Below are positions 1-64,000 of a stretch of DNA of 64,000 bases, in pieces. Made by a program: the position numbers and the translations under genes. The first letter of the stretch is position 1; each line of letters begins with the position of its first letter. Source of the stretch: Limimaricola pyoseonensis (GTDB taxonomy: Bacteria > Pseudomonadota > Alphaproteobacteria > Rhodobacterales > Rhodobacteraceae); NCBI RefSeq assembly GCF_900102015.1, contig NZ_FNAT01000002.1, positions 62,001-126,000 on the forward strand, written 5' to 3'. The notes under the pieces are model-generated. The model made no database searches, had not been told where the DNA came from, and was given only the letters and a program-made list of their open reading frames with translations.

Positions 1-1516
1 GCAGGTCGAGCTGCGGCCCGCCGCCGTCATAGCCGCGGCCCCAGAGCCAGACCTGGTCGGAGGCCAGCAGCGCCACGCGCCCCTCGCCCACCCGGTCGAG
101 CACGAGGAGCGGCCGTTCGCCCGGACCGGTCAGGGCGACGGTGGCGTCGGCGGCGGGGTCGATCTCGACCTGCCGGAACCAGCGGCCCCAGTCGGGGGCC
201 AGAGGGTCGCCGCCGGGGGTGAGCCACGGCTCGGTGAGGCCCGAGGTCACGGGGTGGCGCGCGCCCAGATCGGTGAGCGCCGGGCGGAAGGGCTGCTCGA
301 CCACCCGGGCGCTGGGCGCGCCGGGCAGCACGAAGCCCAGCGGGCTGCGGTAGATGCTGTCGGCCCCGGCATATTCCGGCCCGGCGGTGACCAGCACCGC
401 GCCCCCCGTCTCGACGTAGCGGGCGACGTTCTGGAAATACTCGGAGGGCAGGATGCCGCGCCGGCTGTAGCGGTCGAAGACGATCAGGTCGAACTCATCG
501 ATCTTCTCGATGAACAGCTCGCGCGTCGGGAAGGCGATCAGCGACAGCTCCTCGACCGGCACGCCGTCCTGCTTCTCGGGCGGGCGCAGGATGGTGAAGT
601 GCACGAGGTCCACGGAGCTGTCGGATTTCAGCAGGTTGCGCCAGGTCCGCTCGCCGGCATAGGGCTCGCCGGAGACCAGCAGCACCCGCAGCCGGTCGCG
701 CACGCCGTTGATCTGCACCACGCTGTCGTTGTTGCGCGCGGTCAGCTCGCCCTCGGCCTCGGGGGTCGAGAACTGCAGCACGTTCATGCCGCCATGCGGC
801 AGGGTGACCGGCAGCTCGATGTCGCGGCCAAGGGGCACGTCGAAGCGCATCGGCTCGCCGCCGTCGATGGCGATGGTGAGCGGCACCGTGGCCGACGTGG
901 CGGGTGCCGCGCCCTGATCCTCGATCCGCAGCGTCAGCGTCACCGGCTCGCCGAGGATGGCGAAGGCCGGGGCGTTGCGCACCACCAGCCGCCGGTCCCA
1001 GTCCTGCGCGCGGCCAGAGACCAGCGCGTGCATCGGCGCCGGCAGCTCGGGCGCGCGGGCCATGTCGTGCACCCGCCCGTCGGTGAGCAGCACCACCCCG
1101 GCGACGCGGCCGCGCGGCTCCTCGGCCAGCGCCTCCGACAGCGCGGTCATCGCCTGCGTGCCGCCGTTCTCCTCGGCATCGGCGACGCGGATCACCCGCA
1201 GCTCGGTCGCCGCGCGCGCCGCGACCTGCGCGCGCAGCCGCTCCAGCGCGGCCTCGGTCTGGGCCGTGCGGTCCGACAGGCCCTGGCTCGCGCTTTCGTC
1301 GACCACGGCGATCACGATGTCGGAGAGCGGCTGGCGCTCCTCCTGCCGGAGCGAGGGGTTGGCGAGCCCGGCGAGCAGGGCGAGCGCGGCGAGGCCGCGC
1401 AGCCACCATCCAGCGAGGCCGCGCCACAGCGCCAGCGCCACGAAGGCCAGCGCCAGCGCGGCAAGCGCCGCGAGCGCCGGCCAGGGCAGCAGCGGGTCGA
1501 GGATCACGCCGGTCAC
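1..1516 (-). CDS. Membrane-anchored VWA / class I amidotransferase-like protein (C-terminus cut by window edge)
   Basis: Partial gene of 505 codons running off the left edge. It starts at a GTG that overlaps the stop of the DUF4159 gene (GTGA), so it is the last visible member of the coupled MoxR cluster. Residues ~13-31 and 42-53 are hydrophobic membrane segments. Residues 73-77 read DESAS, a VWA MIDAS-type DxSxS motif, and LLTDG (~143-147) is the second VWA landmark. The later part (residues ~290-500) resembles the glutamine-amidotransferase-like fold seen in the last gene of these clusters, but the end is missing. In this family the protein is thought to work with MoxR and DUF58 in envelope maturation. 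The precise function is unknown. Confidence 0.8.
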   Translation of the reverse strand, partial: MTGVILDPLLPWPALAALAALALAFVALALWRGLAGWWLRGLAALALLAGLANPSLRQEERQPLSDIVIAVVDESASQGLSDRTAQTEAALERLRAQVAARAATELRVIRVADAEENGGTQAMTALSEALAEEPRGRVAGVVLLTDGRVHDMARAPELPAPMHALVSGRAQDWDRRLVVRNAPAFAILGEPVTLTLRIEDQGAAPATSATVPLTIAIDGGEPMRFDVPLGRDIELPVTLPHGGMNVLQFSTPEAEGELTARNNDSVVQINGVRDRLRVLLVSGEPYAGERTWRNLLKSDSSVDLVHFTILRPPEKQDGVPVEELSLIAFPTRELFIEKIDEFDLIVFDRYSRRGILPSEYFQNVARYVETGGAVLVTAGPEYAGADSIYRSPLGFVLPGAPSARVVEQPFRPALTDLGARHPVTSGLTEPWLTPGGDPLAPDWGRWFRQVEIDPAADATVALTGPGERPLLVLDRVGEGRVALLASDQVWLWGRGYDGGGPQLDL

Positions 1517-4281
1517 TGGCCCAGCCTTTCCAGCAGGGCCGGGACGTGGACCTGATCGGATTTGTAGTTGCCGGTCAGCACGTGCATCACGAGGTTCACC
1601 CCGAAGCGGAAGGCCATCTCGCGCTGCCGGTCGCCGGCCATGCCGCGCCCGACCGGGTAGAGCGGCATGCCCGCCTCGTCCAGCGCCCAGGCGGCCGCCC
1701 AGTCATGGCCGCCGATCACCACCGGGGTGACGTTGTCGTTGAGGTTGCGGAACGGCATGCCGGGCACCGGCTCCTCGTCCGGCGCGGCCTCGACCCAGAC
1801 GTCGCGGCCGCGATGCCGGCCGGGGAATTCCTGCAGCAGGTAGAAGGTGCGGGTCAGCACGTGGTCCTCGGGCGCCGGCATCAGCGGCGGGATGTCGAGC
1901 GGCCGGGCGATGGCCTGCAGGCGGCGGCCCTCGGGCGTGGTGGCGCCGAAGCCCGCGATCCCGGCGTCGCGGGTGTCGAACAGGATCATGCCGCCGCCGC
2001 GCAGATAGGCGTTGAGCTTGTCATAGGCCGCGCCCGAGGGGATCGGCGTCTCGGCGGTGATCGGCCAGTAGAGCAGCGGGAAGAAGGCCAGCTCGTCGGT
2101 CTCGGGGTCGACGGCCATCGGTGCGGCGGGCTCGACCGAGGTGCGCTGGGTGAGCGTGCGCCCCAGCCCCTCGAGCCCGGCGCGGGCGGTCTCGTCGACC
2201 CGCGCGTCGCCCGACAGGATATGGCCCAGCACCACCGAGCCGGTGGCGGCCTGCGCGAAGCGTTCCTCCTGCGGGCCGAGCGGCGCGCGCTCCTGCGCCA
2301 GCGCCTCGGGGGCGGGCAGGGCGAGAAGGCCGAGCGCCAGAAGCGCGGCCGCGCCCCTCAGTCGGCCCGCGAGCCAGAGCGCGGCCAGCGCGTCGAGCAG
2401 CAAAAGCCCCAGCGACAGCGCCAGCAGCCAGCCCTTGAGCGGCAGCTCGCGCGCGACGGCCAGCCCCTCGACCGGCACGCCGGCGGGCCAGCGCGCGGGG
2501 GCGAGGGCTGTGTCGGCGCGGGTGACGTTGAGCGCGAGGCTGCGCTCCTCGCCGCGGTAGAGGCCGGGCGGCAGGTCGGGGCCGATCTCGCCCGCCATGA
2601 TGCGTTCGCCCGGCACGGCGGCGCGGGTGTCGGTCTCCTCGAGCCGCCCCTCGGCGTCCATCACCTCGCGCGGCTGCCACAGCGTGCCCTCGAGATCGGC
2701 CTCGACATCGGTCCCGGCGCGGGCCGAGACGGCGAGCCGCTCCAGCATGCCGACGAACAGCCCCGAGAGCGGCAGAGAGGACCACTCGGCATTGGCGGTG
2801 ACGTGGAACAGCACGACCTGACCCTCGCCCAGCGGCTTGCGGGTCACCAGCGGCGTGCCGTCGGTGAGCTGGGCGATGACGCGCTCGGCCAGCTCGGGGC
2901 CGGGCTCGGCCATCACCTGCGCGCGCACGGTGACGTCGCCCGGCACCTCCAGCCCGAAGAAGGGCGAGTCCGGCTCGAAGGGCGCGAGCGTCTTGGGCTC
3001 GCCCCAGCTCATTGCGCCGCCGATGGTGCGGCCGCCGGCGCGCAGCCGCACCGGCATCAAGGGCTCGTCGCCCTGCCGCCCGGCCTCGGAGCCGGCCAGC
3101 CGCGGCCCGGCGAAGCGCAGGAGCAGCCCGCCCCCGCGCACCCACTCCTCCAGCGCCTCGGCCTCGGCGGGCGGCAGCAGCCCGGCATCGGCCAGCGCGA
3201 TCGCGTCCGGCGCGGCGGGCAGCAGCTCGGGCAGACCGCCCGAGAGCAGCTCGACATGCGGCTCAAGCGCCTCGCGCAGGTAGTGCAGCGGCGACAGCAG
3301 CTCGGCGGTCTCGCGCGCCTCGCGGCTCTCGACCAGCGCCACCTCGCGCCGGCGCAGCGCGTCGTCGGTCAGCGCCACGGCGGCGGCCGAGCGCTGGCCC
3401 TCGATCTCGAAGCGGGTGACGCGGTTGCGCAGCTCGGGCGGCAGGCTCAGCGCCACCTCGGCCACCGCAGCGCCCGGCGCGTAGTCGAGCGTGGCCGCGG
3501 CGAGGCGACGCTCGACGCCCGCCGGGTCGAGCCCGCGCGCCACCACCTGGGCCGTGGCCGCGCCGCCGGTCGGGCTGCGCACCGCCTCGAGCATGACGGC
3601 CCCGTCCTCGAGCCGCGGCGGCCGCAGCGCGAAGATGCGGCGCGGGGTCTGGATCACCCGGACGCGGCCATGGTCGCGAAACGCCTCCAGCAGCTCGGCG
3701 CGGCCGGACCGGTCGAGCCCGTCGGAAAGCCAGACCGTGTCGAAGCCGCCCTCCAGCGTGTCGGCCCATGCGGCGGTCGTCTCCGCGTCGGGTTGCCACG
3801 GCTTCGGCTCCAGCGCCGGCAGGGTGGAGATCGCGGCCTCGGCGTCGATGAAGACGGTCTCCTGCGGCGGGTCGGTCAGCACGGCGACGGCGGCGGGGCG
3901 GCCGTCGCGGCGGGCCTGTGCCAGCAGCCCCTCGATCCGGTCGCGCCGGGCGGGCCAGTCGCGCGCATCGGCCCATGTGCCGTCGGCCACGACCAAAAGC
4001 GGCCCGGTCCCCGGTTCGCGCTCGGACGGATTCAGCACCGGCCCGGCGAAGCCGACGATCGCGGCGGCGACGGCGAGGATGCGCAGCAGCATCAGCCACC
4101 ACGGCGTGCGGTCGGCCTGGGTCTCCGCGTCGCGCAGGCCCAGCAGCAGCGCCACGCCGGGAAAGCGGCGGCGGATCGGGGCGGGCGGCACGGCGCGCAG
4201 GATCAGCCACAGCACCGGCAGCAGCACCAGCGCGGCCAGAAGCCAGGGCGACAGGAAGCCCACGGGGCCGAGGCTCCACAT
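1513..4281 (-). CDS. DUF4159 domain protein with BatA-like N-terminus
   Basis: 922 aa from the ATG at 4281, which overlaps the DUF58 stop as TGATG; an ATG 30 bases upstream is less likely because it would lie further into the DUF58 gene. The N-terminus has a BatA/aerotolerance-type layout: a membrane segment at ~8-27, a short cytoplasmic stretch with an RRRFPG motif, and a second segment at ~65-85. The middle is a long periplasmic region with amidotransferase-like features. A third hydrophobic block lies near residues 625-675. The C-terminal ~230 residues are DUF4159, recognisable from the terminal VMHVLTGNYKSDQVH segment. The protein probably acts in the inner membrane with the MoxR ATPase. 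The biochemical role is not established. Confidence 0.88.
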   Translation of the reverse strand: MWSLGPVGFLSPWLLAALVLLPVLWLILRAVPPAPIRRRFPGVALLLGLRDAETQADRTPWWLMLLRILAVAAAIVGFAGPVLNPSEREPGTGPLLVVADGTWADARDWPARRDRIEGLLAQARRDGRPAAVAVLTDPPQETVFIDAEAAISTLPALEPKPWQPDAETTAAWADTLEGGFDTVWLSDGLDRSGRAELLEAFRDHGRVRVIQTPRRIFALRPPRLEDGAVMLEAVRSPTGGAATAQVVARGLDPAGVERRLAAATLDYAPGAAVAEVALSLPPELRNRVTRFEIEGQRSAAAVALTDDALRRREVALVESREARETAELLSPLHYLREALEPHVELLSGGLPELLPAAPDAIALADAGLLPPAEAEALEEWVRGGGLLLRFAGPRLAGSEAGRQGDEPLMPVRLRAGGRTIGGAMSWGEPKTLAPFEPDSPFFGLEVPGDVTVRAQVMAEPGPELAERVIAQLTDGTPLVTRKPLGEGQVVLFHVTANAEWSSLPLSGLFVGMLERLAVSARAGTDVEADLEGTLWQPREVMDAEGRLEETDTRAAVPGERIMAGEIGPDLPPGLYRGEERSLALNVTRADTALAPARWPAGVPVEGLAVARELPLKGWLLALSLGLLLLDALAALWLAGRLRGAAALLALGLLALPAPEALAQERAPLGPQEERFAQAATGSVVLGHILSGDARVDETARAGLEGLGRTLTQRTSVEPAAPMAVDPETDELAFFPLLYWPITAETPIPSGAAYDKLNAYLRGGGMILFDTRDAGIAGFGATTPEGRRLQAIARPLDIPPLMPAPEDHVLTRTFYLLQEFPGRHRGRDVWVEAAPDEEPVPGMPFRNLNDNVTPVVIGGHDWAAAWALDEAGMPLYPVGRGMAGDRQREMAFRFGVNLVMHVLTGNYKSDQVHVPALLERLGQ

Positions 4282-5171
4282 CAGCGCCGCTCCAGCGCGC
4301 CGTAGAGCCACAGCAGCGCCGAGGCCGCGCTGTCGCCGGTGTGGTGGGTGGTGAACTGCCAGCCGGTGGTCCGGGCCAGCTCGGCCAGCCGGTCGCGCCG
4401 CTCGGCGAGGCGCTCAAGATAGCGGCCGCGCAGGTCGCCGGCCTTCAGCGTCTCGTGGCGGACGGTGCCCGACATGCTTTCGAAGATGGTGCGCCCGTCA
4501 TAGGGGAAGGCCTCCTCCGCCGGGTCGAGCACCTGCAGGAGCGCGCCGCGCACGCCGCGGTCGGCGGCGGCGGTCAGCACCGCCTCGACCGGCTCCACCG
4601 GGCCGAGAAAGTCCGACACGAAGACCGCGCGCGAGCGCGGGGCAAGGCCGCGCGGCTCGGGGGCGGCGTGGTCGTCCGGCGCGGTTTCCGACAACAGGTC
4701 GGCCATGCGTAGAAGCTGCCCGCGCCCGCGCCGGGGCGGCAGCCGGCTGTCGGCGAGGCCGACCCGCTCGCCGCCGCGCGACAGGAGCACCGCGAGCGCC
4801 AGCGCGAGGGTGCGGGCGCGGTCGGATTTCGGCGGCAGCTTGCGCGAGGAGGAAAAGCCCATCGAGGCGCCGGCATCGACCCAGAGCGCGACGCTCTGGG
4901 CGATCTGCCATTCCTTCTCCTGCACGAAGGCCGAATCCGCCCGACCCGAGCGGCGCCAGTCGATGGCGCGGGCGGTGTCGTGCGGCTGGGCGGCGCGGTA
5001 CTGCCAGAAATTGCTGCCCGACCCGGCGCGGCGGCGGCCATGCTCGCCCATCAGCACGGTCTGGGCGAGATGCTCGGCCTCGGCCAGGAGCGGCGGCAGC
5101 GGCGCGGCGAGATCCTCGGCGCGGGCGCGCAGCCCGACCGGTCCGGTATGCGGGGCCGCCTCCGGGTTCAC
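4281..5171 (-). CDS. DUF58 domain protein
   Basis: 296 aa from a GTG at 5171 that overlaps the MoxR stop (GTGA). The hallmark DUF58 block is present near residues 50-75: a basic patch, [20 protein letters not shown]. It is followed by a VWA-like fold with WVDAG..M and FVSDFLG segments. No membrane segment is evident, so it is probably cytoplasmic or peripheral. DUF58 proteins are almost always encoded directly after MoxR and are thought to be MoxR clients or adaptors. Overlaps on both sides (GTGA upstream, TGATG downstream) imply translational coupling through the cluster. Confidence 0.9.
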
Positions 5172-6184
5172 GCCGCCGCCTCGGAGCGGGTGACCCGCGC
5201 CGCGACGGTGTCGATCAGGGCGGCGAGGCTCTCGCCGCGGGCGCGGGCGGCGAAGCCCAGCGCCATGCGGTGCGACAGCACCGGGGCGGCGAGGCGGGCC
5301 ACGTCCTGCGGCCCCGGCGCGAGCCGCCCGTCGAGCAGCGCCTCGGCGCGCACCGCCAGCATCAGGGCCTGCGCGGCGCGGGGGCCGGGGCCCCAGCTCA
5401 CCGACTGGCGCACCTCTGGCAGGGCCTCGGGCTCCTCGGGGCGGCAGGCGCGCACGAGGTCGAGGATCAGCTCGACCACCGCCTCGCCCACCGGCATCCG
5501 GCGCAAGAGGCGCTGCGCCTCGAGCAGCTCCTCGGCGGTGAACACCGCCTCGGCCTCGGCCTCCTCGAGGCCGGTGGTGGCCAGCAGGATGTCGCGCTCG
5601 GTGTCGCGGGTGGGGTAGGGCACGTCGATCTGGAACAGGAAGCGGTCGAGCTGCGCCTCGGGCAGCGGGTAGGTGCCCTCCTGCTCGAGCGGGTTCTGCG
5701 TGGCCAGAACGTGGAAGGGCGGCCCGAGCGGGCGGTGCTCGCCGGCGATGGTCACCTCGCGCTCCTGCATCGCCTGCAACAGCGCCGACTGGGTGCGCGG
5801 GCTGGCGCGGTTGATCTCGTCGGCCATCAGGAGCTGGCAGAAGACCGGCCCCTCGATGAAGCGGAAGGAGCGGCTGCCGTCGGCCGCGGTCTCCAGCACC
5901 TCGGAGCCGAGGATGTCGGCGGGCATCAGGTCGGGGGTGAACTGGATCCGGCTTTCGCTGAGCCCCATCACGGTCGAGAGCGCGTCGACGAGCCGGGTCT
6001 TGCCGAGGCCGGGCAGGCCCACCAGCAGCGCGTGGCCGCCGCAGAGCAGCGCGGCGAGCGTCAGGTCGACCACACGTTCCTGGCCGATGAAGCGGCGCGC
6101 CACGCTGGCCCGCGCTGTGGCGAGGCGTTCGCCCAGCGCCTCGATCCCGGCCACCAGGTCGGCGTCGCTCAACTGCTCTGGCAT
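5168..6184 (-). CDS. MoxR family AAA+ ATPase
   Basis: 338 aa. Walker A is GLPGLGKT (residues 56-63) and Walker B/DEXN is ADEIN (121-125), followed by [16 protein letters not shown], the typical MoxR segment. A sensor region with [22 protein letters not shown] completes the AAA_3 domain, and a lid domain follows. MoxR ATPases act as chaperones for VWA-domain partners; the next three genes downstream (DUF58, DUF4159, VWA-like) are the expected partners. This is the first gene of the cluster; a 60-base gap separates it from the divergent DUF1285 gene. Confidence 0.95.
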
Positions 6185-6244
6185 GACAGCCTCCCCGTTC
6201 TAGTCTAGCATCGCAGGCCCCAGCAGATACCGTGGCAGGCAGTG

Positions 6245-6829
6245 ATGGCAAACACAAAGAGCGGTGAGGACAAGGCCCCTTCGGCGGAAAGCCTCGCATC
6301 GGCGGCCCGCCAGGCGGGTGCGCGCGGCCCGGCGCCGGTGCATCTTTGGAACCCGCCCTTCTGCGGCGATCTCGACATGCGGATCGCCCGCGACGGCACG
6401 TGGTTCTACGAGGGCACGCCGATCGGGCGCGAGCGCATGGTCCGGCTGTTCTCGACCATCCTCAAGCGCGAGGGCGACGATTTCTTCCTCGTCACGCCGG
6501 TCGAGAAGGTCGGCATCACGGTCGAGGACGCGCCCTTCGTGGCGGTCGACGTGGAGCGCGAGGGCGACGATCTGCGCTTCACCACCAATCTCGGCGAGAA
6601 GGCGCTGGCCGGTCCCGACCACCCGATCCGGGTGGTGCGCGACCCCGAAAGCGGCGAGCCCTCGCCCTATATCGAGATCCGCTCCAGGCTCGAGGCGCTG
6701 ATCGACCGCAAGAGCTTCTACCGGCTGGTGGATCTGGGCGAGACCGCGCCGCATGAGGGCGTCGACTGGTTCGGCCTGCGCTCGGGCGGGGTGTTCTTCC
6801 CGATCATCCCGGCCGCCGAACTGCCCTGA
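6245..6829 (+). CDS. DUF1285 domain protein
   Basis: 194 aa from ATG 6245; a GTG one codon earlier (6242) is also possible. The sequence is soluble, with no signal peptide or membrane segment. The features [29 protein letters not shown] and [14 protein letters not shown] mark the DUF1285 family, which is widespread in alphaproteobacteria and has no firmly assigned function. It is divergent from moxR, a conserved arrangement in this clade as I recall it. It is not part of an obvious operon, since ~250 bases of non-coding sequence follow. Confidence 0.85.
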
Positions 6830-6888
6830 AACCTGTCCCGAGACTTGCCCTGAGACCGCGACAATCCCGAAAACGAACGGTGTAGAAA

Positions 6889-6917
6889 CGCGGAGGCCCC
6901 ACGAGGAGACCTCCGCG
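6889..6917. terminator. Possible hairpin between DUF1285 and gabD
   Basis: CGCGGAGG and CCTCCGCG form an 8-bp stem around a 13-base loop in the gap between two convergent genes. There is no T-tract on either side, so terminator function is only suggested by position. Confidence 0.35.
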
Positions 6918-7077
6918 CCACGCGACCTCGATCACTCGTTACCTGACGCCGCGGGGCTGCTCCCGGCGTCGCCGCAATCCTGCCACGATTCCTTTTGGAT
7001 TTGATCCGCAAATCGGCAGCCGGACGCTCTGTTTCCGGAAAAATGCAGGATTTTCGGGCCTGACGGGCAATTTTGCC

Positions 7078-8556
7078 TCACACGGAACTACAGATATATT
7101 TCAATTCCAGGTAATCCTCGATGCCGTGGCGTGAGCCCTCGCGCCCGAGGCCCGACTGCTTGACGCCGCCGAAGGGCGCCACCTCGGTCGAGATGATCCC
7201 GGTGTTGACGCCGACGATGCCGTATTCCAGCGCCTCGGCCACCTTGGTGACGCGGCTCATGTCGCGGGCGTAGAAATACGACGCCAAGCCGAAGATCGTG
7301 TCGTTGGCCAGTTCGATCACGTCGTCCTCGTCCTCGAAGGCGAAGAGCGGCGCGAAGGGGCCGAAGGTTTCCTCCTGAGCGACCTTCATGCCGGGCGTGG
7401 CGCCGGTGACGACCGTGGGCTGGAAGAACTGGCCGCCGAGGTCATGCGCCTCGCCGCCGGTGAGCAGCGTCGCGCCGTGATCGAGCGCGTCCTTGAGGTG
7501 GTCGCGCACCTTGTCGATCGCCGAAGCCTCGATCAGCGGGCCGAGATCGGTGCCCTCCTCGAGCCCGTCTCCCACGCGCAGCTTCTCGACCGCCGCCTTC
7601 AGCTTGGCGGCGAAGGCGTCGTAGACACCCTTCTGCACGTAGATGCGGTTGGCGCAGACGCAGGTCTGGCCGTTGTTGCGGAACTTGCACTGGATCGCGC
7701 CCTCGACCGCCGCGTCGAGATCGGCGTCGTCGAACACGATGAAGGGCGCGTTGCCGCCGAGCTCCATCGAGCATTTCATCACCTGGTCGGCGGCCTGCCG
7801 CAGCAGGATGCGCCCGACCTCGGTCGATCCGGTGAAGGTGAGCTTGCGCACCTTCGGGTTCTCGCAGAACTCCTTGCCGATCTCCGAGGCCGCGCTCGAG
7901 GTGACGACCGAGAACACCCCCTTGGGCACGCCCGCCTCCTCGGCCAGCACCGCCATGGCCAGCGCCGAGAGCGGCGTCTGCGACGCGGGCCGGATCACGA
8001 AGGAACAGCCCGCCGCCAGCGCCGGGGCCACCTTGCGGGTGATCATCGCGTTGGGGAAGTTCCACGGCGTGATGCCGGCGGCGACGCCGATCGGCTGCTT
8101 GATCACGGTGATCCGCTTGTCGGGCATGTGGCCGGGGATGGTCTCGCCATAGACCCGCTTGGCCTCCTCGCCGAACCATTCGAGGAAGGCCGCGCCATAG
8201 GCCACCTCGCCGCGGCTCTCGGTCAGCGGTTTGCCCTGCTCGGCGGTCATCAGGATGGCGAGATCCTCCTGATGCGCCATCAACAGGTCGAACCAGCGGC
8301 GCAGGATCTGCGCGCGCTCCTTGCCGGTCTTCGCGGCCCAGGGCTTCTGCGCCTTGTGCGCCGCGTCGATGGCGCGGGCGACCTCCTCACGCGACAGGTC
8401 CGCCACCCGCGCGATCACGTCGCCGCGCGCCGGGTTGGTGACCTCGAAGACCCGGCCGCTTTCGGCCTCGACCCAGTCCCCGGCGAGAAAGGCGCGCTCG
8501 CGCACGAGATCGGGACGCTTGAGCAATGACTTGATGTCGGTACGGTCGTCGAGCAT
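7078..8556 (-). CDS. gabD: NAD(P)-dependent succinate-semialdehyde dehydrogenase
   Basis: 492 aa, normal length for the GabD family. It would oxidise succinic semialdehyde to succinate, feeding the TCA cycle. Visible aldehyde dehydrogenase landmarks are PWNFPNAM (165-172), FTGSTEVG (241-248), general base Glu265 in MELGGN, and nucleophile Cys299 in NNGQTC, with a second cysteine two residues later. The position that is usually Lys in the KPA.QTP cofactor motif is Arg here (R189 in IRPASQTP). It is a single gene with no gabT neighbour, so the physiological aldehyde could differ. The next gene upstream is divergent. Confidence 0.9.
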   Translation of the reverse strand: MLDDRTDIKSLLKRPDLVRERAFLAGDWVEAESGRVFEVTNPARGDVIARVADLSREEVARAIDAAHKAQKPWAAKTGKERAQILRRWFDLLMAHQEDLAILMTAEQGKPLTESRGEVAYGAAFLEWFGEEAKRVYGETIPGHMPDKRITVIKQPIGVAAGITPWNFPNAMITRKVAPALAAGCSFVIRPASQTPLSALAMAVLAEEAGVPKGVFSVVTSSAASEIGKEFCENPKVRKLTFTGSTEVGRILLRQAADQVMKCSMELGGNAPFIVFDDADLDAAVEGAIQCKFRNNGQTCVCANRIYVQKGVYDAFAAKLKAAVEKLRVGDGLEEGTDLGPLIEASAIDKVRDHLKDALDHGATLLTGGEAHDLGGQFFQPTVVTGATPGMKVAQEETFGPFAPLFAFEDEDDVIELANDTIFGLASYFYARDMSRVTKVAEALEYGIVGVNTGIISTEVAPFGGVKQSGLGREGSRHGIEDYLELKYICSSV

Positions 8557-8638
8557 GACTTCTCCTCCAGAACTTCGGGCGCATCCTTCACCTGCGAGGC
8601 AAGGAGGTCCAGCCCCCGGGGAAAGGGAGGGAGAGAGA

Positions 8639-9421
8639 ATGACCAGCCGCGCCGAGATCGACGACGCCTATGCCAATGCCGCGCATATCCCGGGGGGCAT
8701 GGAATACCCGGCGCGCTGGGCGGCGGCCGCGAGCGCCTTCCGCGCCGCGCATCCGCCCGAGGAGATCGCCTACGGGCCCGGCGCGCGGCAGCGGCTCGAC
8801 CTGTTCCGGCCCGAGGGGGCGCCCAAGGGCGCGGTGGTCTTCGTGCATGGCGGGTTCTGGAAGGCCTTCGACAAGAGCGCGTGGTCGCATCTCGCGGCCG
8901 GCGCGCTGGCCCGTGGCTGGGCGGTGGCGATGCCCTCCTACACGCTGGCGCCCGAGGCGCGGATCTCCGCGATGACGGACGAGATCGAGACGGGGATCGG
9001 CGCTGTGGCCGAGCGGGTGGCGGGACCGCTGCGGCTCACGGGTCATTCGGCCGGCGGGCACCTGGTGGCGCGCATGGCCTGCGCCGACCGCGCGCCGGGC
9101 TGGCGCGAGCGGGTGGCGCGGATCGTGCCGATCTCGCCGCTGTCGGACCTGCGGCCGCTGATGGGCGCCTCAATGAACGACGATCTGCGGCTGGACCGGG
9201 AGGAGGCCGAGGCGGAGAGCCCGGTGCTGCAGGAGCAGGTCGATCTGCCGATGACGGTCTGGGTCGGCGCGGCCGAGCGCCCGGCCTTTCTCGACCAGGC
9301 GCGCTGGCTGGCCGAGGCGCGGGGCTGCGACATGGTCGAGGACCCGGGGCGGCACCATTTCGACGTCATCGAAGCGCTGGCCGAGCCGGAGAGCCCGCTG
9401 ACCCGCGCGGTTCTCGCCTGA
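8639..9421 (+). CDS. Alpha/beta hydrolase, arylformamidase (kynurenine formamidase)-like
   Basis: 260 aa from ATG 8639, chosen because a purine-rich ribosome binding site (GGGAGGGAGAGAG) lies just upstream. The oxyanion HGG motif is at 70-72, the nucleophile elbow GHSAGG at 135-140 (Ser137), and a C-terminal HHFDVIEAL supplies the likely catalytic His. The N-terminal pattern (Tyr-Ala-Asn, then Gly-Pro-Gly.RQ.LDLF) fits the arylformamidase branch, which hydrolyses N-formylkynurenine. No other tryptophan-catabolism gene is nearby, so substrate assignment is tentative. Confidence 0.85.
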   Translation: MTSRAEIDDAYANAAHIPGGMEYPARWAAAASAFRAAHPPEEIAYGPGARQRLDLFRPEGAPKGAVVFVHGGFWKAFDKSAWSHLAAGALARGWAVAMPSYTLAPEARISAMTDEIETGIGAVAERVAGPLRLTGHSAGGHLVARMACADRAPGWRERVARIVPISPLSDLRPLMGASMNDDLRLDREEAEAESPVLQEQVDLPMTVWVGAAERPAFLDQARWLAEARGCDMVEDPGRHHFDVIEALAEPESPLTRAVLA

Positions 9422-9423
9422 CG

Positions 9424-9446
9424 CAAGTTCCTTCGAAGGAATTTGC
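9424..9446. terminator. Palindromic hairpin 1 between convergent genes
   Basis: Stem built on TTCCTTCGAAGGAA with flanking GCAA/TTGC. It sits directly after the hydrolase stop and is AT-rich compared with its surroundings. Confidence 0.6.
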
Positions 9447-9468
9447 AAAACTCTTGGAAGAGTTTTGC
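9446..9468. terminator. Palindromic hairpin 2 between convergent genes
   Basis: CAAAACTCTT and AAGAGTTTTG pair perfectly with a GG loop, directly abutting hairpin 1. The A- and T-rich arms give a U-run whichever strand is transcribed, so this is a good bidirectional terminator for the hydrolase (plus) and the P1 peptidase (minus). Confidence 0.7.
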
Positions 9469-9470
9469 GC

Positions 9471-10451
9471 CTAGCCGAACCGGTCCTGCCAGCAGGGCAG
9501 CGGCCCGCCCGGCGCGGCCTCGAACACCGCGCGGGCGATGGCGCGCGCGAGGCAACAGGCCGCGGCATGGCCGAGCCCGAGCGCGTCGCCCAGCGGGTCG
9601 GCAAGCGGCTTCGCCCCGGTCGCGGCCGAGAAGACGAGGTCGCCGTCAAGCGGCGTGTGCGCCGGCACCAGCGCCCGCGCCATGCCGTCCTGCGCCGCCA
9701 CCGCCATGCGGTGGCATTGGCCGCGGTCGAGCGCCGCGTCGGTGGCGACGATGGCGATGGTGGTGTTGGTGCCGGGCGCGGCGTCGAGCTTGGTGAACGG
9801 CGGCCCGGCCTCGGCCACCGGCCCGCGGCCGCCGAACTCGGCCCCGATCTCCCATGGCGCGGCCCAGAACTGCGCCCCGCCCGCCGTGGCGCAGCCCACC
9901 GCGTTCACCGCCACCAGCGCGCCCACCACGTGGCCGCTTTCCAGCACCATCGAGGCCGAGCCGACCCCGCCCCTGAGCCGTGCCGTGGTCGCGCCGAAAC
10001 CGGCGCCGTGGCTGCCCAGCGCGAACTCCGCCCCCGCCGCCTCCAGCGCCGCGCGCCCGAGCGCGGGGTAGGGGCTATCGTCCCAGCCCTTGTCGCCGCC
10101 ATTGGCAAGGTCGAACAGGATCGCGGCGGGCACGATCGGCACGCGGTGGCCGGCCGCCTCGAAGCCCCGCCCCATGGCGCGCAGCCCGGCCGTGACGCCC
10201 GAGGCCGCGTCGAGCCCGAAGGCCGAGCCGCCCGAGAGCACCAGCGCGTCGACCCCGCCGCCGGCGATCCGGTCGGGGGCCAGAAGCTCGGTCTCGCGCG
10301 TGCCCGGCGCGCCGCCCATGACCGAGACGCCGGCGGAAAAGGGCGCGTCGCCGGTCAGTACGGTGACGCCCGAGCGCAGCCGTACGTCATGGGCCTGGCC
10401 CACGCGCAGCCCGGCGATGTCGGTGATCAGGTTGCGGGGTCCGGGCCGCAT
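9471..10451 (-). CDS. P1 family peptidase (DmpA / L-aminopeptidase-D-esterase type)
   Basis: 326 aa from ATG 10451 (MRPGPRNLITDIAGL), which matches the usual N-terminus of S58 peptidases; a longer start is possible but unsupported. Family landmarks are GLRVGQAHD near the start, LSGGSAFGLDAA.GV, and the autoproteolysis region NTTIAIVATDAALDR, where the second chain of DmpA-type enzymes begins with a Ser/Thr nucleophile. It would be an intracellular aminopeptidase or amidase of unknown substrate. It converges on the upstream hydrolase, with a double hairpin between them. Confidence 0.88.
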   Translation of the reverse strand: MRPGPRNLITDIAGLRVGQAHDVRLRSGVTVLTGDAPFSAGVSVMGGAPGTRETELLAPDRIAGGGVDALVLSGGSAFGLDAASGVTAGLRAMGRGFEAAGHRVPIVPAAILFDLANGGDKGWDDSPYPALGRAALEAAGAEFALGSHGAGFGATTARLRGGVGSASMVLESGHVVGALVAVNAVGCATAGGAQFWAAPWEIGAEFGGRGPVAEAGPPFTKLDAAPGTNTTIAIVATDAALDRGQCHRMAVAAQDGMARALVPAHTPLDGDLVFSAATGAKPLADPLGDALGLGHAAACCLARAIARAVFEAAPGGPLPCWQDRFG

Positions 10452-10673
10452 CAGCGCATTCTCGCGACAACGTGAGGCCGGCCGGCCCACTGCCTTTCGC
10501 GCGCACCGCCGGCGGCGATTGGCCCAAGCATCTGAACCCGCATCATGTTCCCCGCATCCTGCCCCGGCGTGACCTGCCGGCCGCGCCGGTGATGCGGGTC
10601 GGTCACAGGTGATTGCGCCGCATCGCCGGAATGCTAACTTGCCGCGAAACCTTGCGTCAAAGGCTGCCGACCG

Positions 10674-11525
10674 ATGAAATCACACTCCACCGCGCTGACC
10701 CGTCGCCGATTGCTGACCGGGGCCGCGGCCATGACCGCCCTGTCCGCCTGCGCCGCGCGCGTGCCGTCCTCCGCCTCGACCTCGACCCTGTCGCCCGAGC
10801 AACAGATCGGCGGCGTGCCGATCAGCCAGATCGTCGACGGCTACGGGCTGATCGAGGATGCCGGCTACCGGCTGCCGCCGGTGCCGCCGAAATACCTGCA
10901 GGGGCTGAACCGCCGCGCGCTGGTGCCCTATCCGGGCTACGAGTCCGCCGGCACGATCGAGGCCGACCTGCATGCCAAGCTGCTCTACTGGGTGCAGGAT
11001 GACGGCAGCGCGTGGCGCTTTCCGGTCGGCGTCGGCCGGCAGGGCCTGTCGATGAGCTACGACACCACGATCAAGCGCAAGGAGAAGTGGCCGAGCTGGA
11101 CGCCGACGCAGAACATGCTGCGGCGCGAGCCGGAGGTCTATGGCGAGTTCGCGGGCGGCGTGCCGGGTGGCCTTGCCAACCCGCTGGGCGCGCGGGCGCT
11201 CTATCTCTACCAGGGCAGCCGCGACACCTATTACCGGATCCACGGCACCAACGACCTCGCCTCGATCGGCAATTCCGGCTCGGCGGGCTGCATCCGCATG
11301 TTCAACCACGACGTGATCTTCCTGTTTCCCAAGGTGCCGCTCGGCACCAAGGTGGTGATCCGCGACTATTCCGATTCGGTCGCGATCGAGGGCGAGGCGG
11401 TGGCCAATCGCGGCTACGAGCAGCCCGCCACCCGCGTCCCGGCCGAGGAGATCTACGCCGCCGCCGCCGAGAGCGGCCCGCCGCAGTTCGGCGCGGCCTC
11501 GAACGTCGAGAGCTTCGGCTACTGA
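10674..11525 (+). CDS. L,D-transpeptidase (YkuD), predicted lipoprotein
   Basis: 283 aa. The N-terminus carries a twin-arginine-like TRRRLL stretch and a hydrophobic core ending in a lipobox (LSAC, Cys26), so it is probably an exported lipoprotein. The YkuD/ErfK catalytic signature is present: His190 in YRIHGTND and the nucleophile Cys206 in GSAGCIRM. Such enzymes form 3-3 peptidoglycan crosslinks or attach proteins to peptidoglycan in the periplasm. A 110-aa membrane protein follows 4 bases after the stop. A second member of the family begins at 63594. Confidence 0.93.
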   Translation: MKSHSTALTRRRLLTGAAAMTALSACAARVPSSASTSTLSPEQQIGGVPISQIVDGYGLIEDAGYRLPPVPPKYLQGLNRRALVPYPGYESAGTIEADLHAKLLYWVQDDGSAWRFPVGVGRQGLSMSYDTTIKRKEKWPSWTPTQNMLRREPEVYGEFAGGVPGGLANPLGARALYLYQGSRDTYYRIHGTNDLASIGNSGSAGCIRMFNHDVIFLFPKVPLGTKVVIRDYSDSVAIEGEAVANRGYEQPATRVPAEEIYAAAAESGPPQFGAASNVESFGY

Positions 11526-11529
11526 GCCG

Positions 11530-11862
11530 ATGCTCGCGGGGGTGATCCTGCCGGCGCTGGCCCTCGGGCTCGCCGGCTGGATCCTGCCGCGGCTGCTGGC
11601 GCGGGTCTTTCCCGAAGGGGTCCGGCCGCTGGTCTGGCTCGCCCTGACCGCGGCCCTTCTCATGATCCTCCTGTCGATGGCGCTGTTTCTCGGGCTCTAC
11701 CGGATCGAGGGCGCGCCGCCCGACGCGCTGGCCCGCGCCGGCTGGGCGGCGCTCGTCTGGCACCTCCTGCGGCTGGCGCTGGCCTCGGCGCTGATCTGGG
11801 GGCCGATCCTCGCGCTGTCGGTCGCCGGCCTGCCGGGGCGCTGGAAAACCGCGCGGTGGTGA
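11530..11862 (+). CDS. Small membrane protein, three predicted segments
   Basis: 110 aa, very hydrophobic, with membrane segments at about 5-22, 32-55 and 70-100. I do not recognise a family. It starts 4 bases after the L,D-transpeptidase stop, so the two are almost certainly cotranscribed, which hints at a cell-envelope role. Supported as real by this spacing, by an in-frame coding pattern matching its neighbours, and by the lack of a better ORF on either strand. Confidence 0.7.
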   Translation: MLAGVILPALALGLAGWILPRLLARVFPEGVRPLVWLALTAALLMILLSMALFLGLYRIEGAPPDALARAGWAALVWHLLRLALASALIWGPILALSVAGLPGRWKTARW

Positions 11863-11926
11863 GCGGTTGGCGGCCCCCGGCCGATGGTCTATCACCGCAA
11901 CGACGGGCTTGGCGGAGGGACGCGGA

Positions 11927-12562
11927 ATGCGCTGGTTGAAATGGGCCTTCTGGGGATCGCTGCTGCTGCTGGTCGGGGCGCTTCTGCACTACAACCTGCC
12001 CAAGCGCGACGTGGTCTACATCACCGGCGTCGAGATCAAGCTCGAGCGGATCGACCCGAACTCGGTGTTCTGGGCCTCGTCGGAGAACAACGCCGCCACC
12101 GGCCCGGTCGAGCGCGACGTGCGCTTCATCGACACGGTGCAGGCCGATGGCGGGGTGAAGGTGTTCCGCAACGAGGACACCGGCGGCGGCTGGCCGCCCT
12201 ATTTCAAGTTCGACAGCGCCAACCTGCAGGCCGAGGCGCGCAACCTCGTCTCGACCGCCGCCGACCCGCAATGGGTGGCGCTCAGGCATTACGGCTGGCG
12301 CATCCCGTTCCTGTCGATCTATCCCAACGCGCTGTCGGTGACGCCGGTGGCGGGGCCCGACGTGCGGCTGATCCCTTGGTTCAACATCGTGGTGCTGACG
12401 CTGCTCGTCGCGGTGGTCTGGGGCGTCGGCGTGCGGCTGCGGCGCTGGAGCGCGCGCCACCTCTCGCCCTGGCTCGACCGCGGCGACCGGCGGGTTGCGA
12501 TCTGGGGCGACGCGATCCGGCGCCGGCGCGCGGCGCGGGCGGAACAGAAGAAGGCGCGCTAG
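11927..12562 (+). CDS. DUF1523 family membrane protein
   Basis: 211 aa from ATG 11927, preceded by a GGCGGAGGGA ribosome binding site; a longer in-frame start 60 bases upstream lacks one. One N-terminal membrane segment (~4-21) and one at ~146-167 flank a periplasmic domain. The features YITGVEIKRID-like (VYITGVEIKLERID), RFIDTV and WPPYFKFDSANLQA are characteristic of DUF1523, a family I know mainly from Rhodobacterales. Function is unknown. Its last 4 bases overlap the end of the convergent AraC gene. Confidence 0.82.
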   Translation: MRWLKWAFWGSLLLLVGALLHYNLPKRDVVYITGVEIKLERIDPNSVFWASSENNAATGPVERDVRFIDTVQADGGVKVFRNEDTGGGWPPYFKFDSANLQAEARNLVSTAADPQWVALRHYGWRIPFLSIYPNALSVTPVAGPDVRLIPWFNIVVLTLLVAVVWGVGVRLRRWSARHLSPWLDRGDRRVAIWGDAIRRRRAARAEQKKAR

Positions 12563-13404
12563 CCCGGCTGCACCACGTCGCGCTGCCGCGCCCGGCGGTA
12601 GCGCTGCGGCGTCTCGCCATGGGCGGCGCGGAACAGCTTGTGGAAATGCGACAGGTTGGGAATGCCGCATTCCTCGGCGATCTCGGCGAGGCTGTCGCCG
12701 CTGCTCACCAGCCGGCGCGCGGCGTAGTCCATGCGCTGCGCGTTCACCCAGTCCGACGGCGACATGTCGAGCCAGCGGCGGATCGTGCGGCTGACATGCG
12801 GATGCGCCCGCCCGGCGAGCCGGGCGAAGCCCGCCGCGCCGTCGCGGAACACCGCCGGCGCGCGCGCCCCGGCGCAGGCCGCCGCGAGCCATCCCGGCGC
12901 GCCCTCGGGCAGCGTCACCGTCTCCTCCATGAGCCCGCACAGCAGCGGCGCGAGAAAGGCCTCGGCCCCCAGCGCGTCGCGCCGCCCGCGCTCGAGCCGG
13001 AGCGCCGCGCGGTTGATCTCGGCCATCTGCCGGCTGTCGCGCGACAGGCGCAGCGGGCCGGTCTCGCTCCAGAAGTAGCGGCCCGCAAGCTCGGGGTGGC
13101 GCTGCCCGAAGGCGGCGACGAAGTCCGGATGCAGCGTGACCGAGACCACCAGCGCGTCCGCGCCCCGGCCCTGCAGCCCGTGCACCTGACCGGGCGCGAC
13201 GAAGACGAGGTCGCCCTCGGCCAGATCCTCGCGGCCCTCGGGCAGGTGGTGGCGCACCCGGCCGTTCTGCACCCAGAGCAGTTCGTGGAAGTCATGGCCG
13301 TGCGGCACCGGCCGCTGCGGCCCGAGCTGGGCGCGGGTCAGCGCCGCCACCGCGCCCGGGGCGAGGATCTCGGCATGTCGCAAGGTGATGGCGGGGCTCT
13401 GCAT
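12559..13404 (-). CDS. AraC family transcriptional regulator
   Basis: 281 aa. The N-terminal part is a cupin-like sensor ([14 protein letters not shown] at ~35-48, then [13 protein letters not shown]). The C-terminal ~100 residues hold two helix-turn-helix motifs: [24 protein letters not shown], then [33 protein letters not shown]. The effector is unknown. It is divergent from rpe across 112 bases, but rpe is not a typical AraC target, so its regulon is probably elsewhere. Confidence 0.92.
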
Positions 13405-13516
13405 GACGCTAGGTTATCAGGCTTCGCGTCAGGCGCGAGGGGGCATTTGCGCAAGCGGCGTGACCCGGGCCGGGTTTCGCGCTAGGGCAGGGGCACGTGT
13501 TTCAGGGAAAGCCGCC

Positions 13517-14200
13517 ATGACCTTCGACCGCCAGACCAAGATCGCCCCCTCCATCCTGTCCGCGGATTTCGCGAATTTCGGCGCCGAGTGCCGGGCGCTC
13601 GAGGCGCAGGGGGCCGACTGGATCCATGTCGACGTGATGGACGGGCATTTCGTGCCCAACATCACCTTCGGCCCGCAGCTGGTGAAGGCCATCCGGCCGC
13701 ATGTGAAGACGGTGATGGACGTGCACCTGATGATCGCACCGGTCGATCCCTACATCGAGGCCTTCGCCGAGGCCGGCGCCGACATCCTGACCGCGCATGT
13801 CGAGGCCGGGCCGCATGTCCACCGCACGCTGCAGGCGATCCGCGCGGCGGGCATGAAGGCGGGCGTGGCGCTCAACCCCGGCACGCCGGCCGAGGCGGTG
13901 GCGCCGCTGCTCGACGATGTCGATCTCGTGCTCGCCATGACGGTGAACCCCGGCTTCGGCGGGCAGAAGTTCATCGAGGCGACGCTGCCCAAGATCGCCC
14001 GGCTGCGCGAGATGATCGGCGATCGCGAGGTGCATCTGCAGGTCGATGGCGGCGTCGACGCCGCCAGCGCGCCCAAGGTCGTGGCGGCCGGGGCGGACGT
14101 GCTGGTCGCGGGTTCGGCGGTGTTCCGCGGCGGCTCGGTCGAGCAGGCCGGGGTCTATGGCGAGAACATCGGCGCGATCCGGGCGGCGGCGCGGGGCTGA
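13517..14200 (+). CDS. rpe: Ribulose-phosphate 3-epimerase
   Basis: 227 aa from ATG 13517, with an AGGGAAAG site upstream. It interconverts ribulose 5-phosphate and xylulose 5-phosphate in the pentose phosphate and Calvin cycles. The TIM-barrel signatures are complete: [30 protein letters not shown] (metal ligands), [15 protein letters not shown] and VDGGVD. It is a single gene followed by a very strong hairpin at 14246-14278. Confidence 0.97.
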
Positions 14201-14221
14201 CGCCCGGCCGCGCGCGATACC

Positions 14222-14242
14222 GCTACTTTTCTCCTCAAATAC
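14222..14242 (-). repeat. 21-bp intergenic motif, copy 1
   Basis: Read on the minus strand this is GTATTT-N4-AG-N2-AAGT-N-GC. A second copy at 25301-25321 (plus) agrees at 15 of 21 positions. Here it lies 3 bases beyond a 15-bp GC hairpin. Confidence 0.5.
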
Positions 14243-14245
14243 GCA

Positions 14246-14278
14246 TGCCCGGCGGCGCGGCCGCCGCGCCGCCGGGCA
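14246..14278. terminator. 15-bp perfect hairpin between rpe and the uronate dehydrogenase-like gene
   Basis: Arms 14246-14260 and 14264-14278 are perfect complements (TGCCCGGCGGC... / ...GCCGCCGGGCA) around a 3-base loop. It lies between two convergent genes, so it probably blocks transcription from both sides. No U-run is evident. Confidence 0.7.
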
Positions 14279-14297
14279 CAGAGGGCACGGGGGCGCG

Positions 14298-15131
14298 TCA
14301 GTCGCCTTCGCTCATCCGCTTGATCGCCGCGACCCCGCTTTCGCCCAGCGGCACCACCGCGAAGGGGCCGCCGAGGCTGCGCTGCGCCCGGTCCGACGGG
14401 TCGGGCCGCTTCGGCGTGGGCAGCAGCCGGTCGGCCCAGTCCTCGGCGTTGTCCTGCGGGTGGTAGCCCAAAAACGAGACCTTGTGGTTCGACACCGAGG
14501 CGCGGCTGTTGGCCGAGACGCCCCAGACCACGGTGCAGCCGGTGACCGGCGTGGTGACGGAGGCCTCGACCAGCCGCACGAGGTCGCCGTGGGACAGCCA
14601 GGTGTGCAGCGCGCGCGCGTTTTCCGGCTCGGGCGTGCAGGACATGATGCGCAGGCAGACCGCCTCGAGGCCGCGCTTCTCCCAGAACATCTTGGCCATG
14701 TCCTCGGCGAAGCATTTCGACAGGCCGTAGAAGCTGTCGGGCCTGTGCGCGACGTCGGTGTCGTGGCCGGCCATCGTCTCCTGCAGCCCCACGGCGTGCA
14801 CGGAGGAGGCGTAGACCACGCGCCGGGCGCCGACGCGATGCGCCGCCTCCCAGACGGTGTAGGCGCCGATGTAGTTGGGGCCGAGCAGCTCCTCGAAGGA
14901 CCGCTCGTCGGGGATGGCGCCGAAATGCACGACCATCTCGGCGCCCTGCATCAGCGCCTCGATCGCGGCGAGGTCGGCGAGGTCGGCCTGCACGAAGCTC
15001 TCGTTCTCCAGCAGCTCGGCCGGGGCCTCGGCGATGTCGGTCGAGAGCAGCTCGTCCGCGAGCTTCGAGAGCGGTTCGCGCAGCTGCGAGCCGAGCGCGC
15101 CGCAGGCGCCGGTGAGGACGATCTTCTTCAT
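14298..15131 (-). CDS. udh: Uronate dehydrogenase-like NAD-dependent SDR
   Basis: 277 aa extended SDR. It has GACGALG (8-14) for NAD, VVHFGA, an ASS triad serine (109-110), and YGLSK (Tyr135, Lys139). The segments SCTPEP, TWLSHGDLVRLVEA and VVWGVSAN closely match what I know of Agrobacterium uronate dehydrogenase, which oxidises galacturonate/glucuronate to the aldarolactone. That makes uronate dehydrogenase the best guess, though other sugar epimerases of this branch are possible. It lies 19 bases downstream of an FAD oxidoreductase on the same strand and is probably cotranscribed with it. Confidence 0.8.
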   Translation of the reverse strand: MKKIVLTGACGALGSQLREPLSKLADELLSTDIAEAPAELLENESFVQADLADLAAIEALMQGAEMVVHFGAIPDERSFEELLGPNYIGAYTVWEAAHRVGARRVVYASSVHAVGLQETMAGHDTDVAHRPDSFYGLSKCFAEDMAKMFWEKRGLEAVCLRIMSCTPEPENARALHTWLSHGDLVRLVEASVTTPVTGCTVVWGVSANSRASVSNHKVSFLGYHPQDNAEDWADRLLPTPKRPDPSDRAQRSLGGPFAVVPLGESGVAAIKRMSEGD

Positions 15132-15150
15132 GGATGCTCCTGTCGTCTGG

Positions 15151-16338
15151 TCAGATCACCGCCGCCTCGGTCAGCGGCACGCCGGAGACGACGCGCGCGA
15201 CCGAGAGCGGCGAGAGGTCGAGGCTTCTCCAGCCCCCGTGGATGACATGCTCGGCGATGCCGCGCCCGACCGCCGGGGCCTGCTGCAGCCCGTGGCCGGA
15301 AAAGCCGTTGGCGAAAAGCAGGTTCTCGCAGTCCGGATGCAGGCCCAGAAGCGCGTTCTGGTCGAGCGTGTTGTAGGCGTAGTGGCCGACCCAAGTGTTG
15401 CGCAGCCGGATGCGCTCGAAGGCGGGGATGCGCTCGGCCAGCGCCGGCCAGACGCGATCCTCCCAGACGGCATGGTCCATCTCGAAATCGTCCGGGTCGC
15501 AGGGGCCGTCGGTCACGGGCGGGCAGCCCGCCATGTAGAGCGCGCCGTCGGTGCGGTAATGGATGCCGCAGGGGTCGACGGTCAGCGGCAGCTTGCGCGG
15601 CAGCCTGTCCTCGGCCTCGAAGATGAAGGTGTAGCGCTTGCGCGGCTCGACCGGGATGGCGATGCCGGCCATCTCAGCCACGCGGCTCGCGCGCGGCCCG
15701 GCGGCGTTGACCACCTGCCCGCAGGCGATGCGGCTGCCGTCCGAGAGCGTCACGTGGGTGATGCGCCCGCCCGCCGTCTCGAAGCCGGTCGCCTCGGCCT
15801 TCACTTCCTCGACGCCCATCTTCCGGGCGCGACGGCGGAACTCGGAGAACATGGTGCCGCCGTCGAAGCAGCCTTCCTCGCCGGGGTTGTGGCTGCCGAG
15901 GATCACGTCGTCGAAGCGCATGAACGGAAAGGCCGCGTGCAGCTGGCCGGGCGAGAGCAGCCGCGTGCCGGCCCCCATCCGCGCCTGCAGCGCCTGCGCC
16001 GTGCGCAGCCGCGCGGCCTCCGCCTCGTCTCGGGCGAGGTAGAGGTAGCCGAAATCGTCGAGATGGATCTCCGGCGCGTCCTCGCCGGCGAAGCCGCGGA
16101 AGTTGCGGATGAACTCGAGCCCGAAGCGGCTGATCGCGACGTTCACTTCCGTGCCGAACTGCATGCGGATGCAGGAATTGCTGTGGCTGGTGGAGGCGAA
16201 CTCGAAGCTCGGGTCGCGCTCCACCACGAGGATGCGGCCGTCGAAGGCCGGGTCCCGCGCCAGCCACCACGCCACGGCGCTGCCGATCATCGCGCCGCCG
16301 ATGATCACCACGTCGTATGAGGAATGCGCCGGTGCCAT
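15151..16338 (-). CDS. FAD-dependent oxidoreductase (DAO family)
   Basis: 395 aa. The N-terminal dinucleotide fold has GGAMIG (14-19) and VVERD, followed by the DAO domain pattern (STSHSNSCIRMQFG, VVNAAGPRASRVAEMAG) and a C-terminal FSGHGLQQAPAVGRG. This is the D-amino-acid/sarcosine/glycine-oxidase class. A tetrahydrofolate-independent deaminating or dehydrogenating role is likely, but the substrate cannot be read from the sequence. It is upstream of the udh-like gene (19-base gap) and downstream of the malG terminator. Confidence 0.88.
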   Translation of the reverse strand: MAPAHSSYDVVIIGGAMIGSAVAWWLARDPAFDGRILVVERDPSFEFASTSHSNSCIRMQFGTEVNVAISRFGLEFIRNFRGFAGEDAPEIHLDDFGYLYLARDEAEAARLRTAQALQARMGAGTRLLSPGQLHAAFPFMRFDDVILGSHNPGEEGCFDGGTMFSEFRRRARKMGVEEVKAEATGFETAGGRITHVTLSDGSRIACGQVVNAAGPRASRVAEMAGIAIPVEPRKRYTFIFEAEDRLPRKLPLTVDPCGIHYRTDGALYMAGCPPVTDGPCDPDDFEMDHAVWEDRVWPALAERIPAFERIRLRNTWVGHYAYNTLDQNALLGLHPDCENLLFANGFSGHGLQQAPAVGRGIAEHVIHGGWRSLDLSPLSVARVVSGVPLTEAAVI

Positions 16339-16365
16339 GGGGCGACGCTAGGACGCCCGATGGAC

Positions 16366-16394
16366 AAAAGAAAGGGGGCCCGTGCGGCCCCCTT
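16366..16394 (-). terminator. Intrinsic terminator of the malEFG operon
   Basis: On the minus strand, AAGGGGGCC and GGCCCCCTT form a 9-bp stem with a 5-base loop, followed by a T-rich run (TTTCTTTTG). It sits just after the malG stop and before the FAD oxidoreductase. Confidence 0.85.
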
Positions 16395-16417
16395 CACCGG
16401 TTCCCGGTGCGGCCCGA

Positions 16418-17308
16418 TCAGCCCTTCACCGCGCCCTCAGAGAGCCCCGAGACGAGGTAGCGCTGGGCGATCAGGAAGACGACGGTGATCGGCAGGCCCG
16501 ACAGGATCGCGGCCGCCGCGAAGTCGCCCCAGAGATACTTGAACTCGTTGAGGTAGAGCCGGGAGCCCACCGCCAGCGTCATCTGGTTCTCGGACCGGAT
16601 CAGCACGCTCGCGATCGGGTAGTCGTTGATGATGAAGATGAAGGCCAGCACGAAGACCACCGACATGATCGGCACGGCGAGCGGCAGGAACACGTGGCGG
16701 AAGGTCTGCCACGGCGTCGCGCCGTCGATCTCGGCCGCCTTGTCGAGCGAGGTGTCGATCGAGTCGAAATAGCCCTTGATGGTCCAGATGTGCAGCGTGA
16801 TCTGGCTCAGATAGACCAGCACCAGCGCGGTGTGGCTGTTGATGCCGAGCATCGGGCTGACCTCGCCCAGCGCGTCGAAGATGGCGAAGATCGCCACCAG
16901 TGCCAGCGTGGTCGGAAACATCTGGATCAGGAACAGGCCATCCAGCAGCCCCTGCTTGCCGCGAATGCGGATGCGCGAGAAGGCGTAGGCCGAGATCGTG
17001 GCCAGCGCCAGCACGCCGAAGGCGGCAATGAGCCCGATCTTGACCGAGTTCCACATCCACAAGAGCACCGGGTAGGGCGGGGTGACCACCGTGCCGTCCT
17101 CGCGCGTGTAGTCGAGGCCGAAGGCGAGGTACCAGTGCTCCAGCGTCGGGTTCTCGGGCCAGAGCGCGCCGGTGGCGAAATTGCCTTCCCGGAAGCTGAT
17201 CGAGACCACCATGAAGAACGGAAACAGGATCAGCGCGAGGAAGACGAGCATGAAGCCATGCGCGGCGATCTTCTTCAGGCGCAGGTCGCGCGGGCGTTCG
17301 ACGATCAT
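16418..17308 (-). CDS. malG: Maltose/alpha-glucoside ABC transporter permease MalG
   Basis: 296 aa from ATG 17308, which overlaps the malF stop (ATGA). Six membrane segments are expected, beginning at HGFMLVFLALILFPFFMVV. The binding-protein-dependent permease EAA loop is AAEIDGATPWQTFRHVFLPLAVP. The end (YLVSGLSEGAVKG) matches MalG. It forms the channel with MalF and is energised by a MalK ATPase, plausibly the one encoded at 21346. It is followed by a strong terminator. Confidence 0.95.
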   Translation of the reverse strand: MIVERPRDLRLKKIAAHGFMLVFLALILFPFFMVVSISFREGNFATGALWPENPTLEHWYLAFGLDYTREDGTVVTPPYPVLLWMWNSVKIGLIAAFGVLALATISAYAFSRIRIRGKQGLLDGLFLIQMFPTTLALVAIFAIFDALGEVSPMLGINSHTALVLVYLSQITLHIWTIKGYFDSIDTSLDKAAEIDGATPWQTFRHVFLPLAVPIMSVVFVLAFIFIINDYPIASVLIRSENQMTLAVGSRLYLNEFKYLWGDFAAAAILSGLPITVVFLIAQRYLVSGLSEGAVKG

Positions 17309-18852
17309 TTCGCGGCCCTCTTCGATGCGGCGCGGCGCATGGCCACGTAGTTGGCGTAGGAGATGGCGGCCACGACGAGGAAGATCAGCAGCGTGATCGC
17401 GCCCGCGAGGCCGAATTGCTGGCCGGTGTCCTGGAAGGCGAGGCGGTAGGTGAAGCTCGCGAGGATGTCGGTCTCGCCCGCCGGGATCACCGTGCCGGGG
17501 ATATCGGGCCCGCCGCGCGTGAGCAGCAGGATCAGCACGAGGTTGTTGAAGTTGAAGGCGAAGGCCGCGATCAGCAGCGGCAGGAAGGGCGGGATGATCT
17601 GCGGCAGGGTGATGGTGAAGAACACCCGCAGGCTCGACGCGCCTTCCAGCGCGGCGGCCTTCTTGTGGTCCTGCGGCACGGATTGCAGAAAGCCCATCGC
17701 CAGCAGCATCATGTAGGGATAGCCCAGCCAGATGTTGACGATCAGGATCATCACCCGCGCGAGGAAGCCGTCGGTGAACCAGGCCGGGCGCAGGCCGAAA
17801 ATGGCTTCGAGGATGAGATTGATTTCGCCGAAGTTCTGGTTGAACAGGCCGCGGAAGACGAGGATCGAGATGAAGGCCGGCACCGCGTAGGGCAGGATCA
17901 GGAGGATCCGGTAGGCGGTCTTGAAGCGCAGGTGCTCCCACTGGAGGATCACCGCCAGCGTCAGGCCGAGCGCGAAGCAGCCCAGCACCGACAGCCCGGC
18001 GAAGGCCACGGTCCAGGCGAAGATCGACACCATCGGCCCGCGGATGCCCTTGGATTCGAAGATGCGCTCGAAATTGTCGAAGCCGACCGCGACGCGCCAG
18101 CCGGGCGGCACGCGCTCGCCCTCGGGCGTCTCGAAGAAGCCGGTCTCGTGGTTGGCGGTCAGCACCTGCCCGTCGGCGGCGCGGGTCAGCTCGTCCTCGC
18201 CGGTGCGGACGTAGTCGGGCGTGACGCTGGCGAAGGTCCGAAGGCCTGCGTTGCGCAGGTCGACCTCCTCGGGGGTGGTCAGCGTCAGGCTCTGCAGCCC
18301 GGTGCGCAGCGCGATCGCGTCGCGCGGGCTCAGCAGCTCCGCCGGCGCCGCGCCGGGGGCGAGCGTCACCGTCTCTTCCTCGGCGGTGAGCAGCACCGGC
18401 TCGGACAGCAGCTCGCTCTCGGGCAGCCAGATCCGGTAGCCGTCGCCGTCGCGCGCCACCGCGAAGGGTTGCTCGGTCTCGGGGTTCACCGTGCCGCGCG
18501 AGGTCAGCACCTCGATCGTGCGCTCGTAGGAGAGCAGGTTGAACGAGGAGTAGTTCGTGAAGCCGAGCCAGATCGTGTAGGCCACGGGGAAGGCGATGAA
18601 GATCAGCACCGCCGCGACGCCCGGAAAGATGAAGCGGCTGCCGTAGAAGCGGTCCGGGCCGAACACCACGGCGAAGCCGGCGGCCAGCGCCAAGAGGATC
18701 GCGCCGAACAGCGGCTGGGTGATCTGGTAGAGGAAGAAGGCGCCGTAGAGCATCGCCAGCGTGGCGGCCCCCACCAGCGTCCAGCGCAGCCAGGGGCGTC
18801 GCCCCTCACGCGCGTCGCGGGGCGGCGCCCCGAATTCCGTCGCAGCCGTCAT
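17305..18852 (-). CDS. malF: Maltose/alpha-glucoside ABC transporter permease MalF
   Basis: 515 aa, long for a permease because it carries the large periplasmic P2 loop typical of MalF (about residues 105-275) between the early membrane segments and the permease core. The EAA loop is AAALEGASSLRVFFTITLPQIIP. It pairs with MalG and receives substrate from MalE. An 88-base gap containing a hairpin separates it from malE, while the malG start overlaps its stop. Confidence 0.95.
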   Translation of the reverse strand: MTAATEFGAPPRDAREGRRPWLRWTLVGAATLAMLYGAFFLYQITQPLFGAILLALAAGFAVVFGPDRFYGSRFIFPGVAAVLIFIAFPVAYTIWLGFTNYSSFNLLSYERTIEVLTSRGTVNPETEQPFAVARDGDGYRIWLPESELLSEPVLLTAEEETVTLAPGAAPAELLSPRDAIALRTGLQSLTLTTPEEVDLRNAGLRTFASVTPDYVRTGEDELTRAADGQVLTANHETGFFETPEGERVPPGWRVAVGFDNFERIFESKGIRGPMVSIFAWTVAFAGLSVLGCFALGLTLAVILQWEHLRFKTAYRILLILPYAVPAFISILVFRGLFNQNFGEINLILEAIFGLRPAWFTDGFLARVMILIVNIWLGYPYMMLLAMGFLQSVPQDHKKAAALEGASSLRVFFTITLPQIIPPFLPLLIAAFAFNFNNLVLILLLTRGGPDIPGTVIPAGETDILASFTYRLAFQDTGQQFGLAGAITLLIFLVVAAISYANYVAMRRAASKRAAK

Positions 18853-18908
18853 CGTCCCCCCGGTGCCCCCCTGGTTGTTCGTGGCCCCCGCGCGCGGGCG
18901 GCGGCGGT

Positions 18909-18933
18909 GCCGGGGCGGGCGGGCCGCCCCGGC
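18909..18933 (-). terminator. Intercistronic hairpin between malE and malF
   Basis: GCCGGGGCGG and CCGCCCCGGC form a perfect 10-bp stem with a 5-base loop. There is no U-run, and the permease genes follow at once. It probably protects the malE end of the mRNA or reduces read-through, giving more binding protein than permease. Confidence 0.65.
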
Positions 18934-18940
18934 TCATGCC

Positions 18941-20110
18941 TCACTCGCCCTTGATCCGGGCGGCGGCGTCGTCGAGCGCCTCTTGCGGCTCCTGCGCGCC
19001 GTTGGTGATGTTGGTCAGCGCCGGCTGCATCGCGGCCCAGAACGCGCCCATCTCGGGGTTCGAGGGCATCGGCACGCCGTCGGCGGCCACCTCGAGCATC
19101 GCGCTCACCTTCTCGTCGTCCTGCGCCTCGGCGGCCGAGACGTCGGCGAGCGCGCCCAGCGCGCCGCTGGCGTTCCAGGTGGCGAGGCCCTCGTCGGTCA
19201 GCAGGTAGTTCTCGACGAATTCCTGCGCGAGGTCGAGGTTGGGCGAGGCGGCGTTCAGCGCCAGCGCCTGCACGCCGAGGAAGGGCGGGGTGGTCTGGCC
19301 GTCGACCTTGGGCAGCGGCGCCACGCCGAACTCGATGCCCGAGCTCGCGAGGTTGCCCCAGGCCCAGGGGCCGTTGATGACCATGGCGACCTCGCCGTTG
19401 TTCATCGCGCCTTCCATCACGCCGTAATCGACGCCCGCGGGCATCACGCCGTCCTCGATCAGCCCGTCAAGCACCTCGGCGCCCTTCACCGCGCCTTCGG
19501 TGTTCACGCCCGGGTTGGCGCCGTCATAGGAGCCGTCGACCTTCTGGAAGGCGTAGCCGCCATTGGCCGCGAGCAGCGGGAAGGTGAAGTAGGTGTTGTT
19601 GTAGTCCCACAGGATCGGCTGCACGCCCTCGGGCAGCTCCATGCCGGCGATCTCGGAGAAGTCGGCCGGCGGCGTGTCGACGAATTCCTTGTTGTAGATC
19701 AGGTGCACCGCCTCGACCGCGACCGGGTAGCCCCAGGTCGCGCCGTCGAAGGTCACCGCGTCCATCGCGGCGGGCAGGATGCCGTCGGTCCAGCCGGCGC
19801 CGGGGGTGACGGGGGCGATGATGCCGCCGGTCGACCATTCGCCGAGGCGGTCATGCGCGTGCATCAGGATGTCGGGGCCGTCGCCGGTGGCCGCAGCCTG
19901 CTGGAACTTCTCGGGCAGCGGCTCGACCACCGCGACTTCGACGGCGATGCCGTAGTCTTCCTCGAACTTGGCGCCGACCTCGCGCAGCGCGTCGGGGGCG
20001 CGGTTGTCGCCGGTCCAGATCACCAGCTTGCCGTCCTCGAAGGCGTAGGCGGGCGCGGCGGTCAGGGTGAGCAGGGCCAGCGTGCCGAGCCGGCGGGTCA
20101 GTGTCGTCAT
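18941..20110 (-). CDS. malE: Maltose/alpha-glucoside-binding periplasmic protein MalE
   Basis: 389 aa from ATG 20110, chosen because it gives a clean Sec signal peptide (TRRLG, hydrophobic core, cleavage after APAYA at ~23). The mature part is a type I solute-binding fold: KLVIWTGDN, ...DILMHAHDRLGEWSTGGI, WGYPVAVEAVHLIYNK, VAMVINGPWAWGN. These closely follow E. coli MalE. It is the first gene of the malEFG operon. A LacI-type palindrome lies about 80 bases upstream. Confidence 0.95.
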   Translation of the reverse strand: MTTLTRRLGTLALLTLTAAPAYAFEDGKLVIWTGDNRAPDALREVGAKFEEDYGIAVEVAVVEPLPEKFQQAAATGDGPDILMHAHDRLGEWSTGGIIAPVTPGAGWTDGILPAAMDAVTFDGATWGYPVAVEAVHLIYNKEFVDTPPADFSEIAGMELPEGVQPILWDYNNTYFTFPLLAANGGYAFQKVDGSYDGANPGVNTEGAVKGAEVLDGLIEDGVMPAGVDYGVMEGAMNNGEVAMVINGPWAWGNLASSGIEFGVAPLPKVDGQTTPPFLGVQALALNAASPNLDLAQEFVENYLLTDEGLATWNASGALGALADVSAAEAQDDEKVSAMLEVAADGVPMPSNPEMGAFWAAMQPALTNITNGAQEPQEALDDAAARIKGE

Positions 20111-20188
20111 GTCGTCCTCCCAGATGACGCTACCGCCCGGCTCTCCGGGCCGGGCGATTCGCGTCACGATAGCAAAACCCGATCATTG

Positions 20189-20204
20189 TTCAAAACGCTT
20201 TGAA
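20189..20204. promoter_or_regulatory. LacI-type operator, site 1
   Basis: TTCAAAACGCTTTGAA is a near-perfect palindrome centred on CG, the form bound by LacI-family sugar regulators. It lies 79 bases upstream of malE and 102 bases upstream of the LacI-family gene. Confidence 0.7.
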
Positions 20205-20268
20205 TCAGTGTACGCCCATACGGAATTGATGATTGCCACGGCGGCCCCCGGCGCTGTAGGGTCGTGAT

Positions 20269-20284
20269 CTGAAGCGCTTTGAAC
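20269..20284. promoter_or_regulatory. LacI-type operator, site 2
   Basis: CTGAAGCGCTTTGAAC shares the GCGCTTTGAA half with site 1 and overlaps the region just before the regulator's start at 20306. Its centre is 80 bases from that of site 1, which would suit autoregulation or looping. Confidence 0.65.
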
Positions 20285-21345
20285 GGCCGGGGAGGGGTCG
20301 CGCGAATGGCGACGCTCAAGGATATCGGGGCCGAGCTCGGTCTCTCGGCCGCGACGGTGAGCCGGGCGCTGAACGGCTTTCCCGAGGTCAGCGCCCGCAC
20401 CCGCGACCGGGTGCGCGAGGCGGCCGAACGGCTCGGCTACCGGCCCAACCGCTCGGCCCAACGCCTCGCCACCGGCCGCTCGGGCGTGGTCGGCATGATC
20501 GTCAAGCTGCGCGCCGACATGAGCGCCGACCAGACCTTCTTCGAGGTGCTGGCCGGGCTCACCGCGGCGCTGGCGGCGCGCGACACCGACCTCGTGCTGG
20601 CGGTCGACCAGGGCGACGACCCGGTCGCGCCCTATGCCCGGATGCTCGAGCGCGACCTGCTCGACGGCTTCGTGCTGAACGCGCCCACCGCGGACGACCC
20701 GCGCCCGGCCTTCCTGCGCGCCCACGGCGTGCCCTTCGTGATGCATGGCCAGCACTGCGCCCGGCCCGACTACCCGTTCTTCGGCATCGACAACCCGGCG
20801 GTCAGCCGCGATTCGGTCGAGTTCCTGGTGGCGCTGGGCCATCGCCGCATGGCGCTGATCAACGGCGAGACCCGCTTCGCCTTCGCGGCCGAGCGTGCCG
20901 GGGCCTTCCGAGATGCCATGGCGGCCGAGGGGCTGGCGCTGCCCGAGGGCTTCGTCGCCTCCGGCCCCCCGACCGAGAGCGCGGGCTACACCGCGGCGCT
21001 GCCCTGGCTCGCCGGGCGCTGCGGGCCGCGGCCGACCGCGATACTCTGCGCCTCGACCCCGCAGGCGGCCGGCGCGATGCGCGCGGCGCGCGACCTCGGT
21101 CTGAAGGTGCCGCGCGACCTGTCGGTGATGGCGCATGACGACGCGCTGCCGCACACCGACGCGCTGCGCTTCGACCCGCCGCTCACCGTGACCCGCGCAC
21201 CGATGCGCGACGCCTGCGCGCCGCTGGCGCAGCAGCTGATCGACCATATCGACGGGGCGCCGGCCGCGCGCCTGCAGACCGTGATCCGGGCCGGGCTCAC
21301 CGTCCGCGGCTCGACCGGCCCCGTCCCGCAGGGAGAGGAGACCCC

Positions 21346-22465
<1,120 letters not shown>

Positions 22466-22488
<23 letters not shown>

Positions 22489-22924
22489 TCGCGGCGCGCC
22501 TCAGGCCGAGGCCCAGCGCCTCGGCCAGCCGCGCGGCGTCATGCGCGGCACCCGGCTCGAGGAAGGCCATCGCCAGCATCAGCGCCTCCTCGCGCGCCGC
22601 CTCCGAGCCATGGCCCACCAGCCGCGCGAACCACGCCTCGTCGGCGCCGAGACAGGCGCACTCCGCCCCGTGCCGCATCAGCGGCCGGCGGCCCGCGGCG
22701 GCGCAGAGCCGGCACAGCGCGTCGAGCGCGTCGGCGGCGGCGCGCGCCGGGCCGGGGTCGAGATCGGGGGCGAGCCGGGCGGCGACGGCGGCATGGCCCT
22801 CGTCGCACCACAGCCGCAAGAGCCGCACGGCGCGGGCCTCGATCGGGTCGAGATCCTCGATCCGGCCGATCGCGGCGCCGCCCTGCGGCGGGCGGCGGGT
22901 CTCTTCTGTAAAATCGCGGGGCAT
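22466..22924 (-). CDS. Conserved hypothetical protein (Rhodobacterales)
   Basis: 152 aa from ATG 22924 (MPRDF, then RRPPQGG). I recognise this N-terminus and the RPLMRH / C.CLGADEAWFA motifs from a small soluble protein recurrent in Rhodobacterales, with no assigned function. Its cysteines (RLWCDEG, CRLCAAAG, CACLG) could bind metal, but nothing proves it. It lies ~100 bases downstream of the GntR regulator on the same strand. Confidence 0.75.
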
Positions 22925-23023
22925 GTCGGGCACTCCCGGGGTCCGTATCGCGTCCGGCTTGCGCCGGGACGCGGCCCGGTCGTGGCTGAGCTCATTCCTG
23001 ACTGAAATTGTCGGGTCTGTCAA

Positions 23024-23686
23024 TCAGCCCTTCAGCAGCCGCAGCCCCTGCGTCACGTCGGTGCGCACCGCCAGCCGCAGCCCCGGCTCGTCGCCCGCTT
23101 TCAGCGCGGCAAGGATCAGCTTGTGGTGATAGGGCGGCTCGGTCCGCCGCAGGCGGCCGTAGAGCGCCCGCATGGTCGGCCCGAGCTGCAGCCAGACCGT
23201 TTCGGTCATCGCCAGCATCGCCGGGGCTTGGGCGCGCAGGTAGAGCGTGCGGTGGAACTCGAGGTTCATCCGGATGTAGCCGGTCGCGTCCTGCCGGGCG
23301 ACCATCTGGCTGACGCCCTGGTTGATCGTCTCCAGCCGGTCGATCAGCGCGAAATGCGCGCGCGGCAGGGCGCGCGAGGCCAGCTCCGGCTCCAGCAGCG
23401 CCCGCAGGCTGGCCAGCTCCTCGATCCGGTCGTTGGTCAGAAGCGGCGTCGTCACTCGGCCCGAGGAGGACAGCTGCAGCGCCCCTTCGGCGACCAGCCG
23501 TCGCACCGCCTCGCGCGCGGGCGTCATCGAGACGTCGAACTGCTTGCCAATGCCACGCAGCGTCAGCGCCTCGCCCGGCGCGATTTCGCCATGCAGGATG
23601 CGGGTCCGCAGCACCCGGTAGACCCGGTCATGCGCGGCGCCGGCCGGGTCGGGCGCGCGCGGCACGGGCACGGCCGAGGGGATCAT
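23024..23686 (-). CDS. GntR family transcriptional regulator (FCD/FadR type)
   Basis: 220 aa from ATG 23686, overlapping the stop of the metallopeptidase gene (ATGA). The winged helix is at ~15-80 (VYRVLRTRILHGEIAPGEALTLRGIGKQFDVSMTPAREAVRRLVAEGAL). The all-helical FCD effector domain follows, with metal-binding-type histidines (NLEFHRTLY, PPYHHKLI). The effector is unknown. Coupling to a metallopeptidase is unusual and no metabolic target is adjacent. Confidence 0.93.
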   Translation of the reverse strand: MIPSAVPVPRAPDPAGAAHDRVYRVLRTRILHGEIAPGEALTLRGIGKQFDVSMTPAREAVRRLVAEGALQLSSSGRVTTPLLTNDRIEELASLRALLEPELASRALPRAHFALIDRLETINQGVSQMVARQDATGYIRMNLEFHRTLYLRAQAPAMLAMTETVWLQLGPTMRALYGRLRRTEPPYHHKLILAALKAGDEPGLRLAVRTDVTQGLRLLKG

Positions 23687-24393
23687 GCCGCCGCCTCGTC
23701 GGGGGCGGCGAAATCCACCCGCTGCAGCGCGTCGCCATGCGCGCGCAGCCAGGCGCGGGCGGCGCGGTGCTCGGGAAAGAGCCGGGCGCAGACCGCCCAG
23801 AAGGCGGGCGAGTGGTTCATCTCGGCCAGATGCGCCACCTCGTGTGCCGCCACGTAGTCGCCGATCTCGGGCGGCGCCATCACCAGCCGCCACGACAGCA
23901 TGATGTCGCCCCGCGCGCTGCACGACCCCCAGCGCGAGCGCGTGTCGCGAAAGCTCAGCCGCCCCACCGGCCGGCCGAGCCGCGCCGCGTGCCGGTCCAC
24001 CGCCGCCGAGAGCCGGTCGCGCGCCTCGGACTTGAGAAAGGCCATGGCGCGGGCGGCGGCGCGGGCCGGCTCGTCGGGCATCAGCAGCGCGTCGCCCTCG
24101 AGCCGCGGCCGGCGCAGTGCCGCCGGGGTCAGGGTGATCTCGCGCCCGAGGAAGGGCAGGGTGCCGCCCAGCCGCACGCTCTGCGCTGGCACCACCCTAT
24201 CGAGATGCCCCCTGAGCCACGCCTCGCGATCCGCGAGGAAGGCCAGCGCCTCGCGCTCGGGCACGCGGCGCGGCAGGGTCAGCGTCACCCGCCCGTCGCG
24301 ATGCGACACGCGCAGCGTCAGCCGCCGCGCCCGGTCCGAGCGCCTGAGCGCCACCCGCACGGGGGGGTTGCCCGGCAGCACGTGTTCCCCCAT
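23683..24393 (-). CDS. YgjP/SprT-like M48-clan metallopeptidase
   Basis: 236 aa from ATG 24393. The zinc site is HEVAH (184-188) followed by a third ligand in EMNH (His194), preceded by the family segment DTRSRWGSCSARG (~150-162), all typical of YgjP (DUF45). It is soluble, and the cellular substrate is unknown. It is the first of a coupled pair with the GntR regulator. Confidence 0.92.
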   Translation of the reverse strand: MGEHVLPGNPPVRVALRRSDRARRLTLRVSHRDGRVTLTLPRRVPEREALAFLADREAWLRGHLDRVVPAQSVRLGGTLPFLGREITLTPAALRRPRLEGDALLMPDEPARAAARAMAFLKSEARDRLSAAVDRHAARLGRPVGRLSFRDTRSRWGSCSARGDIMLSWRLVMAPPEIGDYVAAHEVAHLAEMNHSPAFWAVCARLFPEHRAARAWLRAHGDALQRVDFAAPDEAAA

Positions 24394-24541
24394 ATCGCGA
24401 TCGCCCCCTGCGCTGGTCCAAAGGCTTTGACAGCCCAAGCCGCTTATGGCAGGGGAGCGCGATCCGCCGCAAGGTCAGGGCGCGTCAGCGCCGCTCTTGC
24501 CGCGCGCCGATTTTCGCCGGACGGAACTGGAAGGACAGCCC

Positions 24542-24868
24542 ATGCCGAAGGAAGAATGGGGAACCAAGCGCATCTGCCCGACCACGGGCAAGCGCTTCTA
24601 CGACCTCAACGCCGACCCGATCGTCAGCCCCTACACGGGCCAGGTGGTCACGCTCGACACCGGCAAGAACCGCACCATGGTGGCGGATGCCGAGGATTCG
24701 CAGTCCAAGAAGTCGAAATCCTCGGACGAGGATGAAGAGCTGCTGCTGGACGACGACGACGACAGCGAAGACGCCGATCTGGGCGACGACGTGCTCGACG
24801 ACGACGACGACAGCGACGACGTCTCGCTCGACGAGCTGGCCGACGTGCCGGCCGAAGACGAGGAATAA
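24542..24868 (+). CDS. FYDLN-acid domain protein (TIGR02300)
   Basis: 108 aa from ATG 24542. The N-terminal half is the conserved module RICPTTGKRFYDLNADPIVSPYTG. The C-terminal half (from ~58) is almost wholly Asp/Glu/Ser with runs of four or five aspartates. This is the signature of TIGR02300, an alphaproteobacterial family of unknown function. The CxxTG N-terminus looks zinc-ribbon-like but has too few cysteines here. It is immediately upstream of tRNA-Ala. Confidence 0.93.
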   Translation: MPKEEWGTKRICPTTGKRFYDLNADPIVSPYTGQVVTLDTGKNRTMVADAEDSQSKKSKSSDEDEELLLDDDDDSEDADLGDDVLDDDDDSDDVSLDELADVPAEDEE

Positions 24869-24978
24869 AAAAGTCGGACCGGGCGTGTGTTTTCCGCTTG
24901 CACCCGCCCGGCACCACCCTTAGAGAGCGGCACACGGGCAGCGACGCTGACCGACACGGCGGAAACGCCGGACATGAT

Positions 24979-25054
<76 letters not shown>

Positions 25055-25250
25055 TCACCCTCTTATCACTAGCAGATCAGCCAGCCTCTCGGCGCAGCTT
25101 TGTGATGCGCGCACCCGCGCTCCGCCCATGCCGCGCGCGCGGCGGCGACCGGTCATGCGGGCGCTGCCCGGCCGTTGATTGCGGCCTTGCCCGCAAAAGC
25201 TGCGAGCCCGATGGGCGCGGTTTCGGAAACGGCGTGGCATAGGCTCGAAC

Positions 25251-25272
25251 GGGGGCAGGGGGCGCTGCCCCC
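25251..25272 (+). terminator. GC hairpin downstream of tRNA-Ala
   Basis: GGGGGCAG and CTGCCCCC form an 8-bp stem around a 6-base loop, 197 bases after the tRNA. There is no U-run directly after it, so termination is possible but unproven. Confidence 0.4.
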
Positions 25273-25300
25273 GCCGCCCGTGCCGGGCGACTCCCCCGGA

Positions 25301-25321
25301 GTATTTTCCGAGCGAAGTGGC
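25301..25321 (+). repeat. 21-bp intergenic motif, copy 2
   Basis: GTATTT-N4-AG-N2-AAGT-N-GC, 15 of 21 positions shared with 14222-14242 (minus). As in copy 1, it follows a GC hairpin in the presumed direction of transcription. Confidence 0.5.
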
Positions 25322-25356
25322 CAGGGGCGCCGCTGTCTGGCGGCCGACGAAACGAC

Positions 25357-25382
25357 AACGGCCGCCCCTCGGGGCGGCCGTT
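25357..25382 (-). terminator. Terminator of lpd
   Basis: AACGGCCGCCCC and GGGGCGGCCGTT are perfect arms of a long hairpin just downstream of the lpd stop. On the minus strand it ends in GTTGTCGTTTCG, a weak U-rich tail. Confidence 0.75.
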
Positions 25383-25408
25383 CGATTCGCGTCACGTGCA
25401 AGGGCGAC

Positions 25409-26797
25409 TCAGGCGTGGATCGCGCCGTCGCCCAGCGCCAGAGCCGCCTCGCGCACGCCTTCCGAATAGGTCGGGTGGGCATGGCAGGTGCGGGCGATGT
25501 CCTCGGCCGCGGCGCCGAACTCCATCGCCACGCAGACCTCGTGGATCAGGTCGCCGGCCATCGGGCCGATGATATGCGCGCCGAGCACGCGGTCGGTCTC
25601 CTTGTCGGCGATGATCTTCACGAAGCCCTCGGCCGAGAAGTTGGCCTTGGCCCGCGCGTTGCCGAGGAAGGGGAACTTGCCGACCTTGTAGGCGCGGCCC
25701 TCTTCCTTGAGCTGCTCCTCGGTCTTGCCGACGGTGGCCACCTCCGGGTGCGTGTAGACCACGCCCGGGATCACCTCGTAGTTCACGTGGCCCTTCTGGC
25801 CGGCGAGGATCTCGGCGATCGCCACGCCCTCGTCCTCGGCCTTGTGCGCCAGCATCAGCCCCGGCACCGCGTCGCCGATGGCGTAGACGCCCTCGACATT
25901 GGTGCGGAAGTGGTCGTCGATCTTCACCTGGCCGCGCTCGGTCATCTCGACGCCCAGCGCCTCGAGGCCGAGGCCCTCGACATAGGGCTTGCGGCCGGTC
26001 GCCACGAGCACGGTGTCGACGGTCAGGCTCTCCTCGCTGTCGTCCTTGCGGCTCTTCCAGGTGACGGTGGCCTGGCCGTCCTTGGTCTCGACGCCCTGCA
26101 CCGCGGCGCCGAGCACGAATTTCAGCCCCTGCTTGGTCAGGATCTTCTGGAAGTTGCGGGCGACCTCGGCATCCATGCCCGGCGTGATCGCGTCGAGATA
26201 CTCGACCACGGTCACCTCGGTGCCGAGACGGCGATAGACCGAGCCGAGCTCGAGCCCGATCACGCCGGCGCCGATCACCACCATCTTCTCGGGGATCTTC
26301 TCAAGCTCGAGCGCGCCGGTCGAGGTCACCACGGTCTTCTCGTCGATCTCGACGTTCGGGATCGAGGAGGGGACGGAGCCGGTGGCGATCACGATGTGCT
26401 TGGCCTCGTGGACCTCGTCGCCGACCTTCACCTTGCCCTTCTCGGGGATCGAGCCCCAGCCCTTGAGCCAGTCGATCTTGTTCTTCTTGAACAGGAATTC
26501 GATGCCGCCGGTGTTCTGGCCGATGCTGTCGTTCTTGTAGGCCAGCATCTGCTGCCAGTCGATCTCGGGCTTGTCGGCCTTCAGACCCATCTTGGCGAAG
26601 TTGTGCTCGGCCTCGTGCAGCGCGTGGGTCGCGTGCAGCAGCGCCTTGGAGGGGATGCAGCCGATGTTGAGGCAGGTGCCGCCCAGCGTCTCGCGCCCTT
26701 CGACCACGGCGGTCTTCAGGCCGAGCTGGGCCGCCTTGATGGCGCAGACATAGCCGCCGGGGCCGGAACCGATGACGATGAGATCGTAGGATGCCAT
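25409..26797 (-). CDS. lpd: Dihydrolipoyl dehydrogenase (E3 of 2-oxoglutarate dehydrogenase)
   Basis: 462 aa. FAD-binding GSGPGGY (10-16), redox disulfide GGTCLNIGC (Cys42, Cys47), NAD-binding [17 protein letters not shown], and the C-terminal His-Glu pair in HAHPTYSEG. It reoxidises the lipoyl arm of SucB and passes electrons to NAD. It is the last gene of the suc cluster, and a terminator hairpin follows. The gene lies 18 bases after a MAPEG protein. Confidence 0.97.
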
Positions 26798-26815
26798 GGA
26801 AAACTCCTGTGGGTG

Positions 26816-27226
26816 TCAGATGAGGGCGAGGCCGATCATCAGCAGGGTGGCCGAAAAGCCCACCAGCCAGATCAGCGATCGCCAGGGCCGGAGCCCGAAG
26901 AAATAGGCGGGCACGTAGAGCACGCGCGCGCCGAGATAGGTCCAGGCGAGCAGGCCGGTCAGCCCCGAGGTGCGGTCGCCTAGGATCAGCACCACCACCG
27001 CCAGGGTGAACAGGATCAGCCCCTCGAAATGGTTGTTGAGCGCGCGGTAGAGCCGGCCGGTGCGCGGGCTGGCCAGGTGCTCGAGCGGCGCACCGAGCCG
27101 CTGCGGGTCGCGCGGCGACAGCGTTTTGGCGAAGCCCAGCTCGCGATTGGCGCGCCAGGACAGCCAGGCGAACTGCGCCGCCTGCAACAGCCCCGCCCAG
27201 GCCAGCGCCTTCAGCTCGGGCGCCAT
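26816..27226 (-). CDS. MAPEG family membrane protein 1
   Basis: 136 aa from ATG 27226; earlier starts run through the neighbouring intergenic hairpin region and are unlikely. Four membrane segments are expected. The MAPEG pattern is clear: an early RANRELGF, then RLYRALNNHFEGLILFTLAVV (glutathione-site region) and LAWTYLGARVLYVPAYFFG. MAPEG proteins act on glutathione or lipid peroxides. It is one of two tandem MAPEG genes between sucB and lpd; whether it contributes to the dehydrogenase complex is unknown. Confidence 0.85.
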   Translation of the reverse strand: MAPELKALAWAGLLQAAQFAWLSWRANRELGFAKTLSPRDPQRLGAPLEHLASPRTGRLYRALNNHFEGLILFTLAVVVLILGDRTSGLTGLLAWTYLGARVLYVPAYFFGLRPWRSLIWLVGFSATLLMIGLALI

Positions 27227-27254
27227 CACCGGAGGGCCCCGCCGGGGCGCGGCC

Positions 27255-27641
27255 TCAGAAGGCCGCGAGATAGAGCCAGGCGGTGGCGAGAAAGCCCAGG
27301 GACCAGACCCCGGTGCGCGCCCAGGGGATGCCGGCGGGGTAGAGCACCGCATAGGCCAGCCGCGCCAGCAGGAAGACCTGCGCCGCCAGGAGCGTGCCGC
27401 CGGTCAGCGCGCCGCGCTCGGCCAGGATCAGCACCGCCGGCGCGAACAGCGCCAGCGCCACGACCGAGTTCGTCACGCAGCGCTCCATCCGCCCGGCCAC
27501 GCCGGTCAGCCTCGGCATGTCGTCGCGCGGCTGCGCCAGCCGCGCCAGACCGACCTGCGAGATCGCGAAGAGCACCTGGATGACGATGAGAACGAGCACG
27601 AAAAGCCCGTAGAGCGCCAGGATGTCGAGTTCCCTGGACAT
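27255..27641 (-). CDS. MAPEG family membrane protein 2
   Basis: 128 aa, four predicted segments. The family core is GRMERCVTNSVVALALFAPAV followed by LLAAQVFLLARLAYAVLYPAGIPWARTG. It differs enough from its tandem neighbour that a recent duplication is unlikely. It lies 28 bases upstream of the other MAPEG gene and 81 bases after the 80-aa gene on the same strand. Confidence 0.85.
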   Translation of the reverse strand: MSRELDILALYGLFVLVLIVIQVLFAISQVGLARLAQPRDDMPRLTGVAGRMERCVTNSVVALALFAPAVLILAERGALTGGTLLAAQVFLLARLAYAVLYPAGIPWARTGVWSLGFLATAWLYLAAF

Positions 27642-27722
27642 GGGTCACCTCCCCGAACCGATAAGGACCGGGGCAGGATAGCACGATCCGCCGCGGCGCG
27701 CGGCACGGCGCGGGTCGGGGCA

Positions 27723-27965
27723 TCAGACCGTCTCGAGGAAGGTGCAGGTCATGGCGCCGCCGAAGCCCTGTTCCCTGGTGATCCAGCCCTGGGCGCGCTT
27801 GCGGTCGTTGACCTCGAACAGCACCAGCACGCTCGAGCCGTGATCGGCGTCGCGCCAGATCTGCAGCTGGCTGAGGCCGGCCTGCATGCGCTCCTCGTAA
27901 TCGGCGTCGAAGGCCTTTTTCCAGCCGTCGTAGTCGGGGGTGTCGATCTGGCACAGGAGCTGCAT
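27723..27965 (-). CDS. Conserved small protein, 80 aa
   Basis: 80 aa soluble protein with alternating hydrophobic pattern (MQLLCQIDTPDYDGWKKAFD, SVLVLFEVNDRKRAQGWI) suggesting a ferredoxin-like/antibiotic-monooxygenase-type fold. I do not recognise a named family. It sits in the suc cluster after the sucB hairpin and before the MAPEG pair, all on the same strand. That position and the clean start support it as a real gene. Confidence 0.7.
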   Translation of the reverse strand: MQLLCQIDTPDYDGWKKAFDADYEERMQAGLSQLQIWRDADHGSSVLVLFEVNDRKRAQGWITREQGFGGAMTCTFLETV

Positions 27966-27989
27966 GGCGGGGCCTTTCGGATGGAAACG

Positions 27990-28014
27990 GTGGCCCGGCT
28001 CAACGCCGGGCCAC
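27990..28014 (-). terminator. Hairpin after sucB
   Basis: GTGGCCCGGC and GCCGGGCCAC form a perfect 10-bp stem with loop TCAAC in the 58-base gap after sucB. There is no strong U-run, so it may attenuate rather than stop transcription into the 80-aa/MAPEG/lpd genes. Confidence 0.65.
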
Positions 28015-28023
28015 GCGCGCGGT

Positions 28024-29268
28024 TCAGAGATCCATCAGCAGGCGGCGCGGATCCTCGAGCGCCTCCTTGACGCGGACGAGGAAGGTCACCGCGCCCTTGC
28101 CGTCGACGATGCGGTGATCGTAGCTCAGCGCCAGGTACATCATCGGCCGGATCACGATCTGGCCGTCGACCACCACGGGCCGCTCCTGGATCTTGTGCAT
28201 GCCGAGGATGCCCGACTGCGGCGGGTTGAGGATCGGCGAGGACATCAGCGAGCCGTAGACGCCGCCGTTCGAGATGGTGAAGGAGCCGCCCTGCATGTCG
28301 GCCATGCCAAGCTTGCCGTCGCGCGCCTTGGTCCCGAGCTCGGCGATCTCCTTCTCGATCGCGGCGAAGCTCTTCTCATGCGCGTCGCGCACCACCGGCA
28401 CCACGAGACCCGAGGGCGTGCCCACCGCCACGCCCATGTGGACGTAGTTCTTGTAGACCACGTGGTCGCCGTCGATCTCGGCGTTGACGTCCGGCACCTC
28501 GTTCAGCGCGTGCACGCAGGCCTTGGCGAAGAAGGACATGAAGCCGAGCTTGACGCCGTGCTTCTTCTCGAACTGCGCCTTGTAGGTGTTGCGCAGGTCC
28601 ATCACCGCCGACATGTCCACCTCGTTGTAGGTGGTCAGCATCGCGGCGGTGTTCTGCGCCTCCTTCAGGCGGCGGGCGATGGTCTGGCGCAGGCGGGTCA
28701 TCTTGACCCGCTCCTCGCGGTCGGCGTCGTTCGAGGAGACCGGCGCGCGCGGCGTCTGCTTCGGTGCCTCGGCCTTTTTCGGCTCGGACAGCGCCTTGAG
28801 CACGTCGCCCTTCATCACCCGGCCGTCCTTGCCGGTGCCCTTGACGTCGCCCTCCTTGAGGTCGTTCTCGGCCATCAGCTTCTTGGCGGAGGGCGCGTCC
28901 TCGGTGTCGCCGCGGGCGTCGCCCTTCTCGGCCGGCTCGCCCTTGGGCTCGCCCGAGACGTCGGTGGCCTTCTGCTGCTCGGAGGGCTTGCCCTCCTCGG
29001 GCGCCTCGGGCGCGGACTTGGCGGGGGCATCGCCCTCGCTGACCTGCGCCAAGAGCGCGTCGACGCCGACGGTCTCGCCCTCGTTCGCGACGATCTCCGA
29101 CAGCGTGCCGGCGACGGGGGAGGGGACCTCCACCGTCACCTTGTCGGTCTCGAGCTCGCACAGCATCTCGTCCACCGCGACGGCGTCGCCCGGCTTCTTG
29201 AACCAGGTGGCGACGGTCGCTTCCGAGACGCTCTCGCCGAGGGTGGGAACGCGGACTTCGGTGCTCAT
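28024..29268 (-). CDS. sucB: Dihydrolipoyl succinyltransferase (E2 of 2-oxoglutarate dehydrogenase)
   Basis: 414 aa from ATG 29268, two bases after the sucA stop. Order of domains: lipoyl domain (1-76, lipoylated Lys43 in ETDKVTVEV); Pro/Ala/Glu-rich linker; E1/E3-binding domain ([20 protein letters not shown]...KGDVL, ~120-155); catalytic acyltransferase core ending in [11 protein letters not shown] (His385, Asp389). It transfers succinyl from E1 to CoA. Coupling to sucA and proximity to lpd complete the complex. Confidence 0.97.
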
Positions 29269-29270
29269 TC

Positions 29271-32228
29271 TCAGTTTCCTTCGATGCTCAGCGCTTCGTT
29301 GACCAGCGCTTCCTGTTGGGCCTTGTGCTGGCTGGCGAGACCGGTCGCGGGCGAGGCGCTCGCGTGGCGGCCGACATAGCGCGGCCGCTTGTGGTCGGCC
29401 TCGATCCGGCTCAGCACCCATTCGATGTTGGGCTCGATGAAGCTCCAGGCGCCCTGGTTCTTGGGCTCTTCCTGGCACCACACCATCTCGGCCTGCTTGA
29501 AGCGGTCGAGCTCCTTGACCAGCGACAGCGCCGGGAAGGGATAGAACTGCTCGATCCGCATCAGGTAGACGTCGTCCAGCCCGCGCGCGTCACGCTCCTC
29601 GAGCAGGTCGTAATAGACCTTGCCCGAGCACATCACCACGCGCTTGATCTCGGCGTCGGGCTTGAGCTGGGTGTCGCTGTGGCCCTTCTCGGCGTCGTCC
29701 CACAGCACGCGGTGGAAGGACGAGCCGGTGGTGAAGTCCTCGGCGTCCGAGACCGCCATCTTGTGGCGCAGCAGCGATTTCGGCGTCATCAGCACCAGCG
29801 GCTTGCGGAAGTCGCGGTGCAGCTGCCGGCGCAGGATGTGGAAGTAGTTCGCCGGGGTCGAGCAGTTGGCGACGATCCAGTTGTCCTGGCCGCACATCTG
29901 CAGGAACCGCTCGAGCCGGGCCGAGGAGTGTTCGGGACCCTGGCCCTCGTAGCCATGCGGCAGCAGCATCACGAGGCCCGACATGCGCAGCCACTTCGAT
30001 TCCCCCGAGGAGATGAACTGGTCGAACATGATCTGCGCGCCGTTGGCGAAGTCGCCGAACTGCGCCTCCCACATCACCAGCGCGTTGGGCTCGGCGAGGC
30101 TGTAGCCGTATTCGAAACCCAGCACCGCGTATTCCGAGAGCATCGAGTCGATGACCTCGTAGCGCGCCTGCCCCTCGCGGATCGCGTTGAGCGGGTAGTA
30201 GCGCTCCTCGGTCTCCTGGTTGATGAAGGCCGAATGGCGCTGCGAGAAGGTGCCGCGGGTGCTGTCCTGGCCCGAGAGCCGCACCGGGTAGCCCTCGGTC
30301 AGCAGCGAGCCGAAGGCCAGCGCCTCGGCGGTGGCCCAGTCGAAGCCCTCGCCGCTCTCGAACATCTGGCTCTTGGCCTCGAGCAGCCGCTTGACCGTGC
30401 GGTGCAGCGGGAAGCCGTCGGGCGCGCGGGTGATGGCGCGGCCGATCTCGGCCATGGTCTTCTCGTCGATCGCGGTCTGGCCGCGCTCGTAGCTCTCGCC
30501 GTCGCGCCGGTCGAGATGGCTCCAGCGGCCGTCGAGCCAGTCGGCCTTGTTCGGGCGGTAGCTCTTGCCGGCCTCGAACTCGTCGCCCAGCATCGCCTGG
30601 AACTGGGTCTTCATGTCCTCGATCTCGCCCTCGGGGATCAGCCCGTCCTTGACCAGCCGCTCGGTGTAGAGCGTGAGCGTGGTCTTCTGGCTCTTGATCT
30701 TCTTGTACATCACCGGGTTGGTGAACATGGGCTCGTCGCCCTCGTTGTGACCGAAGCGGCGGTAGCAGAAGATGTCGATCACCACGTCTTTGTGGAACTT
30801 CTGCCGGAACTCGGTCGCCACCTTGGCGGCATGCACCACCGCCTCCGGGTCGTCGCCGTTGACGTGGAAGATCGGCGCCTCGACCATCAGCGCGATGTCG
30901 GTCGGGTAGGGCGAGGAGCGCGAGAAGTGCGGCGCGGTGGTGAAGCCGATCTGGTTGTTCACCACGATATGCATGGTGCCGCCGGTGCGATGCCCGGTCA
31001 GGCCCGACAGGCCGAAGCACTCGGCCACGACGCCCTGGCCCGCGAAGGCCGCGTCGCCATGCAGCAGGATCGGGATGACCTGCGTGCGGTCGGCATCGCC
31101 GAGCTGGCTCTGCTTGGCGCGGGCCTTGCCGATCACCACCGGGTTCACCGCCTCGAGGTGGGAGGGGTTGGCGGTCAGCGACAGGTGCACCTTGTTGCCG
31201 TCGAACTCGCGGTCCGAGGAGGCGCCGAGATGGTATTTCACGTCGCCCGAGCCGTCCACTTCCTCGGGCTTGAAGCTGCCGCCCTGGAACTCGTGGAAGA
31301 TCGCGCGGTAGGGCTTCTGCATGACGTTGGCGAGCACCGAGAGGCGGCCGCGATGCGGCATGCCGATCACGATGTCCTTCACGCCGAGCTGGCCGCCGCG
31401 CTTGATGATCTGCTCCATCGCCGGGATCAGCGCCTCGCCGCCGTCGAGGCCGAAGCGCTTGGTGCCCATGTACTTGACGTGCAGGTACTTCTCGAAGCCC
31501 TCGGCCTCGACCAGCTTGTTGAGGATGGCGCGGCGGCCTTCCTCGGTGAACTTCACCTCCTTGCCGTAGCCCTCGATCCGCTCCTTGAGCCAGGCCGACT
31601 GCTCGGGGTCGGAGATGTGCATGTACTGCAGCGCGAAGGTGCCGCAATAGGTGCGCTTCACCAGCGCCAGGATCTCGCGCAGCGAGGCGATCTCGAGGCC
31701 GAGCACGTTGTCGATGAAGATCGGCCGGTCCATGTCGGCCTCGGTGAAGCCGTAGGATTTCGGGTCGAGCTCGGGATGCGGGGTCTGCTCGCGCAGACCG
31801 AGCGGGTCGAGATCGGCGACCAGGTGGCCGCGGATGCGGTAGGCGCGGATCAGCATCAAGGCGCGGATCGAATCCAGCACCGCGGCGCGCAGCTGCGCCT
31901 CCGACAGGCCGGCGCCGGCGGCCTCGGCCTTCTTGGCGATCTTGTCGCGCGCGCCCTTGGCCTCGGCCGGCCACTGCCCGTCGAGCGCGGCGGTCAGCTC
32001 GTCGCCCGGCACGGGCGGCCAGTCGCTGCGCGCCCAGCTCGGGCCGCTGGCCTCGGCGCGGGCGTCCGAGCCGCTGTCGCCGAGGCTCTGGAAGAACTCC
32101 TGCCAGGCCGCGTCGACGCTCGACGGGTTGTCGGCGTAGCGGGCGTGCAGCTGCTCGATGTAATCGGCATTGGCGCCCTGCAGAAAGCTGGAGGCGTGGA
32201 ACACGTCGTTGGGGCTGTGCTCGGTCAT
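29271..32228 (-). CDS. sucA: 2-oxoglutarate dehydrogenase E1
   Basis: 985 aa, full length. The N-terminal E2-binding segment is present ([18 protein letters not shown], ~14-31), as are the E1o signatures [48 protein letters not shown] (thiamin diphosphate/Mg region) and [24 protein letters not shown]. It decarboxylates 2-oxoglutarate and reductively succinylates the lipoyl arm of SucB. A hairpin separates it from sucD, so it may also have its own level of expression. Confidence 0.98.
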
Positions 32229-32302
32229 GGCCGGATCCTCGATCCTTGGCAGAAAATTTTGGGGCCGGGGGCCCAGATAGGGCGCGCGGCCCGGATGTCA
32301 GG

Positions 32303-32328
32303 GGGCGGGGGCGCCTCCGCCCCCGCCC
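32303..32328 (-). terminator. Hairpin between sucD and sucA
   Basis: GGGCGGGGGCG and CGCCCCCGCCC form a perfect 11-bp stem with loop CCTC. There is no U-run. It probably sets the ratio between the sucCD and sucAB parts of the transcript. Confidence 0.65.
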
Positions 32329-32336
32329 GCAGGCGA

Positions 32337-33218
<882 letters not shown>

Positions 33219-33223
33219 GTGTC

Positions 33224-34417
33224 TTACCCCTTCACCGCTTTGACGATCTTCTCGGCGGCGTCGGACAGGTTGTCCGCCGCGATCACGTCAAGGCCGCTGT
33301 TGTTGATGATCTCCTTGCCCTGGTCGACATTCGTGCCTTCCAGGCGCACGACCAGCGGCACCTTCAGGCCGACTTCCTTGACCGCGGCGATCACGCCCTC
33401 GGCGATCACGTCGCAGCGCATGATGCCGCCGAAGATGTTGACGAGGATGCCTTTGACGTTCTCGTCGGAGGTGATGATCTTGAAGGCCTCGGTGACCTTC
33501 TCCTTGGTCGCGCCGCCGCCCACGTCGAGGAAGTTGGCCGGCTCGGCGCCCTTGAGCTTGATGATGTCCATCGTCGCCATGGCGAGGCCCGCGCCGTTCA
33601 CCATGCAGCCGATCTCGCCGTCGAGCGCGATGTAGTTCAGGTCGTACTTGGAGGCCTGCAGCTCCTTGGCGTCCTCCTCGGTCTCGTCGCGCAGCGCCGC
33701 GATGTCGGCGTGGCGGTAGATCGCGTTGCCGTCGAAGCCCATCTTGGCGTCGAGGCACTTCAGCTCGCCCTTGTCGGTGATGATCAGCGGGTTGATCTCG
33801 AGCATCTCCATGTCCTTGTCCATGAAGAGCCGGTAGAGAGTGTCCATCAGCTTGACGCACTGCTTGACCTGCTGGCCCTCGAGGCCGAGCGAGAAGGCGA
33901 TGCGGCGGCCGTGGAAGGGCTGGTAGCCGGTGGCCGGGTCGACGCTGAAGGAGAGGATCTTCTCAGGCGTCTTCTCGGCGACCTCCTCGATGTCCATGCC
34001 GCCCTCGGTCGAGCAGACGAAGGAGACGCGGCTGGTCGAGCGGTCCACCAGCAGCGCGAGGTAGAGCTCGCGCTCGATGTCCGAGCCGTCCTCGATGTAG
34101 ATGCGGTTGACCTGCTTGCCGGCCGGGCCGGTCTGGTGGGTCACCAGCGTGCGGCCGAGCATGCGGCGCGCCTCCTCGGCGGCCTCCTCGACCGACTTGG
34201 CCAGACGCACGCCGCCCTTCTCGCCGGCGTCGGATTCCTTGAAGTGACCCTTGCCGCGGCCGCCGGCGTGGATCTGCGCCTTGACCACCCAGAGCGGGCC
34301 GTCGAGCTCGCTGGCGGCGGTCTTGGCCTCCTCGGCGCGCATCACCGGGCGGCCGTCGGAGACGGGGGCGCCGTAGGAGCGCAGAAGGGCCTTCGCCTGA
34401 TATTCGTGAATGTTCAT
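33224..34417 (-). CDS. sucC: Succinyl-CoA synthetase beta subunit
   Basis: 397 aa with an ATP-grasp fold ([40 protein letters not shown]) and the C-terminal ligase domain containing [17 protein letters not shown]. First gene of the suc cluster. Its upstream region (34418-34703) carries a composite palindromic element shared with sdhC, described separately, and the mdh terminator. Confidence 0.98.
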
Positions 34418-34513
34418 GGACCGGTCCTCGGTTGCCGTGATTTGGCCCCTTCAAACACAGTCGCGGCGCCCGCAGAACAGCTTTTCTGGGTCGGTAGGCG
34501 AAAACCCGACATA

Positions 34514-34544
34514 TGTGATCACAGTTTTCGGGGCTGTGATCACG
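34514..34544. promoter_or_regulatory. Paired TGTGATCAC palindromes upstream of sucC
   Basis: TGTGATCACA at 34514-34523 and TGTGATCACG at 34535-34544 lie 21 bp apart centre to centre (two helical turns). The distance to the sucC start is 97-127 bases. The same pair, same spacing and same order relative to transcription, is upstream of sdhC. Confidence 0.7.
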
Positions 34545-34554
34545 GGCATCCCCT

Positions 34555-34568
34555 TGGCTGCGCTAACG
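34555..34568. promoter_or_regulatory. GCGC-centred LacI-type half palindrome upstream of sucC
   Basis: TGGCTGCGCTAACG has one perfect GCGCTAAC half-site and matches 10 of 14 positions of TGTTAGCGCTAACA, which I recall as the CceR-type consensus. It lies on the promoter-distal side of the paired palindromes, as at sdhC. Confidence 0.45.
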
Positions 34569-34628
34569 CCGCGGTGCAGCGACTCGCGGCCGCCCGCGCC
34601 GCCGGTCGGCGCCGAGGCGCCGGGCACG

Positions 34629-34653
34629 AAAAAGGGCGCCCCGAAGGGCGCCC
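34629..34653 (-). terminator. Intrinsic terminator of mdh
   Basis: On the minus strand GGGCGCCC-TTCG-GGGCGCCC is followed directly by TTTTT. It is a textbook stem with a tetraloop and U-run, about 50 bases after the mdh stop. Confidence 0.9.
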
Positions 34654-34703
34654 CTGTCGTCATCATGTCGCTGCCGCGGCGCTGTCGCGCGGCGGGGTCG
34701 CGA

Positions 34704-35813
<1,110 letters not shown>

Positions 35814-35845
35814 TCATGCGATGAGGGCCTCTCGCGAGACGGGGG

Positions 35846-37132
35846 TCACTGCGCCGCGGGCGCTTCCTCGGCCTCCATCTCCATCTCGGCCTCCGCGCCG
35901 GCCTCGGCGGCGGGCATCTCGGCCTCGGGGGCCTCGTATTCCGGCAGGGCCTTCAGCTCGTCCTCGGTGGCGCTGATGTAGACCCGGATGTCCGAGCCGT
36001 CCTCGTTGGTCATCAGCTGCAGGTCGTCGAAGTTCACGGCGACCTTCTTCTCGCCGAGGCCGAGGAAGCCGCCGACGCCGATCACCGCCTGCTCGACTTC
36101 GCCGGTATCGGTGACCACGAGGTCCTCGATCTCGCCGATGTTCTCGTCCTGGGCGCCGTAGACCGAAGCGCCGCTGAGCTGCTCGACGCTGATGTCGTCG
36201 AGCGTGGCGGCGGCATAGCCCTCGAGCTGGACGCCACCCGTGGCCATCTCGCCCTCGGCCATCTCGGCTTCGCCTTCGGCCATCTCGCCCTCGATGGCGG
36301 CCTCGCCTTCGGCCATCTCGCCTTCGACGGCGGCTTCGGCCTCGGCCATCTCGCCCTCGACCTCGGCCGCGGCATCGGCGACCTCGCCCTCGGCTTCGGC
36401 CATCTCGGTCTCGAGCTCGGTCTCGGCTTCCGCCATCTCGGTCTCGACCGCGGCCTCGGCTTCGGCGGCGCCTTCCTCGACGGCGGCTTCCGCCTCGGCC
36501 ATCTCGGTTTCGGCCTCGGTCTCCATCTCGGCCATCTCGGTCTCGACCTCGGCTTCCGCCTCGGCCATCTCGCCCTCGGCGGTCTCGACCTCGGTCATCG
36601 CGGTGTCGCCGTCGGCGGGCACGCCCTCGACCGCTTCACCCTCGGCCATGGCCTCGCCGGCTTCCTCGGTCTGCTCGACCATGCCCGGCTCGGCGGCCAT
36701 CGCGGTCTCGTTGGCGCGCTCGAAGGCCGGGGCGCCTTCCAGGGCCGCCTGGCTCGAGTTGATCACCAGGAACCGCTCGCCATTGGCGTCGTCATAGGTG
36801 CGGATCTGGTCCATGGTGATGGCGACGTCCTTCTCGCCGATCCCGAGGAACCCGCCCACGCCGACGATCACCGCCTGCACGGTGCCGTCCTCGGAGACGA
36901 TCATGTCGTTGATCTCGCCGACATCGTCCCATTGCTGGGCCTCGAAGTCGATCGCATCGCCGTTCTCGCCGAGCTCCTGCTCGGAGGAGTAGACGCGCAT
37001 GCCGATCATGTTGGTGGCATAGAAGTCGTTCTCGCCGATCTCGTAGCCGCCCGTGCCCATTTCATGTTGTTCGGCATAGGCCGCGGTGCCCAGCACCAGG
37101 CCCATCGCCGCAGAGGCAAGCAGATGTTTCAT
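35846..37132 (-). CDS. Exported PRC-barrel protein with acidic Glu/Ala repeat
   Basis: 428 aa from ATG 37132, chosen because it gives a signal peptide (MKHLLASAAMGLVLGTAAYA, cleavage ~20). Two PRC-barrel modules, ~40-125 and ~315-395, share the loop GVGGFLG(I/L)GEK. Between them (~150-300) lies a low-complexity Glu/Ala/Met stretch with 11-residue repeats such as AAVEGEMAEGE and AAIEGEMAEGE. A second acidic tail ends the protein. PRC barrels in exported alphaproteobacterial proteins have no fixed function. The linker is probably a long charged helix or a disordered spacer in the periplasm. The gene stands alone, with a hairpin after it. Confidence 0.88.
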   Translation of the reverse strand: MKHLLASAAMGLVLGTAAYAEQHEMGTGGYEIGENDFYATNMIGMRVYSSEQELGENGDAIDFEAQQWDDVGEINDMIVSEDGTVQAVIVGVGGFLGIGEKDVAITMDQIRTYDDANGERFLVINSSQAALEGAPAFERANETAMAAEPGMVEQTEEAGEAMAEGEAVEGVPADGDTAMTEVETAEGEMAEAEAEVETEMAEMETEAETEMAEAEAAVEEGAAEAEAAVETEMAEAETELETEMAEAEGEVADAAAEVEGEMAEAEAAVEGEMAEGEAAIEGEMAEGEAEMAEGEMATGGVQLEGYAAATLDDISVEQLSGASVYGAQDENIGEIEDLVVTDTGEVEQAVIGVGGFLGLGEKKVAVNFDDLQLMTNEDGSDIRVYISATEDELKALPEYEAPEAEMPAAEAGAEAEMEMEAEEAPAAQ

Positions 37133-37303
37133 CTCAGAACCTTTCCAATGCCAGCCGGCGCCCTGTCGGCGACCGGCCGTATCTGGCGGATGAACCTCCG
37201 ATCCGGCATCGGGTTGCATGTCAGGCGACAATTTTTCGCATTGCCCCCGAAAGCGGCGGGGGGATGCCAATATCTGCGGCGAAAACGCGCGCGACTCTGC
37301 CGA

Positions 37304-37603
37304 TCAGGCCTCGGGCTCGGGCGGCGACAGGCCGCCGGCGAGGGCCTCGAAGGCCTCGCCCGCCGCCATCAGGCAGGTCGGGCCGCCGGGCTTCGTGGTC
37401 AGCAGGCTCCAGCTGCCGTCGTCCGAGGCGTAGATCTCGACCACGCGCCGCTTGCCGTCCAGCGCGATCGCCCGCCGGCTTTCGCCGTAGCGTTCGGCCA
37501 GGTGGGCGGTGATCTCGGCATGCGGGCCGCAGCGCGGCGCCGCCGCGGCCGGGCCGGCCAGGGCGAGAAACAGGAACGGAAGCAGGCGCGGCGCACGGGT
37601 CAT
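37304..37603 (-). CDS. Small exported hypothetical protein
   Basis: 99 aa with a signal peptide (RLLPFLFLALAGPAAAA, cleavage ~22). The mature part holds two cysteines (APRCGPH and GPTCLMAAGEAF) that could form a disulfide. The pattern ITAHLAERYGESRRAIAL...VVEIYASDDGSWSLL recurs in Rhodobacterales small periplasmic proteins as I remember them; function is unknown. It is divergent from the malyl-CoA thioesterase-like gene, and tandem GCGGTT-ACCGG repeats lie between them. Confidence 0.75.
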   Translation of the reverse strand: MTRAPRLLPFLFLALAGPAAAAPRCGPHAEITAHLAERYGESRRAIALDGKRRVVEIYASDDGSWSLLTTKPGGPTCLMAAGEAFEALAGGLSPPEPEA

Positions 37604-37670
37604 GGTGTCTCTCCGGTAGGGCTGCGTTCGGCGGGGTGATGCAGGCAGTCTCGCGCAACGACGCGAAGAT

Positions 37671-37703
37671 GCGGTTAACCGGGCGCGCGGCGCGGTTGAC
37701 CGG
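37671..37703. promoter_or_regulatory. Tandem GCGGTT(A/G)ACCGG repeats in a divergent promoter region
   Basis: GCGGTTAACCGG (37671-37682, containing a palindromic core CGGTTAACCG) and GCGGTTGACCGG (37692-37703) are direct repeats 21 bp apart. They lie between the divergent 99-aa gene and the malyl-CoA thioesterase-like gene, 55-88 bases before the latter's start. Confidence 0.5.
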
Positions 37704-37758
37704 CCGGGCGGGGAAGGGGCAGGCTGCCGGGGCGCGCCGCCCCCTGAAAGACCCTGCC

Positions 37759-38601
37759 ATGCCCGATCTGCCCTACCGCTCCGCCCTGTTCGTGCCGGCC
37801 TCGAAGCCGCGGGCGCTGGAGAAGGCGCGGGGCCTGCCCTGCGACGCGCTGCTCTTCGATCTCGAGGACGCGGTCGCGCCCGAGGCCAAGGCGGATGCGC
37901 GCGCGGCGCTGGCCGCGGCGCTCGGGGCGGGCGGCTTCGGCCGGCGGGCCCGGATCGTCCGGATCAACGCGCCGGCCACGCCCTGGGGCGCGCAGGATCT
38001 CGAGGCGGCGGCGCGGCTCGACTGCGACGGCGTGCTGGTGCCGAAGGTGGGCGGCCCGGCCGATCTCGACGCCGCGCGCTGCGGCCGGCCGCTCTGGGCG
38101 ATGATCGAGACCGCGCGCGGGGTGATCGAGGCCCCGGCGATCTGCCGCCACCCCGACCTCGCCGGCGTGGTGGTCGGCCCGAACGACCTCGCCCGCGAGC
38201 TCGGCGCGCGCGAGACGCCGGACCGGATGCCGCTGTGGCACGCGCTGCAGGCGGTGCTGCTGGCGGCTCGCGCCGCCGGGATCGTGGCGCTCGACGGCGT
38301 CTGCAACGCCATCGACGACCCCGAGCGGCTCGCGGCCGAATGCCGGCAGGGCCGTGACATGGGCTATGACGGCAAGAGCCTGATCCATCCCGGCCAGATC
38401 GCCGCCGCCAACGCCGCCTTCGCGCCGTCGGCGGCCGAGATCGACCTCGCCCGCCGCCAGATCGCCGCGCATGAGGCGGCGCTGGCCGAGGGGCAGGGGG
38501 TGGCGGTGGTCGAAGGCCGGATCGTCGAGGCGCTGCATGTGGAGACCGCGCGCGCGACGCTGAGGCGGGCGCGCGCCATCGCGGAACGGGAGGCGTCATG
38601 A
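37759..38601 (+). CDS. mcl2: HpcH/HpaI-citrate lyase family protein, (3S)-malyl-CoA thioesterase-like
   Basis: 280 aa from ATG 37759. The CitE-fold landmarks are RSALFVPASKPRALEKA, DLEDAV, VRINAPATPWG, WAMIETARGVIEAP, VVGPNDLA and GYDGKSLIHPGQI. In Rhodobacter the homologue located between mdh and sdh is the (3S)-malyl-CoA thioesterase (Mcl2), which releases malate in the ethylmalonyl-CoA/glyoxylate route. That context match is why I prefer it over a generic CoA-ester lyase. Its stop overlaps the NnrU start (ATGA). Confidence 0.85.
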   Translation: MPDLPYRSALFVPASKPRALEKARGLPCDALLFDLEDAVAPEAKADARAALAAALGAGGFGRRARIVRINAPATPWGAQDLEAAARLDCDGVLVPKVGGPADLDAARCGRPLWAMIETARGVIEAPAICRHPDLAGVVVGPNDLARELGARETPDRMPLWHALQAVLLAARAAGIVALDGVCNAIDDPERLAAECRQGRDMGYDGKSLIHPGQIAAANAAFAPSAAEIDLARRQIAAHEAALAEGQGVAVVEGRIVEALHVETARATLRRARAIAEREAS

Positions 38602-39152
38602 TCCTGCTGCTCTTGGGCCTCGCGCTGTGGAGCGCGGCGCATCTGATGCCGCGCCTCGCGCCCGGGCTGCACGACCGGCTCGGCCGGGCGGCGCGCCCGG
38701 TCGTGGCGGTGGGGGTGCTGCTGGGCCTGTGGCTGATGATCCGCGGCTATTCGGGCTGGGACGCGGCCTGGCACTGGTCGCCGCCCGCCTGGACCCGGCA
38801 TCTCAACAACCTGATGGTTCTGGTCGCGGTCTATCTCTACGCGGCCTCGGGCATGAAGACCCGCGTGGCGGTGGCGCTGCGCCACCCGCAGCTTCTGGGC
38901 GTGACGCTCTGGGCCGCGGCGCATCTGCTGGTCAACGGCCACTGGGCGGCGCTGGTGCTGTTCGGCGGGCTGGGGGTCTGGGCGGTGGTCGAGATGGCGG
39001 TGCTCAATGCCCGCGCCCCGGCGCCCGAGACGCCGCCGCCGGCGCCGATGGGCCGCGAGATCGGCGCCGTGGCCGGCGCGGTGGTGGTTTTCATCCTGAT
39101 CGGGCTGGTGCATGGCTGGGTCGGAGCCAACCCTTTCGGAGCCATGTCATGA
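38598..39152 (+). CDS. NnrU family membrane protein
   Basis: 184 aa with about five membrane segments. The N-terminus (LLLLGLALWSAAHLMPRLAPG) and RHPQLLGVTLWAAAHLLVNG are typical of NnrU/isoprenylcysteine-methyltransferase-like membrane proteins. NnrU was named in a nitrite/NO respiration context, but here it is coupled by 4-base overlaps to a malyl-CoA thioesterase-like gene and a DUF1737 gene, with no denitrification gene in sight. Confidence 0.88.
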   Translation: MILLLLGLALWSAAHLMPRLAPGLHDRLGRAARPVVAVGVLLGLWLMIRGYSGWDAAWHWSPPAWTRHLNNLMVLVAVYLYAASGMKTRVAVALRHPQLLGVTLWAAAHLLVNGHWAALVLFGGLGVWAVVEMAVLNARAPAPETPPPAPMGREIGAVAGAVVVFILIGLVHGWVGANPFGAMS

Positions 39153-39352
39153 AGATCTACCGCTTTCTGTCCGGGGACGACACCTCGGCCTTCTGCCACA
39201 AGGTGACCGAGGCGCTGAACAAGGGCTGGGAGCTTTACGGCCAGCCCACCTACGCCTTCGACGCCGCCAACGGCGTGATGCGCTGCGGCCAGGCGGTGAC
39301 GAAGGAGGTCGAGGGCGAATACGACCCCGACCTGCGGCTCGGCACGCTCTGA
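39149..39352 (+). CDS. DUF1737 small protein
   Basis: 67 aa from ATG 39149, overlapping the NnrU stop (ATGA). The pattern KIYRFLSGDDTSAFCHKVTEALNKGWELYGQPTYAFD is the DUF1737 signature, a small soluble domain of unknown function. It is the last gene of the three-gene coupled unit before the sdh regulatory region. Confidence 0.88.
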   Translation: MKIYRFLSGDDTSAFCHKVTEALNKGWELYGQPTYAFDAANGVMRCGQAVTKEVEGEYDPDLRLGTL

Positions 39353-39444
39353 ACACGCCTGGCGGGTGCGCGCGATGTCGCATCCCGCTGGTCGCCCCGG
39401 CCCGCGCGCCCTAGGTGCCGGGGCATGAGTCACCGGGCCCCGAC

Positions 39445-39458
39445 TGCTAGCGCAAACA
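39445..39458. promoter_or_regulatory. GCGC-centred LacI-type palindrome upstream of sdhC
   Basis: TGCTAGCGCAAACA matches 12 of 14 positions of TGTTAGCGCTAACA (recalled as the CceR-type consensus). It abuts the first TGTGATCACA palindrome on its promoter-distal side. Confidence 0.5.
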
Positions 39459-39459
39459 G

Positions 39460-39490
39460 TGTGATCACACGCCCCGCGGCTGTGATCACG
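39460..39490. promoter_or_regulatory. Paired TGTGATCAC palindromes upstream of sdhC
   Basis: TGTGATCACA at 39460-39469 and TGTGATCACG at 39481-39490, 21 bp apart centre to centre, 143-173 bases before sdhC. The spacer CGCCCCGCGGC resembles the one upstream of sucC (GCCCCGAAAAC read towards sucC). The remaining ~240 bases of this intergenic region hold nothing else that I can name. Confidence 0.7.
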
Positions 39491-39632
39491 AGGCGCGAAA
39501 TCCCGCCAACTGCGGCGATTTTTCACCGGCTTTCGCCTTGCCGGCGGGTGACAGCCCGCCGAAAATCGCTAGGGATAGGCCAGCCGGAGCGCGCCCGCGA
39601 GGCCGCCCAACCGCCACTGTAAGGACGACGCC

Positions 39633-40016
39633 ATGGCCGACGTGAACCGGGGCAACCGCCCGCTCTCGCCACATCTCTCGATCTATCGCTGGCACATCCC
39701 GATGCTGACCTCGATCCTGACACGGATCACCGGCAACGCGCTGATCGTCACCGCGATCATGGTGGTGTGGTGGTTCGCGGCCGCGGCCGCCGGGCCCGAG
39801 AACTTCGCCGTGGCGGACGGCTTCATCCGCAGCTGGTTCGGCGACCTGGTGCTGTTCTTCTCGGTGCTGGGCCTGTGGTACCACACGCTGGCCGGGATCC
39901 GGCACCTGATCTGGGACGAGGGCAAGATGCTCGAGCTCGACAAGGCCGAGCTGCTCGGACAGATCATCCTGATCGTCTCGGTGCTGCTCACCATCTTCAC
40001 CGTCGTCGTTCTCTGA
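39633..40016 (+). CDS. sdhC: Succinate dehydrogenase cytochrome b556 subunit
   Basis: 127 aa, three membrane segments. Family motifs are [26 protein letters not shown] (quinone-site region) and the haem-ligand histidine in [15 protein letters not shown]. With SdhD it anchors SdhAB in the inner membrane and passes electrons to ubiquinone. It is the first gene of the sdh operon, 280 bases after DUF1737, with a composite regulatory element in that gap. Confidence 0.96.
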
Positions 40017-40027
40017 AAGGGGCAGTC

Positions 40028-40399
40028 ATGGCTTACCTGACCGACCGCAAGCGCGCGCACGGCCTCGGCGCCTCGCATTCCGGCACGAAAGCGCATTGGC
40101 GCATGTCGCTCTCCTCGGTGGCGCTGGTGCTTCTGGTGCCGCTCTTCGTCTTCACCTTCGGCGCGATCCTCGGGTCGAGCTACGAGGAAGTCGTCATCTA
40201 CTACCAGCGCCCGCTTCCGGCGGTGATCGCGCTGCTCACCTTCCTCGTCGGCTTCTGGCACTTCCGCGCCGGCGCCAAGATCATGATCGAGGACTATTCG
40301 CGCGGCCTCTCGCGCAAGGCGCTGCTGGCCGGGCTGACCTGCCTGTCCTACGGCCTCGCCGCGATCGGCGCCTTCGCCGTGATCCGCCTCGCCCTCTGA
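40028..40399 (+). CDS. sdhD: Succinate dehydrogenase hydrophobic anchor subunit
   Basis: 123 aa from ATG 40028, three membrane segments. It has the typical soluble N-terminus ([21 protein letters not shown]) and the [15 protein letters not shown] segment, where the histidine and Asp-Tyr contribute to haem and quinone binding. It starts 11 bases after sdhC and is followed 14 bases later by sdhA. Confidence 0.95.
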
Positions 40400-40413
40400 C
40401 CCGGAGCCCCGTA

Positions 40414-42219
40414 ATGGCAGCCTACGAATACGAAACGCACGAATACGACGTGGTGGTGGTCGGCGCCGGCGGCGCGGGCCTGCGCGCCACGCTCGGCATG
40501 GCCGAGCAGGGCCTGCGCACCGCCTGCATCTCCAAGGTCTTCCCGACCCGCTCGCACACCGTCGCGGCGCAAGGCGGCATCGCCGCCAGCTTGGGCAACA
40601 TGGGCCCCGACAGCTGGCAGTGGCACATGTACGACACGGTGAAGGGCTCCGACTGGCTCGGCGACACCGACGCCATGGAATACCTCGCCCGCGAGGCCCC
40701 CAAGGCGGTCTACGAGCTCGAGCATTACGGCGTGCCCTTCTCGCGCACCGAGGAAGGCAAAATCTATCAGCGCCCCTTCGGCGGTCACACGACCGAATAC
40801 GGTGAAGGCCCGCCGGTGCAGCGCACCTGCGCCGCCGCCGACCGCACCGGCCACGCAATCCTGCACACGCTCTACGGCCAGTCGCTGAAGCAGAAGGCCG
40901 AGTTCTACATCGAGTACTTCGCCATCGACCTCTTGATGGACGATGACGGCACCTGCCGCGGCGTGCTGGCGTGGAAGCTCGACGACGGCACCATGCATGT
41001 CTTCGCCGCCAAGATGGTGGTGCTGGCAACCGGCGGCTACGGCCGCGCCTATTTCTCCGCCACCTCGGCGCACACCTGCACCGGCGATGGCGGCGGCATG
41101 GTGGCGCGCGCGGGCCTGCCGCTGCAGGACATGGAGTTCGTGCAGTTCCACCCGACCGGCATCTACGGCGCCGGCTGCCTGATCACCGAGGGCGCGCGCG
41201 GTGAGGGCGGCTACCTCACCAACTCCGAGGGCGAGCGCTTCATGGAGCGCTACGCACCCACCTACAAGGACCTCGCCTCGCGCGACGTGGTCTCGCGCTG
41301 CATGACCATGGAGATCCGCGAGGGCCGGGGCGTCGGCAAGGATGGCGACCACATCCACCTGCACCTCAACCACCTGCCGCCCGAGACCCTGGCCGAGCGT
41401 CTGCCCGGCATCTCGGAATCGGCGCGCATCTTCGCCGGCGTCGACGTCACCAAGGAGCCGATCCCGGTGCTGCCGACGGTGCACTACAACATGGGCGGCA
41501 TCCCCACGAACTACTGGGGCGAGGTGCTGAACCCGACCAAGGACAGCCCCGACGCCGTGGCCCCGGGCCTGATGGCTGTGGGCGAGGCGGGCTGCGCGAG
41601 CGTCCACGGCGCCAACCGGCTCGGCTCCAACTCGCTGATCGACCTCGTGGTGTTCGGCCGCGCCGCGGCGATCCGCGCGCGCCAGGTCGTCGACCCCGAG
41701 ACGGCAGTGAAGGCGCCGGCGCAGGCGGCGATCGACAAGGCCTTCGACCGCTTCGACGGTCTGCGCCATGCCTCGGGCTCCGTCGCCACCGCCGAGCTGC
41801 GGCTCGAGATGCAGAAGACCATGCAGCAAGACGCCGCCGTCTTCCGCACCGACAAGACGCTGGCCGAGGGCATGCAGAAGATGGAGGGCGTGGCGTCCAA
41901 GATGGACGACATCCGCGTCACCGACCGCAGCCTGGTGTGGAACTCCGACCTGATGGAGACGCTGGAGCTCGCCAACCTGATGCCCAACGCGCTGGCCACC
42001 ATCACCGCCGCCGAGGCGCGCAAGGAAAGCCGCGGCGCGCATGCGCATGAGGACCACCCCGACCGCAACGACGAGGAATGGCGCAAGCACTCCCTCGCCT
42101 GGGTCGAGGGCGCGAAGGCCCGGCTCGACTACCGGCCGGTGCATCTCGACCCGCTGACCAAGGCGGAGGAGGGCGGCATCGACCTCAAGAAGATCGCGCC
42201 GAAGGCGCGGGTCTACTGA
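40414..42219 (+). CDS. sdhA: Succinate dehydrogenase flavoprotein subunit
   Basis: 601 aa from ATG 40414. FAD-binding GAGGAG (17-22), covalent-flavin histidine in [12 protein letters not shown] (His48), the substrate-site segment [11 protein letters not shown], and MGGIPTNY. It oxidises succinate to fumarate. Its stop overlaps the start of a small lipoprotein gene (TGATG) inserted between sdhA and sdhB. Confidence 0.98.
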
Positions 42220-42506
42220 TGCGCGCGGCGCTCCTCATCGGCCTGCCGCTGCTGCTCGCCGCCTGCGCGCAGCAGCCGCTGTCGCCCGAGGCGGCGGCGC
42301 GGGTCTGCGAGGAGCGCGCCCGCGCCGCGCAGGCGCCGACCGGGCGCGCCCGGATCGGCGTCAGCTCGGACGAGGGCCTCTCGACCGGCATCGCGATCGG
42401 CGTCAGCGGCGACTTCCTGCGCGGCCGCGACCCGCTCGAGGTCTACGAACGATGCGTGGTGGAGCGCAGCGGGGCGCTGCCCGTGCGCCCGCCGCGGCTC
42501 AGATGA
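42219..42506 (+). CDS. Small lipoprotein inserted between sdhA and sdhB
   Basis: 95 aa starting at an ATG that overlaps the sdhA stop (TGATG). It has a short hydrophobic signal ([12 protein letters not shown]) with a lipobox cysteine at 16, so it is predicted to be an outer- or inner-membrane lipoprotein. Two further cysteines (RVCEERA, YERCVVE) could form a disulfide. There is no named family that I recognise. Its place in the sdh operon suggests an accessory role for complex II or envelope, but this is inference. Confidence 0.75.
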
Positions 42507-42536
42507 CCGATCTCACCGATTTCCATGCGACGACCA

Positions 42537-42555
42537 CCGGAGGCACGGCCTCCGG
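42537..42555 (+). terminator. Attenuator-like hairpin before sdhB
   Basis: CCGGAGGC-ACG-GCCTCCGG is followed by CGTTTT, the form of an intrinsic terminator, yet sdhB starts 24 bases later. It may reduce read-through or stabilise the upstream mRNA. Confidence 0.55.
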
Positions 42556-42579
42556 CGTTTTCCCCAAGGAGACCTGACC

Positions 42580-43359
42580 ATGGTCCAGCTCAAGCTTCCG
42601 AAGAACAGCCGCATCACCCACGGCAAGACCTGGCCCAAGCCGGAGGGTGCCAAGAACGTCCGCAAGGTGCAGGTCTACCGCTGGAACCCCGATGACGGGA
42701 AGAACCCGCGGGTCGACACCTATTTCGTCGACATGGACAGCTGCGGCCCGATGGTCCTGGACGCGCTGATCAAGATCAAGAACGAGATCGACCCGACGCT
42801 GACCTTCCGCCGCTCCTGCCGGGAAGGCATCTGCGGCTCCTGCGCGATGAACATCGACGGGCGCAACACGCTGGCCTGCACCTACGGGCTCGACGAGATC
42901 CAGGGCGACATCAAGATCTACCCGCTGCCGCACATGCCGGTGGTCAAGGACCTGATCCCCGACCTCACCCATTTCTACGCGCAGCACGCCTCGATCCGGC
43001 CCTGGCTCGAGACCGAGACCAACACGCCGGCCAAGGAATGGCGCCAGTCGATCGAGGACCGCAAGAAGCTCGACGGTCTCTACGAGTGCATCATGTGCGC
43101 GTCCTGCTCGACCGCCTGCCCGTCCTACTGGTGGAACGGCGACCGCTATCTCGGGCCGGCCGCGCTCTTGCACGCCTATCGCTGGATCGTCGACAGCCGC
43201 GACGAGGCCACGGGCGAGCGGCTCGACGATCTCGAGGACGAGTTCAAGCTCTACCGCTGCCACACCATCATGAACTGCGCCAAGACCTGCCCGAAGGGTC
43301 TGAACCCGGCGAAGGCGATCGCCTCGATCAAGCACATGATGGTCGAGCGGGCCGTATGA
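42580..43359 (+). CDS. sdhB: Succinate dehydrogenase iron-sulfur subunit
   Basis: 259 aa. [2Fe-2S] cluster cysteines are Cys80, Cys85, Cys88 and Cys100 ([10 protein letters not shown]...C). The [4Fe-4S]/[3Fe-4S] ligands are in [12 protein letters not shown] (170-180) and [12 protein letters not shown] (227-237). It carries electrons from the SdhA flavin to quinone. A good AAGGAG site precedes the start. Its stop overlaps the start of a DUF1989 gene (ATGA). Confidence 0.98.
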
Positions 43360-44201
43360 GCGCCGCGCCGTCCGACGCCGATGCGCGCCGGGCGGCGCCC
43401 CCGGTTCTGGTCTATCCCGATGGCAGCCTGACGCCGCCGCCGATGGACCTCTATGCCCGCGCCGCCGCGACGGCGCAGGCGGTGGCCGACGTGATCGTGC
43501 CGCCGCGCGACGCCGCCGCGATCGAGGTCCCGGCGGGGTCGATCCTGCGGCTGGGCTGCCCCGAGGGGCCACAGGTGGGCGACCTGAACCTCTTCGCCCT
43601 GAACGACCTCTCCGAGCGGTTCTATTCCGGCAAGACCCGCGCGCTGCACGGCACGCATGTGAGCACGGGCGACCGGCTCTGGTCATGCTTCCCGCATCTG
43701 CGGCCGATGGCGACGATCATCGCCGACAGCCTGTCATGGTACGGTATCGACGCCGACGGCGGCTCGGTGCACGACGTGATCGGCACGCGCTGCGACCCCT
43801 ACACGCATCACCTGCTGTCTGGCGAAGACTACGACCGCTGCTGCCATTCCAACCTGACCCGCGCGCTGGCCGCCCATGCCGGCCTCGCGCCCGAGGAGGC
43901 CGAGCGCCACGTGCATGACGTGCTCAACGTCTTCATGTGCACGGGCTTCAGCCGCGACGCGGGGCGCTACTTCATGAAGGCGAGCCCGGTGCGGGCGGGG
44001 GATCATCTCGACCTCTTCGCCGAGGTCGACCTCTTGGCGGTGATGAGCGCCTGTCCGGGCGGCGATTGCGGGCAGGAGCATTCCAGCGACCGCGCCGCCT
44101 GCCATCCGCTCGGCATGACGGTGCTGCGGCCCGAGGCGGGGATGCTGGAAGGGTGGGAGAGCCCGGCCCGCAACGGCTATGCCGGCGGGCACGGGCTCTG
44201 A
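43356..44201 (+). CDS. DUF1989 / urea-carboxylase-associated family protein
   Basis: 281 aa. Cofactor-poor soluble protein with [34 protein letters not shown]...[18 protein letters not shown] and the Cys/His-rich [14 protein letters not shown], typical of DUF1989 (related to urea carboxylase/allophanate-associated proteins and aminomethyltransferase-like folds). The start overlaps the sdhB stop (ATGA), so it is translationally coupled to complex II. No urea or purine gene is directly adjacent except deoD, which converges. Confidence 0.88.
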
Positions 44202-44204
44202 GCT

Positions 44205-44909
44205 TCAGGCGAAGGCCGCCTGAAGCGCGATCTCGACCATGTCGCCGAAGCTGCGCTCGCGCTCGATCGCCGGCAGGTCCTCGCCGGTGACGAGGTGGTC
44301 CGAGACGGTCAGCACGGCCAGCGCCCGGCGGCCATGGCGCGCGGCCAGCGTGTAGAGCTCGGCCGCCTCCATTTCCACCGCGAGGATGCCGTGCCGCACC
44401 ATCTGCTCGTGCAGGTCGGGCCGCTCGTCGTAGAAGGTGTCGGACGAGTAGATCCCGCCGACATGCGTCTTGGTGCCCCGCGCCACGGCCGCGTCATGCG
44501 CTGCGCGCAGCAGCCCGTAATCGGCATGCGGCGCGTAGTGGATCTCGCGCAGCATGGCGCGCGAGGGGTTGCCGACGCTCGAGGCGGTCATCGCGATCAC
44601 CACGTCGCGCACGCCGACATGGGTCTGCATCGCGCCGCAGGAGCCGATCCGGATCAGCGTCTTGGCGTCGTAGTCGCGGATCAGCTCGTTGGCGTAGATC
44701 GACAGCGACGGCATCCCCATGCCCGAGCCCTGGATCGTCACCCGGTGGCCGTTCCAGGTGCCGGTGAAGCCCAGCATGCCGCGCACCTCGTTGATGCAGA
44801 CCGCGTCCTTCAGGAAGGTCTCGGCCGCCCACTTGGCGCGCAGCGGGTCGCCGGGCAACAGCACGGTGTCCGCGATGTCCTCCGGCTTGGCTCCGATATG
44901 CGTCGACAT
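44205..44909 (-). CDS. deoD: Purine-nucleoside phosphorylase, DeoD type
   Basis: 234 aa, the length of the hexameric DeoD family. Motifs are [30 protein letters not shown] (phosphate/ribose region) and [13 protein letters not shown] (purine ribosyl site), plus [11 protein letters not shown]. It splits purine (deoxy)nucleosides to base and (deoxy)ribose 1-phosphate. It lies 3 bases from the convergent DUF1989 stop. A second, structurally distinct PNP lies at 52903. Confidence 0.96.
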
Positions 44910-44912
44910 GGC

Positions 44913-45233
44913 TCAGACGGCGAAGTCTTCGAGCGGCCGGCCCGCGGCCTCCGCCTCGTTGATCCAGCGCGGCTTGCGGCCCCGGCCCGACCAGGTCTGG
45001 GTCGGATCCTCGGGGTTGCGGAACTTCGCCGGGCGCTTGCTCTTGGTCTTCTTGCCCTTGGACGTGATCTCGGCCAGCTCGCTCAGCGAATAGCCATGCT
45101 CCGCCGCGGCGCGTTCCGCCGCTTCGATCGCCGCTTTCCTTTCGCGCTCGGCCACGGTGGAGAGCGCTTCGTCGATGTCGCGGCGCAGCTCCTCGAGCTC
45201 CTTGCGGGACATTTCGTGCAGTTCTTTGTTCAT
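44913..45233 (-). CDS. H-NS/HvrA family nucleoid protein
   Basis: 106 aa from ATG 45233. The N-terminal helical oligomerisation region (MSRKELEELRRDIDEALSTVAERERKA) is followed by a basic stretch and the DNA-binding motif TWSGRGRKPRW (~83-93). In Rhodobacter the homologue HvrA modulates photosynthesis and nitrogen-fixation genes and silences AT-rich DNA. Its own upstream ~95 bases are much more AT-rich than the rest of the window. Only 3 bases separate its stop from the deoD start. Confidence 0.93.
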   Translation of the reverse strand: MNKELHEMSRKELEELRRDIDEALSTVAERERKAAIEAAERAAAEHGYSLSELAEITSKGKKTKSKRPAKFRNPEDPTQTWSGRGRKPRWINEAEAAGRPLEDFAV

Positions 45234-45327
45234 TCCGGAGTTCCTGAAAACGAATTTCGGCCAGCTATACGATGCTACCTCAGATGATCCAGAAAGATAG
45301 TTCACAACTGTACTAAAGAAAGCCCGT

Positions 45328-46866
45328 TTATTCGGCCGCTGGGCGGTTTTTCTCGATAAGTCGCCTCACGGTTGCCGAAAATTCGGGGCTGCAAATGCGA
45401 CCGGCGTCGAAAACCGCCGCCGCACCCGCGTCAATCAAGGACTTCGAAAGCGTTTCGTCGCCCGGGCCGGCAATGAAGATCGGCAGGCTTCCCAGCCCTT
45501 CGCTGCAAAGCATTTCGCGCAATTCGGGAAATAACCCTGCGTCACAATTTGCGGAGATCGTCAGCAGCAGCCCGCGGGGCCGGTCGCGCAGCGTCGCGGA
45601 CACCACGTCCGCGGGGCGGAGACGGCTACCTATCCGCTTGGCGACGGGGGCGAATTCGGGCGGGAGCGTCATCGGCGCCGGTGCCGACAGCCCGAGGGCG
45701 CCGACCAGAAGTTGCGGCCGCGGCGCGCCGGGTCGGGGGGCTTGAACGGGTTCGGCCCCGGCGGCGCGCAGGGCCCGGGCCCATTCGCCGCAGGTCACGC
45801 CGGCCTTTGCGCAGGCAATCGTCGGTCCCATGACGTTGATTTCGCGTTTCGCGGCCTCCCGCAGGGCCAAAAGCGCCTTTTGTGCGGCATTGCCGTCACG
45901 CCCCGCCCGCGCGGGACCGGCCACGTCGTTTCGGAGGCGAGGTGCGGAATTGGCGAGCGCCGGGCGAACCGCACCATCGGAACGGGTTTCGCCCCATCCG
46001 AAAAATTGTATCAGCTGTGCCTCGCCGGTTTCGAGACGGGCCAGTTCGGCCATCACCGCGCCGTCGCGGGGCAGGGGACGGTCATCGTGACGTTGCGTTT
46101 TTTCGAAAGCGTCACCCGGAATGAATTGAAAAACATTTTCCGGGTCGATCCGCGCGCCATGGCGTTCGAGGCAAATCGCGGCCCAAAGACGCGCCAATTG
46201 CGGCCCGGCCGGTGCCGGCAGCGGGGAAAAGCGGATCGCGGCGGCGAGCGCGCCCCATTGCGCGGGCTTGCTGCGGCGCGCGGCCTCGCGCAGGAGCCGC
46301 AGCGCGGCAAAGAGCGGCCGGGCGGTGCGCTGCGCCGGCGGCAGGCCGCGCCAGGCCGGCCGGTCCGACATGATGACAGCCGGCTGCCACAGCGGCATGT
46401 GCTGCGCGCTCCAGATCAGCAGGTCGGCGCCGGGCCGCGCGAGGGCGTGCTCGGGCCAGGGCGGGGCGTCGGGCGCGGCGCAGGCGCCGACGGGGTCGTT
46501 GCCGCAGCTGCCGCGCAGCCGGGCGGGGGCGATGCCGCGCTCCTCGGCCAGCGCGGCGCAGAGCGCCACGAGCCAAGGCGCGGTGGCGTCGGCGGACAGG
46601 CGCAGCTCGACCCGGTCGAGCGGCACGCCCGCCAGCAGCACGCGCAAATCGTCGAGGTCGCGCAGCGGCACGCCGTCGCCGCCAAGATGCCCGCCGGCCA
46701 GAGGGTGGTCGCTGTCGCAGCCGATCCGGCCGGGCAGGTCGGGGCGCAGCCGCAGCGCCGCCGCGCCCGCCTCAAGCGCCGCGCGGCAGGCCGCGGCGGC
46801 ATCCTCGAGGCGGCCATGGTCGATGGCGGCCTCGGGCCGCGCGGGATCTGGCGGGGGAATGCTCAT
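45328..46866 (-). CDS. Degenerate methylmalonyl-CoA mutase-like protein
   Basis: 512 aa from ATG 46866. Recognisable mutase landmarks are CDSDHPLAGGHLGGDGVPL (50-68), GVPLDRVELRLSADATAPWLVALCAALAEERG (80-111), GSCGNDP (119-125), a degenerate SGYH-like SAQHMP (His156) and AREAAKREINVMGPTIACAKAGVTCGEW near 360. The C-terminus follows the second half of a B12-binding domain (VFDAG, AVFD). It lacks the N-terminal RPWTIRQYAG substrate segment and any DXHXXG cobalamin motif, as in non-catalytic MutA-type small subunits. No large subunit is in the window. It may be a structural partner or an inactive paralogue. Confidence 0.75.
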   Translation of the reverse strand: MSIPPPDPARPEAAIDHGRLEDAAAACRAALEAGAAALRLRPDLPGRIGCDSDHPLAGGHLGGDGVPLRDLDDLRVLLAGVPLDRVELRLSADATAPWLVALCAALAEERGIAPARLRGSCGNDPVGACAAPDAPPWPEHALARPGADLLIWSAQHMPLWQPAVIMSDRPAWRGLPPAQRTARPLFAALRLLREAARRSKPAQWGALAAAIRFSPLPAPAGPQLARLWAAICLERHGARIDPENVFQFIPGDAFEKTQRHDDRPLPRDGAVMAELARLETGEAQLIQFFGWGETRSDGAVRPALANSAPRLRNDVAGPARAGRDGNAAQKALLALREAAKREINVMGPTIACAKAGVTCGEWARALRAAGAEPVQAPRPGAPRPQLLVGALGLSAPAPMTLPPEFAPVAKRIGSRLRPADVVSATLRDRPRGLLLTISANCDAGLFPELREMLCSEGLGSLPIFIAGPGDETLSKSLIDAGAAAVFDAGRICSPEFSATVRRLIEKNRPAAE

Positions 46867-47091
46867 GTGACGTCCGGTTCGCTGTTTCGGGCCGGCATCG
46901 GCCGTCGCCGCTCGATCGAGGCCGGCCTTCTGCCGGGCGGGGCCATGATGCGCCGCGGCGGGGCACAGGTCCAGACCGGCGGGGCGCGCGGGCCGCGGCG
47001 ATCGGCAGCGCTGCATCACCCCGCGGTCGCCGTGGCCGTGCAGGCCGGCGCGGTGCTACACCCCGCCGCCGATTTCCGGCAGTGTCGCCCC

Positions 47092-48483
47092 ATGTTCCGG
47101 CCCGTCACGCTCCCGCTCTGGCTGCTCGTGCTGATCCTGCTTTTCGCGGCGGTCACCTTCGCCTCGCATTTCCTGTTCCCCTCGGTGCGGTGGTTCTTCC
47201 GCAAACGGATGGAACGGGCGGTGGCGCGGCTCAACACCCGGCTGGCCCGGCCGATCGAGCCGTTCAAGCTGGCCCGCCGGCACGACATGATCCAGCGGCT
47301 GATCTACGACCCGGCGGTGACGCAGGCCGTGGTCGAACACGCCCGCAGGGAAGGCGTGCCCGAGAACGTCGCCTTCGAGCAGGCCCGCGACCACGCGCGC
47401 GAGATCGTGCCCTCCTTCTCGGCCACCGCCTATTTCACCTTCGGCACCCGCGCCGCGCAGTGGCTGAGCCGCGCGCTCTACCGGATCCGGCTCGGCGCCT
47501 TCGACCGCGCCGCGCTCGACGCGATCGACCCGGACGCGGCGGTGGTCTTCGTGATGAACCACCGCTCGAACATGGATTACGTGCTGGTCACGTGGCTCGC
47601 GGCGCGGACCTCGGCGCTGTCCTACGCGGTGGGCGAATGGGCGCGGGTCTGGCCGCTGGCGCCGCTGATCCGGGCGATGGGGGCCTATTTCATCCGCCGC
47701 CGCGACCGCGGCGCGCTCTATCGCCGGGTGCTGCAGCGCTACGTGCAGATGGCGACGGCGGGCGGGGTGACGCAGGCGATCTTCCCCGAGGGGGGCCTGA
47801 GCCTCGATGGCCGGCTGGCATCGCCCAAGACCGGGCTTCTGGGGCATATCGTCGAGGATTTCGCCCGCCATTCGCGCGACGTGATCTTCGTGCCCGTGGC
47901 GCTGAACTACGACCGCGTGCTCGAGGACCGGGTGCTGATCGGGGCCGCGGCGGCCGGCAACCGACGGTTCCGGGTGCCGCTGTCGAAGATCGCCGGCGCC
48001 GTGCTGGGCCATTTCGCCGAGCGGCTGACCGGCCGCTTCGACGGCTTCGGCACCGCCTCGGTCAGCTTCGGCCGGCCGCTGTCGCTGTCGGAGTTCCTCG
48101 GCCCCGAGACGCCCGGACCCAACACCGCCGGGGTGGTGGCGCGGCAGCTGATGGCGCGGATCGAGGAGGTCATGCCGGTGCTGCCGGTGCCGCTGGTGGC
48201 CGGGATCCTGCTCGACGCCTCGCCGCTGCCGGCCGAGCGGATCGAGCTGCGGGTCGCGGCGCGGCTGGCGATGCTGCACGGGCGCGGCGTGGCGCTGCCG
48301 CGGCGCGACGCGGCGCGCATCACCGCCGACGCGCTGGCAATCCTGCGCCGCCGGCGGCTGGTGGTCGAGGGCGGCGAGGGGATCGCGCCGGCGCCGGGGG
48401 CGGGGCCGCTGCTGGCCTTCTACGCGGCCTCGGTGACGCATCACTTCGAGCCGGCGCGGCTGGCCGCGCCGCGGCCCGACTGA
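47092..48483 (+). CDS. PlsB-like glycerol-3-phosphate 1-acyltransferase
   Basis: 463 aa from ATG 47092; the reading frame continues upstream, but without support. One N-terminal membrane segment (~8-27). The acyltransferase block is complete: HX4D at His157-Asp162 (MNHRSNMDY), GAYFIRRRDRGALYR and FPEGG (231-235), with VPVALNYDRVLED. This is the PlsB-type arrangement, transferring acyl chains to glycerol 3-phosphate in phospholipid synthesis. It is convergent with the SDR gene, 4 bases apart. Confidence 0.9.
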   Translation: MFRPVTLPLWLLVLILLFAAVTFASHFLFPSVRWFFRKRMERAVARLNTRLARPIEPFKLARRHDMIQRLIYDPAVTQAVVEHARREGVPENVAFEQARDHAREIVPSFSATAYFTFGTRAAQWLSRALYRIRLGAFDRAALDAIDPDAAVVFVMNHRSNMDYVLVTWLAARTSALSYAVGEWARVWPLAPLIRAMGAYFIRRRDRGALYRRVLQRYVQMATAGGVTQAIFPEGGLSLDGRLASPKTGLLGHIVEDFARHSRDVIFVPVALNYDRVLEDRVLIGAAAAGNRRFRVPLSKIAGAVLGHFAERLTGRFDGFGTASVSFGRPLSLSEFLGPETPGPNTAGVVARQLMARIEEVMPVLPVPLVAGILLDASPLPAERIELRVAARLAMLHGRGVALPRRDAARITADALAILRRRRLVVEGGEGIAPAPGAGPLLAFYAASVTHHFEPARLAAPRPD

Positions 48484-48487
48484 GGGC

Positions 48488-49216
48488 TCAGCCCCGGCCC
48501 ACGAAGGGCATGGTGGTGGCCATGACGGTCTGGAACAGCACGTTGGCCTCTGGCGGCAGCTCGGCCATGTGGCGCACCGCGCGCGCGACATGCGCCACCT
48601 CCATCACCGGCGGCGCCTCCCGCCCGGCCGCGACCTCGCGCTGGACGAGGTCGTCGATCAGCTCGGTGCGGGCATTGCCGATGTCGATCTGGCCGCAGGC
48701 GATGCCGTGGGCGCGCCCGTCGAGCGCGAGCCCCTTGGTGAGCCCGGTGATCGCGTGCTTGGTGGTGGTGTAGCACAGCGCGCCGGGGCGCGGCGCCTGC
48801 GCCGAGATCGAGCCGTTGTTGACGATGCGCCCGCCCTGCGGGTCCTGCCGGCGCATCCGGCCGAAGGCGGCGCGGGCGCAGAGGAACATGCCGGTGAGGT
48901 TGACCGCGACCGAGGCGTCCCAGTCCGAGGACTCGATCTCGTCGGGCAGGGCGGGCGGCACGAAGATGCCGGCATTGTTGAACAGCAGGTCGAGCCGCCC
49001 GGCGGTGGTGTCGAACTCGGCGAAGGCCGCCTCGACCGCCTCGGGGGCGGTGACGTCGCAGGGCAGGGGGACCGCGCCGGCATGGGCGGCGGCGATCTCC
49101 TCCAGCCGCTCGGCGCGGCGGGCGATTAGGCCCACCGTCCAGCCATGCGCCAGAAGTTCCTCGGCCACGGCGCGGCCGATGCCGCTCGAGGCGCCGGTGA
49201 CGATGGCGGTCTTCAT
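48488..49216 (-). CDS. SDR family NAD(P)-dependent oxidoreductase
   Basis: 242 aa from ATG 49216, overlapping the helicase stop (ATGA). Classical SDR: TGASSGIG (7-14), NNAG, Ser in NNGSISA, and a Tyr-X3-Lys in YTTTKHA. Broad family; the substrate cannot be told. Coupling to a helicase is probably incidental to gene packing. Confidence 0.9.
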   Translation of the reverse strand: MKTAIVTGASSGIGRAVAEELLAHGWTVGLIARRAERLEEIAAAHAGAVPLPCDVTAPEAVEAAFAEFDTTAGRLDLLFNNAGIFVPPALPDEIESSDWDASVAVNLTGMFLCARAAFGRMRRQDPQGGRIVNNGSISAQAPRPGALCYTTTKHAITGLTKGLALDGRAHGIACGQIDIGNARTELIDDLVQREVAAGREAPPVMEVAHVARAVRHMAELPPEANVLFQTVMATTMPFVGRG

Positions 49217-50745
49217 GCGCCCTCCTCCTGCGTGGTCAGCTCCAGCGGCGCCGCTGGCGCGGCGAGGTCGTCGACCCCGAGCGCGGCGTTGGGCTTGGCG
49301 AGCATCGAGCGCACCACCCAGCGCAGCTCGCGCTCGGCGCGGGTGATCGCGACATAGGCGAGCCGCTTCCACAGCGGCTGGCCGGCCTCGACCCTTCCCA
49401 TGCGCGAGGCGATCTCGATGTCGGGCGCGAAGACCTGCACAGTGTCCCACTGGGAACCTTGCGCCTTGTGGATCGTCACCGCGGCGCCGTGCAGGAAGGT
49501 CGCGCCCATGCGCGCGGCGTAGGGGATGAAGGGCTCGGCATCGCCCTCCTGCTCGATCCGCACGATCGAGGCGGCCGAAAGCTGCGGCTCGGGCGCGCCC
49601 ATCACGTGCAGCCGCGAGAAGCCGGGCTTGCGGCCGGGGCCCATGTAGACCACCTGCGCGCCCTTGATCAGGCCGCGCGCCTCGAGGTCGAGCCGTTTCT
49701 TGCGGTGCTTGAGCGGCAGCTCGATGCCGTCGCAGATCAGCGGCTCGCCGACCAGCAGGTCGCCCTCAGGCGCGCCATGGGCGGCGCGGAAGGCGTGGAT
49801 CAGCCGGATGCGGGTGGCGTTGCGCCAGACCAGAACCGGGCTGCGCGCCATAAGGTCCGACTCGACCCGGCGGGCGAAGACCACGCGCTCGTCGCGTTGC
49901 GCGGCCTCCTGCACCATGCGCTCGAAGGCGTAGAAATCGATCTGCGGGTCGGCCAGCGCATGGGCGAGGTCGAGGATCGGGTTGTCGCTGTCCTGCCGGT
50001 GGATGCGGTGCAGCACGTGCTTCTGCGGCTCGGGCATGGTGTCGAACACCATGCCGCCGGTCGACTGCACCGGCGGCAGCTGCGCCGGGTCGCCGAACAG
50101 CACGAGGGTCGGGAAGATCTCCTTCAGGTCCTCGACCTGCTTCTCGTCGAGCATCGAGCTTTCGTCGATGAAGCCGATGTCGAGCGGCTCCTCGCGGCGC
50201 TTCCAGCCGGTGATGAAGTCCGAGCCCCTGAGCCCGGCGGCGGCGAGCGCGGCGGGCACCGAGCCATGCGTGGCGAAGGCCGCGGCGGCGCGGTCGAGCG
50301 CCTCGTCCGAGAGCCCCTCGATGTTCGGCCGGTCGCCCTGGCCCGCGAGCCACTCGGCCACCTTCTCGAATTCGGGGTCGTAGACCGGGGTGTAGAGGAT
50401 GCGGTGGATCGTGGTGGCGGGCACGCCGCGGTTGCGCAGCACGCTCGCCGCCTTGTTGGTCGGCGCGAGGATCGCCAGCGTGCGGCGGTCCTTCTTCTTG
50501 CGGCCCTCCCAATCGCCCGAGACGATGTCGACCCCGGCCTCCTTCAGCGCGCGGGTCAGCTCCGCCAGAAGCAGCGTCTTGCCGGAGCCGGCCTTGCCGA
50601 TCACCGCGGCGACGCGGCGCGCCTCGGAGGCCGGGGCGGAGAGCAGCTCGTCATCGAGATCGATGCCGGTCTCGCGCAGCATCCGGGTCACGGCGTCCCA
50701 GGCTTCGGCCTGGTCGGGGGAGAAGGTCACGGCGGGCAGGGTCAT
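49213..50745 (-). CDS. RecD-like superfamily I ATP-dependent helicase
   Basis: 510 aa. Walker A GKAGSGKT (50-57), APTNKAASVLRNRG (motif Ia), the DEXX-like IGFIDESSMLDE, GDPAQLPPVQ (motif III), and C-terminal TIHKAQGSQWDTVQVFAP and YVAITRAERELRWVV (motifs V and VI). The layout is AAA_30 plus UvrD_C_2, as in RecD2-like or Pif1-like 5'-3' helicases, but without RecD2's long N-terminal extension. Probably a stand-alone repair helicase. Confidence 0.92.
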   Translation of the reverse strand: MTLPAVTFSPDQAEAWDAVTRMLRETGIDLDDELLSAPASEARRVAAVIGKAGSGKTLLLAELTRALKEAGVDIVSGDWEGRKKKDRRTLAILAPTNKAASVLRNRGVPATTIHRILYTPVYDPEFEKVAEWLAGQGDRPNIEGLSDEALDRAAAAFATHGSVPAALAAAGLRGSDFITGWKRREEPLDIGFIDESSMLDEKQVEDLKEIFPTLVLFGDPAQLPPVQSTGGMVFDTMPEPQKHVLHRIHRQDSDNPILDLAHALADPQIDFYAFERMVQEAAQRDERVVFARRVESDLMARSPVLVWRNATRIRLIHAFRAAHGAPEGDLLVGEPLICDGIELPLKHRKKRLDLEARGLIKGAQVVYMGPGRKPGFSRLHVMGAPEPQLSAASIVRIEQEGDAEPFIPYAARMGATFLHGAAVTIHKAQGSQWDTVQVFAPDIEIASRMGRVEAGQPLWKRLAYVAITRAERELRWVVRSMLAKPNAALGVDDLAAPAAPLELTTQEEGA

Positions 50746-50852
50746 GGCGCGACCCTATCCGCGCGGCGCGCCGGGGGCCAGAGCCCGTGGTCAGCGCCGG
50801 TGGCGCCGCCGATGCGGCGCGGGCCCGAGTCACGGGCGCGCCGGCCGCGGCG

Positions 50853-51050
50853 TCACTTGGCCGGCGGCAGCTCCAGCCGGGCCGGCTCGGCCTGGCGCGG
50901 CACCGGCAGGTTGCGCTCCTCTGAGGAGGAGATCTCGTAGGCTGCGTAACGCGCGACTTCCGACAACTTCTGCGCCAGACGGTCGAGGTCGTTGTGCAGG
51001 GCATAGCTTTCGAGGTCGGCAAGCACCTCGAACATCCAGCGATGGGACAT
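50853..51050 (-). CDS. Conserved small protein, 65 aa
   Basis: 65 aa from ATG 51050 (MSHRWMFEVLADLESYALHND), preceded by AGGAGATCGC. The pattern is helical (LDRLAQKLSEVARYAAYEIS) with a Pro/Glu tail. I have seen this type in Rhodobacterales but know no function. It is supported by its ribosome binding site and its position between two genes on the same strand. Confidence 0.65.
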   Translation of the reverse strand: MSHRWMFEVLADLESYALHNDLDRLAQKLSEVARYAAYEISSSEERNLPVPRQAEPARLELPPAK

Positions 51051-51146
51051 GCGATCTCCTTTCCGAAGAATGCCTACTCCCATGAAACAGGCTAGCATGG
51101 CACCGAGGTGGCGGGGAGTTGTCGAATAGTTGGGTTTTTAGCCGTC

Positions 51147-51896
51147 CTATCGCCGCATTCCCGAGAAGGCGGCCGAGGCGGCCCAGCCCGCCGCCATCGC
51201 CAGAAGCAGCGACAGCAGCCCGTAGAGCGCGGCGCGCTCCTGCGCGAGGTTGTAGAGCCAGCGCTCGATGCCGACCTTCTGCACGCCGATCACCGTCTCG
51301 TAGCGGTCGATCACCGCGCCGCCGCGGGTCAGGAAGATGCGGGTCTCGTAATTGCCCTCGACGAGGTTCGCGGGCAGCGCCACCGAGGTGCGGAACAGGG
51401 TCTGCTGCTCGAGATCGACCGCGCCGTCGAGGCGCTCGTAGAGACCCATCTCCTCACGGATGCGGATCAGCGCGGCGACGAACTCGGCCGAGCCCTCGAT
51501 CCGGTTGCCGACGGCACGGATCGCGCGCGGGATCGAGACGGCGTGGCGCAGATCTTCCGTGGCGCTCAGGATCTCGTCGAGCGGGCCGGTGCTGGCCACC
51601 GCGTAGAAGGAGGGCGCGGCGTCGACCTCGATCGCGTCGGTGTTGACCCAGATCCCGGCGCGGCGCTCCTTGCGGCGCACCGTGGCCGGGTTGAGCGGCC
51701 CCGAGACGGTGACGATCACCTCGAGCGGCGGGCCATCGGGCGGCGGCGCCACGCGCTTGACCGCGCCGAAGACGAGGATCTCGGAGCCGTCGAAGGTGGC
51801 GGTGATCGCCACCTCGTCCTGGCTCAGCCCCAGCACGATCTCCTCGGCCCGGGCCGCGCCGGCGAGCGCGAGCAGCAGGAGCGCCAGCCGGATCAT
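51147..51896 (-). CDS. TIGR02186 family membrane-anchored protein
   Basis: 249 aa with a signal peptide (LALLLLALAGAARA, ~17) and one C-terminal membrane helix (~222-243, ALYGLLSLLLAMAAGWAAS). Between them is a beta-rich domain: EEIVLGLSQDEVAITATFDGSEILVFGAV and GNYETRIFLTRGG. This is TIGR02186, an alphaproteobacterial family without known function. The start overlaps the TauE stop (ATGA), so the two are coupled. Confidence 0.88.
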   Translation of the reverse strand: MIRLALLLLALAGAARAEEIVLGLSQDEVAITATFDGSEILVFGAVKRVAPPPDGPPLEVIVTVSGPLNPATVRRKERRAGIWVNTDAIEVDAAPSFYAVASTGPLDEILSATEDLRHAVSIPRAIRAVGNRIEGSAEFVAALIRIREEMGLYERLDGAVDLEQQTLFRTSVALPANLVEGNYETRIFLTRGGAVIDRYETVIGVQKVGIERWLYNLAQERAALYGLLSLLLAMAAGWAASAAFSGMRR

Positions 51897-52807
51897 GCCG
51901 CCACCGGTTCGATCTCGTAGAGCTCGTCGGGCCGCAGCAGCAGGTCGAGCGCGATCTGTGCGCAGACGCCCAGCACCAGAAGCGCCAAGAGGATTCGCAG
52001 CTGCTCGGCCTTCATCCGCGCGCCGATCCGGGCGCCGAGCTGCGCGCCGACCACGCCGCCGAGGATCAGCAGCAGCGCCAGCACGATGTCGACGGTCTGG
52101 TTGGTCACCGCGTGCAGCATGGTGGTGAAGCCGGTGACGAAGATGATCTGGAACAGCGAGGTGCCGATCACCACCTTGGTCGGCATGCCGAGCAGGTAGA
52201 TCATCGCCGGCACCATGATGAAGCCGCCGCCCACCCCCATGATCGCCGAGAGCACGCCCACCGACATGCCGACGAGAAAGGGCGGGAAGACCGAGATGTA
52301 GAGCCCCGAGACGCGGAACTTGATCTTGCCGGGCAGGGCGTGCACCCAGTTGTGCCGCCGCCGCTTGGGCCGCGCGCCGGGCCGGCGGGACCGGATCAGC
52401 GCGTTCAGGCTCTCGACCAGCATCATCGCCCCGACCGTGCCGAGGAAGACGACGTAGCTGAGCTTGACCAACAGGTCGACCTGGCCCTGCGCCTTGAGCC
52501 AGTTGAACAGGATCATCCCGAGCCCGGAGCCGACCAGGCCGCCCGACAGCAGCACCGTGCCCATCACCAGGTCGACGGTGCGGCGCCGCAGGTGGCTCAG
52601 CAGCGCCGAGAAGGAGGAGGCGACGATCTGGTTGGTCGAGGTCGCCACCGCCACGGCGGGCGGGATGCCGACGAAGAACAGCAGCGGCGTGATCAGGAAG
52701 CCGCCGCCCACCCCGAACATGCCCGAGAGCAGCCCGACCAGGCCGCCCAGCCCCAGCAGCAGGAACGCGTTGATCGAGACCTCGGCGATGGGGAGGTAGA
52801 GCTGCAT
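51893..52807 (-). CDS. TauE/SafE family membrane transporter (sulfite/organosulfonate exporter type)
   Basis: 304 aa with roughly eight membrane segments and two related halves: LLGLGGLVGLLSGMFGVGGGFLITPLLFF near the N-terminus, and VGVLSAIMGVGGGFIMVPAMIYL later, the TauE/SafE duplicated signature. It likely exports a small anion, but the substrate is not shown. It is cotranscribed with TIGR02186. Confidence 0.92.
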   Translation of the reverse strand: MQLYLPIAEVSINAFLLLGLGGLVGLLSGMFGVGGGFLITPLLFFVGIPPAVAVATSTNQIVASSFSALLSHLRRRTVDLVMGTVLLSGGLVGSGLGMILFNWLKAQGQVDLLVKLSYVVFLGTVGAMMLVESLNALIRSRRPGARPKRRRHNWVHALPGKIKFRVSGLYISVFPPFLVGMSVGVLSAIMGVGGGFIMVPAMIYLLGMPTKVVIGTSLFQIIFVTGFTTMLHAVTNQTVDIVLALLLILGGVVGAQLGARIGARMKAEQLRILLALLVLGVCAQIALDLLLRPDELYEIEPVAA

Positions 52808-52902
52808 CTGTGCCTCGGGCGGTTGCCGCGATTAAGGCAGCCCCGCGCCGGTTTTTCCAGACCCGGCGCCGGGTTTCGCGCGGTGCGGCGGAAAGGTCGC
52901 GC

Positions 52903-53706
52903 TCAGCCCATGTCGCGCAGCATCCGCCGCAGCACCTGCTCGAGCTTCTTCGCGCCCAGGGGCGCCATGGCCTTGGTGTGCTCGTGGCCGATCGCCTCGT
53001 CGGACATGCCGGCGGCCATGTTGGTGATCGCCGAGACGGCCATCGCCCGAAGGCCGAGGAAGCGCGCGAGGATCACCTCGGGCACGGTCGACATGCCGGT
53101 GGCGTCGATGCCGAGCGTGCGCATGGCGCGGATCTCGGCCGGGGTCTCGAAGGAGGGGCCGGAATACCAGGCGTAGACGCCCTCGTGCAGGTCGACCCCT
53201 TCGGCCTCGGCCGCGGCGCGCAGCTTCGCGCGCAGTTCGGGGTCGTGCGCGTCGCCCATCGGCACGAAGCGGGCATCGGTCTTCTCGCCGATCAGCGGGT
53301 TCAGCCCCGAGAAGTTGACGTGATCCGACAGCGCCATGATCGAGCCGGTGGGCATGTCCTCGCGCAGGCTGCCCGCGGCGTTGGTCAGGATCACCGCCTC
53401 GGCGCCGAGCGCGCGCAGCACCTCGAGCGGCAGCCGCATCTCGTTGGGGTTGCCGTTCTCGTAGTAATGCGCCCGGCCGCCGAACACGGCGACGCGCTGG
53501 CCCTCGAGATCGCCCACCGCCAGCACCGGGTTGTGGCCCGAGACGCCCGCATGCGGAAAGCCCGAGAGCTTGTCGTAGGGGATCTGCACGCCGTCGACGC
53601 TGTCGGCGATGTGGCCGAGCCCCGAGCCCAGGATCAGGCCGTAGCGGATCGGGGCCTCGCCGGCCTGGGCCCGGATCAGGCCCGCGAGTTCAACGCTCTT
53701 TGACAT
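52903..53706 (-). CDS. punA: Purine-nucleoside phosphorylase (trimeric PunA type)
   Basis: 267 aa. Signatures are LGSGLGHIADSV (phosphate), GRAHYYE, ILTNAAGSLREDMPTGSIM and GPSFETPAEIRA...ATGMSTVPEVILAR. It cleaves inosine/guanosine-type nucleosides. It starts inside the last 17 bases of a BMP-type ABC permease gene, so it is the final gene of a nucleoside import/salvage operon. Confidence 0.96.
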   Translation of the reverse strand: MSKSVELAGLIRAQAGEAPIRYGLILGSGLGHIADSVDGVQIPYDKLSGFPHAGVSGHNPVLAVGDLEGQRVAVFGGRAHYYENGNPNEMRLPLEVLRALGAEAVILTNAAGSLREDMPTGSIMALSDHVNFSGLNPLIGEKTDARFVPMGDAHDPELRAKLRAAAEAEGVDLHEGVYAWYSGPSFETPAEIRAMRTLGIDATGMSTVPEVILARFLGLRAMAVSAITNMAAGMSDEAIGHEHTKAMAPLGAKKLEQVLRRMLRDMG

Positions 53707-54658
53707 AGGGTTCGCCTCCGGCGCGGGGCGGGATCGCCCGGCCGACGAAGCCGGCGAGGATCACCACCGTGAGAATGTAGGGCAGGGCGTCCAAAAGCTG
53801 CACGCCAACCTCGAAGCCGAGCGTGCCCTCGATCACGTCGGGGCGCAGCGCCAGCGCCTGCAGGAAGCCGAACAGCAGGCAGGCGCCGAGCGCGTACCAC
53901 GGCCGCCACTTGGCGAAGATCAGCGCCGCGAGCGCGATGTAGCCGCGCCCGGCGGTCATGTCCTTGACGAAGCCGGCCTGCAGGCCGGTGGACAGGTAGG
54001 CGCCGGCCAGACCGGTCAGCAGGCCGCAGATCGCGACGGCGGCGTAGCGCAGCCCGACCACCGAGATGCCGGCGGTGTCGACCGCGGCGGGGTTCTCGCC
54101 TACCGCGCGCAGCCGCAGGCCGAAGCGGGTGCGAAACAGCACGTACCAGGTCAGCGGCACCATCAGCAGGCCGACATAGACCAGCAGGCTGTGGCCCGAG
54201 ATCAGGTCGGCATAGATCGGCCCGAGCAGCGGGATGTCGCGGATCTCGGCGGCGAAGGGCAGGTCGATCGTGCCGAAGCGGGCATTGCCCGACAGCTGCG
54301 GCGTGCGCCCGCCCTGGCCGAACCAGCTCTGCGCCACCACGACGGTGAGGCCGGCGGCGAGGAAGTTGATCGCCACGCCCGAGATCAGCTGGTTGCCGCG
54401 GAATGTGATCGAGGCGAGGCCGTGGATGCCGGCCAGCGCCATCGCGCCGCCGATCCCGGCCAGGAGGCCCACCAGCACCGAGCCGGTGACGGCCGCCACC
54501 GCCGCGGTGAGGAAGGCCGAGGCCAGCATCTTGCCCTCGAGGCCGATGTCGAAGATGCCGGCGCGCTCGGAGAACAGCCCGGCGAGACAGGCCAGAAGCA
54601 GCGGCGTCGCGAGACGGATGGTGGTGTCGAACACCTGGATGAGGGTCAGAAAGTCCAT
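53690..54658 (-). CDS. BMP-type nucleoside ABC transporter permease 2
   Basis: 322 aa, about eight membrane segments. It has the branched-chain/ribose-type permease profile (LLLACLAGLFSERAGIFDIGLEGKML, GRGYIALAALIFAKWRPWYALGACLLFGFLQAL). With permease 1, the duplicated ATPase and the BMP lipoprotein-like binding protein, it forms a purine nucleoside uptake system. It starts 4 bases after permease 1. Confidence 0.92.
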   Translation of the reverse strand: MDFLTLIQVFDTTIRLATPLLLACLAGLFSERAGIFDIGLEGKMLASAFLTAAVAAVTGSVLVGLLAGIGGAMALAGIHGLASITFRGNQLISGVAINFLAAGLTVVVAQSWFGQGGRTPQLSGNARFGTIDLPFAAEIRDIPLLGPIYADLISGHSLLVYVGLLMVPLTWYVLFRTRFGLRLRAVGENPAAVDTAGISVVGLRYAAVAICGLLTGLAGAYLSTGLQAGFVKDMTAGRGYIALAALIFAKWRPWYALGACLLFGFLQALALRPDVIEGTLGFEVGVQLLDALPYILTVVILAGFVGRAIPPRAGGEPYVKER

Positions 54659-54662
54659 GCGC

Positions 54663-55784
54663 TCACTCCGCCGGGCTGGTCTTGCGGTCGGGCTTGGGCG
54701 CCCGGCGCAGCCGCAGGAACAGCCCCTCGAGCGGCATCCGCACCATGTTGTCGAGCGCGCCGGTGAACAGGATCACCAGCGCCTGGATCACCACGATCAG
54801 CTCGCGCGGGATCGAGGTCCAGAGCGCGAGCTCGGCGCCGCCCTGATAGAGAAAGCCGAAGAGCAGCGCGGCCAGCAGCACGCCGAAGGGGTGGCTGCGG
54901 CCCATCAGCGCCACCGCGATGCCGATGAAGCCCGCGCCCTCGACCGCGTTCAGCACCAGCCGCTCGGCTTCGCCCATGACGTTGTTGATCGCCATCATCC
55001 CGGCCAGGCCGCCGGAGATCAGCATGGTCACGACGATGATCTTCACCGGCGAGATGCCGGCATATTTCGCGGCGCCCTCGGACTGGCCGTAGGCGCGGAT
55101 CTCGTAGCCCAGACGGGTGCGCCAGATCAGCGCCCAGACGGCGACGCAGGCGATCAGTGCCACGAAGAACGACACGTTGACCGGCGCGCCGCGGAACAGC
55201 GCGGTCTCGGCGGTCGAGAACATGTCCTGGAAGGTCGGCAGATGCGTCGCCTCGGGGAAGCGGCCGGTGGCGGGCTCCATCGAGCCCTGCGGCTTGAGCG
55301 CGCCGATCAGCAGGTAGTTCAGCAGCGCCGCGGCGATGAAGTTGAACATGATCGTGGTGATCACGACGTGGCTGCCGCGCTTGGCCTGCAGCCAGGCCGG
55401 GATGAAGGCCCAGGCCGCGCCGAACAGCGCCGCGCCGACCGCGCCGCCCAGCAGCGCCAGCGTCCAGTGCGGCCAGGGGATGAACAGCGCGATCAGCGCG
55501 ACGCCGAGGCCGCCCAGCATCGCCTGGCCCTCGCCGCCGATGTTGAACAGGCGGGCATGGATCGCGACCGCCACGGCGAGGCCGGTGAAGATGAAGTTGG
55601 TCGCGTAGTAGAGCGTGTAGCCCCAGGCATAGGTCGAGCCGAGCGAGCCCTCCACCATCAGCTTCAGCGCAGCCCAGGGGTTCTCGCCGATGGCGAGGAT
55701 CACCAGGGCGGAGAGGACGGCCGCGAGGATCAGGCTGATCAGCGGGATCAGGATCACGTCGGCCCATTGCGGCATGCGTTGCAT
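54663..55784 (-). CDS. BMP-type nucleoside ABC transporter permease 1
   Basis: 373 aa, ~10 membrane segments. It has NIGGEGQAMLGGLGVALIALF, TTIMFNFIAAALLNYLL and GFIGIAVALMGRSHPFGVLLAALLFGFL, motifs of the YufP/NupP-like permeases. One base separates its start from the ATPase stop. Confidence 0.92.
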   Translation of the reverse strand: MQRMPQWADVILIPLISLILAAVLSALVILAIGENPWAALKLMVEGSLGSTYAWGYTLYYATNFIFTGLAVAVAIHARLFNIGGEGQAMLGGLGVALIALFIPWPHWTLALLGGAVGAALFGAAWAFIPAWLQAKRGSHVVITTIMFNFIAAALLNYLLIGALKPQGSMEPATGRFPEATHLPTFQDMFSTAETALFRGAPVNVSFFVALIACVAVWALIWRTRLGYEIRAYGQSEGAAKYAGISPVKIIVVTMLISGGLAGMMAINNVMGEAERLVLNAVEGAGFIGIAVALMGRSHPFGVLLAALLFGFLYQGGAELALWTSIPRELIVVIQALVILFTGALDNMVRMPLEGLFLRLRRAPKPDRKTSPAE

Positions 55785-55785
55785 A

Positions 55786-57387
55786 TCAGGCCTCCTTGTC
55801 CGCGCTGGCGTGGCGGCGGGCGAGGTTCGCCTCGATCTCGGCCTCGCTGTGCGGCTTGTCGGTATCGGTGATGCCCGCCATCAGCAGGCCGAGCTCGCGC
55901 TCGTCGGTCTCGGCGGGCAGGCGTTCGCCCATGATCTTGCCGTCGAACATCACCGCGATGCGGTCCGACAGCGACATGATCTCGTCGAGCTCGACCGAGA
56001 CCAGCAGCACCGCCTTGCCCATGTCGCGCAGCGCGACGATCTGCTCGTGGATGAACTCGATTGCGCCGATGTCGACGCCGCGGGTGGGCTGGCCGATCAG
56101 CAGCAGGTCGGGGTTGCGCTCGATCTCGCGCGCCACGACGATCTTCTGCTGGTTGCCGCCCGAGAAGTTCTTGGCCGCCAGATGCGGATGCGGCGGGCGC
56201 ACGTCGAAGCGCTCCATCTTGGCCGCCGCATCGGCCTTGATCGCGGCGTTGTCCATGAACAGGCCTTTGTTGAACTCGGGCCGGTCGTGGTAGCCGAAGG
56301 CGACATTCTCCCAGGCCGAGAAGTCGAGGATCAGCCCCTCGTGATGCCGGTCCTCGGGCACGTGGGCGACGCCGGCGGCGCGCCGGGCGCGGCCGTTGGC
56401 GTGGCGCCCGGCCAGTTCGAGCGGCTTGCCGTTCAGCCGGACGGTGCCCTCGGCGCGGCGGTAGCCGCCCAGCACCTCCAGAAGCTCCGACTGGCCGTTG
56501 CCGGCGACGCCGGCGATGCCGAGGATCTCGCCGGCGCGGATCTCGAAGCCGATCTTGCGCAGCCGCTCGACCCCCTTGGAGTCGACCACGCGCAGGTTCT
56601 CGACCTCGAGCACGGTCTTGCCGGGCTTCGGCGGCACCTTCTCGACCTGCAAGAGCACCTTGCGGCCGACCATCAGCTCGGCCAGCTCGGGCGGCGAGGT
56701 CTCGGCGGTCTGCACGGTGGCGGTCATCTCGCCGCGACGCATCACGCTCACCGTGTCGGTGATCTCCATGATCTCGCGCAGCTTGTGGGTGATCAGGATG
56801 ATCGTCTTGCCCTGGTCGCGCAGCCCCTTGAGGATGCGGAACAGGTGGTCGGCCTCCGCGGGCGTCAGCACGCCGGTCGGCTCGTCGAGGATCAGGATGT
56901 CGGCTTGGCGGTAGAGCGCCTTGAGGATCTCGACCCGCTGCTGCATGCCCACCCCGATATCCTCGATCCGGGCGTCGGGGTCGATGTTGAGCTCGTATTC
57001 GGCGGCGAGGTCCTTGAGCTCGCGCCGCGCCTTGGCGAGCGAGGGGCGCAGCATCGCGCCGTCCTCGGCGCCGAGCACCACGTTCTCGAGCACGGAGAAG
57101 TTCTGCACCAGCTTGAAGTGCTGGAACACCATGCCGATGCCGGCGCGGATCGCGGCCTGGCTGTCGGGGATCTCGGTGCGGCGCCCGTCGACCCAGATCT
57201 CGCCCGCATCGGCCCGGTAGAAGCCGTAGAGGATCGACATCAGGGTCGACTTGCCGGCGCCGTTCTCGCCGATGATGCCGTGGATCGTGCCCGGCATCAC
57301 CCGGATCGAGATGTCCTTGTTGGCCTGCACGGGGCCGAAGGCCTTGGAGATGCCCTTGAGCTCGATCGCGGGGGTCTGGTCGGTCAT
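55786..57387 (-). CDS. BMP-type nucleoside ABC transporter ATPase (two fused NBDs)
   Basis: 533 aa from ATG 57387. The first half has Walker A GENGAGKST (40-48) and Walker B LILDEPTGVLTPAEA. The second half has a degenerate Walker A (GIAGVAGNGQSELLEVL), a canonical signature FSGGNQQKIVVARE and LLLIGQPTRGVDIGA. The asymmetric double NBD is normal for this sugar/nucleoside-type family (MglA/YufO class). It energises the two permeases. Confidence 0.94.
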   Translation of the reverse strand: MTDQTPAIELKGISKAFGPVQANKDISIRVMPGTIHGIIGENGAGKSTLMSILYGFYRADAGEIWVDGRRTEIPDSQAAIRAGIGMVFQHFKLVQNFSVLENVVLGAEDGAMLRPSLAKARRELKDLAAEYELNIDPDARIEDIGVGMQQRVEILKALYRQADILILDEPTGVLTPAEADHLFRILKGLRDQGKTIILITHKLREIMEITDTVSVMRRGEMTATVQTAETSPPELAELMVGRKVLLQVEKVPPKPGKTVLEVENLRVVDSKGVERLRKIGFEIRAGEILGIAGVAGNGQSELLEVLGGYRRAEGTVRLNGKPLELAGRHANGRARRAAGVAHVPEDRHHEGLILDFSAWENVAFGYHDRPEFNKGLFMDNAAIKADAAAKMERFDVRPPHPHLAAKNFSGGNQQKIVVAREIERNPDLLLIGQPTRGVDIGAIEFIHEQIVALRDMGKAVLLVSVELDEIMSLSDRIAVMFDGKIMGERLPAETDERELGLLMAGITDTDKPHSEAEIEANLARRHASADKEA

Positions 57388-57414
57388 GTGTGGTCCGGTC
57401 TCCGGGTGCGAAAC

Positions 57415-57440
57415 GGGGCCGCGCATTGCGGCGCGGCCCC
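57415..57440 (-). terminator. Intercistronic hairpin between BMP binding protein and ATPase
   Basis: GGGGCCGCG and CGCGGCCCC form a 9-bp stem with an 8-base loop in the 75-base gap. It is analogous to the malE/malF hairpin and probably limits expression of the transporter core relative to the binding protein. Confidence 0.6.
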
Positions 57441-57462
57441 TTCTAGCACGGTGTCGTGCGGA

Positions 57463-58458
57463 TCAGAAGCTGAGCGAGGGGCAGCTCTCGTCGCTCATGT
57501 AGTCGTGGACCGCGATCTCGCCCGAGGCGATCTTGGCCTTGGCGTCCTCGACGGCGGCGGTCATCTCCTCGGTGACCAGCGCCTCGTTGTGCTCGTCCAC
57601 GGCGACGCCCACGCCCTCGTTGTCGACGCCCATCACGTTGATGCCGGTCTCGATCTCGGTGCCGGCCTCGAAGGCGTCATAGACCGCGTTGTCGACCCGC
57701 TTGACCATCGAGGTCAGCACCGAGCCGGGCTGCAGGTAGTTCTGGTTGCTGTCGACGCCGATCGACTTGATGCCCTCGTCGGCGGCGGTCTGCAGCACGC
57801 CGATGCCGGTGCCGCCGGCCGCGGCGTAGACCACGTCGGCGCCCTGGCTGATCTGCGCCTGGGTCAGCTCCGAGCCCTTCACCGGGTCGTTCCAGGCGGC
57901 CGGGGTGGTGCCGGTCATGTTGGCGAGCACGGTGATGTCGGCGTTCACCGCCTGCGCGCCCTGGGCGTAGCCGCAGGCGAACTTGCGGATCAGCGGGATG
58001 TCCATGCCGCCGATGAAGCCGATCGTGTCGCTCTCGGAGGCCATCGCGGCCATCATGCCGACCAGGTAGGAGCCCTCGTGCTCGTTGAAGATCACCGAGC
58101 GGACGTTGGGCAGGTCGACCACGCCGTCGACGATCACGAACTTGGTGTCCGGGTAATCGGCGGCGATCTCCTCGAGCGGGGTCATGAAGGAGAAGCCGAC
58201 CGTGACGATCGGGTTGTTGCCGGCCTCGGCGAAGCGGCGCAGCGCCTGCTCGCGCTGGGCGTCGGACTGCAGCTCGACCTCGGCATAGGAGTTGCCGGTC
58301 TCTTCGGCCCAGCGGGTGGCGCCGGTGTGGGCGCTTTCGTTGAACGACTTGTCGAACTTGCCGCCGAGGTCGAAGACCAGCGCCGGGTCGGCCAGCGCGG
58401 CTCCGGCCGAAAGCGCCAGCACGGCGCTGGCGCCGAGGAATTTCGCGAGGTGGGTCAT
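57463..58458 (-). CDS. BMP family nucleoside-binding periplasmic protein
   Basis: 331 aa from ATG 58458, which gives a signal peptide (LGASAVLALSAGAALA, ~23; no lipobox, so it is soluble rather than a lipoprotein). The BMP/PnrA core is ALVFDLGGKFDKSFNESAHTGA, ...VIFNEHEGSYLVGMMAAMAS, GFIGGMDIPLIRKFACGYAQG, VVYAAAGGTGIGVLQ and SVLTSMVKRVDNAVYDAF. The family binds purine nucleosides, and the operon ends with a purine-nucleoside phosphorylase, which supports that ligand. Confidence 0.94.
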   Translation of the reverse strand: MTHLAKFLGASAVLALSAGAALADPALVFDLGGKFDKSFNESAHTGATRWAEETGNSYAEVELQSDAQREQALRRFAEAGNNPIVTVGFSFMTPLEEIAADYPDTKFVIVDGVVDLPNVRSVIFNEHEGSYLVGMMAAMASESDTIGFIGGMDIPLIRKFACGYAQGAQAVNADITVLANMTGTTPAAWNDPVKGSELTQAQISQGADVVYAAAGGTGIGVLQTAADEGIKSIGVDSNQNYLQPGSVLTSMVKRVDNAVYDAFEAGTEIETGINVMGVDNEGVGVAVDEHNEALVTEEMTAAVEDAKAKIASGEIAVHDYMSDESCPSLSF

Positions 58459-58625
58459 CGATTGCTCCCTGTCAGGTGTCGGCGCGACGCAAGACCTGCG
58501 GCGCCTGCCGGTCCTACGCCGGCTCATGGCCAGATAAGGCAATGCGGACCCCCTTGGGTCAACAGGTTTTTCCCGGAGTTGCGCGAAGTCACGGCCCCGT
58601 CGGCCTGACCGAAAGTCACATGACG

Positions 58626-59048
58626 CTAGGGCAGGTCGCGGCGCAGGATCAGCGCGGCGACGGGCGGTCGCCCGGGGCGCGCGTAATAGCCCGGCCGGCG
58701 GCCGGCGGCGGCGTAGCCGGCCCGGTCGTAGAGCGCGCGCGCCGCGGCGTTGTCCTCGGCCACTTCGAGAAACACCCTCTCCGCGCCCTTCGCCTGGGCC
58801 GCCGCGTGGAAGGCGTCGAGAGCCCGCGCCGCGCGGCCCTGCCGGCGCAGCTCGGGCCGGGTGGCAAGGGTCACGATCTCGGCCTCGTCCAGCGTCACCC
58901 GGCCGAGCACGAAGCTGTCCGCGTCGCCCGACAGCACCGCGCCCGGCGCGGCGAGCAGCTCGGCGAACTCGGCGGCGCTCCAGTGGTGGCGCTCGTCGGG
59001 GAAGGCGCGGGCGTAGGTCTCGGCCAGCGCCGCGGGCGCGGCGCTCAT
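58626..59048 (-). CDS. rimI: Ribosomal protein S18 alanine N-acetyltransferase RimI (GNAT)
   Basis: 140 aa from ATG 59048, overlapping the tsaB stop (ATGA). GNAT fold with ATRPELRRQGRAARAL (acetyl-CoA loop) and ...VFLEVAEDNAAARALYDRAGYAAAGRRPGYY. The tsaB-rimI pairing is widespread and supports RimI over a generic GNAT. Confidence 0.9.
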   Translation of the reverse strand: MSAAPAALAETYARAFPDERHHWSAAEFAELLAAPGAVLSGDADSFVLGRVTLDEAEIVTLATRPELRRQGRAARALDAFHAAAQAKGAERVFLEVAEDNAAARALYDRAGYAAAGRRPGYYARPGRPPVAALILRRDLP

Positions 59049-59623
59049 CCGATCAGCACGGGGGCCGGGTCGCGCGGCGGCGCGGCGTCGGCGGGCCGGA
59101 CATAGAGCGGCGCCGGGCGCGGCTGCGGCGTGGCAGCGCGCAGGGCGGCGATCTCGGCGATGGCGCGGACCAGCGCCTCGGCGTCGGGGCCGTGCACCAC
59201 CTCGCCCGCCTCGGCCGCGGCCAGAAGGGCGGGGGGCTCGGCCCCGTCGCCGGTCAGGCGCTGGGTCCACAGATGCGCGCGCGGCGCCGGCAGCGCGACG
59301 GTGAGCGGGCGCGGCAGGCCATGCGCGGCCGCTTCGAAGCCCGAGACGCCCACCGCCGGGATGCCGAGCCCCAGCGCCAGCCCGCGCGCGGCCGAGACGC
59401 CGATCCTGAGGCCGGTGAAGTTGCCCGGGCCGCAGCCCACGCCGATCGCGGCGAGGTCGCGCCAGCCGAGGCCCTCATCCGCGAGCAGGTCTTCGAGAAA
59501 CGGCATCAGCCGCTCGGCCTGGCCCTTGGCCATCGGCTCGACCCGGGCCGGGACGCGGCCCTCCAGACGCAACGCGGCCGCGCAATGCGCGGCCGACGTG
59601 TCGATCGCCAGGATCGGGGTCAT
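59045..59623 (-). CDS. tsaB: tRNA threonylcarbamoyladenosine biosynthesis protein TsaB
   Basis: 192 aa. It starts ILAIDTSAAHCAAAL, has the hallmark GCGPGNFTGLRIGVSAARGLALGLGIP (63-89), and lacks the metal site of TsaD, as expected. It supports TsaD in making t6A37 in ANN-decoding tRNAs. It overlaps the upstream NifU gene (TGATG) and rimI (ATGA). Confidence 0.95.
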   Translation of the reverse strand: MTPILAIDTSAAHCAAALRLEGRVPARVEPMAKGQAERLMPFLEDLLADEGLGWRDLAAIGVGCGPGNFTGLRIGVSAARGLALGLGIPAVGVSGFEAAAHGLPRPLTVALPAPRAHLWTQRLTGDGAEPPALLAAAEAGEVVHGPDAEALVRAIAEIAALRAATPQPRPAPLYVRPADAAPPRDPAPVLIG

Positions 59624-60192
59624 CAGGCCGCGACGGGCCGGACCTCGACCACCTCGGGGATGTAGTGCCGCAGCAGGTTCTCGATGCCCATCTTCAGCGT
59701 CAGCGTCGAGGAGGGGCAGCCGGCGCAGGCGCCCTGCATGTGCAGGTAGACCACGCCGCGGTCGAAGCCGTGGAAGGTGATGTCGCCGCCATCCTGCGCC
59801 ACGGCCGGGCGCACGCGGGTGTCGAGCAGCTCCTTGATCTGCTCGACGATGGCGCCGTCCTCGCCGCTGTGCTCGGCATGGCCGCCCTGCTGGGCCGGGG
59901 CCGAGCCGTCATCGATCGCCGGGGCGCCGGACTGGAAATGCTCCATCACCGCGCCCAGCACGGCGGGCTTGATGTGGTCCCACTCGGCGTCGGCGGTCTT
60001 GGTGACGGTCACGAAGTCCGAGCCGAGGAACACGCCCGCCACATGGCCGGTGGCGAAGATGCGCCGCGCCAGCGGGCTCGACTGCGCGGCTTCCTCCGAG
60101 GGGAAGTCGGCTGTGCCCATCTCGAGCACGGCCTGCCCCGGCAGGAACTTGAGCGTCGCGGGGTTCGGCGTGGATTCGGTCTGGATGAACAT
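59623..60192 (-). CDS. NifU family Fe-S cluster protein (Nfu type)
   Basis: 189 aa from ATG 60192. The N-terminal Nfu_N domain is FIQTESTPNPATLKFLPGQAVLE...ARRIFATGHVAGVFLGSDFVTVTK. The C-terminal NifU domain holds the CxxC cluster site (Cys156, Cys159 in CAGCPSST). It is an Fe-S cluster carrier delivering clusters to enzymes. Its stop is shared with the tsaB start. Confidence 0.95.
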   Translation of the reverse strand: MFIQTESTPNPATLKFLPGQAVLEMGTADFPSEEAAQSSPLARRIFATGHVAGVFLGSDFVTVTKTADAEWDHIKPAVLGAVMEHFQSGAPAIDDGSAPAQQGGHAEHSGEDGAIVEQIKELLDTRVRPAVAQDGGDITFHGFDRGVVYLHMQGACAGCPSSTLTLKMGIENLLRHYIPEVVEVRPVAA

Positions 60193-60267
60193 CGGGACCA
60201 CCTTTCGTCTGAGGCCCCCGATATGCGCCCGCCCGCGCCCCGAGTCAAGATTTGGAACGGTTCTAAA

Positions 60268-60723
60268 TCACGTGATCGATTCGAGCCGTTCCTTGGAGAT
60301 GTCGCCCGGCACGATGGTGATCGGCACCGGCAGCGAGCCGGCCTCCCGTGTGAGCTGCGCGACGATCGGCCCCGGCCCGCCGCGATCGTTGCCCGCGCCC
60401 AGCACCAGCACGCCGATCTGCTCGTCCTCGCGGATCTGGGCGAGGATCTCGGGCACCGCCTCGCCCTCGCGGATCACCAGCTCGGGATGCACGTTCAGCC
60501 GGTCGCGCATCCACTTGGCGAAGACCTCGTAATGCACCTCGATGCGCTCGCGCGCCTCCTCGCGCATGATCTCGCCGACGCCGACCCAGTGGTTGAACTC
60601 GTCCGGCGGGATCACCGACAGGACGACGACGCCGCCGCCGGTCCGGCTCGCCCGCATCGCGGCGAAGCGCATGGCGTTCAGGCATTCGCGGCTGTCGTCG
60701 AGCACGACGAGGAACTTGCGCAT
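60268..60723 (-). CDS. Universal stress protein family (UspA)
   Basis: 151 aa. It begins KFLVVLDDSRECLNAMRFAAMRASRTGGGVVVLSV and ends with VLGAGNDRGGPGPIVAQL...VPITIVPG, the ATP-binding G-x2-G region being only partly canonical. Single USP domain. The start lies 10 bases before the stop of the 401-aa membrane gene upstream, so they share a transcript. Confidence 0.88.
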   Translation of the reverse strand: MRKFLVVLDDSRECLNAMRFAAMRASRTGGGVVVLSVIPPDEFNHWVGVGEIMREEARERIEVHYEVFAKWMRDRLNVHPELVIREGEAVPEILAQIREDEQIGVLVLGAGNDRGGPGPIVAQLTREAGSLPVPITIVPGDISKERLESIT

Positions 60724-60732
60724 GGAGCCTCC

Positions 60733-61938
60733 CTATTCGGCCGGAGTGTGACCGAGCATGGGCCGGCTGGCAACGGGTCGCCGCAGCGGCGGGTCGGGGC
60801 GCAGCGCCGGGCGCGGCCGGGTCAGCGGCGGCTCGGGCCGGATCGCCGGGGCGGGGGCCTCTGGCCGGGCGCGGGGCCGCAGCGGCGCGCGGGCGATCTC
60901 GAAGGCCATCGCGCCGATCCGCGCGCCGATGAAGGCCAGCACCTGGCCCGCCACCAGCCAGACCAGGGCCGCCGCGCCGAGCGCGAGGTCCGACAACCGC
61001 ACCAGCGTCCGGAAGGCGCGGCCCTTGCCGAGGATCTCGATCGCGGCGCGGGTGTCGGGGCCGGCGGCGTCCGAGAGTCGGGCGAGGCGGCGCGCGTCGG
61101 CGGCGTCGTCGACATGGCGCAGCATCAGCACCGCGTCGGTGAGCGAGCTTCGTTCGGCCACCCGGCCGAGATCGCCCGCCAGCTCGCCCAGACGCGCCAG
61201 CCGCAGCGGGTCGGCCACGGCCTCGATCCCGGCCTTTCCCAGCGCGTAGTCGTCGATGCCGCCGGGGCGGAAATCGACATCCGAGAGCCGCCGCAGATCC
61301 GCCGCGAAGCCCGGCGTCACCGTGCCGAGCCTGCGCGCCAGCCGGAGCGCGGTGGCGCCGACCTTGACCGTCACGCTGGTGCCGCCGGAGGCCACCGCCA
61401 GACCGGTCGCGCCGAGCCCGGCGCCGGCCAGCGCCACCTCGATCCCGTCGACCTCGCCGCCCGAGAGCCCCGCCTGCGCGGCGCGGCGCAGCGCGTTGAG
61501 GTCGCCCAGAGGCGTCATCTCGACCGTGACACCGCACATCGCCAGGAGCGCCACGCGCGGGCAGGCGGTGATGTCGGCGGCGCAGACCGCGCAGTCGCGC
61601 AGCGAGGCCAGCGCGCCGGTCTCCTCGGCCTCGAGATCCTGCATCCGGGTCAGCGTCGGGCCGTCCGGCGCGTGGCCGTGCCGCCCGCCCACGGCGGCGA
61701 CCATGCGCATCCGGTCGAGGTCGCGCGCCGCGAGCGCGGCCTCCATCTCGGCGTCGTACCAGTCACGGTCGACCGCGCGGGCCAGCGCCGCCTGCAGCTC
61801 CAGCCGCACCGCCTCGGCGCTGCGGTCGACGTAAGGGGCGGAGAAGGGGTTCTGCGTCAGTACGAGCAGCAGCGCCGCCGCGCCCAGCGCGAAGGGGACG
61901 AAGCCCAGAACCCGGTAGAGCGCGCCGCGACCCGCCAC
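60733..61938 (-). CDS. Uncharacterised membrane protein
   Basis: 401 aa from a GTG at 61938. A membrane segment near the N-terminus (~10-27) is followed by a large region rich in Ala, Leu and Arg with a CAVCAADITAC cysteine cluster (~115-126), a Gly/Val stretch (AGAGLGATGLAVASGGTSVTV), a second hydrophobic helix near 320-345 and a Pro/Arg-rich tail. I do not recognise a family. It lies between the branched-chain aminotransferase (4-base gap) and the USP gene. Its length and uniform coding bias support a real gene. Confidence 0.75.
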   Translation of the reverse strand: MAGRGALYRVLGFVPFALGAAALLLVLTQNPFSAPYVDRSAEAVRLELQAALARAVDRDWYDAEMEAALAARDLDRMRMVAAVGGRHGHAPDGPTLTRMQDLEAEETGALASLRDCAVCAADITACPRVALLAMCGVTVEMTPLGDLNALRRAAQAGLSGGEVDGIEVALAGAGLGATGLAVASGGTSVTVKVGATALRLARRLGTVTPGFAADLRRLSDVDFRPGGIDDYALGKAGIEAVADPLRLARLGELAGDLGRVAERSSLTDAVLMLRHVDDAADARRLARLSDAAGPDTRAAIEILGKGRAFRTLVRLSDLALGAAALVWLVAGQVLAFIGARIGAMAFEIARAPLRPRARPEAPAPAIRPEPPLTRPRPALRPDPPLRRPVASRPMLGHTPAE

Positions 61939-61942
61939 CGTC

Positions 61943-62806
61943 TCAGCCCGCCGAGGCGGCCCAGTCCCAGTACATCTCGCGCAGGCGGCGGGTGACCGGG
62001 CCGATCTGGTAGGAGGTCTCCTCGAAGGCCGTCACCGGCGTGACCTTGTGCATGTTGCCCGAAAGGAAGACCTCGTCGGCGTCGATGACGTCCTCGAAGC
62101 TCATGACCGTCTCGTGCACGCGCACGCCGTCGGCGCGCAGGTTGGCGATGTGGCGCGCGCGGGTGATCCCGGCGAGGAAGGTGCCGTTCGGCACCGGCGT
62201 GAACACTTCGCCGTCCTTGACGATGAAGACGTTGGAACTGGCGCTTTCGGCGACGTGGCCCAGCGCGTCGGCCACCAGCGCGTTGCCGAAGCCGCGGGCC
62301 CGCGCCTCGGCGATCATCCGGGCGTTGTTGGGGTAGAGGCAGCCCGCCTTGGCGTTGACCACCGCGTCCTCCATGACCGGGCGGCGGAAGCGGGTGCGCC
62401 CCAGCGTGGTCGCGGCCTCGGGCGGGGCCATCGGGATCGCCTCAAGCGCGATGGCGAAGCCGGTCGGGCCCTGCTCGGGCAGGATGCCGAGCGGCCCGCC
62501 ATCGAGCGCCCAGTACATCGGCCGGATGTAGACCGCGGCGTCCTTCGGATAGGCCTTCAGCCCCTCGCGGACGATCTCGACCATCTCGCCCGCTTCGACG
62601 GTCGGCTCGATCATCAGCGCCCGGGCCGAGGCGTTGGTGCGGGCGCAGTGCTTGTCGAGGTCGGGCGTCAGCCCATGGGCGTAGCGCGCGCCGTCGAACA
62701 CCGTGGTGCCGAGCCATGCGCCGTGATCGGAGGCGCGGATCACGGCGACGTCGCCCTCGTGCCAGCGACCGTCGTGATAGGTGCGGATGTCGGTGCCCGT
62801 GGCCAT
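61943..62806 (-). CDS. ilvE: Branched-chain-amino-acid aminotransferase-like (class IV PLP)
   Basis: 287 aa from ATG 62806. Class IV fold with the PLP lysine Lys153 (NAKAGCLYPNNA) and Glu187 in VAESASSNVF. The features WLGTTVFDGARYAHG, YIRPMYWA and FLAGITRARHI are as in IlvE and D-amino-acid transaminases of this class. The class also includes D-alanine transaminases and aminodeoxychorismate lyase, so substrate assignment is provisional. Confidence 0.85.
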   Translation of the reverse strand: MATGTDIRTYHDGRWHEGDVAVIRASDHGAWLGTTVFDGARYAHGLTPDLDKHCARTNASARALMIEPTVEAGEMVEIVREGLKAYPKDAAVYIRPMYWALDGGPLGILPEQGPTGFAIALEAIPMAPPEAATTLGRTRFRRPVMEDAVVNAKAGCLYPNNARMIAEARARGFGNALVADALGHVAESASSNVFIVKDGEVFTPVPNGTFLAGITRARHIANLRADGVRVHETVMSFEDVIDADEVFLSGNMHKVTPVTAFEETSYQIGPVTRRLREMYWDWAASAG

Positions 62807-62904
62807 GTCGCGTCTCCCCTGCTCGGGCGCAGGGTAGGCGGGGGGGCGCGCATGGTCCAGAAGCGGCGGCGATCCGCCGGGCCGGGCGGGGCCGGGCGTT
62901 GCCT

Positions 62905-63387
62905 TCACGCCTCGGCCAGCAGCGCCTTGATGTCGAGCGGGCGGTTGATCATCGCCAGCGTGCCGGTGTGGTCGCGCGGCCATTCGGCCTCGGGCCGGTC
63001 GCGGTAGAGCTCGACCCCGTTGGCGTCGGGGTCGCGCAGGTAGATCGCCTCGCTCACGCCGTGATCGGCGGCCCCCTCCAGCTCGACCCCGGCCTCGATC
63101 ACCCGCCGCAGCGCCCGCGCCAGCGCGGCCCGGTTCGGGTAGAGGATGGCGGTGTGGTAGAGACCGGTATGGCCGGGCGGCGGCGGGCTGGCGCCGAGGC
63201 TCTCCCAGGTGTTGAGCCCGACATGGTGGTGGTAGCCGCCGGCCGAGAGGAAGGCCGCGCCGTGACTGTAGCGCTGGGTCAGCTCGAGACCGATCACGCC
63301 GGTGTAGAAGGCGATGGCGCGGTCGAGATCGGACACGCGCAGATGCACGTGGCCGATCCGGGTCTCCGGCGGGGCGAGAGCGGGCAT
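62905..63387 (-). CDS. VOC family dioxygenase/glyoxalase-like protein
   Basis: 160 aa from ATG 63387. Two VOC (beta-alpha-beta-beta-beta) repeats: HVHLRVSDLDRAIAFYTGVIGLEL (metal His in HVHL) and YHTAILYPNRAALARALRRV, then VSEAIYLRDPDANGVELYRDRP with a metal Glu. This is the catechol 2,3-dioxygenase-like CatE branch. It is divergent from the second L,D-transpeptidase. Confidence 0.85.
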   Translation of the reverse strand: MPALAPPETRIGHVHLRVSDLDRAIAFYTGVIGLELTQRYSHGAAFLSAGGYHHHVGLNTWESLGASPPPPGHTGLYHTAILYPNRAALARALRRVIEAGVELEGAADHGVSEAIYLRDPDANGVELYRDRPEAEWPRDHTGTLAMINRPLDIKALLAEA

Positions 63388-63536
63388 GGCGGTCTCCGAG
63401 GCGGTCCGGGGATAGAATAGTGCAAACTGACCAAGCGGCACCCGTTTTCTGCTCACGGAACCGTGCAGGGGCCGTGCGCTGGCGCAGAGCCGGCTGTGCC
63501 TGCGCCCCGCGGACCCCTGCCTCGCGGCCTCGTGAG

Positions 63537-63572
63537 TTGCCCTTGCCGCCCCGGCGGGGGAGGCAGGGGCAA
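63537..63572. repeat. Hairpin upstream of the second L,D-transpeptidase gene
   Basis: TTGCCCTTGCC and GGCAGGGGCAA form an 11-bp stem (one G-U pair) with a further GCCCC/GGGG pairing inside. It ends 22 bases before the start codon, so it would lie in the mRNA leader. Confidence 0.45.
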
Positions 63573-63593
63573 AACCCGAAGGAGATCGGCAGG

Positions 63594-64000
63594 ATGCAGA
63601 ACAGACGCCGTTTCATCGTCGGCGCGGGGCTCGGCCTCGTCGCCGCCGCCACCCCCGCCCTGGCCCTGGCCACGCCGGCGGTGCAGCGCAACCTCTCGGC
63701 GCTGCAGAGGGTCGACTGGCGCGACCATTTCGACGCGCTGGGCGTCGGCGTGATCGTCTCGGACACCGCGTCGCGGGCGCTGCATTACTGGGGCGGCGAC
63801 GGCGAGACCTACCGGCTCTACCCGACCTCGGTGCCGCTGAGCGAGGAGCTGACCAAGCTCGGCTACACCGAGGTGGTGCGCAAGGTCGCCGGGCCGACCT
63901 GGACGCCGACCCCCTCGATGCGCGAGCGCGATCCGTCGCTGCCCAAGGTGGTGCCCGCCGGGCCGGGCAACCCGCTCGGCACCCATGCGCTCTACCTGTC
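63594..64000 (+). CDS. Second L,D-transpeptidase (N-terminal part, cut by window edge)
   Basis: 135 codons visible from ATG 63594, with an AAGGAGATCGG site. Twin-arginine-like NRRRFIVGAGLGLVAAATPALALA signal; no lipobox is seen. The region GLGVIVSDTASRALHYW to NPLGTHALYL matches the N-terminal half of YkuD-domain proteins like the one at 10674 (NPLGARALYL). The catalytic Cys/His lie beyond the window. Probably a soluble periplasmic enzyme. Confidence 0.88.
   Translation, partial: MQNRRRFIVGAGLGLVAAATPALALATPAVQRNLSALQRVDWRDHFDALGVGVIVSDTASRALHYWGGDGETYRLYPTSVPLSEELTKLGYTEVVRKVAGPTWTPTPSMRERDPSLPKVVPAGPGNPLGTHALYL

Follow-up and report, generated by a model that had tools for sequence, protein, structure and literature searches.

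Tandem palindromes before the sdhC and sucC operons of Limimaricola pyoseonensis and its relatives, predicted operators of the GntR-family regulator AkgR

The AkgR system of Rhodobacter sphaeroides, reportedly the subject of a 2015 paper by Imam et al. in mBio, is the closest described counterpart of the regulatory arrangement analyzed here; throughout, we take RSP_0981 of this bacterium to be AkgR and RSP_1663 to be CceR. According to one study (PMC4344238), the predicted targets of the GntR protein RSP_0981 in R. sphaeroides are succinyl-CoA synthetase, succinate dehydrogenase and 2-oxoglutarate dehydrogenase, and the LacI family protein RSP_1663 is predicted to act on succinate dehydrogenase, among other targets, via the motif [A/G/T]GTT N6-8 AAC[A/C/T]. 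Another paper (PMC6365646) places GTGATCAC among the AkgR binding sites of R. sphaeroides and calls AkgR a transcriptional activator. It also proposes that a Pseudomonas GntR regulator of the PS417_07240 type (deoxyribonate catabolism), 32% identical to AkgR, uses GTGATCAC as well; this regulator resembles the one discussed below in being GntR-like and in its palindrome but differs in having one site, 40–47 bp before its own gene, and in serving another pathway (PMC6365646). No paired layout, 21-bp spacing or distance to a promoter appears for AkgR in the accessible parts of PMC4344238 and PMC6365646, and the strings “tandem” and “palindrom” have 0 occurrences in the former. Nor was a description of a strict paired layout with promoter distances found in the open-licence literature, a scope outside which the primary AkgR paper falls. 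The AkgR regulon is already known; the strict paired layout is a new detail. Among the solved GntR/FCD structures, the closest by sequence to the candidate regulator described below is that of Escherichia coli McbR (E = 1e-18), a protein with different genes and biology.

In the window (the whole stretch of 64,000 nucleotides of L. pyoseonensis DNA that was analyzed), two palindromes lie upstream of sdhC: a distal operator, TGTGATCACA, at 39460–39469 (centre 39464.5), and a proximal one, TGTGATCACG, at 39481–39490 (centre 39485.5), neither assigned to a strand. The centre-to-centre distance is 21 bp, as the initial annotation of this DNA had it. A pair-pattern scan of the sequence located the same layout upstream of sucC, on the minus strand, with the proximal operator, TGTGATCACA, at 34514–34523 and, as read from sucC, the distal one at 34535–34544 (likewise without strand). 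That annotation had noticed the arrangement elsewhere in the window only before sucC; for the pair, this is correct and extends to the complete genome, in which the pattern TGTGATCACN{8,16}NGTGATCAC produces two matches in 3,911,774 bases, the sdhC and sucC pairs. This genome has 120 occurrences of GTGATCAC by itself and 12 strand matches of TGTGATCAC, which represent 9 distinct places. It contains three pairs of GTGATCAC with 0–30 bases between the copies, namely those before sdhC and sucC and one spaced 15 bp on another contig (C5); the chance expectation from the GTGATCAC density is about 0.004 pairs for any single spacing, for example 21 bp. The random scatter of pairs over the genome, named in advance as the outcome that would speak against the element, was not observed: two of the three close pairs precede TCA operons. 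A CRP/FNR-type site was also considered; the consensus of this type consists of the half-sites TGTGA and TCACA, 6 bp apart, and the reading was rejected because TGTGATCACA has no 6-bp spacer between TGTGA and TCACA.

The genes behind the two pairs are assigned by their domains. The sdhC gene for the succinate dehydrogenase cytochrome b subunit (39633–40016, plus strand; PF01127, E = 7e-27) is followed downstream by the sdhA frame (40096–42219; FAD_binding_2 and Succ_DH_flav_C) and sdhB (42580–43359; Fer2_3 and Fer4). On the minus strand, sucC, which encodes succinyl-CoA ligase beta (33224–34417; PF08442 and PF00549), is followed by sucD (32337–33218; PF02629) and then sucA (29271–32228; PF16870 and others).

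Conservation of the pairs was traced through genomes of the same family and beyond. The pair pattern GTGATCACN{0,30}GTGATCAC is present in 133 of 149 evenly drawn family genomes (the window's own counted), and among the 30 loci listed by the family search, 27 lie before sucC or sdhC, all with a spacing of 20–21 bp; the other three, spaced 18, 27 and 31 bp, are not located before these genes. Alignments were made of 42 distinct sucC promoters (39 with a spacing of 21 bp and 3 with 20 bp) and of 34 distinct sdhC promoters (32 and 2, respectively), the distal sdhC operator of the window being aligned with the latter. The promoters were selected for carrying a 20–21 bp pair, hence the invariant operator core in these alignments; the operator flanks are conserved as well (tTTGTGATCACA...TGTGATCACAAA at sucC), and much more strongly so than the spacer separating the two sites. 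This comparison of the regions upstream of sdhC and sucC in relatives, which had been proposed as a check, shows the element kept before both genes across the family. In genome G136, where the fetched stretch contains no sucC, sucA is preceded, at about 166 bp, by a 21-bp pair (locus L103). Among 380 alphaproteobacterial genomes from outside the family, pairs spaced 13–28 bp were detected in 17, and two of these (G295 and G350) have a spacing of 20–21 bp; family members included in the alphaproteobacterial draw carry pairs in 5 of 5 cases. The pairs are a real, conserved regulatory element.

A candidate for the protein that binds them is encoded in the same window, at 23024–23686 on the minus strand. 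This 220-aa protein combines a GntR winged helix-turn-helix domain (PF00392, 51.7 bits against a cut-off of 27) with an FCD ligand domain (PF07729, 67.2 bits against a cut-off of 24.3), which makes it a member of the FadR/FCD subfamily; its nearest named relatives are Limimaricola proteins. It was chosen as the candidate AkgR on these domains, on its co-occurrence with the pair and on the presence of TGTGATCACA before its orthologues. The window's genome yields 25 GntR-family matches, 22 of them over the cut-off. For five small pair-carrying genomes, the 23024–23686 protein is the candidate common to all (four orthologues were read, and the fifth, in G030, comes from the family-wide search), and none of the other GntR genes of the window's genome has a clear match in all four genomes read. 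One of the small genomes with a sucC pair, G090, has three GntR matches, among which only the AkgR candidate is clearly orthologous to a GntR gene of the window's genome.

A link to the described system comes from genome G051, identified as Cereibacter (Rhodobacter) sphaeroides by 4 kb of a plasmid contig that match records of strain 2.4.1 at 99.9%. This genome carries both the sucC and the sdhC pair and encodes, just beyond sdhB, an orthologue 76% identical to the window regulator, a position that presumably corresponds to that of RSP_0981 near RSP_0974-6. L. pyoseonensis thus has GTGATCAC palindromes before its suc and sdh operons along with a likely GntR-family orthologue of RSP_0981, and the likeness to AkgR of R. 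sphaeroides includes the motif, the protein family and the suc, sdh and 2-oxoglutarate dehydrogenase targets. The initial annotation had left the choice between AkgR and an unnamed factor. The former is supported by the reported GTGATCAC motif, the predictions for RSP_0981, the orthologue in the window and the self-sites of relatives described below, and, given this evidence, an unnamed factor is not needed. The pairs can be predicted, by sequence comparison, to be very probably tandem operators of AkgR. As alternatives, the remaining GntR genes of this genome were considered and rejected: among the 25 frames, an exact GTGATCAC at most 400 bp upstream of the first possible start was found only at L045, where the site falls within the final codons of an adjacent OmpA-family frame.

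Among the 149 family genomes, the orthologue and the pair are found together in 130, the pair only in 3, the regulator only in 3, and neither in 13 (Fisher p = 1.8e-13, uncorrected for kinship). Orthologues were called at E ≤ 1e-55, with a maximum of 20 candidates scored for each genome; of the 16 genomes classed as regulator-less, six (G004, G014, G048, G083, G101 and G114) reached this maximum. The genomes with a pair and no detected orthologue, G019, G096 and G114, are rated 91, 77 and 100% complete, respectively. As for those with the regulator only, G040 has a sucC pair with a single mismatch, G147 just a distant sucC paralogue, and G122 no sucC in the assembly. A true sucC is readable in 12 of the 13 genomes with neither, and 0 of these 12 have a sucC pair with at most two mismatches at 20–22 bp (G017 has a sucC-upstream pair with three mismatches). 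Genomes of this kind, which have sucC but lack both the sucC pair and a detected regulator (G004, G008, G014, G017, G029, G048, G054, G059, G083, G101, G102 and G109), represent either natural losses or ancestral absence of the AkgR system, and would reveal the control of suc and sdh in its absence.

Part of this co-occurrence reflects kinship. On the same sets and at the same threshold, the candidate regulator was detected in 27 of 27 pair genomes and 0 of 13 with neither, and a control GntR of the same genome in 26 of 27 and 4 of 13; the control, too, tracks the pair genomes, so kinship explains some of the association. A SucC tree of 55 rows, itself poorly supported, requires four changes of the pair label, one of them forced by strong branches, and seven of the regulator label; an independent-pairs test on this tree did not reach significance, there being too few events. 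Because kinship accounts for part of the co-occurrence, the assignment of the regulator rests more on the sites before its own gene. An exact TGTGATCACA starts 9–63 bp before the matched start in 58 of 80 named orthologues; these 80 are the nearest of 480 relatives and come from Limimaricola, Yoonia, Ruegeria, Rubellimicrobium and others, with several species per genus. From the frequency of TGTGATCACA elsewhere in the same loci, with the pairs left out, 0.05 such sites are expected. Another set of orthologues has TGTGATCACA 12–49 bp before the gene in 8 of 34 cases. The self-site is absent before the regulator gene of the window, the ATG of which overlaps the end of the preceding reading frame, and before the genes of four Limimaricola relatives.

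Examination of the stretches between the pair and the gene, using a motif search with no constraint on position, revealed a conserved element downstream of the pair in both operons, with motif likelihoods two- to threefold higher, in log units, than those for shuffled sequences. The sdhC element (39547–39575, plus strand; motif CGTGACA.ggccgaaAAAa.CG.TAa.A) includes the −35-like GTGACA at 39548–39553 and the −10-like TAGGGA at 39570–39575. Measured from the proximal site centre, it starts at 60–63 bp in 27 of the 34 promoters (at 61 bp in the window) and at 50–51 bp in three, two of which are low-scoring. CGTGACA with at most one mismatch is present in 28 of the 34 sdhC promoters compared with 16% of shuffles; these simple matches are located at 60–63 bp in 25 cases, at 51 bp in two and at 7 bp in one, and for L021, with CGTGACA at 51 bp, the motif search puts the element elsewhere. 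The sucC element (34466–34493, minus strand; motif t.c.gcaAAAAa.CGTTTa), which we read as containing the −35 region, lies at 34–37 bp in 27 of 42 promoters and at 24–25 bp in 6 of 42 (one low-scoring), the window being among the latter with 25 bp from the proximal site centre. At sucC, a first scan with a sigma-70-like matrix produced scattered matches, none of the 42 promoters fitted a fixed promoter pattern, and exact TTTAA (8 of 42) was not enriched over shuffles. We read the conserved elements as promoters at set distances from the pair, with a minor class approximately one helical turn nearer. When the distances outside the main class were examined for 10.5-bp phasing, the mean resultant was 0.33 and 0.48, with a direction cosine of 0.31 in both cases; the test is a weak one, so helical phasing is suggestive only. 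Given TAGGGA at 39570–39575, sdhC transcription is predicted to start near 39582, which would put the operators near −97 and −117, positions that would suit an activator more than a blocker.

Directly upstream of the sdhC pair lies TGCTAGCGCAAACA (39445–39458, plus strand), which had been described as a GCGC-centred 14-bp palindrome and as a LacI-type site forming part of the arrangement. The palindrome is indeed there, although it is imperfect, with 5 of 7 base pairs matching; the LacI-type site does abut the sdhC pair, but it lacks a sucC counterpart of equal quality and its position in relatives is not fixed. Relative to the 14-bp LacI-type consensus TGTTAGCGCTAACA, which is our own, there are two mismatches at sdhC versus at best four at sucC in the window. 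Matches to TGTTAGCGCTAACA with at most three mismatches were detected in 8 of 34 sdhC and 2 of 42 sucC promoters versus 0.6–0.7% of shuffles. Four of the eight sdhC matches abut the pair, those of the window and C. sphaeroides included, and four lie elsewhere; a LacI-type near-palindrome likewise abuts the pair in C. sphaeroides and in L039. Because the matches are limited to 8 of 34 sdhC promoters, with half of them away from the pair, the LacI-type site was rejected as a general, fixed second part of the element. The element at sdhC is a plausible candidate for a CceR-type site and would agree with the published prediction of succinate dehydrogenase control by the LacI family protein RSP_1663, although the published motif is missed by one base in one half (the minus strand reads TGTT-N6-AGCA).

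The explanation that we consider highly likely as a whole is that the pairs are tandem operators at which two AkgR dimers activate sdh and suc, with single-site control of the regulator's own gene. Each TGTGATCACA palindrome would bind one AkgR dimer (GntR family, winged helix-turn-helix plus FCD), and the two dimers would sit side by side, presumably in a cooperative manner, two helical turns apart; the layout suggests that they share one face of the DNA, and a regulator bound as two dimers had also been proposed in the initial annotation. At sdhC, they would be bound about 97 and 117 bp ahead of the estimated transcription start, and at sucC in a related position, from which they could help RNA polymerase at the downstream promoter; activation by two dimers from such positions is suggested by the locked distance between the pair and the promoter-like element. 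The sdh and suc operons might thereby be tuned to the supply of a TCA intermediate, the putative effector. In most of the relatives read, the regulator gene has one TGTGATCACA shortly ahead of its start, which would mediate self-control, probably repression. The layout, conservation, co-occurrence, self-sites and distance lock come from the present analysis, whereas the AkgR motif and the activator role are taken from the literature. This reading names a likely regulator for two central TCA operons, encoded by a gene of the same window; it also proposes a family-wide operator grammar of two sites, 20–21 bp apart, at a set distance to the promoter, and makes the pair a simple marker for AkgR regulons and their losses. 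In a bolder version, to which we give somewhat less than an even chance, AkgR would be an obligate dimer pair that forms, throughout the family, a two-turn activator platform in fixed promoter phase at about −97/−117, the single site conferring negative self-control; if so, the sign of regulation would be set by position and copy number, not by sequence.

Three other interpretations have to be weighed against activation by AkgR. The main binder could be a different GntR/FCD paralogue that recognizes the same motif, as might be suspected from the three genomes that keep the pair without a detected orthologue, from the paralogues of approximately 37–45% identity that are common in the family listing, and from the GntR/FCD proteins, 30–31% identical, that are encoded close to the 21- and 22-bp pairs of a different family. 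However, the TGTGATCACA self-sites were found before orthologues of the AkgR candidate itself, among the closest 80 of the 480 relatives, and in G090 that candidate alone has clear orthology to a GntR gene of the window's genome, so a paralogue as the main binder appears decidedly unlikely. Alternatively, the pair could be a repressor operator at which AkgR or a relative holds sdh and suc low until an effector is present. Many GntR/FCD proteins are repressors, and the single self-sites near the gene start resemble repressor sites; nevertheless, the sdhC promoter-like element lies, in most promoters, 60–63 bp past the proximal site, a distance too great for simple blocking, and AkgR is described as an activator. 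The sucC element is nearer (24–37 bp), so blocking is less well excluded at sucC; overall, we regard repression through the pair as unlikely. Finally, palindromes can form hairpins, and the pairs might be a structural or chance feature, such as a hairpin or a repeat, without any regulator. This seems extremely improbable in view of the fixed sites, with a far less conserved spacer between them, the fixed gene context, the near restriction of the pairs to genomes that keep one regulator, and the occurrence of the same palindrome before that regulator.

Several GTGATCAC pairs were observed in other genomic contexts. The third close pair of the window's genome, with 15 bp between the copies, is located at C5:3141-3163 (L305:3141-3163) on a 65-kb contig, next to a gene whose HTH_13 match narrowly exceeds the cut-off; on the other side are genes that, by eye, are dTDP-sugar-like. 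Two pairs are spaced 31 bp: one, in G042 (L307:4213-4251), lies past the 3′ end of an ABC ATPase-like gene, and the other, in G136 (L310:3843-3881), is flanked by an amidase-like gene and a TauE/SafE transporter gene (PF01925) and might be a further target, with its copies three turns apart. In two genomes of another alphaproteobacterial family (f15), pairs of 22 and 21 bp (L308:4309-4338 and L309:992-1020, respectively) adjoin frames that, by eye, are TonB-receptor-like, and GntR/FCD genes, the products of which are 30–31% identical to the candidate AkgR, are located beyond the receptor gene or next to the pair; given this proximity, tandem GTGATCAC may be a habit of this branch of GntR proteins.
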